Shown: positions 1 to 48,758 of the stretch, one piece after another
Numbering within the stretch: the stretch's first letter is position 1
Layout of the letters: each line of letters opens with the position of its first letter
Assembly: GCA_030448025.1 (NCBI GenBank)
Contig: JAUJNQ010000004.1
Location: forward strand, 1-48,758
Direction: 5' to 3'
Length of the DNA: 48,758 nucleotides
Source of the DNA: Acidimicrobiales bacterium
GTDB taxonomy: Bacteria; Actinomycetota; Acidimicrobiia; Acidimicrobiales; GCA-2861595
Translations under genes and position numbers: made by a program
Notes under the pieces: generated by a model
Told to the model about the DNA's origin: nothing
Seen by the model: only the letters and a program-made list of their open reading frames with translations
The model's database searches: none

Positions 1-419
1 AGCTGCTCGAAGCGGAGCTCGGCTCGGACGGCGGACGCCTCGACCTTCGTACCGGCGAGATGTGGTCGGCATCGGTAATCGAGAACTCCGCTGACGCCGG
101 CGTGTTCGTCCCGGACTTCGACGATGCCACGAGGTGGCGGTATGTGGCCCCCGAGGGCTCAGACGAGGGCTACCGGGACATGGAGGCCTTCATCGGCGGG
201 CTCGGAGACCCCGACCAAGTCGACCGGCTGTTGATCGCCATTGAAGGCAGGGGAGCGTTCCGCCGCTTCAAGCAGACCCTTGCACGCTGGCCCGAGGAAG
301 AACATCGCTGGTACCGCTTCTCCGACGAACGCCGGCGCGGGCGGGCACGCGCCTGGCTGGCCGATGCCGGCTACCGTCCAGCGGTCTCGACAAGGGCCGA
401 CCTACCGGAATTCGATTGA
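1..419 (+). CDS. UPF0158 family protein, 5' end outside the window
   Basis: The reading frame is open from the left edge (first full codon at 3) to TGA at 417-419, so the gene starts outside the window; the ATG at 60 is internal. The visible 138 residues match my recollection of the UPF0158 family: a 'LDLRTGEM' strand, an acidic middle ending in 'WRYVAP', then a helical half with 'FRRFKQTL' and 'WYRFSDERRRGRARAWL'. No biochemical function is known to me for this family. It lies on the far side of the tRNA-Pro fragment at 736-781, so it could belong to an integrated element. Family call is fairly secure; function unknown. Confidence 0.75.
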   Translation, partial: LLEAELGSDGGRLDLRTGEMWSASVIENSADAGVFVPDFDDATRWRYVAPEGSDEGYRDMEAFIGGLGDPDQVDRLLIAIEGRGAFRRFKQTLARWPEEEHRWYRFSDERRRGRARAWLADAGYRPAVSTRADLPEFD

Positions 420-735
420 TCCCTCGCCCGAGCTGAGCGCCATTCACCTTCCGGTCGGGAGGACCCTTGACAACCGGCCCCCTCAAGCCGGTCCAGACGG
501 CTCCGCGCATTGGTTTCGCCGTCGGCTCGGCCCCCGTCACAGCGGTCGCTGATGAGGGGTTACGTGCGGGACTACCGGCCGCCGTGGCGTTCGTACGCCG
601 CGATGTATGCAAAATGTATGGAAACTTCGGGCGACGGAGGGTCACGGAGAGCGACCCGAAGGGACGAAAAGCTGTAAACGCCCAGCTCACAGGCATGAGC
701 GGGGATTCGCCGTCACCACCCAAAACGGTCGTTTT
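420..735. other. Non-coding stretch left of the tRNA-Pro fragment
   Basis: I see no credible gene here. Open frames on both strands lack recognisable motifs and plausible ribosome binding sites. There is a perfect TTGACA at 467-472 without a convincing -10 partner, a small hairpin ACCGGC/GCCGGT (473-478 with 487-492), and an A/T-rich imperfect tandem repeat at 603-624. The stretch ends at the tRNA-Pro 3' fragment, so it may be the terminal part of an integrated element. The next 190 bases (782-970), up to tRNA-His, also show nothing I can name. Confidence 0.5.
603..624. repeat. 11-bp imperfect tandem repeat near the att-like scar
   Basis: ATGTATGCAAA (603-613) is followed directly by ATGTATGGAAA (614-624), 10 of 11 bases identical and unusually AT-rich for this window. 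It lies 112 bases left of the tRNA-Pro fragment. It could be a recombinase arm-type or other protein-binding site; that is inference only. Confidence 0.5.
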
Positions 736-781
736 CTGACTGGGGGTCAAGAGGTCGCCGGTTCAAATCCGGCCAGCCCGA
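736..781 (+). other. 3' fragment of tRNA-Pro(GGG), probable attachment-site scar
   Basis: The stretch reads as the 3' half of a tRNA-Pro: an anticodon loop with GGG, a variable region, a perfect T arm (GCCGG-TTCAAAT-CCGGC at 757-773) and a 3' acceptor strand CAGCCCG followed by A. The bases to the left give neither the complementary acceptor strand CGGGCTG nor a D arm, so this is not a working tRNA. An isolated tRNA 3' half starting around the anticodon is the classic footprint of a tyrosine-recombinase element that used the tRNA as attB; the intact tRNA would lie outside the window. A decayed tRNA gene is the alternative. Confidence 0.7.
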
Positions 782-970
782 CAAGGAAGTCCAGGTCAGA
801 GCCCCCGAAGTGCCCACCGACTCGGCGGTTCCGCTGTCGAGCAGGTCCAAAAGCCGCTTCCACTGGCGGTCCACGCCCAATCGTGCCCCGTGTCGTACTA
901 CAGCCGGCGGTCCAGCCCGAGTGAGCCCCGCAAACGGCCGGTGCTGGGTCTGCAATGCTGGTGAGCACAC

Positions 971-1046
971 GGTGGCCGTAGCTCAGCCAGGTTAGAGCGC
1001 CAGGTTGTGGCCCTGGAGGTCGGGGGTTCAAGTCCCCTCGGTCACC
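971..1046 (+). tRNA. tRNA-His(GTG)
   Basis: Full cloverleaf. The acceptor GTGGCCG (972-978) pairs with CGGTCAC (1039-1045). G at 971 supplies the extra G-1 of tRNA-His, opposite C73 at 1046. The anticodon loop contains GTG. The T arm GGGGG-TTCAAGT-CCCCT is intact. CCA is not encoded. Confidence 0.95.
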
Positions 1047-1077
1047 CGCATCCCCGCCAGTAGAATGCTCTCCGGCG

Positions 1078-1149
1078 GCGCCTCTAGCTCAACGGCAGAG
1101 CAACGGACTCTTAATCCGCAGGTTCAGGGTTCGAATCCCTGGGGGCGCA
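1078..1149 (+). tRNA. tRNA-Lys(CTT)
   Basis: The acceptor GCGCCTC (1078-1084) pairs with GGGGCGC (1142-1148), with a G-T wobble at the sixth pair. The anticodon loop CTCTTAA gives CTT, which reads AAG lysine codons. The T arm CAGGG-TTCGAAT-CCCTG is perfect. It lies 31 bases after tRNA-His and 34 bases before the lactate dehydrogenase gene, on the same strand. Confidence 0.95.
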
Positions 1150-1183
1150 CCTTTCGATCCCGAGGTTCGACGCATAGGGCACG

Positions 1184-2129
1184 ATGAGCGACGTGCGAAT
1201 CGTCATCGTGGGCGCCGGCAGCGTGGGTGCCACCCTCGCTTACGCCTGCCTGATCCGGGGCGTCGGCGGCGACATCGTCCTGTACGGCACCGATGCCGCC
1301 AAGGTGGAGGGCCAGGTGCTCGACCTCCGCCTCGGCCTGGGCTTCGTACCGGCCGCCACCGTGCGGGGCAGTGCCGACCTCGACGAGTGCCGGGACAGCG
1401 ACGTCATGGTCATCACCGCGGGCGCCAGTCAACGAACGGGCCAAACCCGCCTCGACCTGGTATCACCCAACACCTCGATGCTCGGGGAGCGCGTGCCTGC
1501 GCTGCTCGATCGCAGCCCCGAGGCTCTACTGCTGGTCGTGACCAACCCGGTCGACGTCCTTACCTGGGTCGCGCTCCGCCTCTTCGGGCTGCCTGCCGGT
1601 CGGGTTCTCGGCAGCGGCACCGTGCTGGACTCGCCCGGCTGCGCCAGCTGCTCGCCGATCGCTGCGGTGTCGCCGTGGCCAATGTCCATGCCCACATCGC
1701 CGGCGAGCACGGCGACACCGAGATCGCCCTTTGGTCCTCCGCGAGCATCGCCGACGCACCGCTGCGCTCGTGGAGACCAGCCGACGGGGAACCACTCGAT
1801 GACCCGGAGCTCTACGACATCCTCGACCAGGTGCGCAGCTCTGCATACCGGATCATCGAGGGCAACGGGGCAACCAACTTCGCCATCGGCCTCGCCGGCC
1901 TCCGGATCCTCGAGGCGATCCAACGTGACGAGCGGCGAGCGCTGCCGGTGAGCGGCTTGGTGGAGGGCTCTACGGGCTGAACGACGTCTGCCTCTCGCTC
2001 CCGCGGATCGTCGGGCGGTCCGGCATCACCCACACCGTCGACGTACCCCTGCACGACGCCGAGGTGACCGGCCTCCGCCGCTCGGCCAAAGCCATACGAG
2101 ACGCGGCCACGTCGGTCGGATTCGGCTGA
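1184..2129 (+). pseudogene. ldh: L-lactate dehydrogenase, broken by two frameshifts
   Basis: Joined across three frames the product is a complete NAD-dependent L-lactate dehydrogenase of about 315 residues. It has a Rossmann loop GAGSVG near the N-terminus, a Gln at the position that separates lactate from malate dehydrogenases (ASQRTGQTRLDL), a 'TNPVDVLT' segment and the catalytic His in GEHGDTE. The first frame (from ATG 1184) fails just after 'GTVLDS' near 1633, where one base seems missing. The second frame runs to TGA at 1978-1980, but a missing base near 1965 would restore 'GLYGLNDV' and carry the protein to TGA at 2127-2129. Two separate deletions fit gene decay, though sequencing error remains possible. 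If intact it would reduce pyruvate to lactate. Confidence 0.85.
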
Positions 2130-2146
2130 CGCCCCACCCTGAGGGC

Positions 2147-2632
2147 TCAGTTGGCGGGCGCGCCAGGACGGGGCCCAGCCCGGCGCGGGGGGCGTCCCTC
2201 GTTCACCATGCGGGTGATGCGTGCCGCCAGGTTCTGCTTCTTCCGGACAGCCTGCTCCGCGGTGAGCTTGCCGTCCTTCACCGCCTGATCGATGTGCTGG
2301 GTGGCGTCGGCGACCATGGCGTCGATCACCTTCTGCACGTCGACGCCCTTGTCCTTGGCCACGGCGGCGATGGTCTTGCCGTCCCTTAGCTGGGTTCGGA
2401 GCTCCCCGAGGCTCATGTTCAACGCGGTGGCCGCGGCCTGGAACGGTGGCCTCCGGTGGCACCCTCCGTCTGGTCCTCGCATGGGCGGGGCCGGTTGCTG
2501 CTCTGCCGGCGGGGGCTTGGTGTCGGTCTGCGCCCCGGAGACACCGGGGATCCCGAGGAGAGCACCGGCGATCCCGCCGGTGGCGAGACCGACGGTGAGG
2601 GTGATGCCGGCAATGATGTTGTTGGGTTTCAT
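2147..2632 (-). CDS. Small exported protein with charged helical C-terminal half
   Basis: 161 residues. I chose the ATG at 2632 because AAGGAG lies just upstream; an earlier in-frame start at 2668 has no such site. Residues 1-35 look like a signal peptide or membrane anchor (KPNNIIAGITL then a Gly/Ala/Leu-rich stretch). A Pro-rich linker follows, then two short helical blocks of the kind 'LGELRTQLRDGKTIAAVAKDKGV', a pattern I have seen in secreted actinobacterial proteins of unknown role. The C-terminus is Arg/Pro-rich. It is divergent from asnB, with 207 bp between the starts. No function can be assigned. Confidence 0.7.
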   Translation of the reverse strand: MKPNNIIAGITLTVGLATGGIAGALLGIPGVSGAQTDTKPPPAEQQPAPPMRGPDGGCHRRPPFQAAATALNMSLGELRTQLRDGKTIAAVAKDKGVDVQKVIDAMVADATQHIDQAVKDGKLTAEQAVRKKQNLAARITRMVNEGRPPRRAGPRPGAPAN

Positions 2633-2839
2633 CAGGACTCCTTCCATGGTTCTCGTTGGTGGGACCACTGTGCGCCTTGGTCTTGGGAACGCCGTTGGGG
2701 AAGGCTGAGAGTTCCATCAGTCTTTGGGCGACATGGCGAGTCTTTTCTCTCTGTGGACGAAACAAGGTTGTAACGCTGATGGATTTGCGACCGCGGTGGC
2801 GGACCGACAAACTGAACCGTCTTTAATCGGAAGACAATC

Positions 2840-4402
2840 ATGTGCGGAATCGTCGGGATATACGGCCAGCAGGACGCCCAGGCGGGGCTTCGGATGCTCC
2901 GCCGCCTTACCCACCGCGGTCCTGACGGCCAGGGTGCGGTGGCGCTGCCCTCGGCCTGGCTCGGTCACCGGCGCCTCTCCATCGTCGACCCACGCGGGGG
3001 CAGGCAGCCCCTCACCTCGGAGGACGGGCGCCTCCATCTCGTCGGGAACGGGGAGATCTACAACTACGACGACCTTCGCAGCATGCTCGGCGAGGTGGTG
3101 CTCACCAGCGCCTCCGACAACGAGGTGGCGCTGAACCTGGTTGAAGAGAACGGTCCGGCGGCCCTGGAGGAGCTGGCGGGGATGTTCGCCTTCCTCATGG
3201 CGGGGGAGTCGTATTCCTTCATTGCCGCCCGAGACCCGGTCGGCATCAAGCCCCTTTACTGGGCCCACCGGGGCGACGAATGGCGTTTCGCGTCCGAGAT
3301 AAATGCATTCGATGCCGACTGGCAGTCGGAGGTGGAGTTCTTCCCCCCCGGTCACTACTGGACGCCCGAAGAAGGCCTGGTCCGTTTCGCCAACCCTGTG
3401 CCCACGGGCCGCCAGGAGCGATTCGCGCCCCCCGAGAGCCCCGATGCCGAGCCACCGCCCGAGCTCATCGAGGAGCTGCGCTCCACGGTGGTCGCCGCCA
3501 TCGAGCGGCACATGATGGCCGACGTACCGGTCGGGGTGTTCCTGTCGGGGGGTCTCGACAGCAGCATCGTGGCCGCCATCGCAGCCGAGCACTATGGCCG
3601 GCGGGGCGAGGCGCTCAAGACGTTCGCCGTCGGCTCCGAAGGCAGCGCCGACCTCGAGTTGGCCCGGCTCGTGGCCGACCGGCTCGGCACCGAGCACCAT
3701 GAGCGTGTGTTCACCGCCGAGGAGGCGCGAGACGTTCTGCCCGAGGTGGTCCGGATCATCGAGTCCTACGACCCCTCGCTGGTCCGCAGCGCGGTGCCGA
3801 ACTACTTCCTATCCGAGATGGCGGTCCAGAGCGTGAAGGTCGTGCTAACCGGGGAGGGCGCCGACGAGCTGTTCGCCGGGTACCAGTACCACAGCGCCAT
3901 CGAAGGACACGCTGACCTCCAGGACGAGATAGTCCGCGGTGTGGAGACCCTCCACGGGCTCAACCTCCAGCGGTGCGACCGGGTCACCATGGTCCACGGC
4001 TTGGAGGCGCGCGTGCCGTTCCTCGATCTCGACGTGATCGCCCTCGGCCTTTCCATCCCCGCCGGTTGGAAGCTGCGAGGCGACGACCGGCCCGAGAAAT
4101 GGCTCCTCCGCCGTGCGTTCGAGGGAATGGTGCCCACCGAAGTGCTGTGGCGCCAGAAGGCCGAGTTCGGCGACGGCTCGGGCGCGGCAATGGCTCTGAT
4201 CGACCAGGCCTACGTCGATGACGACGAGGATCGGCTCACCGGCGCAGGCAACGGAACGGCCAACGCCAAGTCTGCCAACGGAAAGTCGCACGGGGTGCCC
4301 GAGTTTCGCTCCGAGGAAGAGGCGGCCTACTACCGCATCTTCCACGCCCACCTGGGCGGCGTGTCCCCGGAGCGGACCATCACGATGTTCGCCACCGCTT
4401 GA
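2840..4402 (+). CDS. asnB: Glutamine-hydrolysing asparagine synthase-like amidotransferase
   Basis: 520 residues. Residues 1-190 are a class II glutamine amidotransferase domain, with the nucleophile Cys2 after Met removal ('MCGIVGIYG'), 'LGHRRLSI' and 'NGEIYN'. Residues from about 205 are the ATP-pyrophosphatase synthase domain, with the PP-loop SGGLDSS at 236-242. The family transfers ammonia from glutamine to an adenylated carboxylate, usually aspartate, but many relatives act on other carboxylates. The start is weakly supported by GGAAG upstream. The next genes on the strand are a diiron oxygenase-like protein and a glycosyltransferase, so the true substrate may be a small metabolite rather than aspartate. 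Family secure; substrate open. Confidence 0.9.
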   Translation: MCGIVGIYGQQDAQAGLRMLRRLTHRGPDGQGAVALPSAWLGHRRLSIVDPRGGRQPLTSEDGRLHLVGNGEIYNYDDLRSMLGEVVLTSASDNEVALNLVEENGPAALEELAGMFAFLMAGESYSFIAARDPVGIKPLYWAHRGDEWRFASEINAFDADWQSEVEFFPPGHYWTPEEGLVRFANPVPTGRQERFAPPESPDAEPPPELIEELRSTVVAAIERHMMADVPVGVFLSGGLDSSIVAAIAAEHYGRRGEALKTFAVGSEGSADLELARLVADRLGTEHHERVFTAEEARDVLPEVVRIIESYDPSLVRSAVPNYFLSEMAVQSVKVVLTGEGADELFAGYQYHSAIEGHADLQDEIVRGVETLHGLNLQRCDRVTMVHGLEARVPFLDLDVIALGLSIPAGWKLRGDDRPEKWLLRRAFEGMVPTEVLWRQKAEFGDGSGAAMALIDQAYVDDDEDRLTGAGNGTANAKSANGKSHGVPEFRSEEEAAYYRIFHAHLGGVSPERTITMFATA

Positions 4403-4498
4403 AGCACCAGGCGATCCTGGCCCGCACGCCGCCGACGTAGAGTTGCCTTCCTGCGGGCCTCCTAGCCGGAGCCCACCCGCGAGGAGGAGGAACACGAG

Positions 4499-5566
4499 GT
4501 GGCTGAGCAGATTCTGGAGCGCGCCCGACCGGTGGGACACCGAGAGCCTCCCGGCCCCACGCCGCCACAGCCTCGCGGCCCGCTGAGCGCCCACGTGCTG
4601 GAGCACCTGCTCCAGGCCCCTCACGAGGTTCCACCGGCACCACCGGCCGAGGACGACCCTCTCTGGGGCGACGACGCCCAGCTCGCCCTGTATTGCTGCT
4701 ACGAGCTGCACTATCGGGGCATTTCCGGCGTGGATGACGGTTGGGAGTGGGAACCGTCGCTGCTGGCCCTGCGTCAGGACCTGGAGGCGGCGTTCGAGCG
4801 CCGGCTGGAGGACGAGATCGGCGTGGTTCGCCCCTCGGGCGACGTGGAGGCGGACCTGCTAGGGACGATCGCCGGCGGCAACGGCCCCTCGCTGTCGGCC
4901 TATCTCAACGAGCGAGGCACGCTCGAGGCCATGCGGGAGTTCTCCATCCATCGCTCTGCGTACCAGCTCAAAGAAGCCGATCCGCACACTTGGGCCATCC
5001 CGCGCTTCGACGGCAGCGCGAAGGCCGCGCTCATCGAGATCCAGCTCGACGAGTACGGGGGGGGCGAGGAGGCGGCCATGCACTCCACCCTGTTCGCTCG
5101 GAGCATGGAGGCGCTGGGCCTGGACAGCACCTACGGGGCCTATCTCGACTGCCTGCCGGGAACCACGCTGGCCACCACCAACGTGATCTCGCTGTTCGGC
5201 CTTCACCGGCGCCGGCGGGGCGCGCTCATCGGGCACCTGGCCGCCTTCGAGGCCACGTCGGTCACCCCGATGACCCGCTATCAGGACGCAATGCGCCGGC
5301 TGGGCATCGGGCCGGAGGGACAACGGTTCTACGAGGTGCACGTGTCCGCCGATGCTCATCACGAGGTCGTCGCCTTACGGAACATGGCCGCAGGCCTGGC
5401 CTCGGCGGAGCCGGACCTGGCGGCCGACATCGTGTTCGGGGCTCGGGCCATGATGCTCGTGGAAGAGGGCTTCGCCCACCACCTGATCGACTCGTGGACC
5501 GACGGGATGTCATCGCTCCTGGTTGACCCGGCCGTGGCCGTCGTCAGCCGTGGAGACGGCACCTGA
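4499..5566 (+). CDS. Heme-oxygenase-like diiron redox enzyme (iron-containing redox enzyme family)
   Basis: 355 residues from a GTG preceded by GAGGAGGAGG with 8-nt spacing. The protein belongs to the heme-oxygenase-like diiron oxidase superfamily. Residues consistent with the six iron ligands are all visible: E185, H195, E251, then H281-x3-D285-x2-H288 on the last helix. Characterised members such as UndA, SznF and CADD use a diiron centre and O2 for C-C cleavage or N-oxygenation. The N-terminal 40 residues are Pro-rich and probably disordered. The gene overlaps the following glycosyltransferase by four bases, so the two are probably translationally coupled. Ligand assignment is by motif spacing, not structure. 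Substrate unknown. Confidence 0.82.
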   Translation: MAEQILERARPVGHREPPGPTPPQPRGPLSAHVLEHLLQAPHEVPPAPPAEDDPLWGDDAQLALYCCYELHYRGISGVDDGWEWEPSLLALRQDLEAAFERRLEDEIGVVRPSGDVEADLLGTIAGGNGPSLSAYLNERGTLEAMREFSIHRSAYQLKEADPHTWAIPRFDGSAKAALIEIQLDEYGGGEEAAMHSTLFARSMEALGLDSTYGAYLDCLPGTTLATTNVISLFGLHRRRRGALIGHLAAFEATSVTPMTRYQDAMRRLGIGPEGQRFYEVHVSADAHHEVVALRNMAAGLASAEPDLAADIVFGARAMMLVEEGFAHHLIDSWTDGMSSLLVDPAVAVVSRGDGT

Positions 5567-6621
5567 CCGCCCAACCTCTCGGGGAGCCGCTCAGGGAACG
5601 CCGTTCCCTCAGCTACGTCCTCCCACTCCGCCGGTGGCGCGCCGAGCGCGACGACGAGCTGGTCGACTACCTCTGCTGGCTCCACAGCCGGGCGGACACC
5701 ATCGTCGTCGACGGTTCGGGGCCCGAGATCTTCGCCGCTCACCACCGGACGTTCGGTTCAGTGGTGCGCCACATCCCGGTCGACGCCGACCTGACAGGCC
5801 GTTACGGCAAGGTCAATGGAGTGGTGACCGGCGTGCGGGCCGCCACGCACGAGCAGGTGGTGATCGCAGACGACGACGTCCGCTACGACGACGAGGGCCT
5901 CGAGCGGATGTCCACGCTGCTGGGCCAAACCGAGCTGGTCCGGCCGCAGAACTACTTCGACCCGCTTCCCTGGCACGCCAAGTGGGACACGGCTCGCAGC
6001 CTGGTCAACCGAGCGTTCGGGGCGGACTTCCCCGGCACGCTGGGTCTGCGAAGAAGCAGCCTGTTGACGGCGGGCGGCTACGACGGGGACTGCCTGTTCG
6101 AGAACCTCGAGCTGATACGAACCGTGGAGGCCGTGGGTGGCCGGGTCCTGAGCCCTTTGGACTTCTACGTGCGGCGCCTGCCGCCTCCAGCGGGTCACTT
6201 CTGGTCACAGCGGGTCCGTCAGGCCTATGACGACTTCGCCCTCCCGGCCAGGATGGCAGCCGAGCTGGCGGTCGCTCCCGGTGTGGTTGCCTTGGGTCGC
6301 AAGGATGCCCGGGCCCTCTTGGCCGCCGCCGTTCTCACCGTGGCCACGGCCGAGGTTGGCCGGCGGCGGGCTGGGGGAGCGACGGTCTTTCCGGTCACCT
6401 GCTCCCTCATGGCGCCGGCGTGGCTCTCTGAGCGCGGCATCTGCGCCTGGCTGGCGGTGTGGCAGCGTCTGGCGCAGGGAGGCGTGCCCTATGCCGGCAC
6501 CGTGCTGTCCAAGGCGGCCAACCCCCGCCGAGTGCTCGAGCGGCGGCTGGAGTCCGTCAGGCGGTCCGGCGGAGGTGCTCAGTCTCGATGTCCTGAGCCA
6601 TCTGCAAGTCCTTCTCGGTGA
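5563..6621 (+). CDS. Family 2-like glycosyltransferase, apparent CTG start
   Basis: About 352 residues if it starts at CTG 5563, which overlaps the preceding TGA as CTGA. No ATG, GTG or TTG lies in frame between the upstream in-frame stop (5524) and GTG 5755, yet the sequence before that already encodes the expected first GT-A strand ('SYVLPLR' ... 'TIVVDGSG'). Starting at 5755 would therefore remove the nucleotide-binding strand. The metal-binding motif 'ADDD' is at residues 103-105 of the long form. The second half has two hydrophobic stretches that may be membrane-associated. The 3' end overlaps the convergent pterin dehydratase gene by 65 bp. It is last in the asnB cluster. Donor and acceptor sugars unknown. 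Confidence 0.72.
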   Translation: MTAQPLGEPLRERRSLSYVLPLRRWRAERDDELVDYLCWLHSRADTIVVDGSGPEIFAAHHRTFGSVVRHIPVDADLTGRYGKVNGVVTGVRAATHEQVVIADDDVRYDDEGLERMSTLLGQTELVRPQNYFDPLPWHAKWDTARSLVNRAFGADFPGTLGLRRSSLLTAGGYDGDCLFENLELIRTVEAVGGRVLSPLDFYVRRLPPPAGHFWSQRVRQAYDDFALPARMAAELAVAPGVVALGRKDARALLAAAVLTVATAEVGRRRAGGATVFPVTCSLMAPAWLSERGICAWLAVWQRLAQGGVPYAGTVLSKAANPRRVLERRLESVRRSGGGAQSRCPEPSASPSR

Positions 6622-6850
6622 TGCCGCCTTCGCTGTGGGTCACCAGCGCCACCCGCACCTTGTCGTAGCGGACATCGAGGTCGGGATGGTGATTGGCTTC
6701 CTCGGCCATGGCCGCCACGGCGTTCACGAGCTCGACGGCAGCGACGAAAGAGGGGAGCGCGAACTGCTTCACCAGTGCGCCGCCCTCCACCGCCCAACCC
6801 GGCAGAGACGCCAGCGCGGCCTGAATTTCCCCGTCAGGAACCGTGCTCAC
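6557..6850 (-). CDS. 4a-hydroxytetrahydrobiopterin dehydratase (pterin carbinolamine dehydratase)
   Basis: 97 residues from GTG at 6850, with GGAGGAGGGCG upstream. The signature 'NHHPDLDVRYDKV' followed by 'VTHSEGGITEKD' carries the conserved His-His-Pro, Tyr, His and Asp of the family. The enzyme dehydrates 4a-hydroxy-pterin formed by aromatic amino acid hydroxylases; in bacteria lacking such hydroxylases the role is unclear. Its start lies inside the end of the small zinc-finger gene (17-bp overlap), so the two probably share a transcript. Its 3' end overlaps the convergent glycosyltransferase. Confidence 0.88.
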   Translation of the reverse strand: MSTVPDGEIQAALASLPGWAVEGGALVKQFALPSFVAAVELVNAVAAMAEEANHHPDLDVRYDKVRVALVTHSEGGITEKDLQMAQDIETEHLRRTA

Positions 6851-6995
6851 GCGGTTCGCCCTCCTCCGTGTCGGGCGGTGGCGGTGGGTGCAGAGCTGGG
6901 TCGTGCTCCTCGGACCAGTGGTACTCGAGCTCGGTCTTGTTCCGGAAGGCAAGCCCGCAGGACGGGCAGTGGTGGACGGGCGACACGACGCCCAT
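6834..6995 (-). CDS. C2H2 zinc-finger microprotein
   Basis: 53 residues from ATG 6995 (GTG codons a few residues later are alternatives). It carries a clean C-x2-C-x12-H-x4-H finger: 'CPSC' ... 'EYHWSEEH'. The tail is Pro- and Glu-rich. Single C2H2 fingers are uncommon in bacteria but do occur in small actinobacterial proteins of unknown role. Its stop codon lies 17 bp inside the pterin dehydratase gene. It is divergent from the gene at 7071. The finger pattern and the overlap support a real gene, but no strong ribosome binding site is visible. Confidence 0.65.
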   Translation of the reverse strand: MGVVSPVHHCPSCGLAFRNKTELEYHWSEEHDPALHPPPPPDTEEGEPREHGS

Positions 6996-7006
6996 TCTGC
7001 CAGCGC

Positions 7007-7034
7007 TTGTGACCCGGCGGGGACGGGGTATAAG
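7007..7034 (+). promoter_or_regulatory. Sigma-70-type promoter for the gene at 7071
   Basis: TTGTGA (7007-7012) and TATAAG (7029-7034) are separated by 16 bp and lie about 40 bp before the ATG at 7071. It is the best two-box promoter I found in the window. Confidence 0.5.
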
Positions 7035-7070
7035 AACAGACCGGGAAGAGCCCACGATCAAGGAGACGAG

Positions 7071-7352
7071 ATGTCCGATCAGAGCATGCAGCCCGAAGCG
7101 AACAGGGCGGGATCGAGCGACCACGAGCAGCATCGGACACCGGAGGGACAAGGTTCCGATTCCACCATGTCGGAGAAGGAGGGTGGCCCAGCCGAGATGT
7201 CGGTGTACGACGGCATGGGCAACGAGAAGGTGATGGTCACCACCGACGGCGACGACGGCAGGATCATCCAGGGAACCGGTGACACCGCCGAGGAGGCCGT
7301 CAAGGACGCCAAGAAAGAAGGCGGTCCACTGGGTCCCGCCGTCGGCCACTGA
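7071..7352 (+). CDS. Small hydrophilic protein of unknown function
   Basis: 93 residues, ATG 7071 with AAGGAGA upstream. The first 40 residues are polar and probably disordered. The C-terminal part alternates short strands ('EKVMVTTDGDDGRIIQGTG') with an acidic-basic helix ('TAEEAVKDAKKEG'). I recognise no family with confidence. The recognisable promoter and strong ribosome binding site suggest good expression, perhaps as a small stress protein, but that is speculation. Confidence 0.6.
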   Translation: MSDQSMQPEANRAGSSDHEQHRTPEGQGSDSTMSEKEGGPAEMSVYDGMGNEKVMVTTDGDDGRIIQGTGDTAEEAVKDAKKEGGPLGPAVGH

Positions 7353-7393
7353 GGGCGGACGCACCGCTCGACGGCTCCCACTGACTCGCCAAC

Positions 7394-8446
7394 ATGCGAG
7401 TCGTAATCGTCGGCGCCACCGGCAACGTCGGCACCAGCCTGGTCGAGTCGTTGGCGGCGGAGCCGGCCGTGGAGTCCATCCTCGGCGTGGCCCGTCGCCT
7501 ACCCGGCTGGGAGGTGGCCAAGACCGAGTGGTCGGCCGCTGACGTCACCGTCTCCGACTTGGCCCCCCTTTTCAGGGGGGCCGATGTCGTGGTGCACCTG
7601 GCGTGGTTGATCCAGCCCAGCCGGGATGTGCACGCACTACGTCAAGTCAACGTGACCGGCAGCGAGCGGGTGTTCCGGGCCGCCGCCGAGGCCGGCGTGA
7701 AGGCACTGGTCTACGCCTCCTCGGTGGGGGCCTACTCGCCGGGGCCCAAGGACCGGGCCGTCGATGAGCAGTGGCCCACTGACGGCGTCCCTACCAGCTT
7801 CTACTCCCGGCACAAGGCCGAGGTGGAGCGACGGCTTGACCGGTTCGAATCCGAGCTCTCATCGATCCGGGTGGTGCGCCTGCGGCCGGGTCTGATCTTC
7901 AAGCGCGAGGCTGGCTCGGGCGTGCGCCGGCTGTTCCTCGGCCCTCTGGTTCCGACCAGCCTGATGACGCCCGCCGCCCTCCCGGTGGTGCCCGACGTGG
8001 ACGGCCTGAGGGTCCAGGCCGTGCACACCTCCGATGTTGCCGAGGCCTTCCGCCTGGCCATCGTGGGCGAGGCGCGGGGGGCGTACAACATCGCCGCCGA
8101 GCCGGTCCTCGACCCGGCCACACTGGCCAACCTGCTCGGGGCCAGGCGGGTGCGCCTTCCGGCCGGCGCACTTCGAGCCGCGGCTACCACGTCGTGGCGT
8201 CTCCGGGTCCAGCCCACGCCCCCTGGCTGGGTGGACCTGGCCCTGTCTGTCCCCCTCATGGACACGACCCGGGCCAGAGAAGAGCTCGGTTGGCAGCCTC
8301 GAATCGACGCTGGGGAGGCGCTGCTCGAGCTTCTCGACGGGATCCGCCACGGTGCAGGCATCGACACCCCGCCGCTCGCGCCCTCGTCCGGCGGCCGGCT
8401 GCGGTGGCGCGAGCTCCGCACCGGCGTTGGATCGACCTCGACCTGA
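7394..8446 (+). CDS. NAD-dependent epimerase/dehydratase (extended SDR)
   Basis: 350 residues. The Rossmann motif GATGNVG is at 7-13, a 'VVHLAWL' strand follows, and the active-site area has a Ser-containing 'YASSVGAY' and 'FYSRHK' (the Y-x3-K catalytic pair). This is the layout of extended short-chain dehydrogenases acting on nucleotide sugars or similar carbonyl substrates. The last 80 residues are the variable substrate domain. It stands alone between the small gene at 7071 and convergent menC, eight bp from the latter's stop, so context gives no hint of substrate. Confidence 0.82.
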   Translation: MRVVIVGATGNVGTSLVESLAAEPAVESILGVARRLPGWEVAKTEWSAADVTVSDLAPLFRGADVVVHLAWLIQPSRDVHALRQVNVTGSERVFRAAAEAGVKALVYASSVGAYSPGPKDRAVDEQWPTDGVPTSFYSRHKAEVERRLDRFESELSSIRVVRLRPGLIFKREAGSGVRRLFLGPLVPTSLMTPAALPVVPDVDGLRVQAVHTSDVAEAFRLAIVGEARGAYNIAAEPVLDPATLANLLGARRVRLPAGALRAAATTSWRLRVQPTPPGWVDLALSVPLMDTTRAREELGWQPRIDAGEALLELLDGIRHGAGIDTPPLAPSSGGRLRWRELRTGVGSTST

Positions 8447-8453
8447 GCCGCGA

Positions 8454-9563
8454 TCACCGGTCCGCTACCACGTGCTCGACGGACGTGGTGAAACTCTCGA
8501 CCACCTCGCCGATCACGTCCACCCCGAGGCCCGGTCCGCCGGGTACCCGAAGGCGCCCGTCATGGAGGACGAAGGGCGGCGTGACATCGGTGGTGTAATA
8601 GCGATCAGACGCGGAGAGGTCACCCGCAAGGGTGAAGCCGGGCAGGGCCGCCAGGGCAACGTTGGCGGCCCGGCCCAACCCCGTCTCGAGCATGCCCCCG
8701 CACCACACGGGGATCCCGGCGCGTGCGCACACGTCGTGCACGCGGCGGGCCTCAAGGTATCCACCAACCCGGGGGGCCTTGATGTTCACGATGGCGGCCG
8801 CTCCGGACGCGATGGCAAAGGCCGCCGACGCCGCTGAGGTGATGGACTCGTCGAGGCAGATGGGGGTCTGTAGCTCCTTGGCCAGGTCAGCGTGGGCAGC
8901 CAGCTCGTCGGCGGCGAAGGGCTGCTCGAGCATGGTCAGGGCGAAGGCGTCGAGCCGGCGCAGTTGGGCCGTGTCGCCCGGCCGGTAGGCGCCGTTGGCG
9001 TCCACGTGCAGGGCCACGTCGCCGAAACGCTGGCGCACGGCCTCCACTGGCTCCACGTCCCAGCCGGGCTGGACCTTGAGCTTGACCCGCCGGTAGCCGG
9101 CGTCGAGGTAGCGGCCGACGGTGTCGAGCAGCTCGGGGACCGAGGCCGCCAGTCCTACTGCCACGCCCGCCTCTACCTTGTCGCGGACCGCCCCCAAGTG
9201 GTGTGCCAGCGACGTGCCCGTGGTCCGCAGCTCGGCGTCCAGGACGGCCATCTCCAGCGCGCACTTGGCCATGGGATGACCTTGCACCGCGGCGAGGGCC
9301 AGAGCGACACCCTCGGCCGTGAGGTCGGGCTGTGCCAGCAACCGGGGGACGAGGTGGTGGCGCAGGACGTGATGGGCACCGTCGACGTATTCCGAGGTGT
9401 ACGTGGGCTGGGCCATGGCCGTGCACTCGCCCCAGCCCTCGCCATCGGGGGTGATGATCCTCACAAGCAGTGCGTCGCGCACCGAGGTCTGGCCCAGCCT
9501 GGTTCGGAACGGCGCCACCAGCGGCAGGCGAAGTCGCCGCAGCTCGATACCGGTGAGCTTCAT
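8454..9563 (-). CDS. menC: o-Succinylbenzoate synthase (enolase superfamily)
   Basis: 369 residues from ATG 9563 ('MKLTGIELRRLRLPL'). Enolase-superfamily features are complete: catalytic 'VKLKV' (K-x-K), metal ligands in 'HVDANG', 'MLEQPF' and 'CLDES', and the second catalytic Lys in 'IVNIKAPRVGG'. MenC dehydrates SHCHC to o-succinylbenzoate in menaquinone synthesis; close relatives are N-acylamino-acid racemases, so activity could be mixed. No other men gene lies nearby. It is divergent from vapB, with only 36 bp between the starts. Confidence 0.85.
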   Translation of the reverse strand: MKLTGIELRRLRLPLVAPFRTRLGQTSVRDALLVRIITPDGEGWGECTAMAQPTYTSEYVDGAHHVLRHHLVPRLLAQPDLTAEGVALALAAVQGHPMAKCALEMAVLDAELRTTGTSLAHHLGAVRDKVEAGVAVGLAASVPELLDTVGRYLDAGYRRVKLKVQPGWDVEPVEAVRQRFGDVALHVDANGAYRPGDTAQLRRLDAFALTMLEQPFAADELAAHADLAKELQTPICLDESITSAASAAFAIASGAAAIVNIKAPRVGGYLEARRVHDVCARAGIPVWCGGMLETGLGRAANVALAALPGFTLAGDLSASDRYYTTDVTPPFVLHDGRLRVPGGPGLGVDVIGEVVESFTTSVEHVVADR

Positions 9564-9599
9564 GTTGACTGGCGGCCGTGTTGATAGCAGACTGTAAGC

Positions 9600-9830
9600 A
9601 TGCCGAGCGTCCTGGTTCGTGACCTTCCAGACGATGTGCACGCCGAGCTCCAGCGGCGCGCCGAGGAGCGGGGCCAGTCACTCCAACAGTACCTGTCGGC
9701 CGAGCTCAGACGCTTGGCCGAGAAACCGACAATGGAGGAGGTTCTCGACCGGATCTCCCGGCGTCGCGGGGGCAAGGTCGGGCTAGGGCAGGCGGCCGCC
9801 GACCTCGCCGAGCTGCGTTCGAGCCGTTGA
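9600..9830 (+). CDS. VapB/FitA-type antitoxin (ribbon-helix-helix)
   Basis: 76 residues. The N-terminus 'SVLVRDLPDDVHAELQRRAEERGQS' is a typical ribbon-helix-helix DNA-binding fold of FitA/VapB antitoxins. The C-terminal half is a flexible, charged toxin-binding tail. Its stop overlaps the toxin start as TTGA. Such antitoxins neutralise the PIN-domain toxin and repress their own promoter, which must lie in the 36-bp gap shared with menC. The antitoxin frame is intact although the toxin is frameshifted. Confidence 0.85.
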   Translation: MPSVLVRDLPDDVHAELQRRAEERGQSLQQYLSAELRRLAEKPTMEEVLDRISRRRGGKVGLGQAAADLAELRSSR

Positions 9831-10227
9831 TAGTCGCCGACGCTTCGATCATCGCCAACCTCATCGGCGATGATGGCCCCGACGGGCACGTGGCCCGAAG
9901 CCGGAGTCGCAGCGCCGGCGGGCTCGCCGCTCCTGACCTTGTCGATGTCGAGACCGTCTCCGTCCTCCGCAAGCGGTGGCTCACTGGCGACATCTCCGAT
10001 GGCCGCTTCGCCAGCGCCATCGACGACCTCGAAGATCTCGAGCTCGACCGCTATCCGACCCTTCCCCTGATCCGCCGCGCCTACGAGCTGCGCGCCAACG
10101 TCACCGCTTACGACGCCACCTACGTCGCCCTCGCCGAGGGCTCGACTGCCCGTTGGTGACGGCCGACGCACGGTTGGCCGCCGCGCCGGGTATCCGCTGC
10201 CAGATCCAACTGCTCGCCGAGCAGTGA
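9827..10227 (+). pseudogene. VapC-type PIN-domain toxin, frameshifted
   Basis: Starts at TTG 9827, overlapping the antitoxin stop by four bases. The first frame gives 'VADASIIANLIGDD', 'DLVDVETVSVLR' and 'YDATYVALAEG', carrying three of the four PIN acidic positions, and stops at 10157-10159. One base missing near 10138 would restore 'LDCPLVTADARL', which includes the last conserved Asp, and extend the protein to TGA 10225-10227 (about 133 residues). Without that C-terminal strand and acidic residue the RNase is probably inactive. Sequencing error is the alternative. Confidence 0.8.
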
Positions 10228-10333
10228 CTCCCATGGCTGCAAGGCTGGGGAGGAGGTGGACGGCAAGGGTGCCAGGTCCATTCGTTGCTGTGGACAGGTG
10301 GGGGATGGGCCGCCTGCGCTAACGAAGTGGTCC

Positions 10334-10716
10334 CTATTCGGTCGCCTTGGGATGACCGACGAACACCGCTTCCACCGGAACTCGCCTTCTTGGCCTCCGT
10401 CCACGGGACGGGCGCTTCGGGCCGGGTCGAGGATTCTCGACGAAGTACCAGATTCGTCCGGCGGCGGTGACCTCGTACTGCCAGCGGTCGAAGGTGTCAC
10501 CTTCGTATTGGCCGGTTGCGTAGTTCCCCTTCATCGGTGCTGCCGGTCGGAGTGCGCAGCCGGGTCTCTCGTCAGCTGGTCGTAGGCCCGAGCCAAGGCG
10601 TTTGCTTCGACAGCTTCCAACTCGGCCCATTCCTTCGCTGCCTGGTTGGTGATGGCGACCAGCTCCCATTCGTCACGGCGGACAGGTCGGGTGAGCCGCT
10701 CTCGCCTTCGGCTCAA
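10334..10716 (-). pseudogene. RelE/ParE-like toxin, frameshifted
   Basis: Starts at TTG 10716, overlapping the antitoxin stop as TTGA. The first frame gives 'WELVAITNQAAKEW' and a helix up to 'SDRQHR', then stops at 10531-10533. Another frame continues with 'MKGNYATG', 'RWQYEVTAAGRIWYFVEN' and the C-terminal 'GHPKATE', ending at TAG 10334-10336. Together they resemble a RelE-like toxin family common in Actinobacteria. One missing base near 10533 explains the break. The stretch between 'FVEN' and 'EAVFVGHP' is Arg/Pro-rich and longer than I expect, so a further disturbance is possible. Confidence 0.68.
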
Positions 10717-11186
10717 GCCGAGCGGCGCGGCTGAGGCCGGCGCAACGGGATCGCCACGCCTTCATGGCGCGAGTCCATGACCGTCCGCAGCTCCGGTGTG
10801 GCATAGATCTCGGCCGTGGCCCTCCAGTCCCGGAGGAGTCGGGCGAGCGGCTCGAACGTCTCCGTCTCGACGCAGGCCGCTGCCGTCGTGGCGAACTCGT
10901 CGAGAAACCGTTCGCGGTCGTCGGAGGGGAGGAAGTGCGTCCAGGGCAGCTCGTCGACGACCCGTACCGCAACCGCAGAGCGGGTATCTCCCTCGGCCAG
11001 AACCGCCTTGAGCACCCTCGCCGCGATGCCCAAGCTGTCCCGCACTCCGCGCTCGCGGGCGAGCGGCGACAGGAGAAGGTCCTCCCCGTCGCGTCGGTGC
11101 AGCACGACGTCGCGCTGCTGCGCCTCGGCGAGGACTGCACCGGAGTTGCGCAGTAGGAAGCTGAGGGTGTGCTCGGTCGGAGCCAT
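10713..11186 (-). CDS. Antitoxin of a RelE-like toxin-antitoxin pair
   Basis: 157 residues from ATG 11186. It begins 'TEHTLSFLLRNSGAVLAEAQQRDVVLHRRDGEDLLLS', which resembles the prevent-host-death/Phd-like N-terminal fold that I associate with a large actinobacterial antitoxin family. The middle contains 'LPWTHFLPSDDRERFLDEF' and the end 'DWRATAEIYATPELR'. It directly precedes and overlaps the RelE-like toxin, the usual antitoxin-first order. TAATCT lies six bases before the ATG, so the transcript is probably leaderless. Confidence 0.72.
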   Translation of the reverse strand: MAPTEHTLSFLLRNSGAVLAEAQQRDVVLHRRDGEDLLLSPLARERGVRDSLGIAARVLKAVLAEGDTRSAVAVRVVDELPWTHFLPSDDRERFLDEFATTAAACVETETFEPLARLLRDWRATAEIYATPELRTVMDSRHEGVAIPLRRPQPRRSA

Positions 11187-11192
11187 GTCCCT

Positions 11193-11198
11193 AGATTA
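11193..11198 (-). promoter_or_regulatory. -10 hexamer TAATCT of the antitoxin operon
   Basis: On the minus strand TAATCT ends six bases before the ATG at 11186, which would place transcription start at or next to the start codon. No Shine-Dalgarno sequence is present. No convincing -35 box is visible. Confidence 0.5.
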
Positions 11199-11404
11199 CA
11201 TCACTACTTCTGATTTGGCGTCGCCCGGACCGCCCGTCCGGTTGAGCTTGATTGCTGTGGCCGCGGCACCAAGGGCCCGGGAGCCGGGCCTTCGTCCCCG
11301 ATCCGGTCGGCTCGAGCTGTCCAAGCCTGATGGAGAGCTGAGAGCTCGGCGTCAGGAAGAAGGGGACACGTGAGCGGAGCCATTAGACCGATCGGTGTCG
11401 TCGT

Positions 11405-11860
11405 GAGGTCAGACGTAGCGAGGTGCACTTGGCAGCGGTTGATGTGTTCGACGCCGGTCCCCTTCAAGACGCAGGGGTTCTTCACGATCAGCTCGTCTTC
11501 GAGGGCGGTCCCGAGGACGGCGTGCAGAAGGCGGTAGCACTTGGCGACGTGGTAGTTGCGTCCAGAGACGTGGTCGCGCCCGGTCGCCCCGCCTTGAGCA
11601 GGTGGGCATGTGCGCACGCGGCTCGTGGTGAGGTTCAACAGCTCCAGCTGACCGAGGGTTGGAAGGATGTGCAGCCGCAGCTCGCTCTCGTACAGCTCGC
11701 GTGTGCGCGGGCGCAGGCCGGGCCGCTCTTCCAGCCATCGCCAGGCATAGTCGGCGAGGGTGATCCGGCCCGCTCGGGGTTGACCCAGATGCGCCGTTCC
11801 ACGTCGGCTCGAACGTGAGCGAGGAAGACGTGGGCATCAACGGTTGGTGCGGAAGGTTCC
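11405..11860 (-). pseudogene. Tyrosine recombinase (phage-type integrase) remnant
   Basis: Pieces in several minus-strand frames assemble into the N-terminal part of an actinobacterial integrase: 'FLAHVRADVERRIWVNP', then 'LADYAWRWLEERPGL', 'RTRELYESELRLHILP', 'AHLLKAGRPGATTS', and finally 'YHVAKCYRLLHAVLGTA' and 'VKNPCVLKG'. These are the arm-binding and SAM-like core-binding regions. The catalytic domain (R-H-R-H-Y) is absent: left of 11405 the sequence no longer looks like an integrase. At least three frame changes are needed. The remnant sits next to tRNA-Gly, as integrases of tRNA-targeting elements do. Confidence 0.75.
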
Positions 11861-11919
11861 CGGTGCCGCGAACTCCTGACCGTGGAGGCGGTATCAGGCC
11901 TAGCGACCCGGTTTCGCTG

Positions 11920-11947
11920 TGGCACGGATATGGCACGAAGTGGCACG
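11920..11947. repeat. Three TGGCACG direct repeats beside tRNA-Gly
   Basis: TGGCACG occurs at 11920-11926, 11931-11937 and 11941-11947, with start-to-start spacings of 11 and 10 bp, i.e. about one helical turn. It lies between the integrase remnant and the 3' end of tRNA-Gly, where integrase arm-type binding sites would be expected. Confidence 0.6.
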
Positions 11948-11964
11948 GACGACCTGGGCTTTGC

Positions 11965-12038
11965 TGGAGCGGGTGACGGGTGTCGAACCCGCGTCACCAG
12001 CTTGGAAGGCTGGAGCTCTACCGTTGAGCTACACCCGC
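11965..12038 (-). tRNA. tRNA-Gly(TCC)
   Basis: On the minus strand the acceptor GCGGGTG pairs with CACCCGC. The anticodon stem CCAGC/GCTGG encloses CTTCCAA, giving TCC, which reads GGA. The T arm GCGGG-TTCGACA-CCCGT closes with one G-T pair. The discriminator is T at 11968, and CCA is encoded at 11967-11965. It is downstream of tRNA-Pro on the same strand, 21 bp away. Confidence 0.95.
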
Positions 12039-12059
12039 AGATGGGTGAAACCGTAGCCG

Positions 12060-12133
12060 TCGGGGAGGGGGGATTCGAACCCCCGGCCTCCTGCCCCCAA
12101 AGCAGGCGCGCTACCAAGCTGCGCCACTCCCCG
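12060..12133 (-). tRNA. tRNA-Pro(TGG)
   Basis: The acceptor CGGGGAG pairs perfectly with CTCCCCG. The anticodon stem CCTGC/GCAGG encloses TTTGGGG, giving TGG, which reads CCA. The T arm GGGGG-TTCGAAT-CCCCC is perfect. The discriminator is A; CCA is not encoded. It is a different isoacceptor from the GGG fragment at 736-781. Confidence 0.95.
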
Positions 12134-12246
12134 TTGCTCAACTACCAAAACTCGGCAGGCTCCGAGGAGGTAGACACGCCGAGCAAGTCACCAACGCCAA
12201 CAGCGTAGGTGAGACCAAGGGGGCTGCAACAAGAGTGAGGATGAGG

Positions 12247-12274
12247 AAGGCCCCGAGCCGTAGCCCGGGGCCTT
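12247..12274 (-). terminator. Hairpin terminator after the small secreted-protein fragment
   Basis: AAGGCCCCG (12247-12255) and CGGGGCCTT (12266-12274) form a perfect 9-bp stem with a 10-base loop. Read on the minus strand it follows the TAA at 12292-12290 and is trailed by TCCTCATCCTCA, a pyrimidine-rich tail. Confidence 0.6.
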
Positions 12275-12289
12275 CGCCGCCACGGTCGC

Positions 12290-12430
12290 TTACTTGCCGG
12301 GGTTAGGGCAGACGCCCGCCTTGAAGCCGGGGTGTGGGTTGCCGTGCTGTCCCGGGACACACTGCTTGTCGCCCGGATCAGGCTGGTCCGCGTTCGCCAG
12401 TCCGGTGCTACCGGCAAGGAGCCCAATTGA
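12290..12430 (-). pseudogene. C-terminal piece of a small secreted protein
   Basis: On the minus strand the frame ending at TAA 12292-12290 reads 'GLLAGSTGLANADQPDPGD', then a Cys, a His/Pro/Gly stretch and a second Cys before 'PNPGK'. This looks like the end of a signal peptide with an Ala-x-Ala cleavage site followed by a tiny two-cysteine mature peptide. Upstream the frame turns into Arg-rich shadow sequence of the SLC13 fragment, so the start and most of the signal peptide are missing. I infer a deletion that joined this tail to the permease fragment near 12,425. Confidence 0.5.
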
Positions 12431-12684
12431 ACGCCCCCGTCGCCTCCACGGCGGCCGCCAGCACGTAGAGGGCCGCCACCGTGATCGGGGCTTCGTTGGA
12501 GAAACCCGTCAGGGCTTTGGCGTTGTTCGATGATGCCGGCAACGGCCAGCACCGTGACCGCCCCGCCGAGGACGACCGCTGGCGGCAACCGCTCCGTTGC
12601 CAGCAGGGCGATGGTGAGAACCACGATGGCGAGGGTGAACCAGGCTTCACCGCTCAACGGGCGCCGCTTCCTCGGTAGGCGCAC
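12408..12684 (-). pseudogene. SLC13-type permease, N-terminal fragment with frameshift
   Basis: From 12684 the first frame reads 'EAWFTLAIVVLTIALLATERLPPAVVLGGAVTVLAVAGIIEQ', the first two membrane helices of an SLC13/divalent-anion:Na+ symporter-like permease. A frame change near 12535 continues as 'ALTGFSNEAPITVAALYVLAAAVEATGAF', another conserved block of that family, and the gene breaks off at about 12,425. Only about 85 of an expected 500 or more residues remain. Its intact relatives import dicarboxylates or sulfate. Confidence 0.72.
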
Positions 12685-12771
12685 GGCAAAGTTCCTCGAC
12701 GCAGTGAGACCGTCGGGATTGGTTGCTCCTCACTGCCCACCGCCCAGTCACTTCAAGGAGTCTGACCGTCA

Positions 12772-12799
12772 CTGAAAGTAGCAGTTGGCTACTTTTCAG
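12772..12799 (+). promoter_or_regulatory. Inverted repeat over the -10 box of the cysQ-like gene
   Basis: CTGAAAGTAGC (12772-12782) and GCTACTTTTCAG (12788-12799) form an inverted repeat with one bulged T. The right arm contains TACTTT (12790-12795), a -10 hexamer six bases before the ATG at 12802. The arrangement fits a repressor operator over a leaderless promoter; a transcript hairpin is less likely, because transcription would start to the right of it. Confidence 0.5.
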
Positions 12800-12801
12800 C
12801 G

Positions 12802-13591
12802 ATGACCGGAACCCACGACCGCGGCCATGACGGCTCTGGCGATCACGTCGTGGCCTCGCAGGTGGCCGTGGAAGCCGGCCAGCTCCTGGTGTCGCTCCGC
12901 GACCGTCTCATCCGAGAGGGCGCCGAGCGGTCCGTACTCGCGGCCGAGGGAGACCGGCGCTCGCATGAGCTCATCGCCGCTTCACTGGCGGCGTCTCATC
13001 CTCATGACGCCGTTCTCTCCGAGGAAGGGGCGAATGACCGGACCCGGCTGCACGAGCAGCGGGTGTGGGTGGTGGACCCGCTCGACGGCACCAGGGAGTT
13101 CGCCGAAGGACGGTCTGACTGGGCGGTCCATGTCGCCCTGGTCGTCGAACACCACCCTGTGGTGGGCGCCGTGGCCCTACCCGGCGACGGACTGGTGTTG
13201 GACACGTCCCGACCTCCTGTCGTGCCACCGGCGGGGGATCGACGTCTCCGGTTGGTCGTCAGCCGCACACGCCCGCCCGAGTTGGCCCGGTCCGTGGCCG
13301 AGCGGCTTGGGGCCGACCTGATCGGCATGGGCTCCGGCCGGGGCCAAGGCCATGGCAGTCGTGCGGGGCGAAGCTGACATCTATCTCCATGCCGGCGGTC
13401 AGTACTAGTGGGATTCGGCTGCTCCGGTGGCAGTTGCACTCGCTGCTGGGCTGCACGCTTCCCGCCTCGACGGCTCACCGTTGCGGTACAACCAGCCAGA
13501 CGCCTACCTGCCCGACCTGCTCGTATGCAGGACGGAGTTGGCTGCCCCGGTCTTGGAGCACTGCGAGGACCTCGCTGCCGCCTCCGAGTAG
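12802..13591 (+). pseudogene. CysQ-type 3'(2'),5'-bisphosphate nucleotidase, frameshift and stop
   Basis: Residues 1-175 in the first frame are a good inositol-monophosphatase-fold protein: 'LSEEGAND' (metal-binding Glu-Glu) and 'VWVVDPLDGTREFAEG' (the DPLDGT metal motif). An extra base near 13,334 shifts the frame. The next frame continues with 'AGAKAMAVVRGEADIYLHAGGQY', then hits TAG at 13406-13408 where the family has Glu, and reads on with '[25 protein letters not shown]' to TAG 13589-13591. A frameshift plus a nonsense codon make true decay more likely than sequencing error. The intact enzyme recycles the PAP by-product of sulfate assimilation. Confidence 0.82.
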
Positions 13592-13648
13592 GAGCGCTCG
13601 GAGCGGCGCCAGGGTAGTGCCAGTCCGGTGACCGGACTTTCCGGTTCG

Positions 13649-13654
13649 TACACT
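13649..13654 (+). promoter_or_regulatory. -10 hexamer TACACT before the Uma2 gene
   Basis: TACACT lies seven bases before the ATG at 13662, with no Shine-Dalgarno sequence in between, so this transcript is probably leaderless. Confidence 0.45.
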
Positions 13655-13661
13655 GACGGGC

Positions 13662-14210
13662 ATGGCGCTGGCCATGCCGGCGGGTAGCCCGCTGACCTAC
13701 GACGATCTCCAGAGGTTCCCCGACGATGGTCGCCGCTACGAGCTCATGGACGGGACTCTCATCGTGACGCCTGCCCCCGGAGTCCCGCACCAGGTCGTCG
13801 TCGCAGCGCTCTACCGGATCCTGTTCGCGGCGCGGCGGGAGGGCACCGCCGTACTCCCGGCTCCCGTCGACTTCGTACCGGATCCCGCGACGGTTCTCGA
13901 GCCCGACGTGTTGGTGGTCGACGCCGAGGAGGTCGACCAAGCCTGCGTAACACGAACACCCCTCCTGGTCGTCGAGGTCTTGTCGCCCAGCACCCGGGCG
14001 CAGGATCTGGGTTCGAAGCCGCTTGCCTACGCCGAGGCGGGCGTGCCCGCCTACTGGGTCGTCGACCCGGAGCCGCCGGTGGAGCTGAGCGCCTTCCGAC
14101 TCGAGGGTGGGGAGTATCACCTCGTGTCACGGGCGGCGGGCGAGGAACGCTTCGAGGCTGTCGACCCGTTCCCAGTCACGATCGTCCCCGAGGCGCTCCT
14201 GGAAGTCTGA
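13662..14210 (+). CDS. Uma2-family (DUF820) putative restriction-like endonuclease
   Basis: 182 residues. The order 'LTYDDLQRFPDDGRRYELMDGTLIVTPAPGVPHQVVV', then 'VLEPDVLVVDAEEVD', then 'LLVVEVLSPSTRAQDLGSKPLAYAEAGVPAYWVVDPE' is the Uma2 pattern with a PD-(D/E)xK-like nuclease core: Glu in the first strand, Asp in 'EPDVLVV' and Glu in 'VVEVLSPST'. Uma2 proteins are abundant in cyanobacteria and actinobacteria, with no settled function. It directly precedes trigger factor, separated by 76 bp, and is the first intact gene after the decayed zone. Confidence 0.88.
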   Translation: MALAMPAGSPLTYDDLQRFPDDGRRYELMDGTLIVTPAPGVPHQVVVAALYRILFAARREGTAVLPAPVDFVPDPATVLEPDVLVVDAEEVDQACVTRTPLLVVEVLSPSTRAQDLGSKPLAYAEAGVPAYWVVDPEPPVELSAFRLEGGEYHLVSRAAGEERFEAVDPFPVTIVPEALLEV

Positions 14211-14286
14211 CCGGCGGGCGCTGCCACCGGCGATCCGGGGGGGTCAGCAAGGGCACCTGCAGCCGACCGGTAGAGTGTCCAGCCTG

Positions 14287-15636
14287 ATGAGAGCGGTCGT
14301 CGAGCCCCTGGAGGGCAACAAGGTCAAGCTCTCGGTCGAGGTCGAGGAGCAGGAGTTCGAGAAGGCGGTGGACGCGGCCTTCAGGAAGATCTCCAGCGAG
14401 GTGCGGGTTCCCGGCTTCCGGCCGGGCAAGACCCCCCGCCGGCTCCTCGAGGCCCGCATCGGCGTGGAGGCGGCGCGCCAGGAGGCGCTGCGGGAGTCGC
14501 TGCCCGACTACTACGCCGAGGCCCTGCGCCAGACCGAGGTGGATGCCATCGCCCAGCCGGAGATCGACATCACCGCCGGCCAACGGCAGGGCCCGGTGGC
14601 CTTCGACGCGGTGGTGCAGGTGCGCCCCGAGGTGTCCATAGCCGGCTACAACGGCCTCAAGGTGGCCATCCCCTCGCCGCTTGTAACCGATGACGACGTG
14701 GACCGCCAGATCGACCGGCTGCGGGACCAGTTCGGTGAGCTGGCGGCCGTGGCCCGACCCGTGCAGGACCACGACCACGTGACCATCGACCTCCACGCCG
14801 AGCGGGACGGGAAGCCGGTGGCGGGGTTGAGCGTGGACGACTACCTCTACGAGGTGGGCACCGCCAACCTGGCTCCCAAGCTCGACGAGCAGCTCCGGGG
14901 CACCAAGGTGGGCGACATCGTCACCTTCGAAGGCGACGTGGACGGCGGCGACCCCGTGGCAGTGAGGGTCCTGGTGAAGGACGTGAAGGAGAAGACGCTC
15001 CCCGAGGTCAGCGACGAGTGGGCGAGCGAGGTCTCCGAGTTCGACACCATCGAGGAGCTGCGGGCCGACACCGCCAAGCGGATCTCCGGCCTCAAGCGGA
15101 TGCAGGCCACCTTGGCGCTGCGCGAGGAGGTGGTGAAGGCCCTGGTCGAGCTGGTCGACGTCGAGATGCCCGAGGCCCTGGTCCGCCCGGAGATGGAACG
15201 CCGCCTCGAAGACCTTGGGCGCCGGCTGGAGGCCCAGCGCACCTCCCTGCCGCGGTACCTCGACAGCGTGGGAGCCACCGAAGAGCAGCTGGTCGAGCAG
15301 ATCCGAGGCGACGCCATCCAAGGGGTGAAGGCCGAGCTGGCGCTGCGGGCCCTGGCCGACGCCGAAGCACTGGAGGCGAGTGAGGAGGAGCTCGACGCCG
15401 AGGTGGCCCGGATCGGGGAGCGCATCGGCCAGGACGCCGCTCGGGTGCGCCGCCACCTCGACGATGCCGACGCCATTCCTACGGTACGCTCGGACGTGCG
15501 CAAGGCGAAGGCCCTCGAGTGGCTCGTCGAGCACGTGGAGATCGTCGACCAGGAGGACCGCCCTGTCGACCGGGCGGACCTCTTCGAACAGAGCCAAGCG
15601 GCCGATGACGTGGCCGAGGAAGTTGGAACGAGATGA
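14287..15636 (+). CDS. tig: Trigger factor, ribosome-associated chaperone
   Basis: 449 residues from ATG 14287. The ribosome-binding signature GFRPGKTP is at 43-50. A central FKBP-type prolyl isomerase domain spans about 155-240 ('[15 protein letters not shown]' ... '[11 protein letters not shown]'). A long helical C-terminal chaperone domain follows. The -10-like TAGAGT (14271-14276) lies ten bases before the start and there is no good Shine-Dalgarno, so the message may be leaderless. It overlaps clpP by four bases (ATGA). The tig-clpP-clpX order couples nascent-chain folding with proteolysis in many bacteria. Confidence 0.95.
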
Positions 15637-16268
15637 TGGGGCCCGCCTACAACTACCTGGTGCCGATGGTCGTCGAGCGGGACAACCGGGGCGAGCGCTC
15701 CTACGACCTCTACTCCCGGCTGCTCAAGGAGAACATCATCTTCCTGGGCACGCCCATCGACGACACCATCGCCAACCTGATCTCGGCCCAGATGCTTTTC
15801 CTCGAGGCCGAGAACCCCGACAAGGAGATCAGCCTCTACATCAACTCTCCCGGGGGTGAGATCAGCGCCCTGTTCGCCATCTACGACACCATGAAGTACG
15901 TGAAGAACGACATCTCCACGTTCTGCTACGGCCAGGCGGCATCGGCGGCGGCGGTCCTGTTGGCCGGTGGCACCACGGGCAAGCGCTACGCCCTGCCCCA
16001 CGCCCGCATCCTCATCCATCAGCCCTACGGGGGTGCGGCGGGCCAGGCGGCGGACATCGAGATCCAGGCCAAGGAGATCCTTCGCATGCGGGACCTCCTC
16101 AACCAGGTGCTGGCTCACGACACGGGCCAGGAGATCGCTCGCATCAAGAACGACACGGACCGGGACTTCATCATGAGCGCCGAGGAGGCCCGGGAGTACG
16201 GCATCATCGACGAGGTGCTCAGTACACGGGAGCTGGTGGATGTGCCGCAAGTTGCCGGCGTGAGCTGA
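15633..16268 (+). CDS. clpP: ATP-dependent Clp protease proteolytic subunit
   Basis: 211 residues. The catalytic triad is visible: Ser104 in '[15 protein letters not shown]', His129 in '[11 protein letters not shown]' and Asp178 in '[10 protein letters not shown]'. The N-terminal '[28 protein letters not shown]' is canonical. Two adjacent ATGs (15633 and 15636) are possible starts; the first overlaps the tig stop. Actinobacteria often have two clpP genes in tandem; here there is only one before clpX, so a second copy, if present, is elsewhere. Confidence 0.96.
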
Positions 16269-16295
16269 ACGAACCAGGAAACGGGGGGAGAGCTG

Positions 16296-17564
<1,269 letters not shown>

Positions 17565-17643
17565 TTGGCTCCGAAAAGGAGGTTCCTCGGCGAGCTTGAT
17601 GGTGCTCGGAGCGGTTGGCGGACTGTTGGGGTAGGTTCTCGGG

Positions 17644-18219
17644 ATGACCAAGAAGATCATCAAATATGCTTTGCTGGGCGGGCTGGCTGGTGCCGGTTAT
17701 GCCGCCTACCAAGGATACACACGGGATGAGACCATCGACCAGGTGGCGGCTCGGGCTGCCAAGACCGGTGCCGGAGTGGGCGCGGTGGGAGGTCTCATCG
17801 GCCTGCTGTTCGGGCTGATCGGCAGGCGCAAGGCCCGGAAGGCCCGGAAGAACGCCAAGAAGGCCGTGGTGCTGGCGGCCAAGGCCGGAGCCATCACCGA
17901 GGCAGTGCGTACAGCCGCCAGCCCTGTGCTGGAGCAGGCGGTGGAATCGGCTCGTCCCAAGGTGAAGCGAGCAGCCAAGGCCACCAGGCAGAAGGCGGGC
18001 TACGTCGCCGAGGTGGCCCGGCCCCACGTGGACCAAGCGGCAAAGGCGACCCGGGAGAAGGCCACCGACCTCGCCGAGGTGGCCCGGCCCCACGTGGAGC
18101 AGGCGGCCGAGATCGCCCGCCAGAGGGCCACTGACCTCGCCGAGGTGGCCCGCCAGCGGGCGGTGCGGATGGGCAACGACCTGCGGGACCAGGCTGCGGT
18201 CCTCGTAGAAGTGGCCTGA
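17644..18219 (+). CDS. Membrane-anchored Ala/Lys-rich repeat protein
   Basis: 191 residues. The N-terminus ('[23 protein letters not shown]') and residues 42-60 ('[19 protein letters not shown]') are Gly-rich hydrophobic segments, probably membrane-inserted. From about residue 100 the protein consists of degenerate repeats containing 'AEVARPHV' and 'ATDLAEVAR', predicted long amphipathic helices similar in style to YtxH or apolipoprotein-like proteins. TAGGTT (17632-17637) lies six bases before the ATG, so the transcript is probably leaderless. No specific function is known to me; the repeats could bind membrane or cell-wall polymers. Confidence 0.7.
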
Positions 18220-18241
18220 CCTTCCGAGCCTCGATCAGGGC

Positions 18242-19540
18242 GTGAGCTGGTCCCACGCCCAGGCGATCGCCGCCCTCGACACCCACCTCAACCTCGAGTC
18301 GAGCCTTACGGTTGCTGCCCCACCCACCCTCGAGCGGGTTGCCGAGCTCGTGGGACTCATGGGGGACCCCCAGCGGAGCTACCCCGTCATCCACCTGACG
18401 GGCACGAACGGCAAGGGCTCCACGGCCAGGATGATCACCGCCCTGCTCGTGGGGCGCGGGCTCTCCGTCGGCACTTACACCAGCCCGGACCTGCAGGGCG
18501 TCAACGAGCGCCTGACCTGGAACGCGGAGCCCATCTCCGACGAAGCCCTCGCCGAGGTGCTGGAGGGGGTGATCCGCCTGGAGGAGCTCACGGGCGCGGT
18601 GCCCACACGCTTCGAGGTCCTCACCGCCGCCGCTTACCGGTGGTTCGCCGACGTGGCCGTGGACGTCGCCGTGGTCGAGGTGGGTCTGGGCGGGCGCTGG
18701 GACGCCACCAACGTGGCCAACGCCGAGGTGGCGGTGGTGACCAACGTGAGCCTGGACCACGCCGAGATCCTGGGGCCCACGTTGTCCGACATCGCCTGGG
18801 AGAAGGCGGGGATCGTGAAGCCGACCAGCCGCCTGGTGCTCGGAGAGACCGACGCCACGCTTGCGCCCCTCTTCCGTCACGCCGGGGCCGCCGCCACCTT
18901 GGAGCGAGGGATCGACTTCGGATGTGAGGACAACCAGCCGGCCCACGGCGGTCGCCTCGTCGACCTGCGCACCAGAGCGTCGTCGTACGAAGAGGTCTAC
19001 GTGCCGCTGCACGGCTCCCATCAGGGAGACAACGCCGCCATCGCCCTGGCCGCCGCGGAGACGTTCTTCGAGGCCCCTCTGGCCCCGGAGGTGGTGGAGG
19101 AGGCCTTGGCGGAGGTGCGCGTCCCCGGTCGGATGGAGGTGGTGTCCCGCCATCCGCTCGTGATCCTCGACGGTGCCCACAACCCCGCCGGAGCCGAGGC
19201 CGCAGCCACCACGCTGGCTTCGGAGTTCTCCGCCACTCGGGGCCGGGTGATCGTGATCGGTCTGCTGCGAGGCAGGGACGCGGGGGAGATGCTGCGTATC
19301 CTCGGGGGCCCTCACACCCGAGCGGTCGTCGCCTGTTCGCCGCCGTCTCCCCGGGCACTGCCCGCTGCCGAGGTGGCCGGCGCCGCCCAAGGGATGGGCC
19401 TGCACGCGGTGACCGCCGACAGCGTGGCCGCGGCCGTCGAGCGGGGCATGGCCCTGTCCGGGAGCGAAGACCTCGTGTTCGTGACCGGATCGTTGTACGT
19501 GGTGGGGGCGGCGCGGGACAGGCTCGTGGCCAATCCCTGA
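18242..19540 (+). CDS. folC: Dihydrofolate synthase / folylpolyglutamate synthase
   Basis: 432 residues from GTG 18242, 22 bp after the preceding gene. The Mur-ligase-type P-loop 'LTGTNGKGST' is at 52-61. 'GTYTSPDLQGVNERL', 'VEVGLGGRWDATNV' and 'SLDHAEILG' are the FolC family blocks, and 'VILDGAHNPAGA' opens the C-terminal domain. The enzyme adds glutamate to dihydropteroate and to folates. It is followed by ndk, as in other actinobacteria. Confidence 0.95.
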   Translation: MSWSHAQAIAALDTHLNLESSLTVAAPPTLERVAELVGLMGDPQRSYPVIHLTGTNGKGSTARMITALLVGRGLSVGTYTSPDLQGVNERLTWNAEPISDEALAEVLEGVIRLEELTGAVPTRFEVLTAAAYRWFADVAVDVAVVEVGLGGRWDATNVANAEVAVVTNVSLDHAEILGPTLSDIAWEKAGIVKPTSRLVLGETDATLAPLFRHAGAAATLERGIDFGCEDNQPAHGGRLVDLRTRASSYEEVYVPLHGSHQGDNAAIALAAAETFFEAPLAPEVVEEALAEVRVPGRMEVVSRHPLVILDGAHNPAGAEAAATTLASEFSATRGRVIVIGLLRGRDAGEMLRILGGPHTRAVVACSPPSPRALPAAEVAGAAQGMGLHAVTADSVAAAVERGMALSGSEDLVFVTGSLYVVGAARDRLVANP

Positions 19541-19581
19541 CTGGCTCTGGCGCCTGACGGGCTGGGTTAGGGTCAGCGGCC

Positions 19582-20037
19582 GTGACCCAAACCCTCGTCA
19601 TCTTAAAGCCCGATGCCGTCGAGCGCCGGCTGGTCGGCGAGATCGTGCGCCGCCTGGAGGCCAAGGGCCTCCGCCTGGTGGCCGCCGAGCTCCGGTTGCT
19701 CGATGGCGAGACCGCGGGCCGCCTCTACGACGTGCATCGGGACAAGCCCTTCTTCTCCGATCTGGTCGCCTTCGTCACCCGCTCCCCGGCCATGGCGCTG
19801 GTGGTGGACGAGCCCGTGGACCAGCCAGTGGACGGAACGGGAGACGGGCCGGCAGGGGGTCAAGACGACACCTGGCAGGTGGTGCGTACGCTCATCGGGG
19901 CCACCAACCCGCGCCACGCCGCGCCCGGCACGATCCGGGGCGATCTCGGACTGGAGACCACCGAGAACCTGGTGCACGGGTCCGACAGCACCGAAGCCGC
20001 CGCCCGCGAGATCTCGATCCTCTTTCCCGACCTCTGA
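19582..20037 (+). CDS. ndk: Nucleoside diphosphate kinase with an insertion
   Basis: 151 residues from GTG 19582. 'TLVILKPDAVERRLVGEI' is the N-terminal strand and the phosphohistidine is His132 in 'ENLVHGSDS'; 'GATNPRHAAPGTIRGDLG' is conserved. The usual length is about 137; the extra residues are a polar Asp/Gly/Pro stretch (about 76-96) between the 'MALVVDEP' strand and 'VVRTLIGATNP', a surface region where other Ndk proteins have a short turn. TAGGGT (19568-19573) lies eight bases before the start, so it may be leaderless. The enzyme balances NTP pools. Confidence 0.95.
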   Translation: MTQTLVILKPDAVERRLVGEIVRRLEAKGLRLVAAELRLLDGETAGRLYDVHRDKPFFSDLVAFVTRSPAMALVVDEPVDQPVDGTGDGPAGGQDDTWQVVRTLIGATNPRHAAPGTIRGDLGLETTENLVHGSDSTEAAAREISILFPDL

Positions 20038-20169
20038 CCCAAGAGGCGGTCTACGCCCCTTCGGAAGCGGTCTCGACGCCTACTTGAGGCCGAGGTCGAG
20101 GTGGGGCTGGCGCCGGGGCCCTCCGACCCGTAGCCTTGGCGCAGATCTCCAGCGACCGGGGGACGTCGC

Positions 20170-21207
<1,038 letters not shown>

Positions 21208-21219
21208 CTCGAGGCCGCC

Positions 21220-21267
21220 CTCGTACAGCCATGCGGAATCCCCGGTAGTTCCGACGGTCTGTACGAG
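21220..21267 (+). promoter_or_regulatory. Long nested inverted repeat between mreB and mreC
   Basis: CTCGTACAG (21220-21228) pairs with CTGTACGAG (21259-21267), and inside it CGGAA (21234-21238) pairs with TTCCG (21249-21253). The last base of the outer arm is the G of the mreC GTG start. It has no T-tract. It could be a partial terminator, an RNA processing site or a translational brake that sets MreC below MreB. Confidence 0.6.
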
Positions 21268-22103
21268 TGGCCGTCTATCGTCGTTCCGCACGACCCAGGT
21301 TCGTGCTCCTGCTCCTGGTGCTGACCGCCGTCACCCTGCTCACGCTGGACGAGCGCAGCGGCGGGCTCGGCGTCGTGGACACCGTGCGCGGTGGTGCCCG
21401 TGACGCCCTCGCCCCTGTTCGGGACGCCACTGACTCGGCCGTCCGCCCGGTGGCGAACTTCTTCCAGGGGATCATCCAATACGGCCGGCTCGAGGACGCC
21501 AACACCCGCCTGCGCGAGCAACTGGCGGCGCGGGACGCCGAGCTGGCCGAGGCGGCCGACGCCCGGCGTGAGCGACAGGAGCTCCTCGACCAGCAACAGC
21601 TCGAGTTCGCCGGTGACATCCCCGCCGTGTCCGCCCGTGTGGTGCTGGCGTCGGCCTCGAACCTCGACCTGACGGTGGAGATAAACCGGGGCCGCCAGTC
21701 CGGGGTGTCACCGGGCATGCCGGTGGTGAACGGAGCGGGCCTGGTGGGCAGGGTCGTGGACGTCTCCCGGACGCGGGCCACGGTCCTGCTGGTGTCGAAC
21801 CCCACGTCGAGCGTGGGAATCCGCCTGGCCGGCTCCGGCGAGGTGGGGGTGGCGTCGGGACGCGGGGCGGGGTCGCCCCTGCAGGTCGACAACGTCGACC
21901 CGGCGGCCAAGGTCGCTCCGGACGAGCCCGCGGTAACCAGTGGCCTGCAGCAGAGCATCTACCCGCCCGGGATTCCCGTTGGCAGGGTCAAGACGGCCCG
22001 GGTTCCGCCTGAAGCGGTCCAACAGGAGGTGACCGTCGAGCCCATCGTCGACCTCCGACGGCTCACCTTCGTCAAGGTGCTGCAGTGGACCCCCAAACCG
22101 TGA
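21267..22103 (+). CDS. mreC: Rod-shape-determining protein MreC
   Basis: 278 residues from GTG 21267. One N-terminal membrane helix ('RFVLLLLVLTAVTLLTL'), a coiled coil (about 68-115) and a C-terminal beta-domain with 'GMPVVNGAGLVGRVVDVSRTRATVLLVSNPTSSVGIRL' match the family. MreC sits in the membrane facing the wall and activates PBP2-RodA. The start codon lies within the foot of the upstream hairpin. It overlaps mreD. Confidence 0.93.
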   Translation: MAVYRRSARPRFVLLLLVLTAVTLLTLDERSGGLGVVDTVRGGARDALAPVRDATDSAVRPVANFFQGIIQYGRLEDANTRLREQLAARDAELAEAADARRERQELLDQQQLEFAGDIPAVSARVVLASASNLDLTVEINRGRQSGVSPGMPVVNGAGLVGRVVDVSRTRATVLLVSNPTSSVGIRLAGSGEVGVASGRGAGSPLQVDNVDPAAKVAPDEPAVTSGLQQSIYPPGIPVGRVKTARVPPEAVQQEVTVEPIVDLRRLTFVKVLQWTPKP

Positions 22104-22606
22104 ACAGCCCGCGCCTCAAGATCCTCTTCGTGATGCTGGTCGCCGCCGTGCTCCACCAGACTCTGTTCGCCGCCCTGCGGTGGGGCGACGTTCGCCCACA
22201 CCTGCTGCTCCTCATGGCCGTGGCCGGCGCCATCGTGGGCGGAGCGGACAGGGGGGCGGTGATCGGCTTCTTGTGCGGCCTGCTCGCCGACCTGTTCCTC
22301 CAGACCCCCCTCGGCCTGTCCGCCCTCGCCTTCAGCCTGGTGGCCTTCGGCGTCGGGTCGGTGCAGTCGAGCGTCATCCGCTCCGCGTGGTGGATCCCCC
22401 CTCTCACGGCCCTGGTCGCCAGCGCCGCCGGCATCGTTCTCTACGCTCTCCTCGGAGCCATCGTCGGCCAAAGCCAGTTCGTGCGCCCGGTGCTCCTGCT
22501 GGTCGCCTTGGCCCAGGGTGGCGTCAACGCGGCCCTGGCCCCGCTTATGGTCAAGGCCATGTCGTGGGCCATGACCGACCGAGTCGAGAGCTCCTTCGCT
22601 CGTTGA
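22085..22606 (+). CDS. mreD: Rod-shape-determining membrane protein MreD
   Basis: 173 residues if it starts at GTG 22085 (AAGGTG five bases upstream). GTG 22100, overlapping the mreC stop as GTGA, is an equally reasonable start and would give 168 residues. Five or six hydrophobic helices fill the protein ('ILFVMLVAAVLHQTLFAAL', 'AVIGFLCGLLADLFLQ', 'ALVASAAGIVLYALLGAIV'). Weakly conserved in sequence, it is identified by its membrane profile and its position between mreC and the PBP2 gene. Confidence 0.9.
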   Translation: MDPQTVNSPRLKILFVMLVAAVLHQTLFAALRWGDVRPHLLLLMAVAGAIVGGADRGAVIGFLCGLLADLFLQTPLGLSALAFSLVAFGVGSVQSSVIRSAWWIPPLTALVASAAGIVLYALLGAIVGQSQFVRPVLLLVALAQGGVNAALAPLMVKAMSWAMTDRVESSFAR

Positions 22607-22642
22607 ACCGGTTGCACCCTCTGAGATCGTCACACCTTCGCC

Positions 22643-24556
22643 GTGATCTCTGACTCGTCGCGCCTGCGCATGGCGATCGTGGGCGTGATCGGCTTCTCGC
22701 TGTTCGCCGCCATGTTCACGCGGCTCTGGTACCTCCAGGTCATGGACTCCAGGGAGCTGCAGGCTCTGGCCACCCAGAACCAGGTACGGGAGGTGTTCGA
22801 GACCGCGCCCCGGGGCCGCATCCTCGACCGGAGGGGGCGGCCCATCGTGGCCAACAAGATCTCCCAGGCGGTGACGGTGAAGCGCCTCGAGATCGAGGAG
22901 GACCCCGACGTGCTGGCGCGCCTTGCGCCGCTGCTCGACATCTCCCAGGCCGAGCTGACCAAGCGCATCCAGGATCCCCGCTACAGCCGCTTCCGCCCAG
23001 TGCCGGTGGCCGAGGACGTGAGCGAGGATCTGGTGGTCTACCTGCGGGAGCGCTCTCAGGACTTCCGAGGCGTCGACGTGGTGACCTCCTACGAGCGGGC
23101 GTACCCGAACGGGACCCTCGGAGCGCACCTCGTGGGATACGTGGGGGAGATCAACGACCGCGAGCTCACCGCCCGGAAGGACAAGGACTACCGCCTCGGT
23201 GACGAGGTGGGGAAGTCGGGCGTGGAGCAGGCGTACGAGGAGGACCTTCGAGGTCGTCCCGGACGGACCCAACTGGAGGTGGATGCCCGAGGACGGGTCA
23301 TCCGCACGCTCGGATCCACCCCGCCCGTCCCCGGCAACGACGTGCAGCTCACGGTCGACCTCGACGTCCAGCGGCTGGCCGAGGAATCCCTGGAACAGGG
23401 CTTGAGCACTGCTCGGGGCAGGAACCCGCGAGGAGGCGGGCCGCCGCTCGCCGCCACCGGAGGTGCGGCGGTGGTGCTCGATCCCCGCGACGGCTCGGTG
23501 TTGGCCATGGCGTCGAACCCCACCTATGACCCGGGGGCATTCGTCAACGGCATACGCCCGGAGCTGTTCGAGGCCCTCCAGGCTCCTCCGAGCCGGTTCC
23601 CGCTCAACAACCGCGCCATCCAGGGGGAGTACGCGCCGGGGTCCACGTTCAAGCTCGTCACCGCCATGGCCGCCCTGCAGACGGGGATGATCAACCCTGG
23701 CACCACCGTCCTCGATACAGGCGAGTACAACCTCCGGAGCTGCCGGGGCCAGACTTGCACCTTCCGCAACGCCGGGAGCACCAGCTACGGGCGGGTCAAC
23801 GTGACCCAGGCCCTCACCGTCTCGAGCGACGTGTTCTTCTACAGCCTGGGCGCCGACATGTGGTTCCGGGGCGGCCCCAACGCCCAGGCCATCCAGACCG
23901 CCGCCCGCCAGCTCGGCATCGGGGACCGCACGGGACTCCCGCTGGCCGGGGAGCAGAAGGGGCGCATCCTCGACGCCGGCATCCGCAAGAAGCTCAACGA
24001 GTCGAGCCCGAGGGCGTTCCCGAACGGCCGCTGGTACGCCGGGGACAACGTGAACCTGGCCATCGGTCAGGGCGAGACGGTCGTCACGCCCCTCCAGCTG
24101 GCCAACGTCTACGCCACCTTCGCCAACGGCGGGACGCTCTTCGCGCCGCGCGTCGCAGCTCGGGTGCTCAGATCCGGTGGCGAGGTGGTACGGGAGCTGC
24201 CCCCGAGCGCCGTGCGCCAGATCCCACTGCCGCCGAACGTCAGAGTCCCCCTCGTCCAGGGGCTGGCCGGAGCGGTGGCCGATCCTCGGGGCACGGCTCA
24301 CGGAGCCTTCGCCGGCTTTCCCGTCGAGGTGTTCCCCGTGGCCGGCAAGACCGGAACGGCTCAGGTGGTGGGCAAGAACGACACCGCCGTGTTCGCCGCC
24401 TTCGCTCCCGTCGGGGCCCCCCAGTTCGCCCTTTCGGTATTCATGGAGGAGTCGGGGTTCGGCGGATCGGCGGCGGCGCCCGTGGCTCGCCGGGTCTTCG
24501 AAGGCCTGGCGGGCAAGCCGTTGGAGCCGATCCGCGCAACCGGGGCGGTGGACTGA
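22643..24556 (+). CDS. mrdA: Penicillin-binding protein 2, elongasome transpeptidase
   Basis: 637 residues from GTG 22643. It has one N-terminal membrane helix, a dimerisation ('pedestal') domain beginning 'RGRILDRRGRPIVAN', then the transpeptidase domain with Ser334-x-x-Lys337 ('GSTFKLV'), Ser394-x-Asp396 ('VSSDVFF') and Lys569-Thr-Gly ('AGKTGTAQV'). The second motif has Asp where Asn is common, as in many class B PBPs of the PBP2 type. It cross-links peptidoglycan with RodA. It ends four bases before rodA. Confidence 0.96.
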   Translation: MISDSSRLRMAIVGVIGFSLFAAMFTRLWYLQVMDSRELQALATQNQVREVFETAPRGRILDRRGRPIVANKISQAVTVKRLEIEEDPDVLARLAPLLDISQAELTKRIQDPRYSRFRPVPVAEDVSEDLVVYLRERSQDFRGVDVVTSYERAYPNGTLGAHLVGYVGEINDRELTARKDKDYRLGDEVGKSGVEQAYEEDLRGRPGRTQLEVDARGRVIRTLGSTPPVPGNDVQLTVDLDVQRLAEESLEQGLSTARGRNPRGGGPPLAATGGAAVVLDPRDGSVLAMASNPTYDPGAFVNGIRPELFEALQAPPSRFPLNNRAIQGEYAPGSTFKLVTAMAALQTGMINPGTTVLDTGEYNLRSCRGQTCTFRNAGSTSYGRVNVTQALTVSSDVFFYSLGADMWFRGGPNAQAIQTAARQLGIGDRTGLPLAGEQKGRILDAGIRKKLNESSPRAFPNGRWYAGDNVNLAIGQGETVVTPLQLANVYATFANGGTLFAPRVAARVLRSGGEVVRELPPSAVRQIPLPPNVRVPLVQGLAGAVADPRGTAHGAFAGFPVEVFPVAGKTGTAQVVGKNDTAVFAAFAPVGAPQFALSVFMEESGFGGSAAAPVARRVFEGLAGKPLEPIRATGAVD

Positions 24557-24560
24557 GCCG

Positions 24561-25697
24561 GTGAACGCAGTGGGAATAGGGAGCAGCTCCCTGCGCCGCA
24601 ACCCGGCGTCGCCGTGGCGCCACGTGGACCTCATCCTCCTGGGGGCGGTGGTCGCCATCGCCGGGCTGGGCCTGGTGATGGTCTACAGCGCCACCCAGAG
24701 CCGAACCGGCTTCGCTCCCACCTACTTCGTGCAGCGCCAGGCCCTCTTCACCGTGATCGGTGTCGGCCTCATGGTCCTGATGGCGACCAGGGACTACCGC
24801 GTGTTCCGTGACTTTGCCCCGGCCATCTACGTGGCCACGTTGATCGCGCTGGCCTTCGTGCTCTCCCCGCTGGGCTCCAACAAGAGGGGTACCCAGGCTT
24901 GGTTCCAGCTCGGCCCGTTCCAGCTCCAGCCATCTGAGCTGGCCAAGGTGACGGTCATCGTCTGCCTGAGCGCCTACGTGGCCGCCCATCGGGGCGAGCT
25001 CGACGGGCGCCGGCTGCTCACCGTCCTGGCGCTGGCAGCACTGCCCATGGCCCTCATCCAGGGCCAGCCCGACCTCGGAACGAACCTGGTGTTCGCCTCG
25101 ATCCTGATGGGGATGCTGGTGGTGGCTGGGGCCCGACCCCGTCACATGGCCGCCCTGGTCTTCGCCGGCATCCTCGCCGTGGTGCTGGTGTTCCAGCTCG
25201 GCGTGGTGAAGGAGTACCAGCGTGACCGCCTGGGCGCCTTCATCGAGCCCGAGTCCGAAACCCTGCGCTCGGCCTACAGCTTGAAGCAGTCCACGATCGC
25301 CATCGCCAACGGCGGGATACTCGGCAAGGGCCTGTTCCGCGGCACGCAGACCAAGCTCGCCTACGTTCCGGAGCAGCACACCGACTTCATCTTCACCGTC
25401 GTGGGCGAGGAGCTGGGGTTGGTGGGCTCGGCGATGCTGCTCGTGCTCTTTGCCATCATCGTGTGGCGCACCTGGCGCGCGGCGGCGCTGGCCAAGGACC
25501 TCTCGGGCACGCTCATGTGCGTGGGCGTGCTGGGCATGTTCGTGTTCCAGATCTTCGAGAACGTGGGCATGACCATGGGCATCATGCCCATCACCGGCAT
25601 CCCACTGCCGTTCATGAGCTACGGAGGGTCGGCCACCCTCGCCAGCTTCGCGGCCATCGGCCTGGTGCTCAACGTGCACATGCGCCGCTTCAGTTGA
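24561..25697 (+). CDS. rodA: RodA, SEDS peptidoglycan glycosyltransferase
   Basis: 378 residues from GTG 24561. About ten membrane helices are visible. 'GLVMVYSATQ', 'GPFQLQPSELAKV', 'GQPDLGTNLVF' and the C-terminal 'GIPLPFMSYGGSATLASFAAIGLVLNV' are SEDS signatures; the Asp in 'QPDLGT' and the Glu in 'QPSELAK' are conserved functional positions. It polymerises lipid II together with the preceding PBP2. A strong hairpin terminator follows the stop. Confidence 0.95.
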   Translation: MNAVGIGSSSLRRNPASPWRHVDLILLGAVVAIAGLGLVMVYSATQSRTGFAPTYFVQRQALFTVIGVGLMVLMATRDYRVFRDFAPAIYVATLIALAFVLSPLGSNKRGTQAWFQLGPFQLQPSELAKVTVIVCLSAYVAAHRGELDGRRLLTVLALAALPMALIQGQPDLGTNLVFASILMGMLVVAGARPRHMAALVFAGILAVVLVFQLGVVKEYQRDRLGAFIEPESETLRSAYSLKQSTIAIANGGILGKGLFRGTQTKLAYVPEQHTDFIFTVVGEELGLVGSAMLLVLFAIIVWRTWRAAALAKDLSGTLMCVGVLGMFVFQIFENVGMTMGIMPITGIPLPFMSYGGSATLASFAAIGLVLNVHMRRFS

Positions 25698-25702
25698 GCG
25701 AG

Positions 25703-25727
25703 CGGGCTGCACTGGATGTGCAGCCCG
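25703..25727 (+). terminator. Terminator of the mre-rodA operon
   Basis: CGGGCTGCAC (25703-25712) and GTGCAGCCCG (25718-25727) form a perfect 10-bp stem with a 5-base loop, followed by TGTTCTT. It begins five bases after the rodA stop. Confidence 0.8.
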
Positions 25728-25968
25728 TGTTCTTGCAGGTCTCCCGGCTACACTCAGCGCTCAGATGACCTCTTCGTCGCCGCTGGTCAGCACTGGTGTC
25801 AGGTCAGCACTGGTGTCAGGGTTAGATCCCTCCACGCGCCAGGGCGACTCTCCGAAGCGAACCACCGCAGTCGATCCAGCGCGTCGGCGCTCGGCGGGAG
25901 CCCTCTCGCCGGAGGCGACGACAGCGCCGCACGTCAACGGACGTGCGTCATGAGAAGGGACCCCCTCG
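25728..25968 (+). promoter_or_regulatory. 240-bp leader region of the RNase E/G gene
   Basis: No gene is visible. The stretch contains a perfect 17-bp tandem repeat (25785-25818) and a hairpin GCACGT/ACGTGC (25929-25934 with 25941-25946), 20 bases before the start. In E. coli the rne leader mediates autoregulation by RNase E. By analogy this leader may do the same, but its structure is not homologous as far as I can tell. Confidence 0.4.
25785..25818. repeat. Perfect 17-bp tandem duplication
   Basis: GGTCAGCACTGGTGTCA occurs twice, head to tail (25785-25801 and 25802-25818), in the leader of the RNase E/G gene. The unit contains the imperfect palindrome TCAGCACTGG-TGTCA, so it could be a duplicated protein or RNA binding site, or a recent slippage product. 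Confidence 0.75.
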
Positions 25969-27726
25969 ATGTCCGAACCGATGACCGGTTCGCCTCCCGA
26001 CGACGCCAACCAGGACGGTGGCGAAGGGACTCGCCCCCGGCGCCGCGGTTCGCGGGGCGGCCGTGGCCGACGGCGCCCGACCCAGTCGCCCGTCCCGGCC
26101 TCACAGCCCCTGGAGTCGCCTGAGCGATCTGCCCCCGCCGAGGCGCCCGACCGCGGCACTGGGCCGAAGGCGCCGACTCCAAAGCCGCGGGTCGGTGACC
26201 GCCGCCCGGCGCCGGTCCTGGTCCCCAAGTTTCCGCCGCCGACGCCGGCCAGGGGCGCTGCCGCAGCCGGCCTGAGCGCCGATGCGCAGTCCAAGTCCCC
26301 GAAGCGACGCCGCCGCGGTGGGCGGGGACGAAGCGGGGATCGCAGTGTCCAGAGCGGCGGGCCCGACCAGCGCGCCCCACTCGACCCCGAGGTGCTCGAG
26401 ATGCGGCGCGGCCGGGAGCGCAAGGGCCGCCCGGTCGGCCGCTACCTGATGTGCGTGCACGTCCAGGAGTCGGCCACGCAGCTGGCCGTCCTCGAGGGAC
26501 TGGCCCTCACCGAGCACTACGTGAGTCGCCGCCAAGACGACACCAACCAGATCGACGGCAACATCTACATAGGCCGGGTGCAGAACGTGCTGCCGGGCAT
26601 GGAGGCGGCGTTCGTCGACATCGGCACGCCCAAGAACGCCGTGCTGTATCGAGGTGACGTCCGCTACGACCGCGACGACCTGCTCCCGGCCAATGGCCAG
26701 AGCTCGGGCGGGCCCCACCAGTCCTCGGCTCGGATCGAGGATCTTCTCCGCCCCGGCCAGTCGATCCTCTGCCAGGTCACGAAGAACCCCATCGGTGCCA
26801 AGGGCGGCCGCCTCACCCAGGAGGTCTCCATCCCCGGCCGCTTTGTGGTCCTGATACCCGGCTCCGACAGCTACGGCATCTCCAAGCGCCTTCCCGACGA
26901 GGAGCGGAAGAGGCTGCGGCGCATCCTCGACGAGGTCCGGCCCCCGGGCCACGGCATCATCGTGCGCACCGCCGCTGAGGGGGCGTCGGCCGACGAGCTG
27001 CGTCGGGACATGACCAGCCTGCTCGAGCTCTGGGAGAAGATCGACAAGGCGGCCAAGCGCACCCAGACGCCGACCCTTCTGCACTGTGAGCCGGAGATGG
27101 CGGTGCGGATCATCCGGGAGGAGTTCAACGCCAACTACCGCGGCGTCGTGATCGACGACCGGGGACTCTACGAGGAGGTCCGGGCCTACGTGGCCACCAT
27201 CAGCCCCGAGCTGGCCGACCGGGTGGAGTACTACGACACCGACGAGGACCCGCTTCCCATCTTCGAGCGCTTCCACGTGCACGAGCAGCTGCACAAGGCG
27301 CTCGACCGCAAGGTGTGGCTCCAGTCGGGCGGATCGCTGATCATCGAGCGCACGGAGGCCCTCACCGTGATCGACGTCAACACCGGCAAGAACGTGGGGA
27401 CCTCCAACCTCGAGGAGACCGTCTACCGCAACAACCTGGAGGCGGCCGAGGAGATCGCCCGCCAGCTTCGGCTGCGCGACATCGGCGGGATCATCGTCAT
27501 CGACTTCATCGACATGGAGAACGAGCGGAACCGCGCCGACGTGATGCGGGCGTTCCGAGACGCGCTGGCCCGCGACAAGACCCGCACCCAGGCCTTCGAC
27601 ATCTCCGAGCTCGGGCTGGTGCAGATGACCCGCAAGCGGATATCCGAGGGCCTGGTGGAGGCCTTCTCGTCCACCTGTCCCACCTGTAACGGCCGGGGGA
27701 TCGTGCTCGACGAGGGTCTTCTTTGA
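25969..27726 (+). CDS. rne: Ribonuclease E/G
   Basis: 585 residues. The first 140 residues are a disordered Arg/Pro/Gly-rich extension. Then comes the S1-containing catalytic half: 'TNQIDGNIYIGRVQNVLPGMEAAFVDIG', then 'TVIDVNTGKN' with Asp469 and 'VIDFIDMENERNR' with Asp512, matching the two magnesium-binding aspartates (D303 and D346 of E. coli). The C-terminal 'CPTCNGRG' is the zinc-link. Actinobacterial RNase E commonly has such an N-terminal extension instead of the long C-terminal scaffold. It precedes rplU-rpmA-obgE. Confidence 0.94.
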   Translation: MSEPMTGSPPDDANQDGGEGTRPRRRGSRGGRGRRRPTQSPVPASQPLESPERSAPAEAPDRGTGPKAPTPKPRVGDRRPAPVLVPKFPPPTPARGAAAAGLSADAQSKSPKRRRRGGRGRSGDRSVQSGGPDQRAPLDPEVLEMRRGRERKGRPVGRYLMCVHVQESATQLAVLEGLALTEHYVSRRQDDTNQIDGNIYIGRVQNVLPGMEAAFVDIGTPKNAVLYRGDVRYDRDDLLPANGQSSGGPHQSSARIEDLLRPGQSILCQVTKNPIGAKGGRLTQEVSIPGRFVVLIPGSDSYGISKRLPDEERKRLRRILDEVRPPGHGIIVRTAAEGASADELRRDMTSLLELWEKIDKAAKRTQTPTLLHCEPEMAVRIIREEFNANYRGVVIDDRGLYEEVRAYVATISPELADRVEYYDTDEDPLPIFERFHVHEQLHKALDRKVWLQSGGSLIIERTEALTVIDVNTGKNVGTSNLEETVYRNNLEAAEEIARQLRLRDIGGIIVIDFIDMENERNRADVMRAFRDALARDKTRTQAFDISELGLVQMTRKRISEGLVEAFSSTCPTCNGRGIVLDEGLL

Positions 27727-27766
27727 TCGCCTCGGAAGCAGAGCTTCCTCGGCGAGCCCCAACTGA

Positions 27767-27802
27767 GCCTCTGCCGACCGGCGTAGCCGGATCGGCAGAG
27801 GC
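27767..27802 (+). terminator. Hairpin after the RNase E/G gene
   Basis: GCCTCTGCCGA (27767-27777) and TCGGCAGAGGC (27792-27802) form a perfect 11-bp stem with a 14-base loop that contains CCGGC/GCCGG. No clear T-run follows. It may end the rne transcript or serve as a leader structure of the L21 operon. Confidence 0.6.
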
Positions 27803-27899
27803 GCTCAGCACCTCCCCCGGCAGCCGTTGGGGGCGCCTTCGGCGCCTTCTGCGGCCGCCGGCTCCCTGGCAGCCCTCGCCCTTGTAAGCTCTCCCCTTC

Positions 27900-28205
27900 A
27901 TGTATGCGGTCATTGCCACTGGTGGGAAGCAGCATCGGGTTGCGGAGGGTGAGCGACTCGAGGTCGAGCGCCTTTCCCCCGAGGGAGACGAGCTGAGCTT
28001 CACGCCCGTGTTGGTCGTGGACGGCCAGAGCGTCGTCACCGGCGAGGGTCTGGCCGGCGCCCGGGTCACGGCACGGGTCGTGGGAGATGCCAAGGGACCC
28101 AAGATCCGCGGCTTCACCTACCGGGCCAAGGCGCGCACCCGCCGCCGCTGGGGTCATCGGCAGAAGTACACGACCATCGAGGTCACCGGCATCAGCCGGG
28201 CCTAG
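27900..28205 (+). CDS. rplU: 50S ribosomal protein L21
   Basis: 101 residues: 'MYAVIATGGKQHRVAEGERLEVERL' and the C-terminal 'RRRWGHRQKYTTIEVTGI' are the conserved ends of bacterial L21. TAAGCT (27885-27890) lies nine bases before the ATG and no Shine-Dalgarno is visible, suggesting a leaderless or very short-leader transcript. It leads the rplU-rpmA-obgE-proB run. Confidence 0.97.
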   Translation: MYAVIATGGKQHRVAEGERLEVERLSPEGDELSFTPVLVVDGQSVVTGEGLAGARVTARVVGDAKGPKIRGFTYRAKARTRRRWGHRQKYTTIEVTGISRA

Positions 28206-28219
28206 AACCGGCCGCAGAC

Positions 28220-28245
28220 AACCGCCGTAGAGAACCGCCGTAGAG
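28220..28245. repeat. 13-bp tandem repeat between rplU and rpmA
   Basis: AACCGCCGTAGAG occurs twice in direct succession (28220-28232 and 28233-28245), with a third partial AAC after it. It fills most of the 63-bp gap between L21 and L27. Confidence 0.75.
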
Positions 28246-28268
28246 AACGGGAACAGAGGAGCAGAGCG

Positions 28269-28520
28269 ATGTCCAAGACCAAAGGCGGCGGTTCCACTCG
28301 CAATGGGCGGGACTCCAACGCCCAGCGGCTCGGGGTGAAGGTGTTCGACGGCACTGCAGTGCGCGCCGGCGCCATCATCCTGCGCCAGCGTGGCACCCGC
28401 TTCCATCCGGGCACCAACGTCGGCCGGGGCAAGGACGACACCCTCTTCGCCACCACCGACGGCAAGGTGAAGTTCGGGTCCCGCAAGGGCCGAAAGCTCG
28501 TCGACATCATCGTCGAGTAG
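28269..28520 (+). CDS. rpmA: 50S ribosomal protein L27
   Basis: 83 residues: '[24 protein letters not shown]' and '[25 protein letters not shown]' are canonical. The N-terminus has no cleavable extension, so it is of the ordinary, non-Firmicute type. A purine-rich GAACAGAGGAGCAGAGCG precedes the ATG. The protein reaches into the peptidyl transferase centre. Confidence 0.97.
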
Positions 28521-28545
28521 CTCCCTCGCTCCTATCCTCGGGCCC

Positions 28546-29769
28546 GTGGCCGGGTTCGTGGACGAGGCACAACTGCATGTCAAGGGCGGTGACGGGGGCG
28601 CGGGCGCGGTGGCTTTCCGCCGCGAGGCCCACACCCCCCGAGGCGGTCCGGACGGCGGCGACGGGGGCAAGGGCGGCGACGTCTGGTTGGTGGCCGATCC
28701 CGGCGTGGTCTCCCTGCTGGGTTTCAGGGATCACCCTCACCGCCGCGCGGCCAACGGCGGCCACGGGCAGGGCAAGCGTCGCCATGGGGCGACGGGCGCC
28801 GATGCCCTCGTCCCGGTGCCTGTGGGAACCGTGGTCAAGGAGGCCGGCGCCGTTCTGGCCGACCTGTGCGAGGTGGGTGGCCGTTTCATGGCGGCCGAGG
28901 GCGGCCGGGGGGGCCGGGGCAACGCCCGCTTCCTGTCCAACCGCCGGCGGGCACCGTCGTTCGCCGAGCAGGCGGAGGTGGGGGAGGAGCGCTGGCTCGA
29001 TGTCGAGCTGAAGCTCATGGCCGACGTGGCCCTGGTGGGCTTTCCCAACGCCGGCAAGAGCACGCTGATCTCGCGCATCTCGGCGGCCAAGCCGAAGATC
29101 GCCGATTACCCCTTCACCACCCTCGAACCGCATCTGGGGGTGGTGCGCTTCGACGAGCACGAGTTCGTCGCCGCCGACGTCCCTGGCCTCATCGAGGGGG
29201 CGGGCGAGGGGCGCGGGCTCGGTCACCGGTTCCTCCGGCACGTGGAGCGGGCGAGGGTCCTGCTCGTCCTGCTCGACCTCGCTCCGGCCGAGCCGCACCC
29301 CCCCGAGCGCCAGGAGGCGGTGCTGCTCGAGGAGCTGGGCCGCTACCAGCCCGAGTTGCTCGAGCGCCCCAGACTGGTGGTGGGCACCAAGGCGGAGGTG
29401 GCCACCGAGACCTACGAGGGCTCTGTCGTCTCAGCTGCGACTGGGGAGGGAATCCCTCCGCTGCTGGGGCGGCTGTCCGAGCTGGTCGAGCGCGCTCGCG
29501 AGCAGTGCTCGGTGAGCGAGGGCTTCGTGGTGCACCGGCCAGTGCCCGACGACGTGGTGATAGAGCGAGGCCCCGACGGCGCCTTCGTGGTCCGAGGACG
29601 CCCCGCCGAGCGGGCAGTCGCCCTGAGCGACCTCACCAACAGCGATGCGCTGGCCTATGTCCAGTACCGCCTGCAGCGCCTGGGCGTGGATCGTGCCCTG
29701 GCCCGGGCCGGCGCCAAGCAGGGAGACGTGGTCCACGTGGGAGCCTTGACCTTCGAGTACGAGACGTGA
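28546..29769 (+). CDS. obgE: Obg GTPase, ribosome assembly and stress
   Basis: 407 residues from GTG 28546. The Gly-rich Obg fold (1-158, 'VKGGDGGAGAVAFRREAHTPRGGPDGGDGG'), the G domain with 'GFPNAGKST' and 'DVPGLIEGAGEGRGLGH', and a C-terminal OCT domain (about 325-405) are all present. TATCCT (28533-28538) lies seven bases before the GTG, a possible internal leaderless promoter. It overlaps proB as GTGA. Confidence 0.96.
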   Translation: MAGFVDEAQLHVKGGDGGAGAVAFRREAHTPRGGPDGGDGGKGGDVWLVADPGVVSLLGFRDHPHRRAANGGHGQGKRRHGATGADALVPVPVGTVVKEAGAVLADLCEVGGRFMAAEGGRGGRGNARFLSNRRRAPSFAEQAEVGEERWLDVELKLMADVALVGFPNAGKSTLISRISAAKPKIADYPFTTLEPHLGVVRFDEHEFVAADVPGLIEGAGEGRGLGHRFLRHVERARVLLVLLDLAPAEPHPPERQEAVLLEELGRYQPELLERPRLVVGTKAEVATETYEGSVVSAATGEGIPPLLGRLSELVERAREQCSVSEGFVVHRPVPDDVVIERGPDGAFVVRGRPAERAVALSDLTNSDALAYVQYRLQRLGVDRALARAGAKQGDVVHVGALTFEYET

Positions 29770-30857
29770 ACGTCGTCGTGAAGGTGGGCACGTCGTCGAT
29801 CACCGGCCACGACGGCGCCATCGACCGCCATGCCGTGGACAAGCTCTGTGGCGAGGTGGCTGACCTGCGCCGGTTGTCGCACCAGGTGGTGGTGGTCTCC
29901 TCGGGCGCCATCGCCGCCGGTCGGCCCGCTCTGGGGCTGTCACCGTCGAAGGCGGCTGACCTGGCCACGCTGCAGGCCATCTCCGCCGTGGGCCAGAGCC
30001 GCCTCATGCGCGTCTACGACGACGCCCTGGGAGCGCACGGGCTCCTGGCCGGGCAGGTCCTGCTGGCCCCGCTGGACTTCGTGCACCGCAAGCAGTACCT
30101 CCACGCCCGCCAGACCGTGACCCGGCTGCTACAGCTCGGGGTGGTGCCGGTGGTGAACGAGAACGATGCCGTGGCCGACGACGAGATTCGCTTCGGCGAC
30201 AACGACCGGCTCGCGGCCCTGGTCGCCAACCTGGTGGGAGCGGAGGTGCTCGTGGTCCTCACCGACACACCGGGCCTGCTCACCGCCGATCCCCGTCTGG
30301 TCCAGGACGCTTCGTTGGTGGAGGAGGTGCTGGCCGTCGATCAGGCTCTGGAGAAGATGGCGGGCGGGGCGGGCACCCCGCGCGGCAGCGGGGGCATGGC
30401 CTCCAAGCTCGCCGCGGCCAAGATGGCGGCGTGGTCGGGCGTTCGAGTGGTGATCGGCGCCGCCAGCCGCCCCGGAGTGCTGGCCGGAGCGGTGGCCGGC
30501 GACCCGAGCGTGGGCACCGTGGTGCGGGCACACGATCGGCGGCTGCCGGCGCGCAAGCTCTGGATCGCCTTCGCCGTCGGCGTGTCGGGACGCGTGGTGG
30601 TGGACGAGGGGGCCCGGGTGGCGGTGGTGGAGCGGAACCGCTCGCTGCTCCCCGCCGGCGTGGTGGCCGTGGAGGGGGCCTTCGAGGCCGAGGACGCCGT
30701 GGAGATCGCCGACCCCTCGGGGGAGGTGCTGGCCAAGGGCCTGGTGCGTCACCCGTCCCGGCGGGTCGAGGAGTGGGCCGGCAAGCGCAGCGCCGACCTG
30801 CCTCCCGACCTGCCCCACGAGGTCGTCCACCGAGACGACCTGGTGGTGCTGGTGTAG
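29766..30857 (+). CDS. proB: Glutamate 5-kinase
   Basis: 363 residues from GTG 29766. The amino-acid kinase domain has 'VVKVGTSSITGHDG', 'VSSGAIAAGRPALGL', 'VPVVNENDAVADDEIRFGDND' and 'GSGGMASKLAAAKMA'; a C-terminal PUA domain starts at about 275. It catalyses the first step of proline synthesis from glutamate. proA, its partner, lies 4.6 kb downstream, beyond four minus-strand genes. A strong stem-loop follows the stop. Confidence 0.96.
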   Translation: MNVVVKVGTSSITGHDGAIDRHAVDKLCGEVADLRRLSHQVVVVSSGAIAAGRPALGLSPSKAADLATLQAISAVGQSRLMRVYDDALGAHGLLAGQVLLAPLDFVHRKQYLHARQTVTRLLQLGVVPVVNENDAVADDEIRFGDNDRLAALVANLVGAEVLVVLTDTPGLLTADPRLVQDASLVEEVLAVDQALEKMAGGAGTPRGSGGMASKLAAAKMAAWSGVRVVIGAASRPGVLAGAVAGDPSVGTVVRAHDRRLPARKLWIAFAVGVSGRVVVDEGARVAVVERNRSLLPAGVVAVEGAFEAEDAVEIADPSGEVLAKGLVRHPSRRVEEWAGKRSADLPPDLPHEVVHRDDLVVLV

Positions 30858-30869
30858 CGACGAGCTGTT

Positions 30870-30912
30870 CTGGCGACGGTTACCCGCCGGATACGGCGGA
30901 AATCGTCGCCAG
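30870..30912. terminator. Shared terminator between convergent proB and pspA
   Basis: CTGGCGACG (30870-30878) pairs with CGTCGCCAG (30904-30912), and an inner CCGCCG (30884-30889) pairs with CGGCGG (30894-30899). The element is nearly symmetric, lies between convergent genes and can serve both strands. It is followed by GTTTCGG-type sequence rather than a clean T-run. Confidence 0.65.
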
Positions 30913-30930
30913 TTGGCCGTTTCGGTTCGG

Positions 30931-31692
30931 TCAGGCCGTGGGCGCACCCGAGGGCGGCGGCTCCTGGCCGGCGGGGAGGCCGAGCTGGGAGCGGATCTGG
31001 TCCAGGCGGGCCTGGGCCTCGGAGTCGACCTGGGCCTGTTCCACCTCCAGCATGTGGGTCTCGACGGTCTGACCCTGAAGCTCGCTGCGCCCCAGGGCCT
31101 TGGCGTAGCGCTGCTCGATCTTGTCCTGCACCTCTTCGAGGGTGGGCACGTCCTGGCCCACGGTCTCCGACAGGCTGGCCATGGCCGTGTTCATCTGCTC
31201 CTGCATCTTGGCCTGGTCGAGCTGGGACAGCAGCTTCTGGCGCTGGCTCAGCCGCTTTTGGAGGGCCGAGGAGTTCTGGGCCACCGCGGCCTTGGCCTGG
31301 TCGGAGGCCTGGGCCGTCTGCAGGCTCATTGCCTTCAGTGACTCGACTTCCTTCTCGGTGGTGATGAGGCGGTTGGCGAAGGCCTCGGCAGCCCGTGTGT
31401 ACTCGGCGGCCTTGGCCGTGTCGCCCCGCTTGGCGGCTTGATCGGCCATGCTCACCGCCTGGCGAGCCGATCCGTTGACCTTCTCTAACTCCTCCATGGC
31501 CCGGTTGAGGCGCATCTCGGTCTGCTTCTGATTGGCCACCACGTTGGCCGCCTGCTCGGTCAGCCGCCGGTGCTGGTCCTGGGCCTCGGCGATGGCCTGC
31601 TCGAGCTGGACCTTGGGGTCGGCCGCCTCGTTGAACTTCCCGGTGAGGGCGGCGGTGATGTAGCGACCCACCCGTTGCATCAGCTTGATCAT
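30931..31692 (-). CDS. pspA: PspA/IM30-family membrane stress protein
   Basis: 253 residues. It starts with an amphipathic helix ('IKLMQRVGRYITAALTGKFNEAADPKVQLEQAI') and continues as uninterrupted coiled coil, the PspA/IM30 (ESCRT-III-like) layout. The final 25 residues are Pro-rich and disordered. TAGCCT ends six bases before the ATG, sharing its TAG with the stop codon of the upstream gene, so pspA may also have its own leaderless promoter inside the operon. The family coats damaged membrane. It is last in a four-gene minus-strand operon with two binding-protein-like genes. Confidence 0.9.
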   Translation of the reverse strand: MIKLMQRVGRYITAALTGKFNEAADPKVQLEQAIAEAQDQHRRLTEQAANVVANQKQTEMRLNRAMEELEKVNGSARQAVSMADQAAKRGDTAKAAEYTRAAEAFANRLITTEKEVESLKAMSLQTAQASDQAKAAVAQNSSALQKRLSQRQKLLSQLDQAKMQEQMNTAMASLSETVGQDVPTLEEVQDKIEQRYAKALGRSELQGQTVETHMLEVEQAQVDSEAQARLDQIRSQLGLPAGQEPPPSGAPTA

Positions 31693-31701
31693 GGACGAAG
31701 G

Positions 31702-32469
31702 CTAGGCCCAACGGCCCGGCTCCGTTGGAGCGTTGGTCTCGGCCAGAGCCTGACGCAGGGACTCGAGCTCACCGACCACCGACTCCACGTCGGCGGCCAG
31801 TGGGCTCAGCTGGGTGGAGTCACCCGACGACACCGAGAGCTCCACCGCCTGGGCCACCGCCTCGTCGAGCTGGGCGTCGAGGGCCCGCAGGCGGCTACGG
31901 GTGTCCCTGGCGACCCGTTCGAGGCGCTCGGCGGTCGCCAGCTGGGACCGTACCGCCTCCTCGGCCCGGTCGAGCGAGGCGCGGGACGCCCCTTCGGCGC
32001 CGGCCTGCTCGGCTTGTACCTCGGCCAGCTCGGCCCGCACCGAGTCGGGGGCGAGCTGGCGCAGCGCCCCCTCGAGGGCGTGGCCCTGCTGGGCCACGCG
32101 CCAGCACTCGCCGACCGCCTGGTCCAGCCGGCTGGTGACGTCTCGCAGCCGCCGCTGAAGGGGGCCCGGCCTCACACGCTCGGCGGCCTCGGCGCAGCGG
32201 TTCCTGGACTGTTGGGCCCCCTCCACGAAGCCTCTCCAGGGCTGGGAGAGGGAGGAGGGCCGGATCGCCTCGCCTCTGGAGCTCCGGGGCACGGCCAGGG
32301 CGACCCGAGCAGCCCACGCCAGCGCTCCGGCGACGGCTGCTCCGGCCAGGGGAACTCCCGCCAGCACGGCGACCGACATTCCCGCACCGGCCAGGAGCAC
32401 GGCCGACGGCGAGGTGACTGCCCGGGCCACCGCCGGGGTGCGGACCCGCTCCGGAAGCCGCTCGATCAC
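31702..32469 (-). CDS. Membrane protein with long coiled coil
   Basis: 255 residues from GTG 32469. Residues about 20-62 are two closely spaced hydrophobic segments ('VLLAGAGMSVAVLAGVPLAGAAVAGALAWAARVALAV'). The rest is Glu/Ala/Arg-rich helix, with coiled coil from about 100 to 245. It lies between the VWA lipoprotein gene (19-bp gap) and pspA (9-bp gap). I recognise no named family. Topology and context suggest a membrane-anchored partner for PspA or for the VWA lipoprotein. Confidence 0.7.
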   Translation of the reverse strand: MIERLPERVRTPAVARAVTSPSAVLLAGAGMSVAVLAGVPLAGAAVAGALAWAARVALAVPRSSRGEAIRPSSLSQPWRGFVEGAQQSRNRCAEAAERVRPGPLQRRLRDVTSRLDQAVGECWRVAQQGHALEGALRQLAPDSVRAELAEVQAEQAGAEGASRASLDRAEEAVRSQLATAERLERVARDTRSRLRALDAQLDEAVAQAVELSVSSGDSTQLSPLAADVESVVGELESLRQALAETNAPTEPGRWA

Positions 32470-32488
32470 GCGCCCCGGACCAGAGGCA

Positions 32489-34309
32489 TCAGAAGTTGCT
32501 CACGACGGCGGTGAACACGTTGCCGATGGTGGAGGGGTCGCTGGCGTCGTAGGCGGCGGCGTTGGTGGCTTCGGCCAGGCGCCTCAGCACTCCCAGGTCG
32601 GCCCTGCTGCCGTATGCGATCGTGAACAGGCGCACGGGCGTGGTGGACACTCCCTCGCTGCCCGTTCGCAGGTCTCGCAGCGTCCCCTCGAGGTCGTTGT
32701 TGCGCGGATCTTCGTTCTGGCCGTCGGTGAGCAGGAGGACGGCGTTGATGCGAGCAGGGTCATAGGAGCCCTTGAGCTCCCGGAAGGAGTCACGGGCCAC
32801 GGTGTAGAGCGGCGTGGCCTCCGTGGGGACCAGGTTCCGGATCTTGGTGGCGATCTGCTCCCGGTTGGCGCCGGCGGGACCGAACGGCACCAGGTCGACG
32901 TAGTCCGGGTGCTCCTTCGGACCAACGTTGGTGGAGAACGTGCGAAGGCCGATGGCGTCGGTGTCCTTGAACTGTGACAGTGCGTCGACGGCCGCCTTCT
33001 TGGCCAGGTCGAGCTTGGTCTGGCCGTTGCCGGCGTCGTCGCCCATGGACCCGGACACGTCGATGACGAGCAGCACCTTGGCTTCGCGGCGTTGCTGGCC
33101 CCACTTGTCGATCAGCCTCACCAGCACCGGCGGCGAAGGCACGCCCAGGGCCGTCTGCGGCTGCTGCGGGTCGACACCGGCGGCCGCCTCAACGGGCGGG
33201 CCCACGGGGACCGCCGGGTTCCCGGGCCGGAACCCGGCCTTGACCACCTCGGCCTGGTTTTCCGGCGCCTGCACGAACTGCTCGAAGGCTTTGGCCGCAT
33301 TCTTCTCGGGCGCCCGAACCCAGGGTGCGTCGAGGATGTACACGGGGTTGTCGGAGAAGAGCGTCCCCTCCTTCGGATAGACGGCGACCAGAGGAGTCTT
33401 CGGCGGACGAGGCCGCTCACCGGGATCGGTGATCCCATCTGGGTTGCCTCGGTTGTAGTCGATGACCGACTTCTCCTCGACGGCCACGGCTGACACGTAG
33501 GTGAGGGCGGTTCCCCGAGCGTCGTTGCGGAACCAGTTGTTGAGGAAGGTGAGGGTGATGTCGCCGTAGTGGACGACGGAGGACTCGACGGCCCGGTTGA
33601 AGGCATCGACCTTCGGGTTCTCAACGTCTTCGAGGGTGAGGTCGCGCACCTTGGCGGTGGCGGCGTAGTACTGGCCCACGGTGGCCGACAGGGCGCTCGT
33701 GGAGAAGTTGGGGTTGGTCTTGCCCAGCTTGAACTGGCCCCACTCGGGGTGGCCCTTGGCGCCCCAGCCGGCGGGGTCCTGGGCCAGCTTGATGAGGTCG
33801 GCGTAACCCACGGGAGTGGCGGGATGGCCGAGCGCTTCGGCCATGGGCTTGGGCATGGCGATCACGAGTGGGGTGAGCATGAACGGGCGGGCATCGGCGG
33901 GGGCCATGGGGGGCTGCCCCTTGGCCTCCAACCGCTGGTTGAGCACGGCGCCCCACGTGCTGGCCGAAGGCGTCCAGATGACCGGTCTGGGCCCCTCGGC
34001 GTCCTCGTTCGGCCAGCCGTCGGCCAGGATCGAGGCGGCTGCGCCCGAGGACTTGCGCTTCACCTGCACGAAGGCGCACTTCCCCCCGGCCTTGGCCTCC
34101 TTGGAGCTGTTGAAGCGGGTGGCAAGGGTGGTGAGCAGCTCGAACTTCTCGGGCGAGCTGGCCACGCCGACGGTGGTGCAGCCCCTGGGCGCGTCGCCCG
34201 TGGCGCCGCCGCCGCTGTCGCCGGCGCCGAGGGAGGTGCATGCCGTCATCGCCAGCGCCAGCGTGAGCAGCACCGCCGTCGAGTGCAGCCCAGCACGACT
34301 TCGCCTCAA
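32489..34309 (-). CDS. Lipoprotein with solute-binding and von Willebrand A domains
   Basis: 606 residues. I chose TTG 34309 because AAGGAGGT lies six bases upstream and the start overlaps the previous stop as TTGA; an earlier start at 34435 would bury the signal peptide. A lipobox ends in 'AMTAC' near residue 24. About residues 40-370 resemble an extracellular solute-binding protein ('CAFVQVKRKSSGAAASILADGW' ... 'VYPKEGTLFSDNPVYIL'). A VWA domain follows, with MIDAS Asp417-x-Ser-x-Ser ('VIDVSGSMGDD'). This fusion is known in actinobacteria without an assigned function. It would sit outside the membrane, perhaps as a stress or wall sensor. Confidence 0.85.
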   Translation of the reverse strand: MRRSRAGLHSTAVLLTLALAMTACTSLGAGDSGGGATGDAPRGCTTVGVASSPEKFELLTTLATRFNSSKEAKAGGKCAFVQVKRKSSGAAASILADGWPNEDAEGPRPVIWTPSASTWGAVLNQRLEAKGQPPMAPADARPFMLTPLVIAMPKPMAEALGHPATPVGYADLIKLAQDPAGWGAKGHPEWGQFKLGKTNPNFSTSALSATVGQYYAATAKVRDLTLEDVENPKVDAFNRAVESSVVHYGDITLTFLNNWFRNDARGTALTYVSAVAVEEKSVIDYNRGNPDGITDPGERPRPPKTPLVAVYPKEGTLFSDNPVYILDAPWVRAPEKNAAKAFEQFVQAPENQAEVVKAGFRPGNPAVPVGPPVEAAAGVDPQQPQTALGVPSPPVLVRLIDKWGQQRREAKVLLVIDVSGSMGDDAGNGQTKLDLAKKAAVDALSQFKDTDAIGLRTFSTNVGPKEHPDYVDLVPFGPAGANREQIATKIRNLVPTEATPLYTVARDSFRELKGSYDPARINAVLLLTDGQNEDPRNNDLEGTLRDLRTGSEGVSTTPVRLFTIAYGSRADLGVLRRLAEATNAAAYDASDPSTIGNVFTAVVSNF

Positions 34310-35352
34310 CGCGCGACCTCCTTGGACAGGGTGCGAAGGAAGTCCAGTATCCCGGCGTCGGGCAGGCCGCTGGCGGCCGGCAGGTCCGGTTGGGACGGGA
34401 TCGCTTTGGCCGGGCGGCGTTGGGGAACTCGCCATCCACTGCCGGCCAGAGCGTCGAGGCCGGTGTCGCTTCCCACCGCTGCGCTGATGCCCTTGGCTCT
34501 GCTCCCAGGCACAGTGGCGAGCACCACGTCCACCGTCGTCACGGGCGAAGGGTAGATGACCACGGGCTTGTCCGGCCGGGCAGCCATGGCAACCAGCGGT
34601 GCGGCCTCGGCCTCAGTGGTCCCCACGGCGTCGAAGGCGGCGGGCCCCTTCAGGAGCATGTCCCGCACTGCGGTGCCGGAGGTCGGTCGGAAGGTGGGCA
34701 CGGCCCGCTCGAGGCGAGTGAGCCATGAGCGGTACTCGTCGTTATCCTCGAGGTCGGCCCGGATGAGGTCGGTGCGTCCGAAGAACCCGGCGGTGGCGGC
34801 TCCCACGGTGGCCAACCCCACGGCCTCGTCGACGTCGGCATGGCCCGGCTTGACCTGTGCCGCCGGCTGCCCGCCCACATCGCCGAAGCACCGCCAGGTG
34901 ACCTGACCGCCAGCGCAGCGCTGTCGCAGCACGCCCAGCCGGTCGGGCCACACGGCCAGCACCAATGGCGAGCGGCCCAACGTGGCCCCGGCCTTGAGTT
35001 GGGGCTCCAGCCCTGATCGCTTGCGAGCGGACTGCACGATCTCGGGCCAGGGCGAAGGAACCAGCCATCCGTCGAGGGAGGCCGGCCCAGTGGGACTGTC
35101 GGTGGACAAGCGGGCGGCCGTAACGCCGGCCGGTTCCACCAGCACCTTCGCTTTGGTCTTTCCCAGTGCATCGCAGACGGCGGCCAGCTCGGTGGCGCAC
35201 ACCAGGCGCAGCTCACCGCCGCCATTGCCACTACCCCCGCCACCCGAGCTCTGGTCCAGCCCTGAGCGAACGGCGAGAGAGCCCACCACCATCGCCACGG
35301 CGGCGATCAACGCCAGGAGTCGTGCGGCCACTGCGCCAGAGCGTAGGAGCAC
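34306..35352 (-). CDS. Secreted or anchored solute-binding-like protein
   Basis: 348 residues from GTG 35352. An N-terminal hydrophobic helix ('ARLLALIAAVAMVVGSLAV') has no lipobox Cys, so the protein is anchored or cleaved. A Gly/Ser linker follows, then a domain with 'LRLVCATELAAVCDAL', 'DGWLVPSPWPEIV' and 'VVIYPSPVTTVDVVLATVPG', the style of periplasmic-binding-fold proteins lacking transport partners. It is first in the operon with the VWA lipoprotein, whose solute-binding half it resembles, and overlaps it by four bases. Ligand unknown. Confidence 0.65.
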   Translation of the reverse strand: MLLRSGAVAARLLALIAAVAMVVGSLAVRSGLDQSSGGGGSGNGGGELRLVCATELAAVCDALGKTKAKVLVEPAGVTAARLSTDSPTGPASLDGWLVPSPWPEIVQSARKRSGLEPQLKAGATLGRSPLVLAVWPDRLGVLRQRCAGGQVTWRCFGDVGGQPAAQVKPGHADVDEAVGLATVGAATAGFFGRTDLIRADLEDNDEYRSWLTRLERAVPTFRPTSGTAVRDMLLKGPAAFDAVGTTEAEAAPLVAMAARPDKPVVIYPSPVTTVDVVLATVPGSRAKGISAAVGSDTGLDALAGSGWRVPQRRPAKAIPSQPDLPAASGLPDAGILDFLRTLSKEVAR

Positions 35353-35444
35353 GCCGGGACCGTGGTTGAGCCACCCTGGAGGAACATGGGGGACGGTCTC
35401 CGCCGGTCATGTCCTCCAGAAGGAGAGCGGTAGCCTTCCATCTC

Positions 35445-36686
35445 GTGACCGCACTTCCCGAGCTCGGCCGGCGCGCCAAGATGGCGGGACGGGTGGTGGC
35501 TTGTGCGTCCGGCGCGGTCAAGGACGCCGCCCTCGAAGCCGCTGCCGACCTGCTGGTACAGAGCGCGGCCGAGATCGTGGAGGCAAACGCCGAGGACGTG
35601 GCCCGCGCCGAGGCCACCGGAACGTCGGCCACGGTGGTCGACCGTCTCCGGCTCGACGCCTCCCGGGTGGAGGCCATGGCCGGCGGGCTGCGCCAGGTCG
35701 CGACCCTCCCGGACCCGGTGGGTGAGGTGGTGGACGGTTGGGTCCGGCCCAACGGCCTGCGCATCAGCCGGGTCCGCGTGCCGCTCGGCGTAGTGGGCGT
35801 CATCTACGAGAACCGGCCCAACGTCACCAGCGACGCCGCCGGCCTGTGCCTCAAGGCGGGCAACGCCGCCTTCCTGCGGGGATCGTCGGCCGCCATCTCG
35901 TCCAACCGGACCATTGCCCGGGCGCTGCGGGAAGGGGTGGCCAAGGCCGGCCTGCCCACCGACGCCGTCGTGCTGGTGGAGGACACCAGCAGGGAGTCGG
36001 CGGTGGCCTTCATGCGCCTGCGGGGGGTGATCGACTGTCTCGTCCCCCGTGGCGGCCACTCGCTGATCCAGGCCGTGCTCGACAACGCCACCGTGCCCTA
36101 CGTCATCGACGGCGACGGCAACTGCCACGTGTACGTGGATCAGTCCGCGGACTTGGACATGGCCTTGGCCATCGTGGTCAACGCCAAGACCCAGCGGCCG
36201 TCGGTGTGCAATGCCGCCGAGTCGCTGGTGGTGCACGAGGCCGTGGCCGAGCGGTTCCTGCCCCTGGTCGCCGACGCTCTGGAGGGTGTCGAGCTCCTCG
36301 GGGACCAGGGGACGAGGGCGATCCTCCCTGACGTCGCCCCCGCCGACGACGAGGCCTTCGCCGCCGAGTTCCTGGACCTGCGGATGTCAGTGGCGGTGAC
36401 ACCGACGCTCGACGACGCCATCGATCATGTGCGCCGCTACGGCTCGGGCCACACGGAGGCCATCGTGACCTCCGATCTGGCCGCGGCCCGGCGCTTCGTG
36501 AACGAAGTGGATGCCGCTGCCGTTGTGGTCAACGCATCCACGCGCTTCACCGACGGCGAGCAGTTCGGCTTCGGTGCCGAGATCGGCATCAGCACCCAGA
36601 AGCTCCACGCTCGAGGGCCCATGGGGCTGCGCGAGCTCACGACGGTCAAGTACGTGGTCGAGGGCGACGGCCACATCCGAGCGTGA
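35445..36686 (+). CDS. proA: Gamma-glutamyl phosphate reductase
   Basis: 413 residues from GTG 35445. I prefer this start because TAGCCT (35431-35436) lies eight bases before it, as at other leaderless genes here, and the length fits the family; the in-frame ATG at 35409 would add 12 residues and has no ribosome binding site. Key segments: '[18 protein letters not shown]', '[12 protein letters not shown]', '[12 protein letters not shown]' (catalytic Cys) and '[22 protein letters not shown]'. It reduces glutamyl phosphate to the semialdehyde. The next two genes (MoxR, VWA) follow proA in Mycobacterium as well, as I recall. Confidence 0.95.
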
Positions 36687-36696
36687 CGGCGCGCAG

Positions 36697-37599
36697 GTGA
36701 GCGCGCCGGTCCGGTTCGGCTCCGGAGCGGAGGTGCGAGAGGGCCTGGCCCGCGTGGGGTACCTGGCCGACGATGCCATCGCCGGCGTCGTCTACCTGGC
36801 CGACCGCTTGGGCAAGCCGGTGCTGGTGGAGGGGCCGGCGGGTGTGGGCAAGACCCAACTGGCCAAGTCGGTGGCGGAGATGGCCGAAGCTCGGCTCATC
36901 CGCCTCCAGTGCTACGAGGGCCTCGACGAGTCCAAGGCCCTCTACGAGTGGAACTACAAGAAGCAGCTCCTGCGCATCCAGGCCGGGCGACATGGCGCTG
37001 AGGTTCCTCACGAGCGCGGCGCGGATGCCTGGGGTGACGTCGAGGAGGACATCTTCAGCGAGGAGTTCCTCCTCGGCCGGCCGTTGCTCGAGGCCATCCG
37101 AGCCACGGATCCGGTGGTGCTGCTCGTCGACGAGGTGGACCGGGTCGAGGTGGAGACCGAGGCGCTGCTGCTCGAGGTCCTCTCCGACTACCAGGTGTCC
37201 ATTCCCGAGCTGGGCACGGTGGTGGCCACCCAGGTACCCCTCGTCTTCCTCACGTCCAACAACAGCCGGGAGCTGTCCGAGGCGCTCAAGCGCCGGTGCC
37301 TGTTCCTCCACGTCGACTATCCCGAGCCGGAGCGGGAGAAACAGATCGTGTGCGCCCGCGTTCCGGGCATCTCGACCCACCTGGCCGACCAGGTGGTGGG
37401 GGTGGTGCGCCTCATCCGCCAGCTGGACCTTAAGAAGCTGCCCTCGGTGTCGGAGACGCTGGACTGGGCGGCCACCCTGATGCTGCTCGGGGCCCAGAGC
37501 GTGGACGCCGACCTGGCCCGAGAAACCCTGCACGTCCTGCTCAAGTACCAGGCCGACATAGCCAAGGCCTCCAAAGAGCTGGCCGTCGGCGGAGCTTGA
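36697..37599 (+). CDS. MoxR-family AAA+ ATPase
   Basis: 300 residues from GTG 36697, ten bases after proA. Walker A GPAGVGKT is at about 46-53, Walker B is 'VVLLVDEVDRV', and the sensor strand is 'VFLTSNNSRELSEALKRRCLFLHVDYP'. MoxR ATPases act with VWA-domain partners to insert metals or mature protein complexes. The VWA partner is the next gene, 10 bp away. Longer frames upstream are proA shadows. The client of the pair cannot be read from the sequence. Confidence 0.92.
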   Translation: MSAPVRFGSGAEVREGLARVGYLADDAIAGVVYLADRLGKPVLVEGPAGVGKTQLAKSVAEMAEARLIRLQCYEGLDESKALYEWNYKKQLLRIQAGRHGAEVPHERGADAWGDVEEDIFSEEFLLGRPLLEAIRATDPVVLLVDEVDRVEVETEALLLEVLSDYQVSIPELGTVVATQVPLVFLTSNNSRELSEALKRRCLFLHVDYPEPEREKQIVCARVPGISTHLADQVVGVVRLIRQLDLKKLPSVSETLDWAATLMLLGAQSVDADLARETLHVLLKYQADIAKASKELAVGGA

Positions 37600-37609
37600 T
37601 CAACGAGCG

Positions 37610-38989
37610 ATGCCTGATCAGCGAACGATGCTGGACGCCCTGACCGGCTTCATCCGCGAGTTGCGGGCTGCGGGGCTGCCCGTGAGCCTCACCGAGGACA
37701 TCGATGCCATGAGGGCCCTGGGCCATGTTTCCCTCGAGGACCGCGAGGCCTTCAAGCACACGCTTGGCGCCACCCTGGTCAAGTCCCATGCGCACCGCAA
37801 GGCCTTCGACGCCGTGTTCGACATCTGGTTCTCCCCGCGCCCGCTGCGGGGTGGCCCCGCCACTGATCCGGGCGATGAGGTCGAGTTGGAGGAGTGGTTG
37901 GAACAGGCCCTCGCCTCGGACGACGGCGCCACCCGAGAGGCAGCCCTGAAGGCGGCGGCGAGGAGGGCCGTCACCCGGTACGCGGGGATGGAGGATGGCC
38001 GCCCGGTCGGGGGGCGTTACTACCTCCACCGCACCCTGCGCCATCTCGATCTGGACGCGATCCTGCAACGGCTGCTGGCGGCGAGTCGCCAGCAGGCCGA
38101 CCACGAGCTGACCGAATTGGAGGAGCGGCTCCTCACCGATGAGCACCGGGCCCGGATCGAGCGACTGCGCGCCGAGGTGGACGGCGAGATCCGCCGCCGC
38201 TTGGTGGCGGACAGAGGGCCCGAAGCACTGGCCAGGGCGACGCGGGCGCCCTTGCCGGAGGACGTGGACTTCATGCACGCCGGCGCCGAAGACCTGGCGT
38301 CCATGCGGCGAGCCCTTCACCCACTCACTCGGAAGCTGGCCGCTCGATTGGGGAGGCGTCGCCGGCACCACCATCGGGGGTCATTGCACTTCGGCCAGAC
38401 CGTGCGTCACTCGCTCTCCTACGGCGGCGTGCCTGCGGAGCTGAGATACCGCCGCTCCCACCCGTCGAAGCCCGACATCCTCGTGATCGCCGACATCTCC
38501 GGGTCCGTGGCGTCCTTCTCCCGCTTCACGCTCGAGCTCGTGCACGCCATGTCCTCGCAGTTCTCCAAGGTGCGCAGCTTCGTGTTCGTCGACGGGATCG
38601 ACGAGGTCACCCGGTACTTCGAAGCGACCGATGACCTGAGCGATGCGCTGCGCAGGATCAACACCGAGGCTGACGTGGTATGGGCCGACGGCCACTCCGA
38701 CTACGGACGGGCGCTGGAGGCGTTCTGGCACCGGTGGGGGGCGGAGATCTCCCCCAAGACGACGGTCCTAGTCCTCGGCGACGCCCGGAACAACTACCAC
38801 ACCGCCGAGGCATGGGTGATGGCCGAGATCGCCAAGGCGGCCCGTCATGTGTACTGGCTGAACCCCGAGCCTCGCGCCTACTGGGACACCGGTGACTCGA
38901 TCGTGGACCAGTACGCGGCGCACTGCGATGGGGCCTTCGAGTGCCGAAATCTCAAGCAGCTGGCCCGCTTCGTGGACCACCTGTCGTGA
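37610..38989 (+). CDS. CoxE-like VWA protein, partner of MoxR
   Basis: 459 residues. The N-terminal 270 residues are helical and charged. From about 285 there is a VWA domain with MIDAS Asp295-x-Ser-x-Ser ('VIADISGSV') and 'GHSDYGRALEAF' (the second metal-site Asp). This is the CoxE/YehP-type layout without signal peptide, so it is cytoplasmic, unlike the VWA lipoprotein at 32489. It pairs with the preceding MoxR ATPase and overlaps the next gene as GTGA. Confidence 0.88.
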   Translation: MPDQRTMLDALTGFIRELRAAGLPVSLTEDIDAMRALGHVSLEDREAFKHTLGATLVKSHAHRKAFDAVFDIWFSPRPLRGGPATDPGDEVELEEWLEQALASDDGATREAALKAAARRAVTRYAGMEDGRPVGGRYYLHRTLRHLDLDAILQRLLAASRQQADHELTELEERLLTDEHRARIERLRAEVDGEIRRRLVADRGPEALARATRAPLPEDVDFMHAGAEDLASMRRALHPLTRKLAARLGRRRRHHHRGSLHFGQTVRHSLSYGGVPAELRYRRSHPSKPDILVIADISGSVASFSRFTLELVHAMSSQFSKVRSFVFVDGIDEVTRYFEATDDLSDALRRINTEADVVWADGHSDYGRALEAFWHRWGAEISPKTTVLVLGDARNNYHTAEAWVMAEIAKAARHVYWLNPEPRAYWDTGDSIVDQYAAHCDGAFECRNLKQLARFVDHLS

Positions 38990-39663
38990 GCGACGCCTTG
39001 TCATTGACCGACGTCACCAGGCTGGTGCTCATCCGCCATGGCGAGGCACAGGCTGCGCTGGAGGGGGTCGTGGCGGGGGAGCGCGGCTGTTCCGGCCTGA
39101 GCGACCTGGGCCGCGCCCAGGCTCGGCTGCTGCGGGACCGTCTGGCCCGCACGGGTGAGGTGGTGGCCGACGTGCTGGCCTCCAGCACCCTTCCCAGGGC
39201 CATCGAGACGGCGGAGATCATCGCTCCCGCTCTGGCCGGTTCCATGCGCCAGACACCCGAGATCGTGCGTGACTGCGACCTGTGTGAGCTGCACCCGGGG
39301 GAGTGCGACACCCTCGGTTGGGAGGAGTACGCGGAGCGCTACGGCGTGGACATGCTGGCCCGGCCGTTCGAGCCCATGTCGCCCGGCGGCGAGAGCCTGG
39401 CTGAGTTCGACGTGCGGGTGGGCCGGGCCCTCACGGCGCTGGCCGACGAGCACGAAGGCCGCAGCGTGGTGGTGGCCTGCCACGGCGGGGTGGTGATGGG
39501 TTCCATGCAGTGCTTCCTCGGCTTGCCCGTCCTGCCCTCCGCGGGGTTCAAGCTGCTCGTCACCAACACGTCCCTTACGGAATGGGAACGATGCCGGGGG
39601 AAGTGGCGGCTGGTGCGCTACAACGATGCCGCCCACCTGGCTGCGACGGAGGACGGACCATGA
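38986..39663 (+). CDS. Histidine phosphatase family protein (phosphoglycerate-mutase-like)
   Basis: 225 residues from GTG 38986, overlapping the VWA stop. The catalytic 'LVLIRHGEAQ' is near residue 12-21; 'LASSTLPRAIETAEII' and 'VVACHGGVVM' supply the other arginine and histidine of the pocket. It also overlaps egtB by four bases (ATGA), so it is translated together with the ergothioneine genes. Members range from sugar phosphatases to phosphoglycerate mutases; the substrate is unknown and no link to ergothioneine is established. Confidence 0.88.
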   Translation: MSDALSLTDVTRLVLIRHGEAQAALEGVVAGERGCSGLSDLGRAQARLLRDRLARTGEVVADVLASSTLPRAIETAEIIAPALAGSMRQTPEIVRDCDLCELHPGECDTLGWEEYAERYGVDMLARPFEPMSPGGESLAEFDVRVGRALTALADEHEGRSVVVACHGGVVMGSMQCFLGLPVLPSAGFKLLVTNTSLTEWERCRGKWRLVRYNDAAHLAATEDGP

Positions 39664-40952
39664 GCGTCAAAGAGGTCGTTGCCACCCAGCTGGAGTCGGC
39701 GCGGGTGCGCTCGTTCGAGCTCCTGGCGCCGCTTTCCGATACTGACCTCGTGCGCCAGCATTCGAAGCTCATGTCACCGGTGGTGTGGGATCTGGGGCAC
39801 GTTGGCAACTACGAGGACCTCTGGCTGGTGCGTGCCTTGGGGGCAGCCGGCGTACGGCCCGACCTCGACCCGATCTACGACGCCTTCCGCCACCCTCGCG
39901 CCAACCGGCCCACCCTGCCCCTGCTGGGGCCTGGCGAAGCGCGGTCCTACGTGGGCGACGTGCGGGGGCGGGCCCTCGACGTGCTGGAGCAGGTGGAGAT
40001 CGACGACCCAGCGCTGCCTCTCCTTGGGGACGCCTTCGTCTACCGCATGGTGGTCCAGCACGAGCACATGCACGACGAGACCATGCTGGCCACCCTGCAG
40101 CTCATGGATGAGCCCGGGTACCGCAGCGTCGCCCCGCCGCCCCCGCCGGGCACGCCACCGTCGCACCACGAGGTGCTGGTCGACGGGGGAACGTTCATCA
40201 TGGGCGCCCAAGCCGATGCCTGGGCGCTCGACAACGAGCGCCCGGGCCACCAGGTCGACGTGGCCCCGTTCTTCATCGACGCCGCCCCAGTCACCAACGG
40301 CGACTACGCCGAGTTCATGGACGCGGGCGGCTACGGCGACCGCAGATGGTGGGACGACGAGGGGTGGGCCTGGCGCCAGCAGGCGGGCCTCGAACACCCG
40401 CAGTTCTGGCATCGCGAGGGGCCGTCGTCGTGGTCTCGCACGCGCTTGGGCTGGCACGAGGACCTTGCCCTCGACGAGCCCGTCCAGCACGTGTGCTGGC
40501 ACGAGGCGACGGCCTACGCCAACTGGCGGGGCAAGCGCCTTCCCACCGAGGCCGAGTGGGAGAAGGCGGCGTCATGGGACCCGGCGACCGGACGGAAGCG
40601 GCGGTACCCCTGGGGCGACGAGGAGCCCACCGCGGTGCGGGCCAACCTGGGGCAGGCCCATCTCGGCCCGGCGCCGGTCGGCGCCTACCCCGAGGGAGCC
40701 AGCGCCTACGGCTGCGCGCAGATGGCGGGCGACGTGTGGGAGTGGACCTCGTCGGTGTTCGAGCCCTATCCCGGCTTCCGTTCCTTTCCCTACCCGGAGT
40801 ACTCCGAGGTCTTCTACGGCGCCGACTACAGGGTGCTCCGCGGTGGCTCGTGGGCCACCCACCCGAGCGCGGTGCGAACCACCTTTCGCAACTGGGACCA
40901 CGCCATCCGCCGCCAGATCTTCTGTGGCTTTCGCTGCGCTCGCGACGCCTAG
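39660..40952 (+). CDS. egtB: EgtB, hercynine oxygenase (ergothioneine synthesis)
   Basis: 430 residues from ATG 39660. The DinB-like N-terminal domain supplies the three iron ligands, His47 ('WDLGHVGNYED'), His134 and His138 ('QHEHMHDET'). The C-terminal formylglycine-generating-enzyme-like domain has 'FIMGAQADAWALDNERP', 'RLPTEAEWEKAA', 'MAGDVWEWTSSVF' and 'RVLRGGSW'. EgtB joins hercynine to gamma-glutamylcysteine (or cysteine) through C-S bond formation with O2. egtC and egtD follow; egtA and egtE are not in the window. Confidence 0.95.
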   Translation: MSVKEVVATQLESARVRSFELLAPLSDTDLVRQHSKLMSPVVWDLGHVGNYEDLWLVRALGAAGVRPDLDPIYDAFRHPRANRPTLPLLGPGEARSYVGDVRGRALDVLEQVEIDDPALPLLGDAFVYRMVVQHEHMHDETMLATLQLMDEPGYRSVAPPPPPGTPPSHHEVLVDGGTFIMGAQADAWALDNERPGHQVDVAPFFIDAAPVTNGDYAEFMDAGGYGDRRWWDDEGWAWRQQAGLEHPQFWHREGPSSWSRTRLGWHEDLALDEPVQHVCWHEATAYANWRGKRLPTEAEWEKAASWDPATGRKRRYPWGDEEPTAVRANLGQAHLGPAPVGAYPEGASAYGCAQMAGDVWEWTSSVFEPYPGFRSFPYPEYSEVFYGADYRVLRGGSWATHPSAVRTTFRNWDHAIRRQIFCGFRCARDA

Positions 40953-40970
40953 GGGACTGGGATCGTTCGA

Positions 40971-41747
40971 GTGTGCCGCCTCCTCGCCTATCTGGGCCCA
41001 CCCGTCAGCCTGCAGCGCCTCCTCTTGGAGCCACCGCACTCCCTGCTCCATCAGTCCTTCGCGCCGCGCCGGCAGCGCCATGGCACCATCAACGCCGACG
41101 GCTGGGGGGTCGGGTGGTACGACATGGACCGGCGGAGCGAACCGGCCCGTCACCGCACGCCCCGACCCATGTGGGCCGACCGCTCCTTCGCGTCCTGGTC
41201 CGGACTGGTGGGCTCGTCCGCGGTGCTGGCCGCCGTCCGCAGCGCCACCCCTCCGGCGCCGGTGGAGGAGAGCGGCACGCCTCCCTTCACCGCCGGGAGC
41301 TGGCTGTTCGCCCACAACGGGGCCGTCGAGGGATTCAGGACCGAAGTGGGGGCAAAGCTGCGTCGTCTGGTCTCGGACCGCCGCATGGCCGGCGTGGAGG
41401 GAGCCAGTGACTCCGAGCTGCTCTTCGCCCTGGTCCTCGACCACCTCGACCAGGACGCGTCGGCCGGTGAGGCCCTTTCCGAGGTCGTTCGCAGCGTGCT
41501 CGAGCTCACGTCGGCTCGGCTCAACCTGGTTATGACCGATGGGCGGTGCATCGCCGCCACAGCGTGTGGGGACTCCCTTTGGGTTCTCTCGGACGTGGGC
41601 CTGGCCGAGGGTGGGTCCCTGGTGGCCTCGGAGCCCTGTGACGACGAGCCCGGCTGGCAGGTCGTACCGGACGGGTCCCTCGTGGCCGCCACCGCTCAGG
41701 AACTGTCGGTGACGGGCCTCCGTCGGCCTGCGACCACGCTGCGATGA
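40971..41747 (+). CDS. egtC: EgtC, class II glutamine amidotransferase-like hydrolase
   Basis: 258 residues from GTG 40971. The N-terminal nucleophile is Cys2 ('MCRLLAYLG'); 'HGTINADGWGVGWY' and 'WLFAHNGAVEGF' are the Ntn-hydrolase blocks. EgtC removes glutamate from the gamma-glutamyl-hercynyl-cysteine sulfoxide made by EgtB. Its presence implies the gamma-glutamylcysteine route and hence an egtA gene elsewhere. It overlaps egtD by four bases. Confidence 0.93.
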   Translation: MCRLLAYLGPPVSLQRLLLEPPHSLLHQSFAPRRQRHGTINADGWGVGWYDMDRRSEPARHRTPRPMWADRSFASWSGLVGSSAVLAAVRSATPPAPVEESGTPPFTAGSWLFAHNGAVEGFRTEVGAKLRRLVSDRRMAGVEGASDSELLFALVLDHLDQDASAGEALSEVVRSVLELTSARLNLVMTDGRCIAATACGDSLWVLSDVGLAEGGSLVASEPCDDEPGWQVVPDGSLVAATAQELSVTGLRRPATTLR

Positions 41748-42718
41748 CAGGCCGGCGAGGGCTCTCGGTCGACGTCCATCTCGGTCCCGCCGACATCGCC
41801 GCAGCGTTGAAGGGCGACGCCCGTCGTGGGCTCCTGGCCCACCCCAAGGAATTGCCGCCCAAGTGGTTCTACGACGAGTTGGGCTCGCTGCTGTTCGAAG
41901 CCATCACCCGACTGCCGGAGTACTACCCGGGCCGGCGGGAGCGAGAGATCCTCCGTCACCACGCCGGCGACGTGGCCGCCCTCAGCGGCGCCGACACCGT
42001 GGTGGAGCTGGGGTCGGGATCGTCGGACAAGACGCGGGTACTGCTCGATGCGATGGCTGGGGTAGGCCTTCGCCGGTTCGTTCCCTTCGACGTCAGTGAG
42101 GTGACCCTGCGCTCGGCGGGAGCGGCCATCGCCGGCGCCTATCCCGGGGTCGAGGTCCAAGGAGTGGTGGGTGACTTCGAGCGCCATCTCGGAGTGCTGC
42201 CGAGCGGCGGTCGGCGACTGGTGGTCTTCCTCGGCGGGACCATCGGCAACCTCCTGCCTGAGCAGCGCAAGGTGTTCCTGACCGAGGTCGCTGCAGGCAT
42301 GGAGCGAGGGGACGCCCTCTTGCTCGGCACGGACCTGGTGAAGGACCCAGCTCGTCTGGTGGCCGCCTACGACGACGCCGTTGGCGTCACCGCGGCCTTC
42401 AACCGCAACGTCTTGGCCGTGCTCAACCGGGAGCTCGGAGCCGATTTCGTACCCCCCCGTTACGCCCACGCTGTCGACTGGAACGTGGAGGACGAGCGGA
42501 TCGAGATGTACCTGCGCTCCATGGGCGATCAGGAGGTTGCCTTGCCGGCGATCGAGACCTCCGTGGCCTTCGCCGACGGGGAGGAGATGCGCACCGAGGT
42601 CAGCGCCAAGTTCCGCCGGTCCGGAGTGGAGGCCGAGCTGGGCAGCGTTGGCCTCGAGGTACAGCGGTGGTGGACCGACGCCGCTGGTGACTACGCGCTG
42701 TCACTGTCGACCCGCTGA
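41744..42718 (+). CDS. egtD: EgtD, histidine N-alpha-trimethyltransferase
   Basis: 324 residues. 'PPKWFYDELGSLLFEAITRLPEYYPGRREREIL' is the characteristic N-terminal block; the SAM-binding loop is 'VVELGSGSSDKTRVLL'; 'VFLGGTIGNLLPEQR' and 'LLLGTDLVKDPARLVAAYDD' are further EgtD signatures. It makes hercynine from histidine with three methyl transfers, the first step of the pathway, although it is last in the operon. The riboswitch region starts soon after its stop. Confidence 0.95.
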   Translation: MTGRRGLSVDVHLGPADIAAALKGDARRGLLAHPKELPPKWFYDELGSLLFEAITRLPEYYPGRREREILRHHAGDVAALSGADTVVELGSGSSDKTRVLLDAMAGVGLRRFVPFDVSEVTLRSAGAAIAGAYPGVEVQGVVGDFERHLGVLPSGGRRLVVFLGGTIGNLLPEQRKVFLTEVAAGMERGDALLLGTDLVKDPARLVAAYDDAVGVTAAFNRNVLAVLNRELGADFVPPRYAHAVDWNVEDERIEMYLRSMGDQEVALPAIETSVAFADGEEMRTEVSAKFRRSGVEAELGSVGLEVQRWWTDAAGDYALSLSTR

Positions 42719-42762
42719 GTGCACCTCGCCGCTCCCGGCCGAGCGAACCATCCGGGCAGAAG

Positions 42763-42780
42763 ATCACCAAAAGTGATACT
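42763..42780 (+). promoter_or_regulatory. Inverted repeat and -10-like box before the riboswitch
   Basis: ATCAC (42763-42767) and GTGAT (42773-42777) form an inverted repeat around CAAAA, running into TGATACT (42774-42780), an extended -10-like box. It could be the promoter of the riboswitch transcript with an overlapping operator. No good -35 box is visible. Confidence 0.4.
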
Positions 42781-42823
42781 CAAGTGCTGACAGTGGCCGC
42801 CCGATGATTGGTGCAAGACCAAA

Positions 42824-42924
42824 CCGATCCCACGAAACGGCAAACCCGGGGAAACCCGGAACACGCAAAGCCACGGGCCTGTAGGAGCACCTCGCTCCCA
42901 AGGCAGCCGAGCTACCGAATGGGG
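42824..42924 (+). promoter_or_regulatory. GEMM-I (cyclic-di-GMP-I) riboswitch aptamer
   Basis: The core matches the GEMM-I consensus as I know it: GGCAAACC, a hairpin CCGGG-GAAA-CCCGG with a GNRA tetraloop (42846-42859), ACGCAAAGCC, a second arm with GCCT/AGGC and GGAGC/GCTCC (42877-42904), then GCAGCCGAGCTACCG. P1 closes with CCCA (42829-42832) and TGGG (42920-42923). A G occupies what I believe is the position (G20 of Vc2) that distinguishes c-di-GMP binders from the cGAMP-binding variant, which has A. It lies directly upstream of a secreted CAP-domain gene. Family call very secure; ligand choice less so. Confidence 0.92.
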
Positions 42925-42930
42925 GCCTCG

Positions 42931-42959
42931 CCCTCCGTGGGTCTTACCAACCTGGAGGG
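42931..42959 (+). promoter_or_regulatory. Predicted SD-sequestering expression platform
   Basis: CCCTCC (42931-42936) is complementary to GGAGGG (42954-42959), the Shine-Dalgarno of the CAP gene. GCCCTC (42930-42935) can alternatively pair with GGGGGC (42921-42926), whose G residues are also used by aptamer helix P1. Ligand-stabilised P1 should free CCCTCC to mask the ribosome site. I therefore predict translational repression by c-di-GMP; this is inference from base pairing. Confidence 0.6.
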
Positions 42960-42967
42960 AAAGAGCC

Positions 42968-43653
42968 ATGAACACCAACAAGAAGTTTCGCATTGCCATG
43001 GGAGCAGGCCTGGCATCGGTGATGGCGCTCAGCGTGGTCCCCGCCCCCGCCTTCGCCGACACCGGCTCGGATGAGTCGAGCTTCGTGAACAAGCTCAACG
43101 GCCTGCGGGCCTCGAAGGGGACTGCGTCCCCTCGGTGTCCACGGGGGCCTGGTGAACATGGCCCGTGGCTGGTCATCGCAGATGGCCTCCAGGGGCTCCA
43201 TCTCACACAACCCCAACATGGCAGCTCAGGCTCCGGGCAACTGGGCCCGCCTGGGTGAGAACGTGGGCATGGGCCCAAGCGTGGACTCGCTGCACAACGC
43301 CTTCGTGGCCAGCCCCTCCCACTACGCCAACATCGTCAACGGCCACTACGACTCGGTGGGCGTGGGTGTGGTGCAGTCGGGAAGCACCATGTTCGTGACC
43401 TTCAACTTCATGGCCACCCAAGCGGCCCCCGCCCCCGCTCCCGTGGCCGTTGCCCACCACTACTTCGCCCCCCCGCCCCCGCCGGCACCCGCCGCTCCGG
43501 CAGCTCGCAGGGTGTCGCAAGGTCCGCAGGCGGACGGTCTGTCGGGTAGTCAAGGCTCGCGCCGTCAAGGGACGCGCCGTCAAGGGACGCAAGGCCACCA
43601 AGGGACGCAAGGTCGTCAAGGCTCGCCGCACGGTGCGCCGGGGTCGCCGCTGA
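42968..43653 (+). pseudogene. Secreted CAP/SCP-domain protein with cationic tail, frameshifted as read
   Basis: ATG 42968 has GGAGGG eight bases upstream. Residues 1-30 are a signal peptide ending 'PAFADT'. The CAP domain starts 'SSFVNKLNGLRASKG', then the frame shifts at a G-run near 43,118 (one extra base) and resumes as 'LRPLGVHGGLVNMARGWSSQMA', 'GENVGMGPS' and 'HYDSVGVGVVQ'. A Pro/Ala linker follows. A second extra G near 43,513 would open a Lys/Arg-rich tail ('VVKARAVKGRAVKGRKATKG') ending at TGA 43651-43653; codon usage favours that frame over the Gln/Gly-rich alternative. Both events are in G-runs, so sequencing error or slippage is possible. Intact, it would be an exported protein binding an anionic surface. 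Confidence 0.78.
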
Positions 43654-43677
43654 CCCCTCCAGCGGACAGGCGACCAA

Positions 43678-43693
43678 GGGGCCTTCGGGCCCC
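43678..43693 (+). terminator. UUCG-loop terminator after the CAP gene
   Basis: GGGGCC (43678-43683), loop TTCG, GGCCCC (43688-43693), followed by GCTTCTT. A short, very stable hairpin 24 bases after the likely stop of the CAP gene and ahead of mca. Confidence 0.65.
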
Positions 43694-43736
43694 GCTTCTT
43701 CGCATCTGGGTCAGAGGCAGGCCCTAACCTGGGCCC

Positions 43737-44633
43737 GTGTTGCCCGAGCCGATGTGCCTCCTCACCGTGCACGCCCACCCCGACGACGAGTCGTCCAAGG
43801 GTCCCGGGACCGTGGCCCGGTACCGGGAGGAGGGTGTGCGCACCGTGCTCGTCTGCTGCACCGGCGGTGAGGAGGGCGACATCCTCAACCCGGCCATGGA
43901 CCGCCCCGACGTGCGGGCCAACCTCCACCAGGTCCGCCTCGAGGAGCTGGCTCGGGCCACGGCGGTGATTGGCTACGAGGAGGTGGTGATGCTCGGCTAC
44001 CGGGACTCCGGTATGCCCGACAGCCAGACCAACGCCCGGCCCGACTGCTTCGCCGCCGCCGAGCTGAACGAGGCCGTTGGCCGGCTCGTGAGCGAGATCC
44101 GCCGGGTGAGGCCGCAGGTAATCATCACCTACAGCGACGACCAGCAGGGGTACCCACACCCCGACCACCTGCGGGTCCACGACATCTCGGTGCTGGCGTT
44201 CGACTGCGCCGGCGATCCCGATGCGTACCCCGGCATCGGCCAACCCTGGCAACCGGCCAAGCTGTACTACACGGTGTGGTCGCGCGACCGGATGATCGCC
44301 ATGCACGAAAAGTTCCTGGAGCTCGGCCTGGAATCGCCCTTCGAGGAGCGGTGGTTCGAGCGGCCTTCCCAAGACGAGCGCATCACCACCCGTATCGACG
44401 TCTCCGGCCACGGCGACGTCCGCCGCCAGGCGCTCCTGGCCCACGCCACCCAGATCGATCCCGACTCGCCGTTCTGGTTCGGCCTTCCGCCTGAGGTGGC
44501 CCGCACCGTCCACCCCTACGACGACTACGTGCTGGCCCGCTCCCTGGTGGAGACCACCCTGCCCGAGGAAGACCTGTTCGCCGGTGTGCGGGAAATGGCC
44601 GGGCCCAAGGTCGGCCCTGGCCAAGGCCACTAG
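43737..44633 (+). CDS. mca: Mycothiol S-conjugate amidase (LmbE family)
   Basis: 298 residues from GTG 43737. The zinc site is 'VHAHPDDESSKGPGTVARY' (His14, Asp17), with the third ligand in 'YPHPDHLRVHD'. 'VCCTGGEEGDILNPAMD' is closer to Mca than to the deacetylase MshB. Mca cleaves mycothiol conjugates so that toxins leave as mercapturic acids, which implies mycothiol in this organism. TAACCT (43725-43730) is six bases before the GTG, so the transcript is probably leaderless; ATG 43752 is a less likely start. Confidence 0.92.
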   Translation: MLPEPMCLLTVHAHPDDESSKGPGTVARYREEGVRTVLVCCTGGEEGDILNPAMDRPDVRANLHQVRLEELARATAVIGYEEVVMLGYRDSGMPDSQTNARPDCFAAAELNEAVGRLVSEIRRVRPQVIITYSDDQQGYPHPDHLRVHDISVLAFDCAGDPDAYPGIGQPWQPAKLYYTVWSRDRMIAMHEKFLELGLESPFEERWFERPSQDERITTRIDVSGHGDVRRQALLAHATQIDPDSPFWFGLPPEVARTVHPYDDYVLARSLVETTLPEEDLFAGVREMAGPKVGPGQGH

Positions 44634-44685
44634 GTTTCCTCTGCCGGACACAGTTGGGCCGGACGACAGTTTGGGGAGGATCCAG

Positions 44686-45072
44686 ATGCCCAAGTGGCTC
44701 ACACAGGAGTGGCTGGACGAGGAACGAAGGCTGGCCGAATCCCAGCCCGAGCGGCCCGGTGCTTCCAGCCGAATGCAGTACGTGGTCACGGGAGGACCCG
44801 AGGGGGAGGTCCGCTACTACTGGGTCCTCGAGAACGGGAAGCTGCTCGACAGCCAGATGGGTGACTTGAGCGACCCGGAGGTCACCCTCACCACCAACTA
44901 CGACGATGCCATGAAGGTCCAACAGGGCGAGCTCGACGCCAACGCCGCGTTCATGCAGGGTCGTATCAAGGTCACGGGCAACATGGCCAAGCTCATGGCC
45001 CTCCTGCCCATCACCAACTCGCCGGAGTACAAGCAGTTCCAGGAGGAGCTCCGAGCGGTCACCGAGTTCTGA
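44686..45072 (+). CDS. SCP2 sterol-transfer-domain protein
   Basis: 128 residues from ATG 44686, with GGGGAGGA upstream; an earlier frame start at 44584 overlaps mca and is not needed. 'MQYVVTGGPEGEVRYYWVLENGKLL', 'DPEVTLTTNYDDAMKVQQGELDANAAFMQGRIKVTGNMAKLMALLP' is the SCP2 fold, whose last part lines a hydrophobic pocket. These small proteins bind lipids or acyl-CoA; ligand unknown. It follows mca by 52 bp and precedes the sigma factor. Confidence 0.85.
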   Translation: MPKWLTQEWLDEERRLAESQPERPGASSRMQYVVTGGPEGEVRYYWVLENGKLLDSQMGDLSDPEVTLTTNYDDAMKVQQGELDANAAFMQGRIKVTGNMAKLMALLPITNSPEYKQFQEELRAVTEF

Positions 45073-45133
45073 GCGGACCATCGTCCTGGTCGCTGGTCGA
45101 TCCACAGGCCGTCCCAGCCTCGTAGACTCGACG

Positions 45134-45703
45134 ATGGCCCTCGTCCTGTCCGATGCCAGCGACGCTGCGCTGGTCATCGCCATCGGGCGCTACCGGGAGG
45201 ACGCCCTGGCCGAGGCCTACCGGCGCAACGCAGGCGCGGTCTACGCCCTGGCCATGCGGGTGCTCGGCGACGTCACCTCTGCCGAGGAGGTCGTGCAGGA
45301 GGTCTTCCTGCGTCTCTGGACCGAGCCCGACAAGTTCGATCCCGAGCGTGGTTCGCTCCGCTCCTACCTGCTGGCCCAGTCGCACGGTCGGGCGGTGGAC
45401 CTGCTGCGGTCGGAAACCTCCCGCCGTCGCCGGGAGGACCGCCAGGCTCGCCAGACCGCGGAATCCGGGTACGACATCGAGCGCGAGGTGTGGGACCTCA
45501 CGGTCGCCGAGCGAGTCAAGGGCATGGTGACGGTCCTGCCCCTGGAAGAGAGGCGCGCCATCGCGCTGGCGTACTTCGGCGGCCATACCTACCGCGAGGT
45601 CGCACAACTCCTCGACGAGCCCGAGGGCACTGTGAAGAGCAGGATCCGCGCCGGACTCAAGAGAATGCGGGCTGGAGGTGACCGGGCATGGCTCGAGGGA
45701 TGA
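45134..45703 (+). CDS. ECF-type RNA polymerase sigma factor
   Basis: 189 residues. Region 2 is 'AYRRNAGAVYALAMRVLGDVTSAEEVVQEVFLRLW'; region 4 is 'VLPLEERRAIALAYFGGHTYREVAQLLDEPEGTVKSRIRAGLKRM'. It resembles the SigK-like group that pairs with RskA-type anti-sigma factors, and such a gene follows with a 16-bp overlap. TAGACT (45123-45128) lies five bases before the ATG, so the gene is probably expressed from a leaderless housekeeping-type promoter. Its own target promoters are unknown; the convergent ferritin-like genes are candidates. Confidence 0.92.
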   Translation: MALVLSDASDAALVIAIGRYREDALAEAYRRNAGAVYALAMRVLGDVTSAEEVVQEVFLRLWTEPDKFDPERGSLRSYLLAQSHGRAVDLLRSETSRRRREDRQARQTAESGYDIEREVWDLTVAERVKGMVTVLPLEERRAIALAYFGGHTYREVAQLLDEPEGTVKSRIRAGLKRMRAGGDRAWLEG

Positions 45704-46434
45704 CGCATGACGAGATCCAGGAGTTGCTCGGTGTCTTCGCACTGGATGCCGTCGATGGCAGCGAGGCGGCACAGGTCGCGGCCCATCTCGCTGTATGCCC
45801 GCGTTGCGCATCCGAGGTCACCTCGCACCGGGAGGTGGCGGCGGCTCTGGCCCACGCCGGCTCGCCCGCCCCCGAGGGGCTTTGGGACCGAATCGCCGGG
45901 GCCATCGTGGAGCCGGCGCCGGCCCTCGACCTGTCCCGGATGGCTCCCCTGCCCAGGCGACAGCGGGCCCGCGGGCCAATGGTGGGACTACTTGGCGCTG
46001 CCGCGGCCATGACCGCGGTCCTCGGGACACTTGTCGTGCGCCAGGACCAGCGCGTGGACCGCATCACCGCCGCCATGAAGCAGCGGGCGCTCGAACAGGC
46101 GGCTGCGTCGGCCAACGCCGACGAAAAGGCGCAGCGGGTCACCCTTCGCTCCGACGACGGTGCCATCTTCGCCCAGACGGCAGTTCAGGAGAACGGCACC
46201 AGTTACCTGGTGCGCCACAACCTCCCGGCGCTTGAGGAGGGGCGTACCTACCAGCTGTGGGGCTCGGTGGGCACACGCAACGTCTCCCTGGGGGTGCTGG
46301 GTCAGAACCCCAGCGTGGTGAGCTTCAACGTCAATGGTGCTGTGACCACGGTGGCCATCACCGAGGAAGAGGGCGGTGGCTCGGTGTTCCCCAGCGGCCG
46401 ACCAGTGGTGCACGGGTTCCTGCCCGACGCCTGA
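45688..46434 (+). CDS. Zinc-binding transmembrane anti-sigma factor (RskA-like)
   Basis: 248 residues. I prefer ATG 45688 because GGAGGTGA lies seven bases upstream, although ATG 45700, overlapping the sigma stop as ATGA, is possible. The zinc-binding motif His33-x3-Cys37-x2-Cys40 ('HLAVCPRC') is in the cytoplasmic domain, a single membrane helix is at about 92-113, and the external domain has 'YLVRHNLPALEEGRTYQLWG', typical of RskA C-termini. Release of the sigma factor would follow regulated proteolysis after an outside signal. Confidence 0.92.
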   Translation: MARGMTHDEIQELLGVFALDAVDGSEAAQVAAHLAVCPRCASEVTSHREVAAALAHAGSPAPEGLWDRIAGAIVEPAPALDLSRMAPLPRRQRARGPMVGLLGAAAAMTAVLGTLVVRQDQRVDRITAAMKQRALEQAAASANADEKAQRVTLRSDDGAIFAQTAVQENGTSYLVRHNLPALEEGRTYQLWGSVGTRNVSLGVLGQNPSVVSFNVNGAVTTVAITEEEGGGSVFPSGRPVVHGFLPDA

Positions 46435-46542
46435 CCGGCCCGCTCCACCCCCCCGCCCGAGCAGCGCCCGACCAGCGACGAGCAGCCGCCCGAGCAGAGG
46501 GCGTCGCCTGACCAGAGACAGGTACAACCAGCCCTGCATGGC

Positions 46543-46575
46543 AAAGGACCCGCCCCTTGAAGAGGCGGGTCCTTT
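46543..46575. terminator. Bidirectional terminator
   Basis: AAAGGACCCGCC (46543-46554) and GGCGGGTCCTTT (46564-46575) form a perfect 12-bp stem with a 9-base loop and A/T-rich ends on both sides. It separates the anti-sigma gene from the convergent ferritin-like genes and should work on both strands. Confidence 0.85.
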
Positions 46576-46630
46576 GGTTCTTCCGGTCCTCCGGCCAATG
46601 TGCCGGGACAAGTGTGCCGGGAAGGGAGGC

Positions 46631-47311
46631 TCAGGCCTTGGCGGCCTTGTCCATCTTGGCGAAGGTGTCCGGCACCGGGTACATGCCGAGCACGAACAGC
46701 AGGATGGACACGTGCTTGGCGTCAATGGCCTGGATCGAGGCCGCCTGCTTGATGGCAGCCTTGTCCTTGAGCTGGGGGATGGCGCTCAGGTAAGTGGCCG
46801 CCGCCGTCTCCTCGAGCGTCAAAGCCAGCTTGGCGGCGTCGCCGAAGGTCTTGGCCTTGGCGAACTCAGCGTCAACGGTGGGCTTCAGCGTGGCGTTGGG
46901 CTGGGTGACCTCGGGTTGGCCGGCGCTCTTCAGCACCTTGTTCCAAGCCTCGAGGTGCTCTTGGTGGTGGGCCATGGCGGTCTGTACGAAGGTGGCCCCT
47001 GCGGGGGGAACAGCGCCCAGCTTGCCGGCCTGAGCGGCGTCGAGGGCAGCCTTGTAGGTGCCGACGGCGAGCACCTCCAGTCCGGCCGCCAGTGTCGCCA
47101 CTGCAGCATCGCCGCTCCCGCCCTGCTGGCCACCCTGGGAGGTGGGCGTTTGTCCACCGCCGGACTCTTCGCTGTCGCTCCCGCAGGCGGCGGCCACGAG
47201 GGCGGCACCGGTGGCGACGCCGGTTCCCACGAGGAAGCGGCGGCGGCTGAAGCCGCTCGACGGCTCGATGTCGGACTTGGTATCCATGGGGTTGGTGGTC
47301 TCCTTGCTCAC
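46631..47311 (-). CDS. Tat-exported ferritin-like lipoprotein
   Basis: 226 residues from GTG 47311, overlapping the previous stop as GTGA; ATG 47287 with AAGGAG further upstream is an alternative. The Tat signal 'SRRRFLVGTGVATGAALVAAACGSD' contains twin arginines and a lipobox with Cys43. The mature part is a four-helix ferritin-like domain: 'VGTYKAALDAA', 'TAMAHHQEHLEAWN', 'TLEETAAATYL', 'IDAKHVSILLFVLG', with Glu and His residues spaced for a metal site, though the first-helix Glu is not obvious. It would be folded in the cytoplasm and anchored outside. Tandem relative of the next gene. Confidence 0.85.
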   Translation of the reverse strand: MSKETTNPMDTKSDIEPSSGFSRRRFLVGTGVATGAALVAAACGSDSEESGGGQTPTSQGGQQGGSGDAAVATLAAGLEVLAVGTYKAALDAAQAGKLGAVPPAGATFVQTAMAHHQEHLEAWNKVLKSAGQPEVTQPNATLKPTVDAEFAKAKTFGDAAKLALTLEETAAATYLSAIPQLKDKAAIKQAASIQAIDAKHVSILLFVLGMYPVPDTFAKMDKAAKA

Positions 47312-48171
47312 TTGACGGCTCCGGTCTCGGGCTCGGCGACCATCTTGGCCGTCAGGAAGGCCTCCGGGAAGGCCACGCTGCCCGCCGCCGCAGGCAGCTT
47401 GGCCGCGTCGGCGCCGATGGGGATCTTGACCAGCTCGGCCGCGTTGCCCTTGAGAAGGGCCTCCACGGCCGCCAGCGTGGCGGCGTGTTGGGTCTCCACG
47501 CCCATCACGCTGGCCATGACCTTCCTGGAGGCCTGGTCCTCGAGCATGGAGGTGTTCTGCAGGTAGGTCTCGGTGGCCACCGACTCCAGCGTCTTGGCCA
47601 GGCCCACCACGTCGACGGGTCCCTTGATGGTGGGCAGCGCCTGCTGCACCACCTGGGCGAACTTGGGGTTGGGCTGGGTCTGTTCCTTGCCCCCCAGGGT
47701 CGTGGTCTGAGCGTTGAACGCCTTCTTGTGCTCGTCGTGTTGCATGCGCGTCGTCTGAGCGAACTTGAGGACGACGGGGTTGCCGCTCTTGATGAACTGG
47801 AGTCCTAGGGCCGTGTCGTAGGTGCTGACGGCCAGGATCTCGAGCGACGACGCCGTCTGCAGGATCTGGATGTCGAGCGGCGTGTCGGCGCGGGCCGGCG
47901 AGGCCAACAGGGCGGCGAGGAAGCTGCCCATGCCACCGGCGAACACGCCCCGGGTGGCGAGGCCTCCGGCTCCGAGGCCGAACTTGTGGAGCAGCTGGCG
48001 GCGGCTGGAGTTGTAGCGGTCGATCTCTTCGGTGTTCACCCGCTGGCCCCGGCGCTCCTCGCGGATCTCGGCCAGCTCGGGGAGCGTGGCCTTGATGTCT
48101 CGCATGGCGTCGACCTGGAGGTCCTGGGACTCCACCATGAGCTCGTTGAGCCCTCGTTCGTCGATGTTCAA
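47308..48171 (-). CDS. Tat-exported ferritin-like protein
   Basis: 287 residues from TTG 48171, chosen because AAAGGA lies about nine bases upstream; longer frames run into the upstream non-coding region. A 50-residue charged N-region precedes a Tat-like signal 'NSSRRQLLHKFGLGAGGLAT' and a hydrophobic stretch ending 'SPARA'. The ferritin-like domain contains 'SSLEILAVSTYDTAL', 'TRMQHDEHKKAFN', 'LESVATETYLQNT' and 'MGVETQHAATL', a fuller set of Glu/His candidates than its neighbour. Duplicate Tat-exported ferritin-like pairs occur in actinobacteria with no settled role; metal handling or oxidant defence at the cell surface is inference. Confidence 0.83.
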   Translation of the reverse strand: MNIDERGLNELMVESQDLQVDAMRDIKATLPELAEIREERRGQRVNTEEIDRYNSSRRQLLHKFGLGAGGLATRGVFAGGMGSFLAALLASPARADTPLDIQILQTASSLEILAVSTYDTALGLQFIKSGNPVVLKFAQTTRMQHDEHKKAFNAQTTTLGGKEQTQPNPKFAQVVQQALPTIKGPVDVVGLAKTLESVATETYLQNTSMLEDQASRKVMASVMGVETQHAATLAAVEALLKGNAAELVKIPIGADAAKLPAAAGSVAFPEAFLTAKMVAEPETGAVK

Positions 48172-48252
48172 GAAGTTCTGTCCTTTCTCGCCTTCATCCA
48201 CGCAGAGTGCGGGGATCGGTGACCCAGTCCTCGAGGAGTGGGGCGGTGCAGA

Positions 48253-48278
48253 GCCAGATCCTCGGAAAGAGGATGGCT
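48253..48278 (-). terminator. Stem-loop between the cupredoxin and ferritin-like genes
   Basis: ATCCTC (48258-48263) pairs with GAGGAT (48269-48274), extended by AGCC/GGCT (48253-48256 with 48275-48278) around a two-base bulge. On the minus strand it follows the cupredoxin stop by 15 bases. It may end that transcript or attenuate read-through into the ferritin-like genes. Confidence 0.45.
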
Positions 48279-48292
48279 GCACCTTACCTTCG

Positions 48293-48682
48293 TTACGAAC
48301 CGCTTACCTGGATGACGCCGGTCATGTACTGGTGGATGTCGCACTTGTAGGAGATCTGGCCCGCCTTGGAAACGGTGATCTCCTTCTGGGCCTTGCCCTC
48401 GATGTTGCCGGTGTCGAACGAGCCGTCGCCGGCCGTCACCGTGTGCGCCGCGCCGTCTTCGTTCTTCACCGTGATCTTGGCGCCGGGGGCGACCATCAGG
48501 GTGGCGGGCTCGTACTTGAAGTCCTTGATGACGAGGGTCTGGCCCGCCCCGCCCGCGCCGCTTGCCCCCCCGCCGCTTGCCCCCCCGCCGGAGCCACTGT
48601 CGTTGCCACACGCAGCCAAGGCAGCCACGGCCAGTGTGGCGACTCCGGTCAGGGCGGTCTTCGACGAGATGGTGGGTCGCAT
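48293..48682 (-). CDS. Cupredoxin-domain lipoprotein
   Basis: 129 residues. A lipoprotein signal ends in 'ALAAC' (Cys25), a Gly/Ser/Ala linker follows, and residues 48-127 form a plastocyanin-like domain with type 1 copper ligands His80 ('GAAHTV'), Cys114, His117 and Met120 ('YKCDIHQYM'). It would carry electrons or copper outside the membrane. It precedes the two ferritin-like genes on the same strand, so the three may form a surface metal or redox module. No strong ribosome binding site is visible. Confidence 0.9.
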   Translation of the reverse strand: MRPTISSKTALTGVATLAVAALAACGNDSGSGGGASGGGASGAGGAGQTLVIKDFKYEPATLMVAPGAKITVKNEDGAAHTVTAGDGSFDTGNIEGKAQKEITVSKAGQISYKCDIHQYMTGVIQVSGS

Positions 48683-48758
48683 GGAGGGAATACGCAGTCG
48701 AGGACCGTCATGGATGGCGAACCCAGGGAATTGGCATGGGCCAGGCAGGGACCAGGCA

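Follow-up and report, generated by a model that had tools for sequence, protein, structure and literature searches.

Which reaction is carried out by a heme-oxygenase-like diiron protein (HDO) encoded between an asparagine synthase gene and a glycosyltransferase (GT) gene, and which of these neighbours share its pathway? The question arises from the window, the whole stretch of 48,758 nucleotides analysed here, which comes from the start of contig 10 (first 48.8 kb) of an actinobacterial genome (2.7 Mb, 98% complete). The nearest named relatives of this genome are MAGs labelled Actinomycetota or Acidimicrobiales. A preliminary description of the window had reported an asnB-like gene, a diiron protein and an overlapping GT2-like gene. 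All three lie on the + strand where it placed them and were confirmed in the sequence, with Pfam matches for each.

2840..4402, + strand: asnB, probable asparagine synthase B, 520 aa (Pfam Asn_synthase 4.8e-76 plus GATase_7)
4481..4490, + strand: gaggaggagg, purine-rich and ribosome-binding-like, 8 nt 5′ of the HDO start (sequence reading)
4499..5566, + strand: HDO, heme-oxygenase-like diiron protein of N-oxygenase type, 355 aa, GTG start (PF14518 6.4e-54; AlphaFold pLDDT 90)
5563..5566, + strand: CTGA, probable GT CTG start overlapping the HDO TGA stop (ATGA, GTGA or TTGA at the same position in relatives)
5563..6621, + strand: GT2/GT21-like glycosyltransferase, 352 aa, with hydrophobic C-terminal helices (PF13506/PF13641/PF00535; GT-A model)

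After the preceding in-frame stop, no ATG, GTG or TTG codon occurs in the frame of the GT before 5761, and initiation at 5761 would cost the GT-A domain its first strands. A four-base overlap between the GT start codon and the HDO stop, reading ATGA, GTGA or TTGA, is seen in most of the relatives with tandem genes; the CTGA form was found in the window genome, its sister species and two other lineages. Because the CTG overlaps the HDO stop in this way, is preceded at 7 nt by GGAG (5552-5555) and is followed by the conserved N-terminal motif SYVLPLR, the GT is most likely read from CTG over 5563-6621, with its translation coupled to that of the HDO. The use of CTG as a start codon is suggested by comparison with the relatives.

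The HDO matches Haem_oxygenas_2 (PF14518) in Pfam, and its candidate metal ligands were located by phmmer alignment to SznF, the streptozotocin N-nitrosourea synthase, with the SznF numbering taken from PMC11611611 and PMC11705231.

4973..4975, + strand: E159, seventh (extra carboxylate) ligand, equivalent to SznF E189 (alignment; invariant in 96/96)
5051..5083, + strand: E185 and H195, core helix 1 ligands, equivalent to SznF E215 and H225 (alignment, conservation)
5249..5251, + strand: E251, core helix 2 ligand, equivalent to SznF E281 (alignment, conservation)
5339..5362, + strand: H281, D285 and H288, core helix 3 HxxxDxxH ligands, equivalent to SznF H311, D315 and H318 (alignment, conservation)

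The central HDO domain of SznF carries the same seven ligands at the same spacing, with a constant offset of 30 between the two proteins, and none of the seven varies in any of the 96 HDO sequences compared. The six ligands listed in the preliminary description (E185, H195, E251, H281, D285, H288) were therefore correctly identified and invariant, while the list as a full set was incomplete, since E159 had been missed. The three-histidine, three-carboxylate core, including HxxxDxxH, and the helical bundle predicted by the model are those of the heme-oxygenase-like superfamily. The extra Glu lies at the position of SznF E189 on auxiliary helix 2 in all 96 aligned sequences. This residue is common to SznF and RohS, where it is E93 (PMC11611611), and the 3H/4C subgroup that it defines was first recognised in SznF and is estimated to make up about a quarter of HDOs (PMC13108848). 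On alignment, the window protein is thus assigned to the seven-ligand 3H/4C type, like the N-oxygenases SznF and RohS.

The predicted structure (pLDDT 90) points in the same direction. Its closest overall fold is that of HrmI, a lysine N6-oxygenase (Z 34.3, rmsd 2.1 over 303 residues), followed by SznF (Z 28.6) and RohS, a 2-aminoimidazole N-oxygenase (Z 28.1). FlcD (Z 25), CADD (Z 20) and UndA, BesC and PolF (Z ~17) gave lower matches. SznF is also the best sequence match in the PDB (6.9e-12; Foldseek 5e-10). The ligand site in the model was judged by helix placement and by superposition on SznF and HrmI, not by inter-ligand distances. HrmI and RohS act in different pathways and share 14-18% identity with the HDO. 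HrmI is a six-ligand enzyme, so N-oxygenation need not require the seventh ligand. The window protein differs from SznF in its partner, a GT, in its identity of ~20%, and in its length, as the chain stops at residue 355, after the bundle, and does not have the C-terminal mono-iron cupin domain expected of a SznF orthologue; no N-N rearrangement is therefore expected. Earlier speculation that such an enzyme would perform unusual N-O chemistry gains support from the aligned SznF-type ligands and the modelled similarity to N-oxygenases.

The Pfam matches of the GT to GT21/GT2 are weak but real (5e-5), being found in 17 of 20 members of the family, and searching PDB sequences with the GT by itself yielded no useful match. 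A profile search recovered PcManGT (1.2e-4). The structural model (pLDDT 77) shows a GT-A core, a DDD motif and C-terminal hydrophobic helices, and among solved structures it most resembles hyaluronan synthase (Z 18.6), PcManGT (Z 16.5) and cellulose synthase (Z 16.3).

5869..5877, + strand: DDD, GT residues 103-105, predicted metal/nucleotide DxD motif (D103 and D105 invariant)
6100..6105, + strand: E180-N181, EN replacing the ED motif (possible base) typical of GT2 enzymes (invariant in 26/26)

The GT-A fold with a DxD motif and C-terminal membrane-type helices resembles that of PcManGT, hyaluronan synthase and other membrane GT2 enzymes, from which the window GT differs in its short chain and in carrying EN where they have ED. 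This replacement of the possible catalytic-base motif is seen in all 26 sequences, with N181 at the position of the second D in the PcManGT motif ADD.

The association of the two genes was surveyed in 396 Actinomycetota genomes of at least 90% completeness. Of these, 93 encode the HDO and 18 the GT; the GT was beside an HDO in 13 of the 18, and an HDO was encoded somewhere in 15 (Fisher p 6e-8, with no correction for relatedness). In a set of 80 named loci the GT adjoined the HDO at 21, the arrangement being tandem, convergent, divergent or reversed (upstream), and HDO and GT distances are correlated (Mantel r 0.59, p 1e-4). The two genes form a tightly joined unit that is conserved across many Actinomycetota; Micromonospora lutea is one species in which both occur. 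At 42 surveyed loci of HDO relatives, none of the surveyed partners was nearby, and the GT is therefore not essential to HDO function.

The three surveyed GT genomes with no HDO match all belong to one genus. In this genus all six of the loci that were readable throughout carry an operon of methyltransferase, GT, GntA and DUF1989, and the three GntA proteins tested reached 275-289 bits, where the cut-off is 145. The GntA-linked GTs make up a clade of their own, which is supported and falls within a supported group that also holds HDO-linked GTs. Thus, in one genus, a heme guanidine N-hydroxylase of the YqcI/YcgG (GntA) type has replaced the HDO next to a GT of the same lineage, which counts as a single event. 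The YqcI/YcgG proteins, among them GntA and AglA, are heme proteins unrelated to the HDO, and none is encoded in the window. They hydroxylate guanidine nitrogens of arginine derivatives, the substrate of wild-type AglA being aminomethylphosphonate-linked arginine (PMC12866846), and SznF likewise N-hydroxylates a guanidine (PMC13108848). Because of the swap and of this shared guanidine chemistry, N-oxygenation, and less surely of a guanidine, is the best reading of the HDO. A dimethylargininase gene beside the HDO at one Kitasatospora locus would point the same way; as a general partner it was rejected, this being the single case among the surveyed loci.

These data bear on a possible role of the HDO as a C-C/C-H oxidase of amines or fatty acids, of the UndA, BesC, AetD or PolF type, in which case the seventh ligand would be no sign of N-oxygenation. 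The superfamily performs all such reactions and most of its members are uncharacterised (PMC13108848). However, AetD lacks the extra Glu and binds its substrate at Fe1 instead, like other six-ligand HDOs solved with substrate (PMC13108848, PMC11611611), UndA, BesC and PolF fall below the N-oxygenases in structural similarity (Z ~17 against 28-34), and the exchange for a guanidine N-hydroxylase argues against oxidation at carbon. We regard such an activity as unlikely.

Other genes recur beside the HDO. CDGSH genes were found in 77 of the 93 HDO genomes and in 70 of the 303 genomes without HDO, and in at least 44 HDO genomes one lies within 3 kb of the HDO. This linkage needs only 3 changes on the HDO tree and is absent from the large clade that holds the window. 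No CDGSH gene was found in the window genome, and a CDGSH partner was therefore rejected there. A HemK2/MTQ2-type methyltransferase also recurs, as does a YbdK/GCS2 carboxylate-amine ligase, the latter mostly in Solirubrobacterales; the window genome has only sub-cut-off matches to the former and two GCS2 genes, both unlinked to the HDO. In about 10 loci a second class I methyltransferase is beside the HDO or GT, and a 57% homologue in the window genome is unlinked to the pair. With GT, CDGSH, HemK2-type methyltransferase and GCS2 set aside, no family was common to more than three of 139 sampled neighbours. Conserved actinobacterial neighbourhoods of such diiron proteins, mentioned in the preliminary description, do exist: one with CDGSH, HemK2-type methyltransferase and YbdK ligase, the other with GT and another methyltransferase.

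Among the genes near several actinobacterial HDOs are those for sigma factors, STAS, GAF-ANTAR, CsbD or gas-vesicle proteins, which would fit a stress-protective enzyme with the GT supplying a protective glycan or glycolipid. Acinetobacter DtpC, whose gene is co-transcribed with katE, is an HDO that keeps peroxide in check when cells are dried (PMC13232832); it is likened to the window protein by description, not by sequence, and has no GT. Sigma-factor and anti-sigma kinase families, however, were equally common in a distant control set, and no stress-type genes directly adjoin the HDO-GT pair in the window. A stress-island context was rejected as an explanation, as neighbour families near and far from the HDO showed no clear excess. 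A protective role of this kind appears improbable.

The preliminary description had joined all three genes in one pathway, in which AsnB-type amidation is followed by diiron oxidation and glycosylation. The asnB gene lies on the same strand, 96 bp from the HDO, an arrangement kept in the sister species, and another amide ligase (YbdK/GCS2) is beside the HDO in Solirubrobacterales. Neighbourhood analysis of the 4499-5566 protein, proposed earlier as the test of this pathway, upheld the HDO-GT part (13 of 18 GT genomes) but not asnB, which adjoins the HDO only in the window genus. AsnB was rejected as a pathway member on this ground. Its product starts MCGIVGI, with the Cys nucleophile after Met1, retains the amidotransferase and synthase motifs of E. 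coli AsnB in alignment, and reaches the cut-off of the asparagine synthase B model NF006949 (499.8 against 499). The gene at 2840..4402 is the only asnB match in the window genome. It is probably an ordinary housekeeping asparagine synthase B unrelated to the HDO-GT pair, and the three-gene pathway, which fails its own test of co-conservation, is very improbable. There is even less to be said for the HDO and GT as mere neighbours with no common pathway, since the absence of the GT from most HDO loci and its patchy linkage (15 changes on the HDO tree) have to be set against its several orders and orientations, the 4-nt start-stop overlap and the correlated divergence.

N-oxygenation coupled to glycosyl transfer is thus the preferred reading. 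The HDO and GT genes, in that order, would form a two-gene, translationally coupled operon. The HDO would activate O2 and N-hydroxylate a small polar substrate, the leading candidate being a guanidino (arginine-derived) group. The membrane-associated GT2-type enzyme probably acts in the same pathway and would transfer a sugar onto the N-oxygenated intermediate or a membrane-linked one. The class I methyltransferase, linked in relatives and unlinked here, is probably of the same pathway, and in other lineages electrons are likely supplied by the CDGSH [2Fe-2S] protein. We consider N-hydroxylation by the HDO fairly probable; guanidine as its substrate is a tentative assignment, and glycosylation of the HDO product by the GT is a slightly stronger prospect that still falls short of even. 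The reading as a whole, an N-hydroxylating HDO, possibly guanidine-directed, coupled to a membrane-type GT2, we place at about an even chance. The varied chemistry of HDOs, the EN motif where active GT2 enzymes usually carry ED and the absence of a CDGSH gene from the window genome point against it. In a wider and decidedly speculative form, HDO or, interchangeably, YqcI/YcgG enzymes of Actinomycetota would N-hydroxylate an arginine-derived guanidine that a dedicated GT2 enzyme glycosylates to N-hydroxyguanidine glycoconjugates, and in many lineages CDGSH proteins would serve the HDO as its own redox partners.

In a literature search no paper was found describing the HDO-GT, GntA-swap or CDGSH associations. 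The association is new and widely kept, and the kinds of enzyme involved are already known. More than 10,000 HDOs are known, few of them with a substrate, and the widespread subgroup described here has recurrent partners. The GntA swap narrows the chemistry of the HDO, and its reaction, substrate class and electron donor become directly testable with small proteins.

Some homologues of the heme-oxygenase-like diiron oxygenase (HDO) are carried on plasmids. At a Kitasatospora plasmid locus (L147:2770-6828) the gene order is YbdK ligase, dimethylargininase, HDO, CDGSH iron-sulfur protein and HemK2/MTQ2 methyltransferase, with SpoIIE/STAS/CsbD stress genes adjoining. HDO and CDGSH genes with overlapping ends constitute a minimal two-gene operon on the 62 kb Curtobacterium plasmid pW21 (L148:4824-6133). 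On a Gordonia plasmid (L156:4627-5667), two annotated CDS together make up one HDO homologue, which is probably a broken copy.

In the single-contig genome with locus L132 (8483-15000), the pair of HDO and glycosyltransferase genes forms the end of a run of overlapping genes. The preceding genes, encoding GT9, SDR, PfkB/cytidylyltransferase, SIS and GT4 proteins, give a run resembling a heptose-type sugar-nucleotide set. Nramp-type metal transporter genes lie close to HDO at L059, L065, L069, L088 and L093, loci of Acidimicrobiaceae MAGs from peatland (palsa, bog) and others. Frankia HDOs are flanked upstream by a conserved 240-aa protein (loci L092, L094, L099, L100, L108, L121 and L123) that shows only weak similarity to PrmC-like methyltransferases.

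Within the window, the reading frame of a lactate/malate dehydrogenase gene (1184-1980, + strand) seems to be broken by a frameshift into two parts:

1184-1951, + strand, frame of the N-terminal domain
1387-1980, + strand, frame of the C-terminal-like part, HIAGEHGDTEIALWSS

This split seems to reflect a pseudogene or an assembly error. An inositol-phosphatase-like ORF (12802-13377, + strand) appears truncated, perhaps by a further frameshift.

Follow-up and report, generated by a model that had tools for sequence, protein, structure and literature searches.

A c-di-GMP-I riboswitch in the genome of an Acidimicrobiales bacterium (GenBank assembly GCA_030448025.1) appears, on balance, to govern at the translational level a CAP-domain protein that is secreted and probably retained at the surface, most likely as an OFF switch at high c-di-GMP. 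The combination of this aptamer with a CAP gene is a recurrent theme and no one-off. The riboswitch lies in the window, by which we mean the whole 48,758-nt stretch of DNA that was analysed (contig JAUJNQ010000004.1, positions 1 to 48,758, forward strand). The coordinates of its elements and of the gene are collected in Table 1.

The Rfam covariance model RF01051 matches the window at 42829-42919 (+) over its full length (1-87) with 58.4 bits and an E-value of 5.9e-9, exceeding the gathering score of 35 bits, and this covariance-model check bears out the near-consensus c-di-GMP-I aptamer that an initial annotation, made from the letters alone, had described. A chance match was rejected by the score and by the recurrence of the aptamer in the genome and the order. 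The aptamer is situated in the 5' leader of the secreted CAP gene, whose ATG (42968) follows 48 nt past the aptamer end, the order from 5' to 3' being aptamer, GC-rich linker, Shine-Dalgarno (SD) sequence and ATG. Before the unit lies an egtD-like gene (41744-42718, PF10017) and after it one for a PIG-L deacetylase (43737-44633, PF02585), and a scan for sigma-70-type promoters gave 0 hits in 42700-43760. Elsewhere in the window, four tRNA genes occur in two pairs, at 972-1149 (+) and 11968-12133 (-).

Table 1. Elements of the riboswitch leader and of the CAP gene in the window
Feature	Position	Strand	Basis or remark
Aptamer c-di-GMP-I (GEMM-I)	42829..42919	+	Rfam RF01051
P1 5' strand UCCCA (part of strand 1)	42828..42832	+	Partner 42920-42924
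Strand 1, CCCACG	42829..42834	+	Rival partner of CGUGGG; CCAC/GUGG co-occurrence
P1 3' strand UGGGG (part of strand 2)	42920..42924	+	Partner 42828-42832
Strand 2, GGGGGC (anti-anti-SD)	42921..42926	+	May pair with 42930-42935
Strand 3, GCCCUCC, containing the anti-SD CCCUCC (42931-42936)	42930..42936	+	Covariation with the SD
CGUGGG, alternative partner of strand 1	42936..42941	+	Leader comparison and folding
Strand 4, Shine-Dalgarno GGAGGG	42954..42959	+	Sequence and leader comparison
CAP gene piece 1: ATG, signal-peptide-like start, first CAP residues	42968..43120	+	Frame of 42968
CAP gene piece 2: CAP body and Pro/Ala linker	43121..43514	+	Frame of 42969; ends are the indel places
CAP gene piece 3: cationic tail, stop 43651-43653	43515..43653	+	Frame of 42970
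Hairpin GGGGCC-UUCG-GGCCCC 3' of the gene	43678..43693	+	By eye; weak U-tract

With the numbering carried over via the Rfam alignment, the ligand contacts G20 and C92 of Vc2 are taken to correspond to G42839 and to C42915 or C42916, respectively. An A at position 20 is the mark of the cGAMP-binding GEMM-Ib type. The GEMM-Ib RNAs of Geobacter belong to the same fold class, whereas the window aptamer has G, not A, at the presumed position 20 (42839). Position 20 is G in 92 of the 96 aptamers found in the order; in the others (L015, L024, L051 and L082) it is A in three and C in one, and among the 96 an A at this position precedes no CAP gene (A in 3/96 overall).

The genome contains four c-di-GMP-I aptamers, three of them before similar CAP genes (L001, the window copy and L003) and the fourth before L004, whose secreted product combines a GH5-like domain (PF00150, 35.9 bits) with a similar cationic VC..C tail in another frame. 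The window copy and L003 are nearly identical, and L001 is more diverged. L003 is a single open frame of 228 residues comprising a signal-peptide-like start, the CAP domain (PF00188, residues 41-147, 54.8 bits, cut-off 21.1), a Pro/Ala linker and the tail VCRKVRRRTVCRVVK...RRGRR; H80, E97 and H118 are invariant across 10 aligned relatives. Five CAP matches were found in the genome, three with an aptamer, and 35 in the six genomes of the family, 14 of them after an aptamer. Querying the genome with the tail of L003 (E up to 1) returned four matches, all in the four riboswitch genes; two of them are strong, the others weak (E 0.099 and 0.59). A tail profile, made from the tails of riboswitch genes and missing those of L001 and L016, likewise had 6/6 hits in riboswitch genes across the six family genomes.

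In the window copy PF00188 matches 43131-43451 with 39 bits (cut-off 21.1). The signal peptide, CAP domain, Pro/Ala linker and Lys/Arg-rich tail named in the initial annotation are all present, but they are spread over three frames: compared with the syntenic gene of a sister genome, the CAP frame carries uncompensated indels, net +1 at 43121 and -2 at 43515, and an intact single frame was rejected. These two frameshifts had been overlooked, as had the three sibling switches and the tail held in common with the glycosidase-like protein. The sister genome (G005) is syntenic with the window over 8.3 kb at 84% identity and has kept both the switch and an intact CAP gene.

It is rather unlikely, though a reading with some weight, that the window copy is a decaying duplicate in which the switch is intact and the gene a true pseudogene, L003 and perhaps L001 being the working copies. 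The net indels are confined to the CAP frame: nine other frames in the synteny keep their phase overall, although two hold indels that cancel out and the last is partly covered. None of the 20 GGDEF matches in the genome contains a stop, so that the assembly as a whole is not indel-ridden. Against decay, the frames downstream of the window indels are open up to the conserved stop, and the tail-bearing CAP genes of five loci in other genomes (L014, L016, L022, L023 and L085) are unbroken. Moreover, L001, on contig C4, is without the same GT dinucleotide as the window copy at the entrance of the tail, and the glycosidase-like gene L004 appears to shift frame in a C-rich run, both of which also fit consensus errors in similar copies or low-complexity DNA. 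The tail of the window copy (43510-43650) is a 96% match to that of L003. We lean towards consensus errors in similar copies, over real decay or slippage, as the cause of the frame breaks. Three of the four tail-bearing riboswitch genes (window, L001 and L004) are out of frame, two by the same GT loss. The UUCG terminator that had been placed behind the gene was recovered as a hairpin by eye, but its T-run is weak and a terminator scan of 42700-43760 found 0 intrinsic sites.

The aptamer is present in 6/6 genomes of the family and in 43 of 397 sampled genomes of the order. Its downstream genes were scored for two classes, CAP and prepilin: of 96 aptamers, 36 precede CAP genes (22 genomes), 20 type IV prepilin genes (17 genomes) and 40 neither, although downstream classes may be missed at several loci that end soon after the aptamer (e.g. 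L047 and L050, about 150 nt), and one aptamer (L094, 33.8 bits) falls under the gathering score. The 40 include GH-like, beta-helix (PF13229), matrixin (PF00413) and camelysin-like (PF12389) proteins. The initial annotation's switch before a secreted CAP gene is upheld by the covariance-model match and by this recurrence in relatives, and in the sister genome switch and gene are conserved together in synteny. Its view that such a unit is unusual in a high-GC actinobacterium has to be tempered, given the 43 genomes of the order with the aptamer and the larger share of CAP than of prepilin genes behind it. At one locus (L064; G012:C51; 60736, 61582, 62394) three adjacent prepilin genes have one c-di-GMP-I aptamer each; at another (L058) the aptamer precedes a secreted camelysin-like protein (PF12389, barely above the cut-off), which recalls biofilm fibre proteins.

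An alignment search of the GTDB collection yielded 259 CAP relatives, of which 80 were kept; a single-protein search of genome contigs, unlike the alignment search, found no relative. A c-di-GMP-I or c-di-GMP-I-GGC aptamer lies within about 300 nt upstream in 34/80 of those kept and in 16 of the 20 closest. The 80 partly overlap the order sample and contain a few loci with too little upstream DNA. The labels of the aptamer-bearing relatives include Acidimicrobiales/Acidimicrobiia, Frankiales/Frankiaceae (seven loci), Nitriliruptorales, Egibacteraceae and, in one case, 'Acidobacteria'. The GGC type (RF03167), which is of the same clan, although the window aptamer is called as RF01051, also occurs before CAP relatives at L114 (two of them), L146 and L153.

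The leader itself offers two exclusive folds. Region 42800-42990 folds at -70 kcal/mol, compared with -58.4 (sd 4.25) in 200 shuffles, one of which was as low; the fold of lowest energy pairs the SD with the anti-SD. The SD-masking pair CCCTCC/GGAGGG of the initial annotation was found at exactly the coordinates given there, and the leader of the sister gene (L014) retains it as CCTCCG:CGGAGG. Also read in the sequence as had been claimed is a helix, CCCACG with CGTGGG, that excludes P1. Either UCCCA pairs with UGGGG and the SD is masked, or CCCACG pairs with CGUGGG and GGGGGC with GCCCUC, and the SD is freer.

We compared the leaders of 34 CAP genes, L001 and L002 being excluded from the leader statistics as near-copies of L003. 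Twenty-three are long, and 11 are short with a start codon no more than 17 nt past the aptamer. In the long ones strand 1 has two possible partners, strand 2 (giving P1) and, in many leaders, GUGGG; the anti-SD likewise has two, strand 2 and the SD. Anti-SD and SD covary: the score of own pairs is 16.78 against 15.18 for swapped ones, matched by 10 of 5000 permutations (start codons of L016 and L045 set by hand). Taken singly, the anti-SD beats shuffles at 0.05 in 3/23 linkers. A 3' GUGG is found in 27 of 37 non-pilin leaders with a 5' CCAC and in 6 of 37 without it (Fisher 7.6e-7; 0.0026 for CAP leaders alone; 0.042 with one leader per genome), figures inflated by kinship among the leaders. 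Among five control words, an association was also seen for TGGG, a word that shares sequence with this motif, and for none of the other four. In an aligned set of 20 leaders (14 CAP, 6 other) GTGGG is invariant through selection, the set having been picked for that word.

Covariation was not significant for the strand 2:3 and strand 1:GUGGG helices (469 and 481 of 5000, respectively). For P1 the ungapped test gave 78/5000 in all 34 CAP leaders, 81/5000 in the 23 long and 3669/5000 in the 11 short ones, and the duplex test 15052/20000 in the long (22 of 23 leaders, L053 being out with its 5' sequence missing) and 3518/20000 in the short; the duplex test was significant in the non-CAP, non-pilin leaders only (96/20000). 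For the CAP leaders P1 covariation is weak or absent in both tests and is not a settled point.

When folds were forced in the long leaders, the unpaired probability of the SD was 0.14 with P1 and 0.57 with CCCAC:GUGGG, with a rise in 20 of 23 leaders and a fall in one; 14 of the 23 have a second helix of at least five pairs, and there SD exposure was raised in 12 and lowered in one. Forbidding P1 alone leaves the SD masked (unpaired 0.15 with P1, 0.14 without), the P1-forced and P1-forbidden folds both masking it, and CCCAC:GUGGG is lower in energy in only 7/23 full leaders; for these reasons the masked form should tend to win at equilibrium without ligand. In transcripts ending before the SD, CCCAC:GUGGG wins in 22/22 leaders by a mean of 8.5 kcal/mol, these leaders (14 CAP, 8 other) having been picked for carrying both CCAC and GUGG. 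The 11 short leaders are without this kind of GUGGG strand; their SD stands directly after the aptamer within the P1 strand and is less accessible in 11/11 with P1 forced, largely by construction.

From these folds we propose a kinetic switch, in which the fold would be chosen before the SD appears and c-di-GMP would tip the choice towards P1 and masking. In the c-di-GMP-bound state, P1 would hold strand 2, freeing the anti-SD to cover the SD. In the unbound state, strand 2 would pair with the anti-SD once transcribed, GUGGG would lock onto CCCAC, and the SD would emerge free. The CAP protein would be exported via its signal peptide, and its cationic tail would keep it on the cell surface or within the matrix. 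With two more CAP copies and a GH5-like protein under like switches, several surface proteins could change together, the changes in c-di-GMP presumably coming from the 20 GGDEF proteins matched in the genome.

The sign hinges on the helix that closes the ligand-bound aptamer, and we regard OFF as the more likely direction. It is favoured because P1 of Vc2 adjoins the ligand site (PMC4744006) and is required for binding, Vc2 being a translational OFF switch (PMC9262584), and because the short leaders place the SD directly behind the aptamer. Against it weigh the weak or absent covariation of P1 in the CAP leaders and the binding of Cd1 without detectable P1 (PMC9262584); class I switches of both signs exist, their direction not being transferable between species (PMC6366702). 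Translation at low c-di-GMP, as first annotated, is thus the direction that we favour as a prediction, the closing helix deciding between the two mutually exclusive folds.

If instead the bound form were closed by CCCACG:CGUGGG with the GGGGGC:GCCCUC hairpin inserted, the SD would be free and c-di-GMP would turn CAP translation ON, as expected for an adhesin. We consider this unlikely, though it draws on several observations: in the comparison of leaders the joint occurrence of CCCAC and GUGGG gives a stronger signal than P1, which is weak in those of CAP genes, the aptamer core is still folded in that conformer of L003, and Bc2 before a collagen adhesin gene is an ON switch (PMC4933901) and Vc1 promotes expression (PMC4744006). 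The inserted hairpin would, however, separate the closing helix from the ligand site, which P1 adjoins in Vc2 (PMC4744006), and in the short leaders, lacking such a GUGGG strand, the SD sits in the P1 strand. That the RNA is a relic without regulatory function, conceivable as C. difficile has only 11 of 16 c-di-GMP riboswitches functional (PMC6366702), is very improbable in view of the 58.4-bit score, the recurrence before CAP genes in 22 genomes and the anti-SD:SD covariation.

Among known systems, Vc2 of Vibrio cholerae (RF01051) is of the translational OFF type; the window switch has in common with it an aptamer that matches the whole Rfam model, a predicted SD sequestration in place of a terminator and a possible P1 by the ligand site. 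The window switch differs from it in driving a CAP-domain gene, in a second helix, CCCAC:GUGGG, common to many leaders of the order, and in that its sign is a prediction. The translational platform fits the preference of Actinomycetota for translational riboswitches (PMC12452182). Bc2 of Bacillus thuringiensis belongs, like the window switch, to class I and also precedes the gene of a surface protein, but it is an ON switch acting via a terminator, and its Cap is a collagen adhesion protein, similar in name and described as a different protein (PMC4933901). Bacterial CAP/SCP proteins (PF00188; PDB 4ifa, 4h0a and 4d53) have the CAP domain in common with the window protein by profile, and the latter adds the cationic VC..C tail and riboswitch control.

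Among the openly licensed papers searched, none brought c-di-GMP riboswitches together with CAP-domain proteins or with Acidimicrobi. Both the class of aptamer and the protein family are known, and it is their recurrent pairing, with a common tail, that appears undescribed within the openly licensed literature searched. Most bacterial CAP proteins are not known to have a defined function. Through a conserved riboswitch, one family of them would be linked, along with type IV prepilins and a number of secreted enzymes, to the lifestyle decision governed by c-di-GMP in an actinobacterial order that is mostly uncultured, which would open a direct route to the roles of these proteins. The paired leaders and their relatives also form a natural series on how one aptamer may drive two translational folds in GC-rich RNA.

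A bolder reading, which we hold to be improbable, is that the cationic VC..C tail is a surface-retention signal exclusive to proteins controlled by c-di-GMP riboswitches, with anchoring made phase-variable by GT slippage. If true, c-di-GMP would decide whether the proteins get made, and slippage whether cells retain them.

Sorted by rules set for this analysis, the C-terminal ends of the 36 CAP genes fall into several types: nine have GDA repeats (one incomplete), eight a C-terminal TM segment, seven a cationic and/or VC..C tail and three an LxxLxxLR-D end, and nine have another or none (one incomplete), a group in which L001 and the window copy are placed solely through their frameshifts. To judge from the sequences, such swapping of putative retention modules behind an unchanging CAP domain suggests proteins that are held at the surface. 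An LxxLxxLRxxD-like end is frequent on CAP proteins that lack the cationic tail, being seen by pattern (L045, L060 and L068) and by eye (L027, L031, L041, L043 and L061), and is perhaps another sorting or docking signal. Repeats like YWLVASDGGIFGFGDARFHGS follow the CAP domain at L008, L018, L021, L025, L030, L033, L034, L053 and L057; on L008 Pfam names the CAP domain alone.
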